Below are positions 1 through 22,510 of a DNA stretch of 22,510 nucleotides, in pieces. Numbering within the stretch: position 1 is the first letter of the stretch; the number at the start of each line of letters is the position of its first letter. The DNA comes from a virus, in IMG/VR virus record IMGVR_UViG_3300046318_000013, positions 1-22,510 of that record. One strand, given 5' to 3'. Below the pieces are notes generated by a model. The model made no database searches. It was not told the DNA's origin and saw only the letters and a list, made by a program, of their open reading frames with translations. The translations under genes and the position numbers were made by a program.

Positions 1-317
1 GAATAAAGTCAGGGGGGGGTGTAAGGAATGGTCAGATGTGGTACGCTTGCGTTACGCATCAAGACGCATGGGGATTGGTTGAGACTAGACCAACTCATCG
101 CTTTAGGGCTTTCCGAATTTAAGTCTGGGTGGCTTCCAGATGTACAGGAGGATGTAGTCCCCAGCCGTGTTGATGCAAAAGGAAAGCGCCAAGGGACGCT
201 TTGGCTATGTCGCATCATGAGGGTTTTGCGGCTGAGATAACCTCCCATCTCCTGCCAGAAGGACGCACCTTGCTGGCGATAGGGGCATCAACAACTTACA
301 AGACAGGAGAAAAACTT
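1..317. other. Unassigned leader region upstream of the terminase genes
   Basis: No gene can be called confidently here. The only plus-strand frame of any length runs 28-240 (70 residues). It has no clear ribosome binding site, no motif I recognise, and an Arg/Leu-rich end that looks like chance translation. Two other frames are open from the window edge for 26 and 39 codons and could be the tail end of an upstream gene. A run of eight G lies at 12-19, where a sequencing indel or slippage could hide a reading frame. In HK97-type phages the cos site usually lies just upstream of the small terminase, so this stretch is a candidate packaging site. That is inference from position only. No tRNA-like cloverleaf was found. 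Confidence 0.4.
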
Positions 318-689
318 ATGGCAAAAAAACCTCGTCACATCCTTCGCTACTTAGAAGACCCAAACACTTGGGACAAGTCAGCCTTTGAAACTGCGATCCG
401 CGCAGAAGTAGAAGGCTCGACTGGCACACTCACGGCCAGCGATGAGTTCTTGATTGGCTCATTGGTGATTACTGTTGACAGTCTGCTGACGGCTGAAATC
501 AACATCCGCGAGATGGGCCACCTTTACCAGTACAACTCTGGTGAAGCGGCAAGTCCTTGGTACAAGATTCGTACCGAAATGGCCGATAAGGCTATAAAGA
601 TTCTTGCGGAGTTGGGCCTTGTTGCCCGTGGTCGTCCAAAGTTGACAGCAAAAGTGAGTGATGTAGATGAGCTATTCGCCACTGCTTGA
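318..689 (+). CDS. Phage terminase small subunit, P27-like
   Basis: This 123-residue protein is a likely terminase small subunit, which recognises phage DNA and presents it to the large subunit for packaging. The call rests on its place directly before an unmistakable large subunit, its size, and a P27-family look: a helical middle (LLTAEINIREMG, about residues 57-68) and a C-terminal segment ILAELGLVARGRPKL resembling the family's ending. The start at 318 was chosen because a good ribosome binding site, ACAGGAGAAAA, ends a few bases before it. The frame stays open upstream to a TTG at 201, but that extension lacks family resemblance. The 3' end overlaps the large subunit gene by 23 nt, so translation is probably coupled. 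Confidence 0.8.
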   Translation: MAKKPRHILRYLEDPNTWDKSAFETAIRAEVEGSTGTLTASDEFLIGSLVITVDSLLTAEINIREMGHLYQYNSGEAASPWYKIRTEMADKAIKILAELGLVARGRPKLTAKVSDVDELFATA

Positions 690-2346
690 GCCTGCATTTG
701 CTTACGCCATTGGGGTAGTTCGGGGAGACATCAAGGCTTGCGAGGATGTAAAACTTGCCTGCCAACGGTTCTTGGACATGGTGGAACGCAAGGATTCGCC
801 CTACGAATTTGTCCCGGCCAAAGCCGAACACATCCTGAAGTTCGTCAAGTTCTGCCGCCATGTCAAAGGTCCAGAGGCTGGCAAGTCTATTGAGTTGCAG
901 GGCTTTCAGGTCATGTACTTGGCCGCGATCTACGGCTTTCGTGACAGGCGTGACCACTCGTTTCGGTGGGTGACAGACATCATCTTGTTCGTGCCGCGCA
1001 AGTCGGGCAAGACCACAATCGCGTCTATCATTGCGCTATATGAGTTGCAGTTTGGTGACGCTGGCGCTGAAGTCTTCACTTTGGCAACTAACCGTGAACA
1101 GGCATCCATTTGCTTTGATTCGTCCAAAGCTATCGTGGAAGGCATGAAGCCTGAGTTGGCATCCAAGTTTATTGCCTACCGCAGCGAATTGAAGAAGGCA
1201 GGCGATTCGACCTCGACCTACAAGGCGCTGTCCCGCGAGAACCGCAAGACTGGTGACGGTAAAAACCCATCCTGCGCCATGATTGACGAAGCGGCTCAGA
1301 TCACTGAGCGTGGGTCTATCGAGGTGTTGCATTCGGGTATGGGCGCACGGAAGAATCCAATGCGGATGTACCTGACAACTGCCAGTTTCACCAAGGAAAC
1401 CAAGTTCTACGAAGACCTTTCGCATTTTCGACAGGTGTTGCGTGGCGCTGCTCCTGACAACTATCGCTGGTTTGGCCTACTGTATAGCATTGATCCGGGA
1501 GATGAATGGAGCAATCCTGATGTCTGGGGCAAAGCCAATCCAATGCTTGGTATTTCAGTCACGATTGAACACATCCAGCACATGGCCGAAGAAGCTGCTG
1601 CCAAGCCTGCGTCTTTGAACGAGTTCCTGTGCAAGCAGTTAAATATCTATGTGTCGGCCAATTCGGCATGGGTTGATCGTAGATTTTGGGACGAGTCTGT
1701 TGATAGTCTGCCGACTGAAAAGCCTGAATCCACATTTATTGGTTTTGACTTGGCGCATACCCGAGATTTGAATGCTGTGGTGACTTTGCACCGATATGGC
1801 GAAGAAGATTTCTATTCACAGTTCCAGTTCTTCTTGCCAGAAGAATCATTGGACTTTGTGCCAAACCATTACAAGTCAATTTATATGGAAGCGCACAGGA
1901 CTGGCATATTGCGCCTGACGCCGGGCAACGTGACGGACCTCAATGAGATTGAATCGTTCATCAAGCAGCAATGCGAGAAGTTCGATGTCAAGGAAATCGG
2001 CTATGACCCGTACAACGCTGCCGCACTCGTGGCAAACCTGTATGCCGAGGGCTTGCCCGTGAAGAAAGTCGGTCAGGGCATGGCTGTATTGTCAAATCCA
2101 TCCAAAACCACTGAGCAACTGATTCTGAAGAAAGCAATCAAGCATGATGGCAATCCTTTTGTGGGATGGCAACTCGGAAATTGCGAGGTTTACATTGATG
2201 TAAACGGAAACGTGAAGGTTCGCAAGAACGAAGCGGACCCTTCAGCCAAAGTGGACGGTATTATTGCCATGATTATGGCGTTACATTGCCATTTAGATAA
2301 TGTATTCGTCAGTGATTCATTTGGCTTTAGATCAATTGAGTGGTAA
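667..2346 (+). CDS. Phage terminase large subunit (Terminase_1 / HK97 type)
   Basis: This 559-residue protein is the packaging motor: an ATPase that drives DNA into the prohead and a nuclease that cuts the concatemer. The ATPase half shows a Walker A loop, VPRKSGKT, at about residues 109-116 and a Walker B, CAMIDEAA, at 203-210 with D207 and E208. The RNase H-like nuclease half shows the three expected acidic positions: D361 in GFDLAHTRD, D447 in GYDPYNAA and D530 in KVDGIIAM. Length and motif order are normal for the family. The ATG lies inside the end of the small subunit gene in another frame, with only a weak ribosome binding site, which suggests translational coupling. HK97-type terminases usually make cohesive ends, so cos packaging is expected but not shown here. 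Confidence 0.96.
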   Translation: MSYSPLLEPAFAYAIGVVRGDIKACEDVKLACQRFLDMVERKDSPYEFVPAKAEHILKFVKFCRHVKGPEAGKSIELQGFQVMYLAAIYGFRDRRDHSFRWVTDIILFVPRKSGKTTIASIIALYELQFGDAGAEVFTLATNREQASICFDSSKAIVEGMKPELASKFIAYRSELKKAGDSTSTYKALSRENRKTGDGKNPSCAMIDEAAQITERGSIEVLHSGMGARKNPMRMYLTTASFTKETKFYEDLSHFRQVLRGAAPDNYRWFGLLYSIDPGDEWSNPDVWGKANPMLGISVTIEHIQHMAEEAAAKPASLNEFLCKQLNIYVSANSAWVDRRFWDESVDSLPTEKPESTFIGFDLAHTRDLNAVVTLHRYGEEDFYSQFQFFLPEESLDFVPNHYKSIYMEAHRTGILRLTPGNVTDLNEIESFIKQQCEKFDVKEIGYDPYNAAALVANLYAEGLPVKKVGQGMAVLSNPSKTTEQLILKKAIKHDGNPFVGWQLGNCEVYIDVNGNVKVRKNEADPSAKVDGIIAMIMALHCHLDNVFVSDSFGFRSIEW

Positions 2347-2370
2347 AGTGTAGGAAATTGAGGGGAAATC

Positions 2371-3771
2371 ATGGCAATTCTTGACATTTTCAAGCGGAAA
2401 AACACTCAGTCTGAGAGCAATACTTTGTTCGGTCAGACTGCTCTTGGCAACAACATTGTTTACCAAGGCAGTGATAAACGTGCCGGTGTCAATACTCAAA
2501 TCCTCTATGTAACCACTGCAAGCACTACAACTGCTGGTCGCCCGGTGGATATGTCTGTGCTGACTCGAAACAGCACAATCATGTCTTGTGTCGGGGTAAA
2601 AGCCCGGGCTTTGGCCCAATTGCCGATCAAGATTTGTTGTGAAACAGCAGACGGTAAAAGTGTTGATGCAGTTAAAGGTGAAGGCGTTGGGACGCGAGAT
2701 AAAGCCAAGGCTCGTCAAGTTGCAAAGTTGCTGAGTAGTCCTAATAACTTCCAGAGCAAATATGAGTTCTGGTATCAATGGTTGATGTGGTACGAGTTGT
2801 CTGGTGAAGCCTTTACTCTGTGGTGGAGGAAAGACCAGAATAGTTCTACCGAGACTCCATTGGAAATGTATGTGCTGGATTCAACGCTGATTGCGGTGAA
2901 TATCACGCCTACTCGCTATCCGACTTTCCGACTGTCTACCCCGAGCTATGGTTTCAACAAAGACCATGAATTCAAGTATTTCCAAGTCATGCACAGCAAA
3001 GAAATGGCGTGGCAAGGTTCTGCTGGTTTCAACAAAGCAATTTTGGCAACTGAATTGGTTGGTCTTGACCAAGACATTGATTTGTATGCCAACTTTGTCA
3101 TGCAAAACGGCGCGAAGCCTTCTGGCATGTTTGTGACCGATCAAGTGATCCCTGATGGCAAGTACAAAGAGATTGCAGCCCGTCTGAAAGAAGCATGGAA
3201 CAATATGACTGGCAGTAAAGCCAGCGACCCAAGCAAGCCGGGTCAAGGCATGTTGTTGGATCAGGGCATGAAGTATCAACGTGTGGAAATGTTGACGCTG
3301 CAAGACGCTGACGCTGCTGCTTTGAAGTTGCAGACAATGCGCCGCATCTGTGGGTTGTTTGGTGTGCCGCCTTCCATGATCGGCATCCATGACGGTAAAT
3401 TCAACAACAGCCAAACAGCTTTGGATGAGTTCTACAAAACCACTATGTATCCAACAATCGTCAATATTCAGCAGAAATTGACACAGCATTTGTTGGATGG
3501 TTATCCTTCTTTGTCCGTTGAGTTTGATACCAAGGATTTCTTGAAGGGTGCTCCTTTGGACCAGATGAATTTTGCTACAGCTGGCGTTTCTGGCGGCATT
3601 ATGACTCCCAACGAAGCCCGGAATTACATGAATCTGCCTTCTGTAGAAGGTGGGGATGAATTGGTGAAAGATACAAAGCCTGCTGATCCTGTTCCCGGCT
3701 CTAGCGCCCAAGATACTGGCGGTGGTGGTGGGAATCAGACTCGGAAAATGAACATCGGTTCCAAGACTTGA
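2371..3771 (+). CDS. HK97-family phage portal protein
   Basis: This 466-residue protein is the portal, the dodecameric ring at the capsid vertex through which DNA enters and leaves. The length and the order after the large terminase and before the prohead protease fit the HK97 portal family. The family pattern is visible in the N-terminal segment (MSVLTRNSTIMSCVGVKARA), in the middle (WYELSGEAFTLWW) and in RRICGLFGVPPSMIG with a following NNSQTALDEFY segment, the part that in portals leads into the long helical crown region. The start has a good purine-rich site, GAGGGG, about 6 nt upstream. The C-terminus ends in a Gly-rich tail with five consecutive glycines, probably disordered. Confidence 0.95.
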   Translation: MAILDIFKRKNTQSESNTLFGQTALGNNIVYQGSDKRAGVNTQILYVTTASTTTAGRPVDMSVLTRNSTIMSCVGVKARALAQLPIKICCETADGKSVDAVKGEGVGTRDKAKARQVAKLLSSPNNFQSKYEFWYQWLMWYELSGEAFTLWWRKDQNSSTETPLEMYVLDSTLIAVNITPTRYPTFRLSTPSYGFNKDHEFKYFQVMHSKEMAWQGSAGFNKAILATELVGLDQDIDLYANFVMQNGAKPSGMFVTDQVIPDGKYKEIAARLKEAWNNMTGSKASDPSKPGQGMLLDQGMKYQRVEMLTLQDADAAALKLQTMRRICGLFGVPPSMIGIHDGKFNNSQTALDEFYKTTMYPTIVNIQQKLTQHLLDGYPSLSVEFDTKDFLKGAPLDQMNFATAGVSGGIMTPNEARNYMNLPSVEGGDELVKDTKPADPVPGSSAQDTGGGGGNQTRKMNIGSKT

Positions 3772-3777
3772 TTAAAA

Positions 3778-3993
3778 ATGCATACTGATACACAATATCT
3801 GTTAGCATTAGCGAAACAGGTCAAACGACCTACAAAAAAGTTGCCTGTATTATTAGGGCAACCCCCTAAAATACAGGACAACAACCAATCCATTGCTTTA
3901 GGGGCAATCAATGAAGACATTGAATCTAATCTGCGAAGCCAAACTGAACTTGAGCGAGAAAGCCGAGAGCGGCGAACCGTCTGGACAGATTGA
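3778..3993 (+). CDS. Possible small leader ORF, unrecognised
   Basis: A 71-codon frame starts 7 nt after the portal stop and runs 83 nt into the prohead protease gene in another frame. I recognise no domain. The first part is basic (KRPTKKLP) and the later part is rich in charged residues. The start lacks a convincing ribosome binding site, and the overlapping half could be a by-product of protease coding. It matters because a translating ribosome would cross the hairpin at 3844-3877 and pass through the protease start, so it could act as a leader peptide. It may equally be chance. Confidence 0.22.
   Translation: MHTDTQYLLALAKQVKRPTKKLPVLLGQPPKIQDNNQSIALGAINEDIESNLRSQTELERESRERRTVWTD
3844..3904 (+). 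promoter_or_regulatory. Two mutually exclusive RNA structures over the protease ribosome binding site
   Basis: A 14-bp hairpin with one bulged A is formed by arms 3844-3858 and 3864-3877 around a 5-nt loop. The segment CCCCTAAA at 3863-3870, mostly in the 3' arm, is also perfectly complementary over 8 bp to TTTAGGGG at 3897-3904, the Shine-Dalgarno region of the prohead protease (ATG at 3911). The two pairings cannot coexist: one sequesters the ribosome site, the other leaves it free. No T-run follows the hairpin, so it is not a standard rho-independent terminator. The complementarities are read directly from the sequence; the switching role is inference. Confidence 0.45.
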
Positions 3994-4711
3994 AGCTCGT
4001 ATTACAACTTGGGGCGCTCGTGAAGGCGCTGATGGTCGTAAGTTTTTCTACAAGCCTGAAGGATTTATGCAGTGGGCCAAAGAGTTCGCTGCATCAGGCC
4101 GACCACTCCCAATGTACGTTAATCACAATGCTGATGCTATTCCTGTTGGGGAATGGACAAGCATTGAAATGGATGACGATGGGATGAATGCTTGTGGCCG
4201 TCTATATTTGAACACCACAACTGGTTCTGATCTGTATCAAGTGATGAAAGAATCTCCCAATATGTTTGGCGGGGTTTCTGTTGGCGCATATGCAGAAGAA
4301 TATCAGTGGGTTAAAGAAGATGGCGAACCAATGACCATTGGTTCTGATGACCCATATGAATCTGGTTATTTCCAAATCACCAAAGGTGGTCTGCGTGAAA
4401 CCAGCGTGGTAATGCATCCAAATAACATGAAAGCAGAAATCAAAAAGTTGGAATATTTCCGACCTGATGGTTCTGCTGATTTGAAAGTATTGGAAGAAGC
4501 CCTGCGGGATGCAGGTCTGTCCAAGCAGATGTCGGTTGCCGCCGCATCTGTATTCAAGTCGGTGATTGAGCAGCGTGATGCTGCAAAAGAGCCTATTGAA
4601 ACTGCGCCAATTCAGAGTGATTCTGATGCGGAGGCAACCGAAGCGGAAATTCTCGCGGCTCTTGAGCAACGTGAACTTCTTAAACTCCTAGACAAACGCT
4701 TGAAAGGCTAA
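3911..4711 (+). CDS. Prohead (HK97-type, S78) maturation protease
   Basis: This 266-residue protein is the probable head maturation protease, which is packaged in the prohead and trims the capsid N-terminus and itself. Family features are a His in PMYVNHNADAIPVGEW (H72), a GGVSVGAYAE segment at about 120-129, and a Ser in LRETSVVMHPNNM (S165); H72 and S165 are the likely catalytic pair. After about residue 185 comes a charged, helical C-terminal region that probably acts as the scaffold-interacting or self-cleaved part. The start at 3911 has the site AGGGG 6 nt upstream, which can be masked by the upstream RNA pairing. The capsid gene follows after 2 nt. Confidence 0.9.
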   Translation: MKTLNLICEAKLNLSEKAESGEPSGQIEARITTWGAREGADGRKFFYKPEGFMQWAKEFAASGRPLPMYVNHNADAIPVGEWTSIEMDDDGMNACGRLYLNTTTGSDLYQVMKESPNMFGGVSVGAYAEEYQWVKEDGEPMTIGSDDPYESGYFQITKGGLRETSVVMHPNNMKAEIKKLEYFRPDGSADLKVLEEALRDAGLSKQMSVAAASVFKSVIEQRDAAKEPIETAPIQSDSDAEATEAEILAALEQRELLKLLDKRLKG

Positions 4712-4713
4712 TC

Positions 4714-6063
4714 ATGTCTAAAGAAATCATCGAAAAACTGGATGCCATTGAAGCAAAGCAAGTTGAAGCTGTTGCTGCTGTGGAAGCCAAAATCCCCGCT
4801 GCTGTTGAAGCTGTTAAGGCTGAGATGGATGAAAAAGTTGCTGCTCTGGAAGCCAAAGTTGCTTCTATTCAGATGCCTGAGTTCATTCGCGCTCCTGCAA
4901 AGACTGTTCGCCAAGATGTGAACCGTGCTGTGCGTGAGCAACTGAGCAACTTCTACAAAGGCAACAACCGTTTGGAAAAAGAACTGCAAATTTTTGCAGA
5001 CGAAAGCCAGATGGACGCATACCTGAAAGAAGCCTCGGCTCTGACTGGTGGCGGTGATGGCAAAGGCGGTCGTACTGCTTACGATCCAACCTTTACTGCT
5101 CTGCGTTTGATGAACCCAATGCGTGGCCTGTCCCGCACTGTGGCAACTGATGGCTCGTCTTATCAGTTCCGAGTTCGCACGGGCAACCCCGGTGAACAAT
5201 GGGGCTATTCGATCCAGAACAACGGCACTCCAACCACTGAAGATACCAGCATCTGGCAATTGGTTCTGCAAGACCTGAACGTGCAGTTCCCAATCCGTAC
5301 CGCTGCTTTGGACGACATTGATGGTTTGGAAGCTGTGGTTGTTGATGACATGCTGGCCTCGTTTGCACAAAGCGAAGCTCTGTCGATGATCCAAAACAAC
5401 GACCAAGCTGCTCAGTCCGGTACTAACCCTTACGGTGGTACTAACGGTCTGCGTGGTCTGGACCAGTATGCTGGCTCTAACGCCACTTACACTGGTGGTA
5501 CATCGTCTGCTGCTGCTTTCGGCACTTCCGGTACTGGTTCTACAAGCGGCCTGCACTCGCTGGCTACTTATGACCAGATCACCACCAACGCCAACACTGT
5601 GGGTGCTAACAACATCCAATACAAAGACGTTATCAACACGATCTACGCTTTGCCACAACAGTATTGGACATCGAACGCCAAGTTCATGGTCAGCCCTATC
5701 TTGGCTCAAGCCATCCGTGGTCTGCAAGACACCAATGGCCGTCCAATCTTCAACTCTGTTGAGTCGTTGAATCCCGATGGCATCATTGGTCAATTGCTCG
5801 GCTTTGATGTGGTGATGAACAAGTATCTGGACAACCCAAGTCAAGGCACTACTGGTACTGCTGGCACTAACAGCCTGTACCCAATGTACTTTGGTGACTG
5901 GAGCCGTGGTCACACGATCATTGATCGTCTGAATATGGTCATGCGCCGTTACGACCAGACATTGCCCGGTTACATCACCTTCTTCGGTGAAAAGCGTCTG
6001 GCAACATCTGTGCGTGATCCAAACGCACTGGTTCGCTACCGTAGCACCGGGACAGCAACGTAA
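4714..6063 (+). CDS. Major capsid protein 1, HK97 fold, with N-terminal scaffold-like region
   Basis: This 449-residue protein is the main shell subunit. Residues 1 to about 55 are Ala/Glu/Lys/Val rich with coiled-coil spacing, like the HK97 delta domain, which acts as internal scaffold and is removed by the protease. The region homologous to the second capsid protein starts at LKEASALTGGG (residue 104). Downstream come TSIWQLVLQDL, an FPIRTAALDDIDGL segment, the E-loop and A-domain region, and an ending with GEKRLATSVRDPNALVRY. It follows the protease directly with a moderate site (AAAGG), and a terminator-like hairpin starts 6 nt after its stop. The codon usage looks refined, as expected for a highly expressed gene, which also explains a long antisense open frame over it. 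Confidence 0.94.
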   Translation: MSKEIIEKLDAIEAKQVEAVAAVEAKIPAAVEAVKAEMDEKVAALEAKVASIQMPEFIRAPAKTVRQDVNRAVREQLSNFYKGNNRLEKELQIFADESQMDAYLKEASALTGGGDGKGGRTAYDPTFTALRLMNPMRGLSRTVATDGSSYQFRVRTGNPGEQWGYSIQNNGTPTTEDTSIWQLVLQDLNVQFPIRTAALDDIDGLEAVVVDDMLASFAQSEALSMIQNNDQAAQSGTNPYGGTNGLRGLDQYAGSNATYTGGTSSAAAFGTSGTGSTSGLHSLATYDQITTNANTVGANNIQYKDVINTIYALPQQYWTSNAKFMVSPILAQAIRGLQDTNGRPIFNSVESLNPDGIIGQLLGFDVVMNKYLDNPSQGTTGTAGTNSLYPMYFGDWSRGHTIIDRLNMVMRRYDQTLPGYITFFGEKRLATSVRDPNALVRYRSTGTAT

Positions 6064-6069
6064 AGTTGG

Positions 6070-6098
6070 AAAGGGGGAGCTTGCCTCCCCCTTTTGTT
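6070..6098 (+). terminator. Rho-independent terminator-like hairpin after capsid gene 1
   Basis: A perfect 10-bp stem pairs AAAGGGGGAG (6070-6079) with CTCCCCCTTT (6085-6094) around the 5-nt loop CTTGC, followed by TGTT. The GC-rich core, A-tract and T-tract give a bidirectional-looking intrinsic terminator. It sits 6 nt after the capsid stop and runs almost up to the ATG of the homing endonuclease, taking the place where that gene's ribosome binding site should be. It probably limits read-through downstream and stabilises the capsid mRNA 3' end. Confidence 0.8.
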
Positions 6099-6698
6099 AT
6101 GTTTTACACATACATTCATTTCAAAGCCGATACGCATGAGCCTTTTTATATAGGAAAGGGTCAAGGAAATCGGCATCTTGTAAAGACAAAGCGAAACAAC
6201 TATTGGAACAATGTTGTTAGCAAACATGGCTTTACTTCTGAAATAATTTGTAAATGGAAAACAGAGCATGAGGCTTTAGAGCATGAAAAACTTTTGATTC
6301 AATGCTTTAAAGATATTGGCGCTGATTTGGTTAATTTGACTGATGGTGGCGAGGGAACTTCTGGATGGATTCCTTCTGCTTCTTGGAGGGCAAAAAAAAG
6401 TGCTTCACAAAAAGCCAATTTTGTAAATCCAATGTTCAACCAAACATCTGCTGAAAAAAGAAAAAACACAATAACAGGCCGGACTTTATCTGAGTCACAT
6501 AAAGCAAACATTGGGTTGGCGTCTGTTGGAAATAAAAGTCGCTTAGGCTTTAAAAACACAATAGAATCAAACCTGAAAAGATCGGATAAATTGCGCGGAA
6601 ACAAGCATTGTCTTGGGATTGTGCAAAAACCAGAAGCTAATAAAAAAAGATCAGAATCTTTGAAAGCGTATTTGGCGCTTAAGAAGTCATCAATTTAG
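6099..6698 (+). CDS. Free-standing GIY-YIG homing endonuclease with NUMOD3-like repeat
   Basis: This 199-residue protein resembles phage GIY-YIG homing endonucleases (SegA-like). It shows the GIY-equivalent YTYIH at residues 3-7, the FYIGKG block at 16-21, the expected basic residue R25, an Asn in LVNLTDGGEGTSG (N79), and Glu residues around 61-63 for metal binding. The second half has NUMOD3-like DNA-binding segments (GRTLSESHKANIGLASVGNK at 127-146, then GFKNTIES and a Lys-rich end). ATG 6099 was chosen because the domain begins there; the in-frame TTG at 6066 would translate through the terminator. No ribosome site is visible. The gene is visibly more A-rich than its neighbours, which suits a mobile origin. 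It lies between two capsid paralogues, and the start of the next gene uses its stop region. Confidence 0.9.
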   Translation: MFYTYIHFKADTHEPFYIGKGQGNRHLVKTKRNNYWNNVVSKHGFTSEIICKWKTEHEALEHEKLLIQCFKDIGADLVNLTDGGEGTSGWIPSASWRAKKSASQKANFVNPMFNQTSAEKRKNTITGRTLSESHKANIGLASVGNKSRLGFKNTIESNLKRSDKLRGNKHCLGIVQKPEANKKRSESLKAYLALKKSSI

Positions 6699-6706
6699 GA
6701 ACTGTT

Positions 6707-7750
6707 ATGACCATTACCGAACGCATCCTGTCTGGAATTAAGCAAACATTGGAAACTGGCGATCAGGTCAAAATTGACTTGCGCGAGGCATCTGCCATCA
6801 CTGGTTCAGGACTGAATGTCGGTGGTCGCACAAACTTTGATGACGCATTCGCTGCTTTGCGTTATGCAAACCCGTTTCGTCAAGGCGCACGAAATATCAA
6901 AGTGCCCGGAAATTCCGCTGTTCAGTTTGTTGCCAAAACTGGTAACGCTGCTAACAGCACAAACCCTTGGGGCTACACAGTCAGCCCCAACACTGGTTCC
7001 CCAAACATTAACACCAGCATTTGGCAATTGCCGACTCGCGTGATTTCCGCGCAACTGCCTGTTCGCTCGGCTGTGTTGTCTGATGTGAATGGTTTGCAGT
7101 CTGAATTGGTCGAAGACCTGATGATGGAATTCGCTCAAATTGAAGGCGCATCTTGTGGCCTGAATAACGATCAATCAGGCACTACTACTACATCTACTGG
7201 TGGTACTGACGGCCTGCGCGGATTGAACAGCTATCCCGGCGCTGCTGGTGCTGCTGCTGCCTTTGGTACAAGTGGCACAGCTATCACAAACGGTTTGCAT
7301 ACTCTGGCTACTGTTGGATATAACAACACTGGTGGCCTTGAGGCTGAAACTTTGTCTGCTATGGCAGATGCTTTGCCAGCGCAATATTGGTCTTTGCCGG
7401 GTACTGCTTGGATGATGCATCCATCTGCAATCCGAACCTTGCGTAACTATGCTCATGGTGGCGGTGGTTATTCGTTCATCGACATTGGTTCTGGTGAAGC
7501 TGGCTCATTGCTGCATGTGTATGGTTTCCCTGTCATTCCAAACCCATATTTGGACGCTACTGGCACTATTGGCTGCAAGTCAATTTATCTTGCAAACTGG
7601 CCTCGTTTTATGACGATTGCTGATGTGGAAGAAATGACTGTTCAGGCAATGGAACAAACCACTCCCGGTTTTGTGAATTTGTATGCTGAAAAGCGTATGG
7701 CAAGCTCTGTGCGTGACGTTTTTGCTGGTGTTCGTTCAATCGAGACTTAA
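6707..7750 (+). CDS. Second HK97-fold capsid protein, lacking the scaffold-like N-terminus
   Basis: This 347-residue protein is clearly paralogous to capsid protein 1. Shared blocks include LREASAITGSG (from residue 25), GGRTNFDDAF, NTSIWQLP, LPVRSAVLSDVNGLQ, a TDGLRGLNSY segment, AAAFGTSGTAITNGLHTLAT, LPAQYWS and AEKRMASSVRD near the end. It has only about 24 residues before the shared region, against about 103 in capsid protein 1, so the coiled-coil delta-like region is missing. Its ribosome site, TTAGGA, overlaps the endonuclease stop codon, 6 nt before ATG. The whole fold is intact with no stop or frameshift, so it looks functional. It could be a vertex or minor shell protein, or a replacement subunit. 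Which of these is unknown. Confidence 0.88.
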   Translation: MTITERILSGIKQTLETGDQVKIDLREASAITGSGLNVGGRTNFDDAFAALRYANPFRQGARNIKVPGNSAVQFVAKTGNAANSTNPWGYTVSPNTGSPNINTSIWQLPTRVISAQLPVRSAVLSDVNGLQSELVEDLMMEFAQIEGASCGLNNDQSGTTTTSTGGTDGLRGLNSYPGAAGAAAAFGTSGTAITNGLHTLATVGYNNTGGLEAETLSAMADALPAQYWSLPGTAWMMHPSAIRTLRNYAHGGGGYSFIDIGSGEAGSLLHVYGFPVIPNPYLDATGTIGCKSIYLANWPRFMTIADVEEMTVQAMEQTTPGFVNLYAEKRMASSVRDVFAGVRSIET

Positions 7751-7752
7751 AC

Positions 7753-8424
7753 ATGAGTTTTGATAACTATCAATACGCTGCGCCTTTCGGGGCGCAAACA
7801 CGCAATCCATTCAACTATGCAAAGGTTGAACAGATTGGGCGCGATAGTGTCACTGCGTGGTTGACTCTTGAGGAAATCACCAATCAACTGAACTTATTTC
7901 AGGACGAGAGCCAAGATACATACCTGCTTGGCCTTGAAATCGCCACCAGACAGGCGATTGAGGATTACTTGGGGATGTCTATCCTCCCGGTAACTTATCG
8001 CGTCTGGTACGGTTCTGAAAGCCTTGTGGCATCACCAATCAGTCTTGATCTGCCTGAAGTCAGTCAAAACTTGTATCCAAGCCAACCCGGAGTAACAATC
8101 AACTCTGTTGGTTATTGGAATGATGCGTTTCCGCCTGTGTTCCAAACATTGGCAAGGACAAGCTATTACTATGATGCTTCTGGCAACAAAGTAATTGTCA
8201 ACAATTTGCCAACAGATGTAAATTCCGTGATGACTGCTCCAATCATCGTTGAATACACAACTGTTTCCAATCCATTGTCTACATATCCCGTGATTAAGCA
8301 GGCAGGATTGTTGTTGCTCACGCATCTGTACAACAACCGTGCAAATGCCACAGAGACAAAACTCAAAGACATTCCATTTGGCGTGACAACTTTGCTGAAA
8401 CCATACAAACCTTTGGTGATGTAA
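7753..8424 (+). CDS. Head-tail connector protein (HK97 gp6-like)
   Basis: This 223-residue protein probably forms the ring below the portal that begins the neck. The placing directly after the capsid genes and the typical pattern support this: an N-terminal helical stretch (LTLEEITNQLNLFQDESQDTYLLGL) followed by ATRQAIEDYLGMS, a central beta-rich insert, and the family-like ending with IPFGVTTLLKPYKPL. The gene starts 2 nt after the capsid 2 stop, so it is likely read on the same message. It is longer than minimal gp6 proteins because of the beta insert between about residues 75 and 165. Confidence 0.82.
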   Translation: MSFDNYQYAAPFGAQTRNPFNYAKVEQIGRDSVTAWLTLEEITNQLNLFQDESQDTYLLGLEIATRQAIEDYLGMSILPVTYRVWYGSESLVASPISLDLPEVSQNLYPSQPGVTINSVGYWNDAFPPVFQTLARTSYYYDASGNKVIVNNLPTDVNSVMTAPIIVEYTTVSNPLSTYPVIKQAGLLLLTHLYNNRANATETKLKDIPFGVTTLLKPYKPLVM

Positions 8425-8769
8425 ATGGCAATTGCTCGTTTTGAGAATATCAAAATCAACAATCTGACTTTTGGCAAGTCAGATTTTGGTGAGCAATCTA
8501 CGACACAAGTATTGTGGTTTGAAACTCGTGCTCGGGTTTCGTCTGTTGCCAACAACTTGAAAATTGCTGATAAATATCGGCTGTATCAAGACTTGACAAA
8601 TTTCACGCTGAATTACACGCCAAACATGAAAACAATAGTGGATAACCAAAATCTCTATTCCATCACATGGCGTGGTAAAGATTGGCGTATTGACAATGTT
8701 CGTGAATCTGATGACCGCATGAATGTCATTTTCATGTGCTATCGTTCCGATCCAGTAACGGCGGTCTAA
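8425..8769 (+). CDS. Head closure / head-tail joining protein
   Basis: This 114-residue protein has the length and layout of the small SPP1 gp16-like head-tail joining family (Phage_H_T_join type). It has an N-terminal short beta segment, a middle with a helical Tyr-rich region (ADKYRLYQDLTNFTLNY), and an ending WRGKDWRIDNVRESDDRMNV that resembles the family's typical 'y.I..v...d...+.i...c' terminal strand pattern. Its ATG follows the previous stop with no spacer. Identification rests on pattern and position and no catalytic residue is expected. It would seal the neck between connector and tail terminator. Confidence 0.7.
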   Translation: MAIARFENIKINNLTFGKSDFGEQSTTQVLWFETRARVSSVANNLKIADKYRLYQDLTNFTLNYTPNMKTIVDNQNLYSITWRGKDWRIDNVRESDDRMNVIFMCYRSDPVTAV

Positions 8770-9189
8770 ATGGCAACACAACAAAATGTGGTTCAGTATG
8801 GCAAGGCGATTCAGTATCAACTGAGTCAAATTGTCAATCCTGTGCCTGTGTATGCGGCTTTTAACCGTAACTTTGCCACACAGCCAAAATTCATTGTTTG
8901 GATGTTGCGTAACGTCCATCAGCCGGTTTACACCGGACCAGTTCAAAGTGTCAAAGGGATTGACCGTCCTATATTTCAGATTTCTATCTTTACCCAAGAG
9001 ATAGAAGATGGTTTCACAATCTCGAATCAGATATTACAATCACTGCACGGTTATAGTGGTTTGTTTGGTGGCACTACAAATGGCTTTCAAATCTCGAAGG
9101 CTGATGTATTGTGGTTATACAACTCCTATAACAACGAAGAAAAAATTGCGCAAATCTTTTTGGATTGCACTCTGGACATCGCAACATAA
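8770..9189 (+). CDS. Tail terminator / tail completion protein (DUF3168-like)
   Basis: This 139-residue protein follows the closure gene without a gap and precedes the tail tube genes, the usual slot of the tail terminator (lambda gpU role), which caps the tube and joins it to the head. The sequence fits the DUF3168-like pattern: an N-terminal helix with a VNPVPVYAAF motif, a central DRPIFQISIFTQEIEDGFTI strand-helix, a LQSLHGYSG loop, and a closing strand of the type QIFLDCTLDI. No other family is as close by eye, but the match is by pattern, not by a search. Confidence 0.68.
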   Translation: MATQQNVVQYGKAIQYQLSQIVNPVPVYAAFNRNFATQPKFIVWMLRNVHQPVYTGPVQSVKGIDRPIFQISIFTQEIEDGFTISNQILQSLHGYSGLFGGTTNGFQISKADVLWLYNSYNNEEKIAQIFLDCTLDIAT

Positions 9190-9219
9190 GACACTTGTTT
9201 AACTCTTTAAGGAACTCAA

Positions 9220-9714
9220 ATGGCCCTCCCAAACAAAGTCTTGCCGGGTTTTAGTGCAGCCCTGTACTGTCAGCCCACTTCTTCGCCTACCCCTTTGACA
9301 ACTGCTCAATTGTCTTTGGTTGCAAGCGTTTCTCCAATCGCTATTTCTGGCAACTTGCTGCCAGTTGAAGCCGTGCCTGCTTTCGGCCAAGATGATGCTG
9401 TTGCGTCTTACTCGGTCGCTGGTTCGCGTCAGTCTGACAAGATTCCAGTTCAAGCTGCACCTACCAGCATGACTATCACTGCCGCTTGGAACCCCTCAGA
9501 TGCCAACTTGCTGTTGATGCGCGGCGATGCTGCTTCCGGCGTGGTGGATCGTACTTTTGTTGTGTCGGCCACTGAAGGCTCAAACATTGTGTACTACGCC
9601 TTCAACGGTCGCGTTGGTCAATTCCAAATTGATGCCGCCCCCGGCGCTGAAGCAAAATGCACGTTCACTGTTCACCCTCGTGGTAACCAGTTCGGCTGGT
9701 CCAACAACGCATAA
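9220..9714 (+). CDS. Major tail protein 1 (tail tube subunit)
   Basis: This 164-residue protein is one of two tandem tube-protein paralogues. The position between tail terminator and chaperones is that of lambda gpV. The core from LLPVEAVPAFGQDD to ITAAWNPSD is 49 residues with one difference from the second copy, and the C-terminal part ending in VHPRGNQFGWSN is nearly identical as well. The N-terminal 45 residues and the loop near 125 diverge. A good ribosome site (AAGGAA) lies 7 nt upstream. The fold is not clear from motifs alone and no Ig domain is visible at the C-terminus. The call is based on order and on duplication of an evidently structural protein. Confidence 0.78.
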   Translation: MALPNKVLPGFSAALYCQPTSSPTPLTTAQLSLVASVSPIAISGNLLPVEAVPAFGQDDAVASYSVAGSRQSDKIPVQAAPTSMTITAAWNPSDANLLLMRGDAASGVVDRTFVVSATEGSNIVYYAFNGRVGQFQIDAAPGAEAKCTFTVHPRGNQFGWSNNA

Positions 9715-9723
9715 GGAGTAATC

Positions 9724-10242
9724 ATGGCTGCACCTAATAAAGTTCTTCCCGGCTTTGCTGCATCGCTTTGGATGCAATCTGGCGCGACTCCTACGGCTTT
9801 CACAACGGCTAACCTGTCTGTGTGGACAGCTCAAGTTGCCACAATTGTTGGCACGGCTGCAAACGGCACTGGTACTGCTGGTGTTTTGTTGCCTGTGGAG
9901 GCTGTGCCTGCATTCGGTCAAGATGATGCTGTTGCCAGCTTCAGCGTGGCAGGTTCGCGTCAAAGCGACAAGATTCCCGTGCAGGCTGCTCCTACGAGCA
10001 TGACCATCACGGCTGCTTGGAATCCTTCTGATACCGCTCTGTTGCAAATTCGTTCTGATGCTGCTTCTGGTGTTGTTGACCGCACTTTCGTTGTGGCTGC
10101 TGTTGATGGCGCTACCACTGTCGCTTATGCTTTCAACGGTCGTGTGGGCCAGTTCCAGATTGACGCTGCGCCCGGTGCTGAAGCAAAATGCACATTTACT
10201 GTTCATCCACGAGGCAACCAGTACGGCTGGTCGAACACCTGA
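9724..10242 (+). CDS. Major tail protein 2 (paralogue of tail tube subunit)
   Basis: This 172-residue protein is a tandem paralogue of the preceding gene, 9 nt downstream, with a strong site AAGGAG. It keeps the same core and C-terminus but has an 8-residue-longer N-terminal region around residues 38-55 (a GTAANGTGTAG insert). In the 49-codon core, 25 codons differ synonymously and one amino acid differs (Tyr to Phe), so the copies have been separate for some time while the protein was conserved. Both probably enter the tube, or one forms a specialised ring. The stop overlaps the next ATG by one base. Confidence 0.78.
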   Translation: MAAPNKVLPGFAASLWMQSGATPTAFTTANLSVWTAQVATIVGTAANGTGTAGVLLPVEAVPAFGQDDAVASFSVAGSRQSDKIPVQAAPTSMTITAAWNPSDTALLQIRSDAASGVVDRTFVVAAVDGATTVAYAFNGRVGQFQIDAAPGAEAKCTFTVHPRGNQYGWSNT

Positions 10243-10436
10243 TGAAAGTCTCAGAAGCCATTGAAATCATCGTTGGCACTTACGGCGACATTGAATCTGT
10301 CGCCCGTACTTTGCCTGTTGATGCTGCTGAAGTTGCTGGTGCTATTGCAGATGCCGATACGGCTGAAGCTGTGGCTCTGGCACTTTTGAAAAAATACAAT
10401 CCGTATACTGCTCCAAAGGCAACAACAAAAGTCTAG
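10242..10436 (+). CDS. Small protein of unknown function after the tail tube genes
   Basis: This 64-residue protein starts with an ATG that overlaps the tail protein 2 stop (TGATG), so translation is likely coupled. It is acidic and helical, rich in Ala and Glu/Asp (VDAAEVAGAIADADTAEAVAL), with a Pro/Thr/Lys end. I recognise no domain. A small protein in this slot between tube and chaperone genes may assist tail assembly, but this is only position. The frame is also open upstream inside the tail gene, but the ATG at 10242 is the natural start. Confidence 0.6.
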   Translation: MKVSEAIEIIVGTYGDIESVARTLPVDAAEVAGAIADADTAEAVALALLKKYNPYTAPKATTKV

Positions 10437-10438
10437 AT

Positions 10439-10660
10439 ATGAAAATACAAGACACGAGCGACCTTCTGAGTTACCTGATAACCCAAGCCAGTGAACGCAA
10501 AGACTGGTTTGGGTTTGTTCAACAACGCATCACTGCAATTGCGTTGGCGCATGAAATTGCGCGTAATCATGCAGATACAATTTCGCCAGATCAAGCAGTG
10601 GATTACGCTATTGCTCTGAACGAAGCTGTATATCAAAAAATCATCCGCACTACACGATAA
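10439..10660 (+). CDS. Small helical protein of unknown function
   Basis: This 73-residue frame starts 2 nt after the previous stop and ends 9 nt before the chaperone gene. The sequence looks wholly helical (LLSYLITQASERKDWFGFVQ, then ITAIALAHEIARNH and AVDYAIALNEAVYQKI). I recognise no family. The tight packing and the balanced amino acid make-up suggest a real gene. The ribosome site is weak, so re-initiation from the upstream gene is likely. It may be tail-assembly related by context only. Confidence 0.6.
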   Translation: MKIQDTSDLLSYLITQASERKDWFGFVQQRITAIALAHEIARNHADTISPDQAVDYAIALNEAVYQKIIRTTR

Positions 10661-10669
10661 GGAAAAACC

Positions 10670-11125
10670 ATGACACGACTTTCATTTGCATTTGGTGAAA
10701 TCCCCAATCTTCGCACCAAGACATTTGAACTTGGTGGACACACATTCAAGGTCCGCATCCCTCTGTCTAAAGAGCTTGATGCATTGAATAATCGTGTGAT
10801 CAACATTGACAAAGAAGAATTCAAGAAGCGTTTTGACAAGATGACATCATCTTTTCGTGAATCCGAGGCTATTGATGGCATCGTGGTCATTGAGGATGAT
10901 GTGGTTGTTGAAGGCCGATCTACCAAAGACTTGGTTGAAACCATCTTGCAGATGGAAAACCGAATGGTCGAATACATCAAGTTGTTGATTCCTGAGAATG
11001 GCACTCTTGATGAAATCACTTATGAAGATGTTGAAGCTGAATGGCCTATGGCCGTCCAGCTGGAAATCCTTGCCAAAATCTCTGAGGCTATCCAGCCCGG
11101 TTACAAGGATTCCCGAAAAAACTAA
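10670..11125 (+). CDS. Tail assembly chaperone, gpG-like
   Basis: This 151-residue protein occupies the lambda G slot, just before the tape measure block. It carries a beta-rich N-terminus (FELGGHTFKVRIPLSKELDALNN) and a helical rest with LVETILQMENRMVEYIKLL, as in G-type chaperones that coat the tape measure during tail assembly. The site AAGGA precedes the ATG at a normal distance. The end is decisive: codons CGA AAA AAC TAA form a canonical -1 slippery heptamer right against the stop, allowing a small share of ribosomes to continue into the T-like frame. No strong family search was possible. Confidence 0.8.
   Translation: MTRLSFAFGEIPNLRTKTFELGGHTFKVRIPLSKELDALNNRVINIDKEEFKKRFDKMTSSFRESEAIDGIVVIEDDVVVEGRSTKDLVETILQMENRMVEYIKLLIPENGTLDEITYEDVEAEWPMAVQLEILAKISEAIQPGYKDSRKN
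11116..11122 (+). promoter_or_regulatory. Programmed -1 ribosomal frameshift site (A AAA AAC)
   Basis: In the zero frame the heptamer reads cgA AAA AAC followed at once by the stop TAA. This is the X XXY YYZ pattern, so both tRNAs can re-pair after a one-base slip back. The -1 frame is open from here to 11463. The stop directly after the slip site may favour slippage by causing a pause. The fused product would be 151 plus 114, or 265 residues. The downstream frame has no convincing start of its own. Confidence 0.82.
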
Positions 11126-11466
11126 TTCAGGACATTCGCCTGCAAGCCAGAGCGTATATTTACGCTCATGGCGGGTGTCCAGATGATGTTCCTGTGGATG
11201 ACATGCGGAATATCGAGATTATGCTGTCCGATGGCATGATTGGTTCTAAAGCCATTCTTTTGGCTCTAAGTTCCTTGACCACGGGCAACTTAAACTCGAA
11301 AATACAAAAGACAACAAAGCCGTTTACGATGAAAGATGTTCTTCCATCAACGCATGAATACATTGTCCCGCCGCTGACAAAGGAACAACAGCAAGAGCAA
11401 GTCAACAATCAGTTGATGACGTTCTTGGCTACTAGACCGGGTTCGGAGGCTTACCTGAAAGAGTAG
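11122..11466 (+). CDS. gpT-like extension of the tail chaperone, made by -1 frameshift
   Basis: This frame is the -1 continuation of the chaperone and makes the longer GT-type protein. It adds 114 residues, beginning LIQDIRLQARAYIYAHGG and ending TFLATRPGSEAYLKE. In lambda the rare GT form bridges the tape measure and tube subunits. Only a GTG at 11194, without a ribosome site, could start it independently, which supports the frameshift. It has a helical N-terminal part, a Lys/Thr-rich middle and a Gln-rich stretch (KEQQQEQVNNQLM). The next gene starts 1 nt after its stop. Confidence 0.8.
   Translation, partial: LIQDIRLQARAYIYAHGGCPDDVPVDDMRNIEIMLSDGMIGSKAILLALSSLTTGNLNSKIQKTTKPFTMKDVLPSTHEYIVPPLTKEQQQEQVNNQLMTFLATRPGSEAYLKE
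11146..11172 (+). promoter_or_regulatory. RNA hairpin downstream of the frameshift site
   Basis: The arms GCCAGAGCGT (11146-11155) and ACGCTC-A-TGGC (11162-11172) form 10 bp with one bulged A and a 6-nt loop ATATTT. It begins 23 nt after the slippery heptamer, further than the usual 5-9 nt. It may still help frameshifting, or be chance in coding sequence. Confidence 0.35.
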
Positions 11467-11467
11467 C

Positions 11468-11983
11468 ATGGCTCAACATATCGACACGTTAGGTTTTGAG
11501 GGCAAGGACTTGAAGTTCCAGCTTTCTGGCTTTGCCGATTTTGAGCAACAAATCATGGCCTTGGCAAATGGTTTCAAGACAGATGTGGTCTTGAAAGAAA
11601 CGCTTGCCAAGGCCGCTGAGAAGTCTATGGAGAGCGTTTACTATGCTGCAATGGCATATGCCCCATATGACATTAAAAACCCTCGTAGCGAGTCTCGTCC
11701 AATCCACATGCGGGACACTCTCAAGCTCAAATCTCGCTTGACAACACCAAATGACAGGGATGCTCCAAGCATTGGTGAAAACTCTGTTGTTCTGGCGGTT
11801 GTGTCTGTCAAAAGAAGTGCGGTGTCTCTTGCTCAAGAATATGGCACATCAAGAATTCCTGCTCGACCATTTTTGCGTCCAGCACTTCAATATGGCGCTC
11901 AAACGGTCATTAATGATTTAAAGACCAATCTTGCTGAGATAATTCCAGCATACGCGCAAAAACTCGCCAGAAAGAGGAAGTAA
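11468..11983 (+). CDS. HK97 gp10-like / gpZ-like head-tail completion protein
   Basis: This 171-residue protein matches the HK97 gp10-like pattern: an N-terminal helix around residues 10-40, a middle with YYAAMAYAPYDIKNPRSES (the family's 'A.k.aP..tG.Lr.si' region), HMRDTLKLKSRL, and the hallmark end YGTSRIPARPFLRPAL followed by a C-terminal helix. Such proteins bind at the tail top or act in tail completion. It usually lies upstream of the tube gene, but here it is between the chaperones and the tape measure. Its stop shares one base with the next start (TAATG). Confidence 0.8.
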   Translation: MAQHIDTLGFEGKDLKFQLSGFADFEQQIMALANGFKTDVVLKETLAKAAEKSMESVYYAAMAYAPYDIKNPRSESRPIHMRDTLKLKSRLTTPNDRDAPSIGENSVVLAVVSVKRSAVSLAQEYGTSRIPARPFLRPALQYGAQTVINDLKTNLAEIIPAYAQKLARKRK

Positions 11984-14433
11984 TGGCTAATCATCAGAAT
12001 GCTGCAACTCTTGGTGTTGCCCTGAGTCTTGAGACTGGTAGCTTTGTTGCGGAAGCTCAAAAGGCAGCTTATGAAACTCAGAAGCTGAAAAACACGATTA
12101 CTCGTGAAATGAAAGCGGCTGACAAGGAAATTCAGGCGCTCAAATATGCAACCGAAGACTACGGCAAAGCCGTTACCAAAGTTGCTGAAATTGAGCGTCA
12201 ACTTGAATCTGGTCGCCTGAAAAATATCAAAGGAACAGACAAGGCTGCTGAACTTTTGGCGCAGGCCGCTGCCTATGACAAGATTGCCGCAAGTCAAAAG
12301 AAGATCACAGGCGAACTGACGCAACAGCAGAAGATGGCTCTGACTTATCAGACCACTGACTTGTTTACTCAAATTGCGTCTGGTCAGAGTCCGATGATTG
12401 CCATCATCCAGCAGGGCGGTCAATTGAAAGATGCGATGGGCGGCATCAAAGGCATGTTCACGGCAATTGGAACACTGCTGACGCCTTTCAATCTTGCTCT
12501 TGGTGGCACTGCTACAGTTCTTGGCTCTTTGGGTTTGGCGTTTTATCAAGGAAGTGAAGAAAGCAAGAAATTCCATAATTCATTGATTTTGACTGGTGGC
12601 TTTGCTGGCATCATTGAAGAACGATTCAATGGGTTGTCTCGCGTTATTAGTGACAAATTCAACATTGGAATTGGCGATGCTCGTGATGTTTTGCAGGGTC
12701 TTGTTTCATCTGGGAACTTTACCTACAAATCTTTGGATGCTGTTGCAGGTGTTGTTGCAAGAGTTGCTTCTTTGTCTGGCGATGGTGCTTCTGTTGTTGC
12801 GGAAAAACTTATTCCAGCATTGGATGGTTCTGCGTCTTCTGCAAAGAAACTGAATGATACATATCATTTTTTGACGCTGGAACAATACAAGAACATTGAA
12901 GCACTTAATCAGCAAGGCAAAACTCAAGAAGCAGTCAAACTTACTGCCGATCTTTTGACGGAATCTCTTGCTGGTCAAAGCGCAAAACTTGGCTATCTTG
13001 AAAAGATGTGGAAGGCCACAAAAATTGCGGCCAGCGATTTCTGGGATTGGATGAAAGAAATTGGGCGCGAAGAAGACCCTTCTATCGCGGCAATGAAAGA
13101 TCAAGCAAGGCTCATGGAGTCTTATGTTCGTCTTGGTGGTGAAGGAGCTATCAAGGGCGTTCGTTATCAGGCCGCGCTTTCAGAATACAAGCGGTTGGCT
13201 GAACTTATTGATCAACAAGAAAAAGAAGCCAAAGCAAAATCAGATAAAAAAGCAAAAGACGATCTTAAGATCACAGATTACAGCGCAACTGGTGGCGCTG
13301 ATAGAACTCGCCAGCTTGCAATGCAAGAAGCAAAAATTCGTCAGGATGCTTTTTATGAAGCGGCCAAAACAACGGCCACTGAAGAAGAACGAATCAGGCT
13401 TGAGGCAGAACAGAAGATCGCTGCAAAGAAGTTTGATTTTGATGCCATTAGTGCCCAAGAAAGACGAGCAAGAGGTGTTGAACTTGAGCGCGTTTTGAAT
13501 GCTGAGATTGAATCAATTCGTGCTGAACGTGATCGCAAGATTTCTGATGAGCGTTACAAGCAATATCGCAAAGAACTTGATCTTCAGATTGCAGCCATGC
13601 AACATGAAGAAGCATTTCAGGCAGAACGCGACAAAGCTCAAGATGCTTATGTTCAAAAGAATTGGCTTGCTTACAAATCTGTTGAGGAAATTCAAAAGGC
13701 TGAACGTGAAACTCTTAATTTCAAGATGGAAACATTTGGTTATACGCAACGAGAAATTGATTTGAAGAAAGTCGATATTCAACTTGAGCGCGAAAAAGCC
13801 ATGATCAAAGCAAATAGTGCAGGTCAAAAAGAATCTGATATTGCTGAAGCATATCGTTTGGCTGAAGCTACTGCTGCACAGAAGCGAGAAACAGTTGAGC
13901 TTGCTGATGTATATCGAAAAATTGATGTGACATTCCAATCTGTATGGGGCAATCTTTCTTCCGTAATTGACAACTTTGTCAAAACTGGAAAAGCAAATAT
14001 GAAAGAGTTTGCTCGTAGTGTTATTCAGGATTTGATTGCGATCCAAATGAAAGCTGCCGCCATGAAATTTCTTGGTGGCGCATTTGATATGTTTAAAGGT
14101 GGACTCGGTGGCGGTGGCGGCACTAGCATGAGTCAATTTGAATATGCAATGGTTAGTGGTTTTGCAGACGGCGGTGATCCTCCTGTAAATCAAGTTAGTG
14201 TTGTTGGTGAACGTGGTCCAGAATTGTTTATTCCTAAAACTGCTGGAACAATCATTCCAAACAATGCTTTGGGTAATTTGGGAGGAAATTCTGGTCCTGT
14301 ATTTAATGGTCCATACATTGCTAATATGAGTGCAATTGATACTCAGAGTGCAATGCAATTCTTGGCGAGAAACAAACAAGCAGTTTGGTCCGCTAATCAA
14401 TCCGCACAGCGGTCAATGCCAGTGAGTCGATAA
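11983..14433 (+). CDS. Tail tape measure protein (lambda gpH-like)
   Basis: This 816-residue protein sets tail length and is ejected with DNA. It has an N-terminal helical part and the motif DLFTQIASGQSPMIAIIQQG (about residues 126-145), as in lambda gpH-type proteins. Hydrophobic Gly-rich stretches follow at about 150-190 (GTLLTPFNLALGGTATVLGS). A long charged helical region spans about 390-640. The lambda-type C-terminal domain (VWGNLSSVIDNFVKTGKANM, then EFARSVIQDLIAIQMKAAAM) lies at about 650-700, and a Gly-rich segment with SVVGERGPELFIPKTAG follows. At about 1.5 angstrom per residue, a tail near 120 nm is expected. It is the longest tail gene before the hub. Confidence 0.93.
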   Translation: MANHQNAATLGVALSLETGSFVAEAQKAAYETQKLKNTITREMKAADKEIQALKYATEDYGKAVTKVAEIERQLESGRLKNIKGTDKAAELLAQAAAYDKIAASQKKITGELTQQQKMALTYQTTDLFTQIASGQSPMIAIIQQGGQLKDAMGGIKGMFTAIGTLLTPFNLALGGTATVLGSLGLAFYQGSEESKKFHNSLILTGGFAGIIEERFNGLSRVISDKFNIGIGDARDVLQGLVSSGNFTYKSLDAVAGVVARVASLSGDGASVVAEKLIPALDGSASSAKKLNDTYHFLTLEQYKNIEALNQQGKTQEAVKLTADLLTESLAGQSAKLGYLEKMWKATKIAASDFWDWMKEIGREEDPSIAAMKDQARLMESYVRLGGEGAIKGVRYQAALSEYKRLAELIDQQEKEAKAKSDKKAKDDLKITDYSATGGADRTRQLAMQEAKIRQDAFYEAAKTTATEEERIRLEAEQKIAAKKFDFDAISAQERRARGVELERVLNAEIESIRAERDRKISDERYKQYRKELDLQIAAMQHEEAFQAERDKAQDAYVQKNWLAYKSVEEIQKAERETLNFKMETFGYTQREIDLKKVDIQLEREKAMIKANSAGQKESDIAEAYRLAEATAAQKRETVELADVYRKIDVTFQSVWGNLSSVIDNFVKTGKANMKEFARSVIQDLIAIQMKAAAMKFLGGAFDMFKGGLGGGGGTSMSQFEYAMVSGFADGGDPPVNQVSVVGERGPELFIPKTAGTIIPNNALGNLGGNSGPVFNGPYIANMSAIDTQSAMQFLARNKQAVWSANQSAQRSMPVSR

Positions 14434-14434
14434 T

Positions 14435-15115
14435 ATGAGCCTAAATACAATTCTGAGCATTTCTGAAAGCGTCACAATCAATGACCATCGTTTTGTTGGT
14501 CAAACAATTAGCCGCAATCAAAAAATATTGACCAGTGAAATTTTGACGGTTGTGCCGTTTAAATTCAACATGAGGCCAATGAACTATTTGCTGTATTCGC
14601 AAAGTCGAGGCATTCTTAATGCTTTGCGAATTCCTGATAAAGCAATTGAGCAATATTTGAATTTTGGTTCAACCGGATGGTTAAACTATATCAAGTATCA
14701 AGGAGATATGAGCTCTGCTCAAATTGCTGCTTGTCAATGGCAAACAGCTTCCGCTAACAAATTGCTAGTTCTTGGTTCTTTGCCTGCAATTACTTCAACT
14801 GCATATTTGTTTCGCATTGGAGATTTTGTGCAAGTTGGGCGATATGCTTATATTGTCACAGCAGATGTGCAACGTGGTGCTGGAACAACGGTTAACGTGC
14901 CAGTCCATCGCAATTTGATGGAAGCTCTTACATCTACTGTGGCTTGTGTTGCAGGTCAATTTGGAACTACTGTTAGTATGGGCGGGAACACTTATACTGG
15001 AGTGACTTTCCCTGTGATCTTGCGTGACTATCCAACATACACACTTCGACCAATGACAAACGATTCGTTCATTGAATGGTCTGGTGAATTTGCTGCATTT
15101 GAGGCGGTTCTATGA
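14435..15115 (+). CDS. Minor tail / distal tail protein, family uncertain
   Basis: This 226-residue protein sits directly after the tape measure, where distal tail or lambda M/L-type proteins are found. It is beta-rich, with a central segment about a positional coordinate (FRIGDFVQVGRYAYIVTADV) and the end DYPTYTLRPMTNDSFIEWSGEFAAFEAVL, typical of tail-tip adaptor proteins where a final 'f.a.E' strand is common. I cannot name a domain. The next start overlaps its stop by 4 nt (ATGA), indicating coupling. It probably links the tube end to the hub. Confidence 0.6.
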   Translation: MSLNTILSISESVTINDHRFVGQTISRNQKILTSEILTVVPFKFNMRPMNYLLYSQSRGILNALRIPDKAIEQYLNFGSTGWLNYIKYQGDMSSAQIAACQWQTASANKLLVLGSLPAITSTAYLFRIGDFVQVGRYAYIVTADVQRGAGTTVNVPVHRNLMEALTSTVACVAGQFGTTVSMGGNTYTGVTFPVILRDYPTYTLRPMTNDSFIEWSGEFAAFEAVL

Positions 15116-15705
15116 ATGTTATTACACCTGTTGACGGAACAAACAATATTCGTATTGCTGATTTTGTCCGCATCAATACTGGCGCACAGGTGTATAGGTT
15201 TTGTACCGCGCCTTCTAATATTACTGTCCCGGCAGTTGATGCTATTGCATTTGATGCAGTGGGTGCGTTGATGAAAGTTGGTGATGTTCAGCGAGACATT
15301 AAAAGTACGGGCAACGATACATCAGTTTCTTTGACCGGCATTGATACATCGGTTCTTGGATTTGTTTTAAGTAACACGGTCAAAGGCTCATATATCCAAC
15401 TTTGGCATGGATTTTTTGATACAGATGGCGCACTTATTACGACAGGTGGCACTGGTGGCTTGTATCAATTCTTTAGTGGATATGTTACATCATTCAGCAT
15501 TCAAGAAAACTGGATGGAGGAAGCTCGTACTTTTGTTGGCACAGTTCAGATTGGCGCGTCAAGTACGCAAATGACTTTGCAAAATACCACTTCTGGCCGA
15601 TACACAAATGATGATAGTTGGCAGTTTTTTAATAATGGTGATTCAAGCATGAACCGAGTCAGTTTTATTGAAACAATTGCCTACCAATTTGGGAAACGCG
15701 AATGA
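15112..15705 (+). CDS. Tail-tip protein, DUF2163-like
   Basis: This 197-residue protein is likely part of the tail tip. It shows a pattern known from DUF2163-like phage proteins: VYRFCTAPSNITV near residue 23, a DAVGALMKVGDVQRDIK block, TSVSLTGIDTSVLGFVLSN, and SYIQLWHGFFD at about 95-107 (the 'G..v.i..gf' strand). The C-terminus is a separate beta section (FSGYVTSFSIQENWMEEART). It overlaps the previous and the next gene by 4 nt each (ATGA). The match was recognised by eye and is moderate. Confidence 0.6.
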   Translation: MNVITPVDGTNNIRIADFVRINTGAQVYRFCTAPSNITVPAVDAIAFDAVGALMKVGDVQRDIKSTGNDTSVSLTGIDTSVLGFVLSNTVKGSYIQLWHGFFDTDGALITTGGTGGLYQFFSGYVTSFSIQENWMEEARTFVGTVQIGASSTQMTLQNTTSGRYTNDDSWQFFNNGDSSMNRVSFIETIAYQFGKRE

Positions 15706-16148
15706 TTCGCAAAGCAACTCGTTTTGACATTTCGAGCATCATGGATATGTTGCGTCGATATAGAAATGAAACGCCTTTAGATTTTTTGCGAGATGCCGAC
15801 GATGCCGAGTATGTTGGGAATATGCTGAATGAGCTTATTGCCGGGCGTGGAGTTGTGTTGATCGCCGAGATTGACGGGAAGGCCGCAGGGATGATGATTG
15901 CGGCAGTCATGCCAAGCATTTGGTCACCGAAGCATTTTGTGCTGACAGAGTTTGCTTATTGGGTTGAGCCGGAACACCGTGGCGGCACTGCCGGGTACAG
16001 GCTGTTGCGAGCATACTTGGATGAAGCAATTGCGCTGAAAGATGCTGGCCGAATTTGCAACGCCTTCATCAGCAAAATGGTGAATAGTCCTGACCTGAAG
16101 TACAGTAGGTTTGGGTTTTCAAAACTTGAAGAATTTTGGGTGATCTGA
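15702..16148 (+). CDS. GNAT-family acetyltransferase-like protein in the tail module
   Basis: This 148-residue protein looks like a GNAT N-acetyltransferase. It shows a starting strand (MIRKATRFDISSIMDMLRRY), a central strand AGMMIAAVM, and the acetyl-CoA-binding motif in FAYWVEPEHRGGTAGYRLL, with R93-G94-G95-T96-A97-G98 as the expected pyrophosphate-binding loop. It ends with KYSRFGFSKLEEFWVI, the typical GNAT C-terminal strand. The substrate is unknown. It lies between two tail-tip genes with a 4-nt overlap upstream and 1 nt spacing downstream, so it is expressed with the tail. It could modify a tail or host protein, a cell-surface sugar, or a small molecule. Nothing in the sequence decides. 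Confidence 0.83.
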   Translation: MIRKATRFDISSIMDMLRRYRNETPLDFLRDADDAEYVGNMLNELIAGRGVVLIAEIDGKAAGMMIAAVMPSIWSPKHFVLTEFAYWVEPEHRGGTAGYRLLRAYLDEAIALKDAGRICNAFISKMVNSPDLKYSRFGFSKLEEFWVI

Positions 16149-16149
16149 T

Positions 16150-19100
16150 ATGCCGGGTTCAATTATTGCTGTTAAACTTTTTGGGCTTGCTGCTGGAAGT
16201 ATCGCGGCAGCGGTTGTTGGATTCGCCATCAACCTTGTTGTATCTCGCATCATTGCAAGTGCTGCATCACCAGATACAAACACACAAAACGCAAATCCCG
16301 GAAATCGTCAGCAGGTTCCACCAGCAGGCAGCAACAAGCTACCAGTGATTTACGGAAGTGCTTATGTCGGCGGCGTCATCACAGATTTAACAATCAGCAG
16401 TGACAACCAAACGATGTATTACTGCTTGGCTTTGTCTGAAGTAACAAACACCGAAAACGGCGGCACTGGAGATACATTTACTTTTGGCAATGTATATTGG
16501 GGTGGCAAGCGTTGTGTATTTGATGGTACAGATCAGACAAAGGTTGTTTCTTTGCTTGACGAGTCCACAGGGCAATCGCAAACCAACGTCAATGGCAATC
16601 TGTTCATTTACTTATACCGCAACGGCTCATATCAACCGGCCAACAGCTCAACGTCAGCAATTTCCGTGATGAGCACAACAGGTTTGACTTATGCTTGGGA
16701 TTCATCCAAGCTGATGAGCAACTGTGTTTTTGCTATTGTTAAATTGATTTACAACTCAGATGCCGGTTTGACTGGCATCCAGCAAACGCGGTTTCAGATC
16801 ACCAATTCAAGAACAGCCCCCGGTGATTGTTTTACCGATTTCCTGCAATCCGCACGATATGGCGCAGGCATTCCTGCCGCTCAAATTGACTCTACAAGTC
16901 TTGCTGCTTTAAATGCTTACTGTTCAGGAGCTTTTACTTATGCGCCATATTCAGGTGGCACAGCAACATTTCCAAGATTCAGATTTGATGGTAGTTTGGA
17001 CACTGCAAACACCGTGATGACAAATATGCAAAACATGGCCGCATCATGTGATTGCTTATTGCGTTACAACGAACTGACAGCAAAATGGGGCGTTATTGTC
17101 CAATCGCCAACATATACCGTGGCAATGGCAATCAATGACAGTAATATGGTTTCTGCATTGCAAATCACGCCCACTGATTTGTCCAGCACACCAAATATCA
17201 TTGAATCCAAATTTGCAAACGGAAGCGAAAAAGACACGTTTGCGTCTGCGGTGTTTAGCCTTGCTCAAACAGCACCTTCACTGCTTTACCCCAATGAGCC
17301 TGTCAACAAACAATCGGTGACATTGCCTTTGGTGAATAGTGATGTTCGGGCGCAATATATCGCACAACGATTGCTGAAAGCGGGGCGTGAAGATTTGATC
17401 GTCAAAGTCACCATCAGTTTTGCTGGATTGCAGCTTGAAGCCGGTGACATTGTGACGCTGACCAGCCCAAACTACGGCTGGACAAACAAGCTGTTCAGAA
17501 TTTCGCAGGTCACAGAGACATTCACGGATGATGGTCAAATCACGGCTGCACTCACATTGATGGAATATAACTCCACGGTATATGACGATATTCCAATCAC
17601 GCAGTTCACGCCAGCACCAAACACAGGTATTCCGTCACCTTTGGTCTTTGGGGCTGTATATCAGCCATCCATAGTCAATCAGTACCCCAATGCGGCGAAC
17701 CCGTCATTTGGCGTATCCGTGACGGCGGCATCAAGCGGCGTGAGCCAATATGCTGAAGTCTGGTATTCCGCATACAGCAGCCCGTCAGAATCGCAAAGAA
17801 TTTTTGCGGGAACAACCGCAGTCAGATCGGCTGGCAATCCATATATACCCGGTTCAAGTATGGGTGTTGTGACGCTTGAGAACATCCCGCAAGGAAATTG
17901 GTATTTCTTTGTGAGAATGGCAAACTCACTTGGAACAAGTCAGTTCAGCCCGGCAAGCGGCGTCCTTCAATGGCGTCCAACTACATTCCAGTTTTCCGGG
18001 CGATACATTGGCCTTGCCTATGCAGACAGCAGTACCGGCACAGGAATTTCAGACAATCCAAGAGGCAAAGCCTACTATGGGTTGTGGAACACGGACACAC
18101 TGCCTTCATACTCAACAGACCCAACTTTGTACACATGGTATTTGGCGCAACCAACATTTGGCACTAACGTGTATCTCGCATATTGCAATCGAAGCAGCAG
18201 GAAGTTTAGTTTTGCCACTGACTTTGCGGCATATGCGGCTGGCACGGCGGCGTTTGTTCCTACAACAGCAGCTTTGTATGACCCAAGCATCTGGTCATCG
18301 TTGCCGGACGGCAACAACGTGATTGATTTGGATGCTCGCACGGGTCAGTTGATTACCACCGGAACAACAACCATTGGTTCGGGCGAGATTGCGATCACAA
18401 ACAGCACTGACGGAAGAATTGTTGCTCAATTGGCAACGCTGCTTGATTTCGGGACTGGTGTTTCTCAAAAGACTAGCACCGTTGCTCAGTTGACCATTGA
18501 CCAATATGGTCGTGTGTTGGGATTTGTTTCGCCTGACGATTTCAAATACACGCTGTATGAAGCTGTTGCAACGGCAGGACAAACCGTATTCACGCCCACA
18601 GCGCGAAGTGCTTCATACATAGTTGGCCAATGTCTTGTGTTCCGCAATGGTGTAATGTTGGACGAAACCGAATACACCGAGACAACAACAACCGTGACGC
18701 TTGGAACGGCTTGTGTTGTTGGAGAGATAATTGCCATCATCAGCATGAGCGCAGTGGCAAACGGCAACACATACGTCAATACTGGATTGACGGTTCAAAC
18801 AGTTGCCACGAGTTCAATTGTGTACAGCAGCGCAACCTTGCCAAATCAAAAAATCTATGCGGGAGACAAAATCACATTTGTCAACACTGGCACTCCAACG
18901 CAATACACGGTTTCCACTGTCAACTACACAACTCGCACAATTACGTTAACGACCACTTTGAGTGGGGTATCTGCTGGAGCATCGGTATTCCAATATCGTG
19001 TGGCGTCTTCCGCATATCGTCCAATGAGCCGTTGGACTGTCAATTTGTCTAACCAGACCGATTACACGCCAACTGAATGGGCGTTCAGGTCTGGCTATGA

Positions 19101-19452
19101 AAAACTGTTCCTCAATGGCACTGCGGTCAATGAATACGACTATGACCTCACGGGCACTTTGAGCTTCATCCAGAATGTAAGCGGGCTTGTCACCAACATC
19201 CAATTCGCAGAAAATATCTTGACAACGCCAATTGGGGCTTCACAAACCGTGACTGCCAACACAGTGGCGGGCGTAACAACATATTCATTCAGCTACAACG
19301 CCTTGGCTTTTGAGTTGTATTTGAATGGAAGTTTGATAGAACAGGGGACAGATTATTCAACATCAACAGGGTTGTACACATTGGCATACACGCCAGCCAC
19401 AAGCACCACAATGCTTCAACAAACCACTTATCAACGAACAGGGGCAGCATAA
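16150..19452 (+). CDS. Tail hub / host-specificity protein (gpJ-like)
   Basis: This 1100-residue protein is the central tail-tip protein. It starts with a hydrophobic stretch (residues about 5-38, with GLAAGSIAAAVVGFAINLVV) like the gpI-type segment that precedes the hub. Next come LPVIYGSAYVGGVITD (64-79) and YYCLALSEV (90-98), resembling the gpJ-family beginning. Then follow a typical PGDCFTDFLQSARYGAGIPA segment at about 225-245 and beta-domain hub parts up to about 480. The C-terminal half holds fibronectin-like and repeated fibre domains, including blocks with FRNGVMLDETEYTE, LFLNGTAVNEYDYD and LYLNGSLIEQGTDY, apparently successive copies of one small domain. It probably binds the host receptor. 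Confidence 0.85.
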   Translation: MPGSIIAVKLFGLAAGSIAAAVVGFAINLVVSRIIASAASPDTNTQNANPGNRQQVPPAGSNKLPVIYGSAYVGGVITDLTISSDNQTMYYCLALSEVTNTENGGTGDTFTFGNVYWGGKRCVFDGTDQTKVVSLLDESTGQSQTNVNGNLFIYLYRNGSYQPANSSTSAISVMSTTGLTYAWDSSKLMSNCVFAIVKLIYNSDAGLTGIQQTRFQITNSRTAPGDCFTDFLQSARYGAGIPAAQIDSTSLAALNAYCSGAFTYAPYSGGTATFPRFRFDGSLDTANTVMTNMQNMAASCDCLLRYNELTAKWGVIVQSPTYTVAMAINDSNMVSALQITPTDLSSTPNIIESKFANGSEKDTFASAVFSLAQTAPSLLYPNEPVNKQSVTLPLVNSDVRAQYIAQRLLKAGREDLIVKVTISFAGLQLEAGDIVTLTSPNYGWTNKLFRISQVTETFTDDGQITAALTLMEYNSTVYDDIPITQFTPAPNTGIPSPLVFGAVYQPSIVNQYPNAANPSFGVSVTAASSGVSQYAEVWYSAYSSPSESQRIFAGTTAVRSAGNPYIPGSSMGVVTLENIPQGNWYFFVRMANSLGTSQFSPASGVLQWRPTTFQFSGRYIGLAYADSSTGTGISDNPRGKAYYGLWNTDTLPSYSTDPTLYTWYLAQPTFGTNVYLAYCNRSSRKFSFATDFAAYAAGTAAFVPTTAALYDPSIWSSLPDGNNVIDLDARTGQLITTGTTTIGSGEIAITNSTDGRIVAQLATLLDFGTGVSQKTSTVAQLTIDQYGRVLGFVSPDDFKYTLYEAVATAGQTVFTPTARSASYIVGQCLVFRNGVMLDETEYTETTTTVTLGTACVVGEIIAIISMSAVANGNTYVNTGLTVQTVATSSIVYSSATLPNQKIYAGDKITFVNTGTPTQYTVSTVNYTTRTITLTTTLSGVSAGASVFQYRVASSAYRPMSRWTVNLSNQTDYTPTEWAFRSGYEKLFLNGTAVNEYDYDLTGTLSFIQNVSGLVTNIQFAENILTTPIGASQTVTANTVAGVTTYSFSYNALAFELYLNGSLIEQGTDYSTSTGLYTLAYTPATSTTMLQQTTYQRTGAA

Positions 19453-20274
19453 ATGACAGCAGCACTTAATTTGGGATTGCTTGCAAACAACGTCAATAGC
19501 AGCGGTCAAGTTTCTTTGACAGCCGCAGTTTCTGGAGCTTTGCCAACAGCCAACGGCGGAACAGGCTTGTCCGCACCCGGCATTGCTGGCAACGTCCTAA
19601 TCAGCAACGGAACTATTTGGACATCTGGATTGCCCACATATATTGGTGGGCGCGGTCAACTTTTTACATCCACTGGCACGTTTACCGTTCCGGCAGGCAT
19701 CACGGCAGTCAAAGTCACTGTTGTTGGCGGTGGTGGTGGTGGTGGCGGCGGCCAAGGCTGTGGCGGGTGTGGAGGTGCTGGCGGAGGTGTCGCGATTAAA
19801 TATATAACAGGACTTACATCTGGCTCAACCGTTACGGCAACTGTTGGCGGCGGCGGTACTGGTGTTTCTTCTGGAACCGGGACTACTGGTGGCACATCAT
19901 CTTTTGGTGCGTATTGTTCTGCTTCTGGAGGCGCGGGTGGGCTTGTTCTTCCCACTGCATACGCAACACCGGGCGTTGGTTCATCTGGTGATTTGAATTA
20001 CACAGGTGGTTACGGGCAAAATGGTGACCCATGCATTAGCTTTAGTGGAGGTGGCGGTGGTGCAGGCAATGCTACTGCCCCCTCTAATACAAGCGGATTC
20101 CGTTTTGGTCTAGGAGGCTTTTTTGGTGGAGTCGGAGGAGCCGGAAGACCAAGCGGCAGTTATGGAAACGGAAATTCAGCAACTGGTTATGGTAATGGCG
20201 GCGGTGGAGGTCTTTCCAACGCTGCTGTAGCGGGCGGCGCTGGTACTGCTGGCGCAATTCTTGTGGAGTGGTGA
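19453..20274 (+). CDS. Glycine-rich tail fibre protein
   Basis: This 273-residue protein starts immediately after the hub stop. Residues 1-60 are a fibre-type connector (LPTANGGTGLSAPGIAGNVL), widespread in phage tail fibres. From about residue 75 there is a Gly-rich domain: TSTGTFTVPAGITAVKVTVV, nine consecutive Gly, then many Gly-Gly-x patches with a CGGCGG. The rest has long Gly/Ser/Asn tracts that can form polyglycine-type packed helices, as described in some phage receptor adhesins. It is likely a receptor-contacting tip. The two Cys in CGGCGG are notable in such a Gly-rich context. Confidence 0.8.
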   Translation: MTAALNLGLLANNVNSSGQVSLTAAVSGALPTANGGTGLSAPGIAGNVLISNGTIWTSGLPTYIGGRGQLFTSTGTFTVPAGITAVKVTVVGGGGGGGGGQGCGGCGGAGGGVAIKYITGLTSGSTVTATVGGGGTGVSSGTGTTGGTSSFGAYCSASGGAGGLVLPTAYATPGVGSSGDLNYTGGYGQNGDPCISFSGGGGGAGNATAPSNTSGFRFGLGGFFGGVGGAGRPSGSYGNGNSATGYGNGGGGGLSNAAVAGGAGTAGAILVEW

Positions 20275-20276
20275 AA

Positions 20277-20504
20277 ATGAAAAACGCTTTAATTTGTCCC
20301 AATCAGCCAGTGGAAACTGGTTATCGTGTGGCTGAAGTCGCGGATGCCACTTTTGAAGTTGCATCCCCTTTGTTTTGGGTGTTGTGCGCTGATGATGTTG
20401 TGGCTGACCAATTTTGGTACGACCCAAGCGACAACACGATCAAACCTGTTCCTGTGCCACCAGAGCCTGAACAACCAACAATTCAAGGAGCGCAATCGTT
20501 GTGA
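20277..20504 (+). CDS. Conserved-looking small phage protein of unknown function
   Basis: This 75-residue protein uses the ATG at 20277, with GGAG 8 nt upstream, not the GTG at 20268. It has a strongly patterned sequence: PVETGYRVAEVADATFEVA, then PLFWVLCADDVVADQFWYDP, ending with a Pro-rich tail (PVPVPPEPEQP). I recall small proteins with this FWV-C-DDVVAD pattern beside fibre genes in environmental phages, but I cannot assign a role. The following gene starts with a GTG overlapping its stop by 4 nt. It may be a fibre accessory or chaperone. Confidence 0.6.
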   Translation: MKNALICPNQPVETGYRVAEVADATFEVASPLFWVLCADDVVADQFWYDPSDNTIKPVPVPPEPEQPTIQGAQSL

Positions 20505-20779
20505 ACCCTGTCTCGCCTGTTTTTTCGGTTACACAAGACGGGACCATCCTGAATGTGTATCACGCAAAGAAAACCCAAGGCTTGCCGCGCCATAAGCATG
20601 TTTACTCTCATTTGACCATGTGTCATGCAGGCAGCATTATTGTGCGTAAGGAAGGCAGGCAGCTAGTCATGACCAAAGACACGCAGCCCGTCAACCTTGC
20701 CGCCAATGAATGGCATGAAATTGAGGCGCTGGAGGACGGGACAGTGTTTGTTAACGTCTTTGCAGAAGGCAAGTATTAA
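20501..20779 (+). CDS. Small cupin-fold protein
   Basis: This 92-residue protein has a single cupin-like barrel. The metal-binding type motif is GLPRHKHVYSHLTMCHAGS, with H31 and H33 as HxH, H37 in place of the usual Glu, and G44. A second motif is NLAANEWHEIEALEDGTVFVN, with H72 as the fourth expected ligand. The start is a GTG with AAGGAG about 10 nt upstream, overlapping the previous stop by 4 nt. Cupins bind metals, sugars or small molecules, and here the role is unknown. In a fibre region a sugar or metal-dependent part of receptor binding is possible, but a stand-alone enzyme is also possible. Confidence 0.65.
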   Translation: MNPVSPVFSVTQDGTILNVYHAKKTQGLPRHKHVYSHLTMCHAGSIIVRKEGRQLVMTKDTQPVNLAANEWHEIEALEDGTVFVNVFAEGKY

Positions 20780-20832
20780 GGCATAATTTACAAAACAAGA
20801 CAGCATCCGTACCCCGTAAGTGCATGGGGAAC
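20759..20832 (+). promoter_or_regulatory. Candidate promoter and hairpin leader before the late fibre genes
   Basis: A -35-like TTTGCA at 20759-20764 and a -10-like CATAAT at 20782-20787 are spaced by 17 nt, and lie at the end of the cupin gene and the start of the only non-coding gap in this part (20780-20859). A weak hairpin (GT-A-CCCC at 20809-20815 with GGGG-A-AC at 20826-20832, one A/A mismatch) lies in the leader ahead of the ribosome site GGGGAA of the next gene. This suggests separate control of the fibre genes, but consensus matches this weak can arise by chance. Confidence 0.32.
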
Positions 20833-20859
20833 GTCACCACCCGAGAACTGGGGAATTTA

Positions 20860-21348
20860 ATGTCAGTCTTCAACAAAAACACACTGGCGCAGGTCAGTGG
20901 CTTCGATAATCCAATTTTGGCTGGCGAACTTGTGTTCGGTCAGAATACATTTTGGAATCTCACGTTTACCAATTCCAATTCAGGTCTTCCAATTGACCTG
21001 ACAGCGGCAACGATTGATGCTCAGATCGTTCGCCGCAATGTCTCAAATGTTCAAGATACTCGAAATGGTCTGACGTTTGATATTGCGGATTACACGCCTA
21101 CACCTACAGCGATTCCATTGACTGTGACCAACATTGTTGGTGCGGCTGGAACTTGTACGCTGGTCATTGACTCTGATGCTTGGGGATTGATTGATACTGA
21201 CGTCCAGCTTGAAATCAATGCTCAAAACTGCGTTGGTTATTCTGGCCGAGTCAAAGTCTCGTTTCCTGCAACTGGTTCAACCCCTGCGGATGACAGCATC
21301 ATTTTCTTGCTGTTTTTGATTCGCTCTGATGGCATCGTGGTTGTATGA
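20860..21348 (+). CDS. Baseplate/fibre adaptor-like protein (BppU N-terminal-like Ig fold)
   Basis: This 162-residue protein was started at ATG 20860 because GGGGAA lies 5 nt upstream; an upstream ATG at 20824 would add a poor 12-residue extension. It is beta-rich and patterned like phage fibre adaptor domains: [20 protein letters not shown] followed by [14 protein letters not shown], with an ending [18 protein letters not shown]. Such domains often attach a receptor-binding fibre to the tail, and the collagen-like protein starts by ATGA overlap at its end. So it probably anchors or partners that fibre. The sequence shows no enzyme motif. Confidence 0.6.
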
Positions 21349-22510
21349 GCAAGGGCGTAATCATTTCCCCGGCTAACAGGGGCGTCCAAGTTGTTGTTAC
21401 TGACGAACAAAATGTGCAACTACTGGTTGATGGCAATCGAAACGTCAGCCTCGAAGTCATATCGCAACCTCGTACTGAAGTATTGGTTGATAAGGGTGTT
21501 TCTGGGCCTCTTGGACCGACTGGACCAACCGGTGCTCAATCAACAGTTCCCGGTCCGACAGGTCCAACAGGAGCAGCTTCCACAGCAGTAGGACCAACTG
21601 GACCGACAGGTTCAATAGGTTTGACTGGTGCAACTGGCCCTACAGGTGCTGACTCTACGATTGCTGGCCCAACTGGCCCAACTGGCTCTATTGGTTTGAC
21701 CGGTGCAACTGGTCCCACTGGAGCGAATTCAACAGTTGCTGGACCAACCGGTCCAACTGGATCAAATGGTTTGACCGGCCCAACTGGACCGACAGGTGCG
21801 GCATCTACTATTGCCGGTCCTACTGGCCCAACCGGGTCTACTGGAGCTGCTTCCACGGTAGCAGGGCCAACTGGTCCAACTGGCGCTCAAGGAATTCAGG
21901 GCATTGCTGGCCCAACTGGCCCTACAGGTTCAACTGGCGCTGCTTCTACTGTTGCCGGACCTACTGGCCCAACTGGGGCTACAGGCGCAGCATCTACGGT
22001 TGCTGGACCAACCGGTCCAACTGGACCAACTGGCGCAGATTCCACTATTGCTGGCCCAACTGGCCCTACGGGAGCTGCCGGGGCCGCATCTACTGTAGCG
22101 GGGCCAACTGGCCCAACTGGAGCCACAGGGGCTGCTTCAACAATTGCTGGCCCAACCGGACCAACTGGTGCTACAGGAGCAAACTCTACAGTTGCTGGAC
22201 CGACCGGTCCCACCGGTGCAACCGGAGCAGCGTCTACTGTGGCTGGCCCAACGGGGCCAACTGGCGCTACGGGAGCTGATTCAACAGTCGCTGGACCAAC
22301 TGGTCCAACCGGCGCTACGGGTGCGGCTTCTACAATTGCCGGTCCTACAGGTCCAACTGGTTCAACTGGTTTGACCGGCCCGACAGGTCCAACCGGTGCA
22401 GATTCCACAATTGCTGGCCCAACTGGCCCAACAGGCCCGGCTGGTTCTGCTTCTGCTGGTGGATCAAATACGCAAGTCCAATTTAACAGTTCTGGCACAT
22501 TGGCTGGTTC
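21345..22510 (+). CDS. Collagen-like tail fibre protein, 3' end beyond the window
   Basis: The frame starts at ATG 21345 and runs off the window edge with at least 388 codons. Residues 1 to about 53 are a small beta domain ([20 protein letters not shown] and on). Then comes a long Gly-X-Y repeat rich in Pro and Thr (GPTGPTG), with non-collagen interruptions such as AASTVA. The stretch ends near 22445, followed by a [17 protein letters not shown] segment, a common phage motif that precedes a fibre head domain. The head is not in the window. The trimeric collagen-like shaft would give a long rigid or semi-rigid fibre. The gene is translationally coupled to the adaptor gene. Confidence 0.86.
21504..22445 (+). 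repeat. Collagen-like repeat, mainly 16-residue units (48 bp)
   Basis: Most units have the form [10 protein letters not shown] followed by A/D/N-STVA or A/D/N-STIA, 16 residues or 48 bp. I count about sixteen ST-containing units, with a few variants ([15 protein letters not shown]). Because 16 is not a multiple of three, the Gly-every-third register is broken once per unit. Codons vary between the units, although the protein is repeated. Confidence 0.85.

Follow-up and report, generated by a model that had tools for sequence, protein, structure and literature searches.

Organization of the head operon

The analyzed window is a viral sequence of 22,510 nucleotides (IMG/VR record IMGVR_UViG_3300046318_000013), and all features described below lie on its plus strand. 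Its head operon is arranged in the order terminase large subunit (TerL), portal, S78-type protease, capsid 1, endonuclease, capsid 2 and head-tail adaptor. The TerL gene (667..2346; PHROG 9, E=1e-132; Pfam TerL_nuclease/TerL_ATPase) is followed by the portal gene (2371..3771; PF04860, E=7.8e-59) and by a prohead (head maturation) protease of the S78 type (3911..4711; PF04586, E=1e-7; PHROG head maturation protease). The two capsid genes, capsid 1 (4714..6063), encoding the major capsid protein, and capsid 2 (6707..7750), are both intact and specify 449 and 347 aa, respectively, as had been read from the DNA alone. The capsid 2 stop codon ends at 7750 and the ATG of the head-tail connector/adaptor (7753..8424; PHROG 40, head-tail adaptor Ad1, E=2.5e-13) begins at 7753, which gives the 2-nt spacing noted earlier. 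Upstream of the capsid 2 ATG lies the expected ribosome site, an AGGAA sequence (6697..6701) that is the likely ribosome-binding site and is kept in close relatives.

Two elements separate the capsid genes. The first is a predicted intrinsic terminator (6069..6095), composed of an 11-pair stem and a T tract (MFE -18.2 kcal/mol, z -2.7). Just behind it, an open reading frame (6099..6698) matches homing endonucleases (PHROG 314, E=4.6e-16), in agreement with the original prediction as far as a homing endonuclease of predicted activity is concerned; the GIY-YIG class also proposed for it was not confirmed, as no Pfam model matches this frame.

Capsid 2 is a paralogue of capsid 1 with a short N-terminus

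The two capsid proteins share 39% identity over 355 aa (BLASTP, E=1e-60), and all of the motif blocks by which they had been judged paralogous are present in both. Profile-profile comparison of the two families gave 100% probability (E=8e-77), the alignment spanning residues 97-443 of capsid 1, and each protein matches PF05065 (Phage_capsid) above the curated cut-off (E=3.9e-31 for capsid 1, E=1.2e-19 for capsid 2). AlphaFold2 models were built as monomers and are of low confidence (mean pLDDT 59); with these low-confidence models, the best Foldseek matches were the Rhodobacter capsulatus GTA (RcGTA) capsid (6tb9; E=2.3e-17 for capsid 1, E=1.3e-12 for capsid 2) and HK97. A sequence search of the PDB returned no convincing solved homologue of capsid 2.

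The main difference between the paralogues lies at the N-terminus. The delta/scaffold-type region of capsid 1 (residues 1-103; 4714..5022) has only ∼24 counterparts in capsid 2, so that ∼80 residues are absent, as originally described. In the AlphaFold2 secondary structure, capsid 1 residues 3-51 form a helix, within a block of pLDDT 60-70 over residues 1-50. In HK97, an N-terminal delta domain of ∼100 residues is removed by a linked protease. Capsid 1 has both features of such a self-scaffolded capsid, the long helical N-terminus and the upstream S78-type protease, while the N-terminus of capsid 2 (∼24-26 residues) lacks the long region.

Beyond this region, the N-arm, E-loop, spine-helix and P-domain blocks are retained in capsid 2, as is a short conserved N-terminus with a maturation-site motif resembling that of capsid 1. 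Within each paralogue, 59 columns are at least 90% conserved and hold the same residue in both. The A-domain of capsid 2 carries three loop deletions relative to capsid 1. Because all lattice elements of the fold are kept, capsid 2 likely sits in the shell lattice rather than acting as a decoration.

The capsid pair is universal among near relatives and under purifying selection

To place the pair in context, viral contigs were searched with the capsids, and the best 80 of 379 and the best 80 of 518 candidate relatives were kept. These relatives represent the nearer part of the group and are nearly all metagenomic contigs. The single isolate found was Methylophilaceae phage P19250A (KX815270), which grows on Methylophilaceae strain IMCC19250 and carries both paralogues, with capsid 2 annotated as 'hypothetical'. 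Two further scans, seeded with P19250A, brought in another 69 distinct capsid 1 genes, each followed by capsid 2. The phages of this group are small and come from freshwater and lakes.

Among the best 80 relatives of each first scan, 112 distinct loci carried both genes, always in the order capsid 1 to capsid 2. Over all scans (best 80 per scan), the pair was found in the same order in every one of ∼181 distinct related loci where the contig is long enough for both genes, usually spaced ∼56-64 nt apart. No single-capsid members of the clade were identified. Seven loci of the first set appear to have a single gene, but each of these contigs stops within 187 bases of it; the only two capsid 1 genes of the P19250A set without capsid 2 correspond to one outgroup record and one contig that ends 87 bases later. 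Venkman, said to resemble P19250A (PMC8163748), was considered as a second isolate and discarded: the head module annotated for this phage includes a separate scaffold protein, and neither capsid has a detected relative in its genome.

The original prediction had called for other phages with the same pair and no endonuclease. Such phages are the rule, since the endonuclease lies between the capsids in only three of the ∼181 loci (the window and the contigs L017 and L046). An endonuclease-driven origin of the duplication was rejected on this count.

Simple, rough Nei-Gojobori estimates gave median pairwise dN/dS values of 0.122 (capsid 1) and 0.124 (capsid 2), both inside the range seen for neighboring genes. 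Decay of capsid 2 in relatives, which had been named as evidence against a functional role, was not seen: its dN/dS equals that of capsid 1 and the pair is retained throughout. In the phylogenetic tree, capsid 2 forms a single clade (support 100) on a long stem, and a capsid 1 clade was not rejected (AU 0.63). Gene conversion between the paralogues left no sign, identity being 39.7% within genomes and 39.8% between genomes. The tree fits one old duplication of the gene for the major capsid protein, in an ancestor shared by the whole phage group. Capsid 1 is weakly similar in sequence to the RcGTA capsid (E=1.4e-8), and capsid 2 has no detectable similarity to it, consistent with an ancestral status of capsid 1.

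Capsid 2 lies behind a conserved predicted terminator and has weaker codon adaptation than capsid 1

In all 79 distinct junctions compared, capsid 1 is followed by a GC-rich hairpin and a T tract (median -18.6 kcal/mol). After shuffling, such a structure was found in 5/79, and at other operon junctions its frequency ranged from 3/74 to 31/87. The P19250A set gave 68 of 69 junctions (147/148 over both sets). The family contains 51 distinct hairpin sequences; in the closest group, 11 sequences show a change of one stem pair from C-G to G-C that preserves pairing, and 5 of the 8 pairs are invariant. A promoter-like site was not detected between the two capsid genes of the window, and capsid 2 and all downstream genes therefore probably depend on readthrough. 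The predicted terminator would lower the expression of every downstream gene and does not single out capsid 2.

Hairpins also follow the capsid gene in single-capsid phages: Pseudomonas phage PARCL1pr has one with a T tract, and SfII has a strong one. The structure may thus represent a post-capsid terminator of long standing, capsid 2 lying on the side of lower expression. Its occurrence in the single-capsid PARCL1pr counts against the terminator as an argument specific to capsid 2.

Codon usage bias is stronger in capsid 1 than in capsid 2 in 90 of 93 genomes. The fraction of rare codons rises from capsid 1 (0.062) through tail tube (0.105), capsid 2 (0.135) and protease (0.166) to portal (0.189), connector (0.222) and TerL (0.260). 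The rank of capsid 2 is what a protein present at some tens of copies per virion would be expected to give. Together, the terminator between the genes and the intermediate codon adaptation make capsid 2 look like a minor structural protein, in keeping with the minor role first proposed for it, and point to its being made in smaller amount than capsid 1.

Capsid 2 is exchanged as a cassette between near-identical phages

A new feature of this family is that capsid 2 is exchanged as a cassette between phages that are otherwise nearly identical. Capsid 1 identity between genomes tracks that of portal, protease and connector (r 0.83-0.84), whereas its correlation with capsid 2 is only r 0.46. The clearest example is a pair of contigs, L020 and L111, in which capsid 1 is 99.8%, the connector 100% and the 8770-type gene 100% identical, while capsid 2 is 65% identical. 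At the DNA level, identity between them is 95-100% up to and including the terminator and roughly the opening 100 nt of capsid 2, falls mostly to 38-77% thereafter, and returns to ∼97-100% within the connector.

The exchange breakpoints fall just after the EASAITGSG motif on the 5' side and at the capsid 2 stop codon on the 3' side. In the window, this divides the gene into a constant 5' part of ∼34 codons that includes LREASAITGSG (6707..6808) and an exchangeable mature part (6809..7750). The constant part is common to the two commonest allele classes, as seen in the breakpoint alignments of L020/L111 and L027/L080; across the cassette, DNA identity goes from ∼1.0 to 0.4-0.8 and back to ∼1.0 at the connector start. 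By analogy with HK97, maturation cleavage would be expected at EASAITGSG, adjoining the 5' breakpoint.

When capsid 2 allele classes are mapped on a tree of 67 phages built from capsid 1 and the connector, 18 changes of class are counted against a minimum of 6; with only the well supported branches considered, each of the two commonest classes still requires at least 11 changes. Of the pairs in which capsid 1 is at least 95% identical, 34% have a capsid 2 of at most 75% identity. In the same pairs, identity is never this low for portal, protease or g8770 (0%), and the share is 1.5% for the connector and 13% for the 8425 gene; TerL reaches 17.5% in a small sample of 40 such pairs. The distal tail region is likewise mosaic. 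Between the two main capsid 2 alleles, identity is lowest in the A-domain (0.54) and higher in the E-loop (0.81) and N-terminus (residues 1-24, 0.86), with domain borders that are approximate, being drawn from HK97 analogy and predicted secondary structure. Assembly chimeras are an unlikely source of these swaps because repeated double joins exactly around one gene would be needed in many contigs.

Proposed role of capsid 2

Universal pairing, dN/dS and the retained HK97-fold elements strongly support capsid 2 as a functional second capsid subunit, and this part of the original comparison with the minor vertex subunit gp24 of T4 holds on comparative sequence grounds. The vertex position itself is the best fit to the data. 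We put at roughly an even chance the reading that capsid 2 is a minor subunit of the lattice, with penton (vertex) protein as its most probable identity, and that it arose separately from T4 gp24 in siphoviruses of ∼38 kb. The penton role is favored because the short and long N-termini are arranged as in T4 and because the exchange pattern fits a self-contacting pentamer: all contacts within a homopentamer are encoded in one gene, so that the swap of a whole domain would be tolerated.

In the assembly pathway that we propose, capsid 1, with its scaffold-type region, would be made in bulk ahead of the terminator and build the hexons. Capsid 2 would be made at a lower level through readthrough, join the prohead of capsid 1, portal and protease, presumably relying on capsid 1 for scaffolding, and build the 11 non-portal pentons. 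Both proteins would probably be trimmed at the shared EAS-TGxG region. The mature domains of capsid 2 could then be swapped among phages, provided that the contacts to capsid 1 are conserved. HK97-like phages with genomes of about this size usually have T=7; if this is assumed here, the pentons would need 55 copies of capsid 2 against 360 of capsid 1. Against the penton reading, a single capsid protein also fills the pentons in other small phages, and we know of no vertex protein that is swapped as a cassette at 35% amino acid difference.

The competing readings, ranked, are another lattice position, a role driven by diversity, an alternative shell and a relic. The first of these, which we consider possible although doubtful, places capsid 2 in the lattice but outside the pentons, either mixed into hexons or in a ring near the portal vertex and connector. 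The preserved lattice elements and a codon adaptation suited to a minor structural protein would serve such a position equally, and the gene directly precedes the connector at 2 nt. However, mixing into hexons would tie the capsid 2 A-domain to capsid 1, yet this domain varies most while capsid 1 is constant, and its three loop deletions suggest a different capsomer center.

Cassette exchange itself raises the second reading, which we regard as unlikely: that capsid 2 is selected mainly for diversity, as an exposed or immune-sensed part whose variants are swapped to evade host defense, its structural position being secondary. The 18 allele changes on the 67-phage tree and the excess of divergent capsid 2 pairs over portal, protease, connector and g8770 are what such a role would produce. 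Against it, we know of no host defense gene or escape mutant for this phage group, and the tail genes and the 8425 gene are mosaic as well, so that the swapping could be general mosaicism merely tolerated by capsid 2. In its favor, direct activation of a bacterial immune system by a capsid protein has been reported (PMC9712102). A diversity role is also compatible with the penton role and does not exclude it. We offer only tentatively a scenario that combines the two, in which a separate penton evolved apart from gp24 and its mature domain is traded as a cassette under diversifying selection (e.g., escape from capsid-sensing hosts), with the hexon and the rest of the head fixed.

An alternative shell, meaning a smaller particle or separate compartment formed by capsid 2 apart from the normal virion, appears improbable. 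Encapsulin-like shells self-assemble without a scaffold-type region, and capsid 2, which has the entire capsid fold and a ribosome site of its own, likewise lacks this region; but its gene, invariably placed between those of capsid 1 and the connector within the head operon, has no cargo gene seen linked to it, and the protein retains its short conserved N-terminus and maturation-site motif. Finally, a functionless leftover duplicate set apart by the endonuclease, which the missing scaffold-type region and the 'hypothetical protein' annotation in P19250A might suggest, is scarcely credible, and decay is rejected by the dN/dS of 0.124, the presence of capsid 2 in all ∼181 distinct pairs and the occurrence of the endonuclease in only three.

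Comparison with known capsid systems

The nearest solved folds for both paralogues are HK97 gp5 and the RcGTA capsid Rcc01687 (6tb9, 8fqk, 1ohg). Each of these systems fills hexons and pentons from one capsid gene. Separate genes for hexameric and pentameric tiles are known from the BMC-H and BMC-P proteins of bacterial microcompartments (PMC13185644), which have unrelated folds and no common ancestry, so that this comparison is one of principle only. The 'vertex protein' of phage phiCbK was dropped as a parallel, as this band is a processed form of the major capsid protein (PMC3556154).

The closest parallel to the proposed role is T4, in which gp23 loses 65 N-terminal residues and gp24 only 10, with gp24 occupying 11 vertices (PMC9958956). 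In both systems a major capsid protein with a long N-terminus is paired with an HK97-fold paralogue whose N-terminus is shorter (∼24 versus 103 residues here, with cleavage predicted). The pairs differ in that the present one belongs to PF05065 (HK97 gp5/GTA type) and not to the gp23/gp24 family, has 39% identity against ∼20% in T4, lies in a genome of ∼38 kb against ∼170 kb, and has a second member that is cassette-swapped. The vertex position known for gp24 is proposed for capsid 2. Only PF05065 was matched in Pfam (E≤0.001), and no T4 capsid chain appeared among the PDB sequence-profile matches; because no T4 capsid family was matched, capsid 2 does not belong to the gp24 family.

According to a 2026 review, distinct penton and hexon genes are rare, and the T4 case is linked to its large genome (PMC13185644). 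In the literature searched, which left most subscription journals outside its scope, only the T4 pair was described and no paralogous capsid pair was found in small phages. If phages of freshwater bacteria with genomes of ∼38 kb keep a conserved capsid pair under selection, this would show that labor in the shell can be divided in a small head. Cassette exchange adds a natural experiment, with many variants of the second subunit set against one constant major capsid protein.

Phage P19250A, a 38.6-kb siphovirus (PMC8163748), provides the direct counterpart of the window. Its paralogues (4600-5988 and 6066-7124) stand in the same order, are 60% and 55% identical to those of the window, and are separated by a hairpin and a T-rich stretch. 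It differs in having no endonuclease and one tail tube gene in place of two. As an isolated phage with a cultured host, P19250A makes the role of capsid 2 open to direct test.

Variation in capsid 2 and the downstream genes

Comparison of two near-identical phages that carry the capsid pair, L020 and L111, revealed that the mature domain of capsid 2 has been exchanged as a cassette; one breakpoint falls after codon ~34, the other at the stop codon. These otherwise similar loci also differ in another highly diverged block, located ~4.7-7.1 kb behind capsid 1, whose counterpart in the window runs into the tape-measure gene (11983-14433). In a further related locus, L021, capsid 2 (5769-6749) carries an in-frame deletion of 21 residues in the NNDQAG...LR region, which represents either an unusual variant or an assembly error.

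The window contains a second tandem duplication besides the capsid pair, formed by two tail-tube-like genes (9220-9714 and 9724-10242) that are 74% identical to each other. The tail-tube-like gene is present in two copies in 89 of the 113 loci with a match; the Methylophilaceae phage P19250A, an isolate with both capsid paralogues, has a single copy. Further along, the tail genes have in their midst a gene for a GNAT-type acetyltransferase (15702-16148; PF00583, E=6.7e-8; PHROG 1249). Short Gly/Pro-rich repeats, seen in the ORF list at 21536-22498, extend towards the contig end and are possibly part of a collagen-like tail fibre.

Comparison with known phages

The phage Venkman (MT375522) has been described as similar in synteny to P19250A (PMC8163748). 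Its annotated head module includes a separate scaffolding protein, and no relatives of capsid 1 or capsid 2 were detected in its genome. In Rhizobium phage RHph_X2_25, the annotated homing endonuclease (2225-3073) is encoded immediately behind the capsid gene, the same place that the homing endonuclease ORF (6099-6698) occupies in the window.
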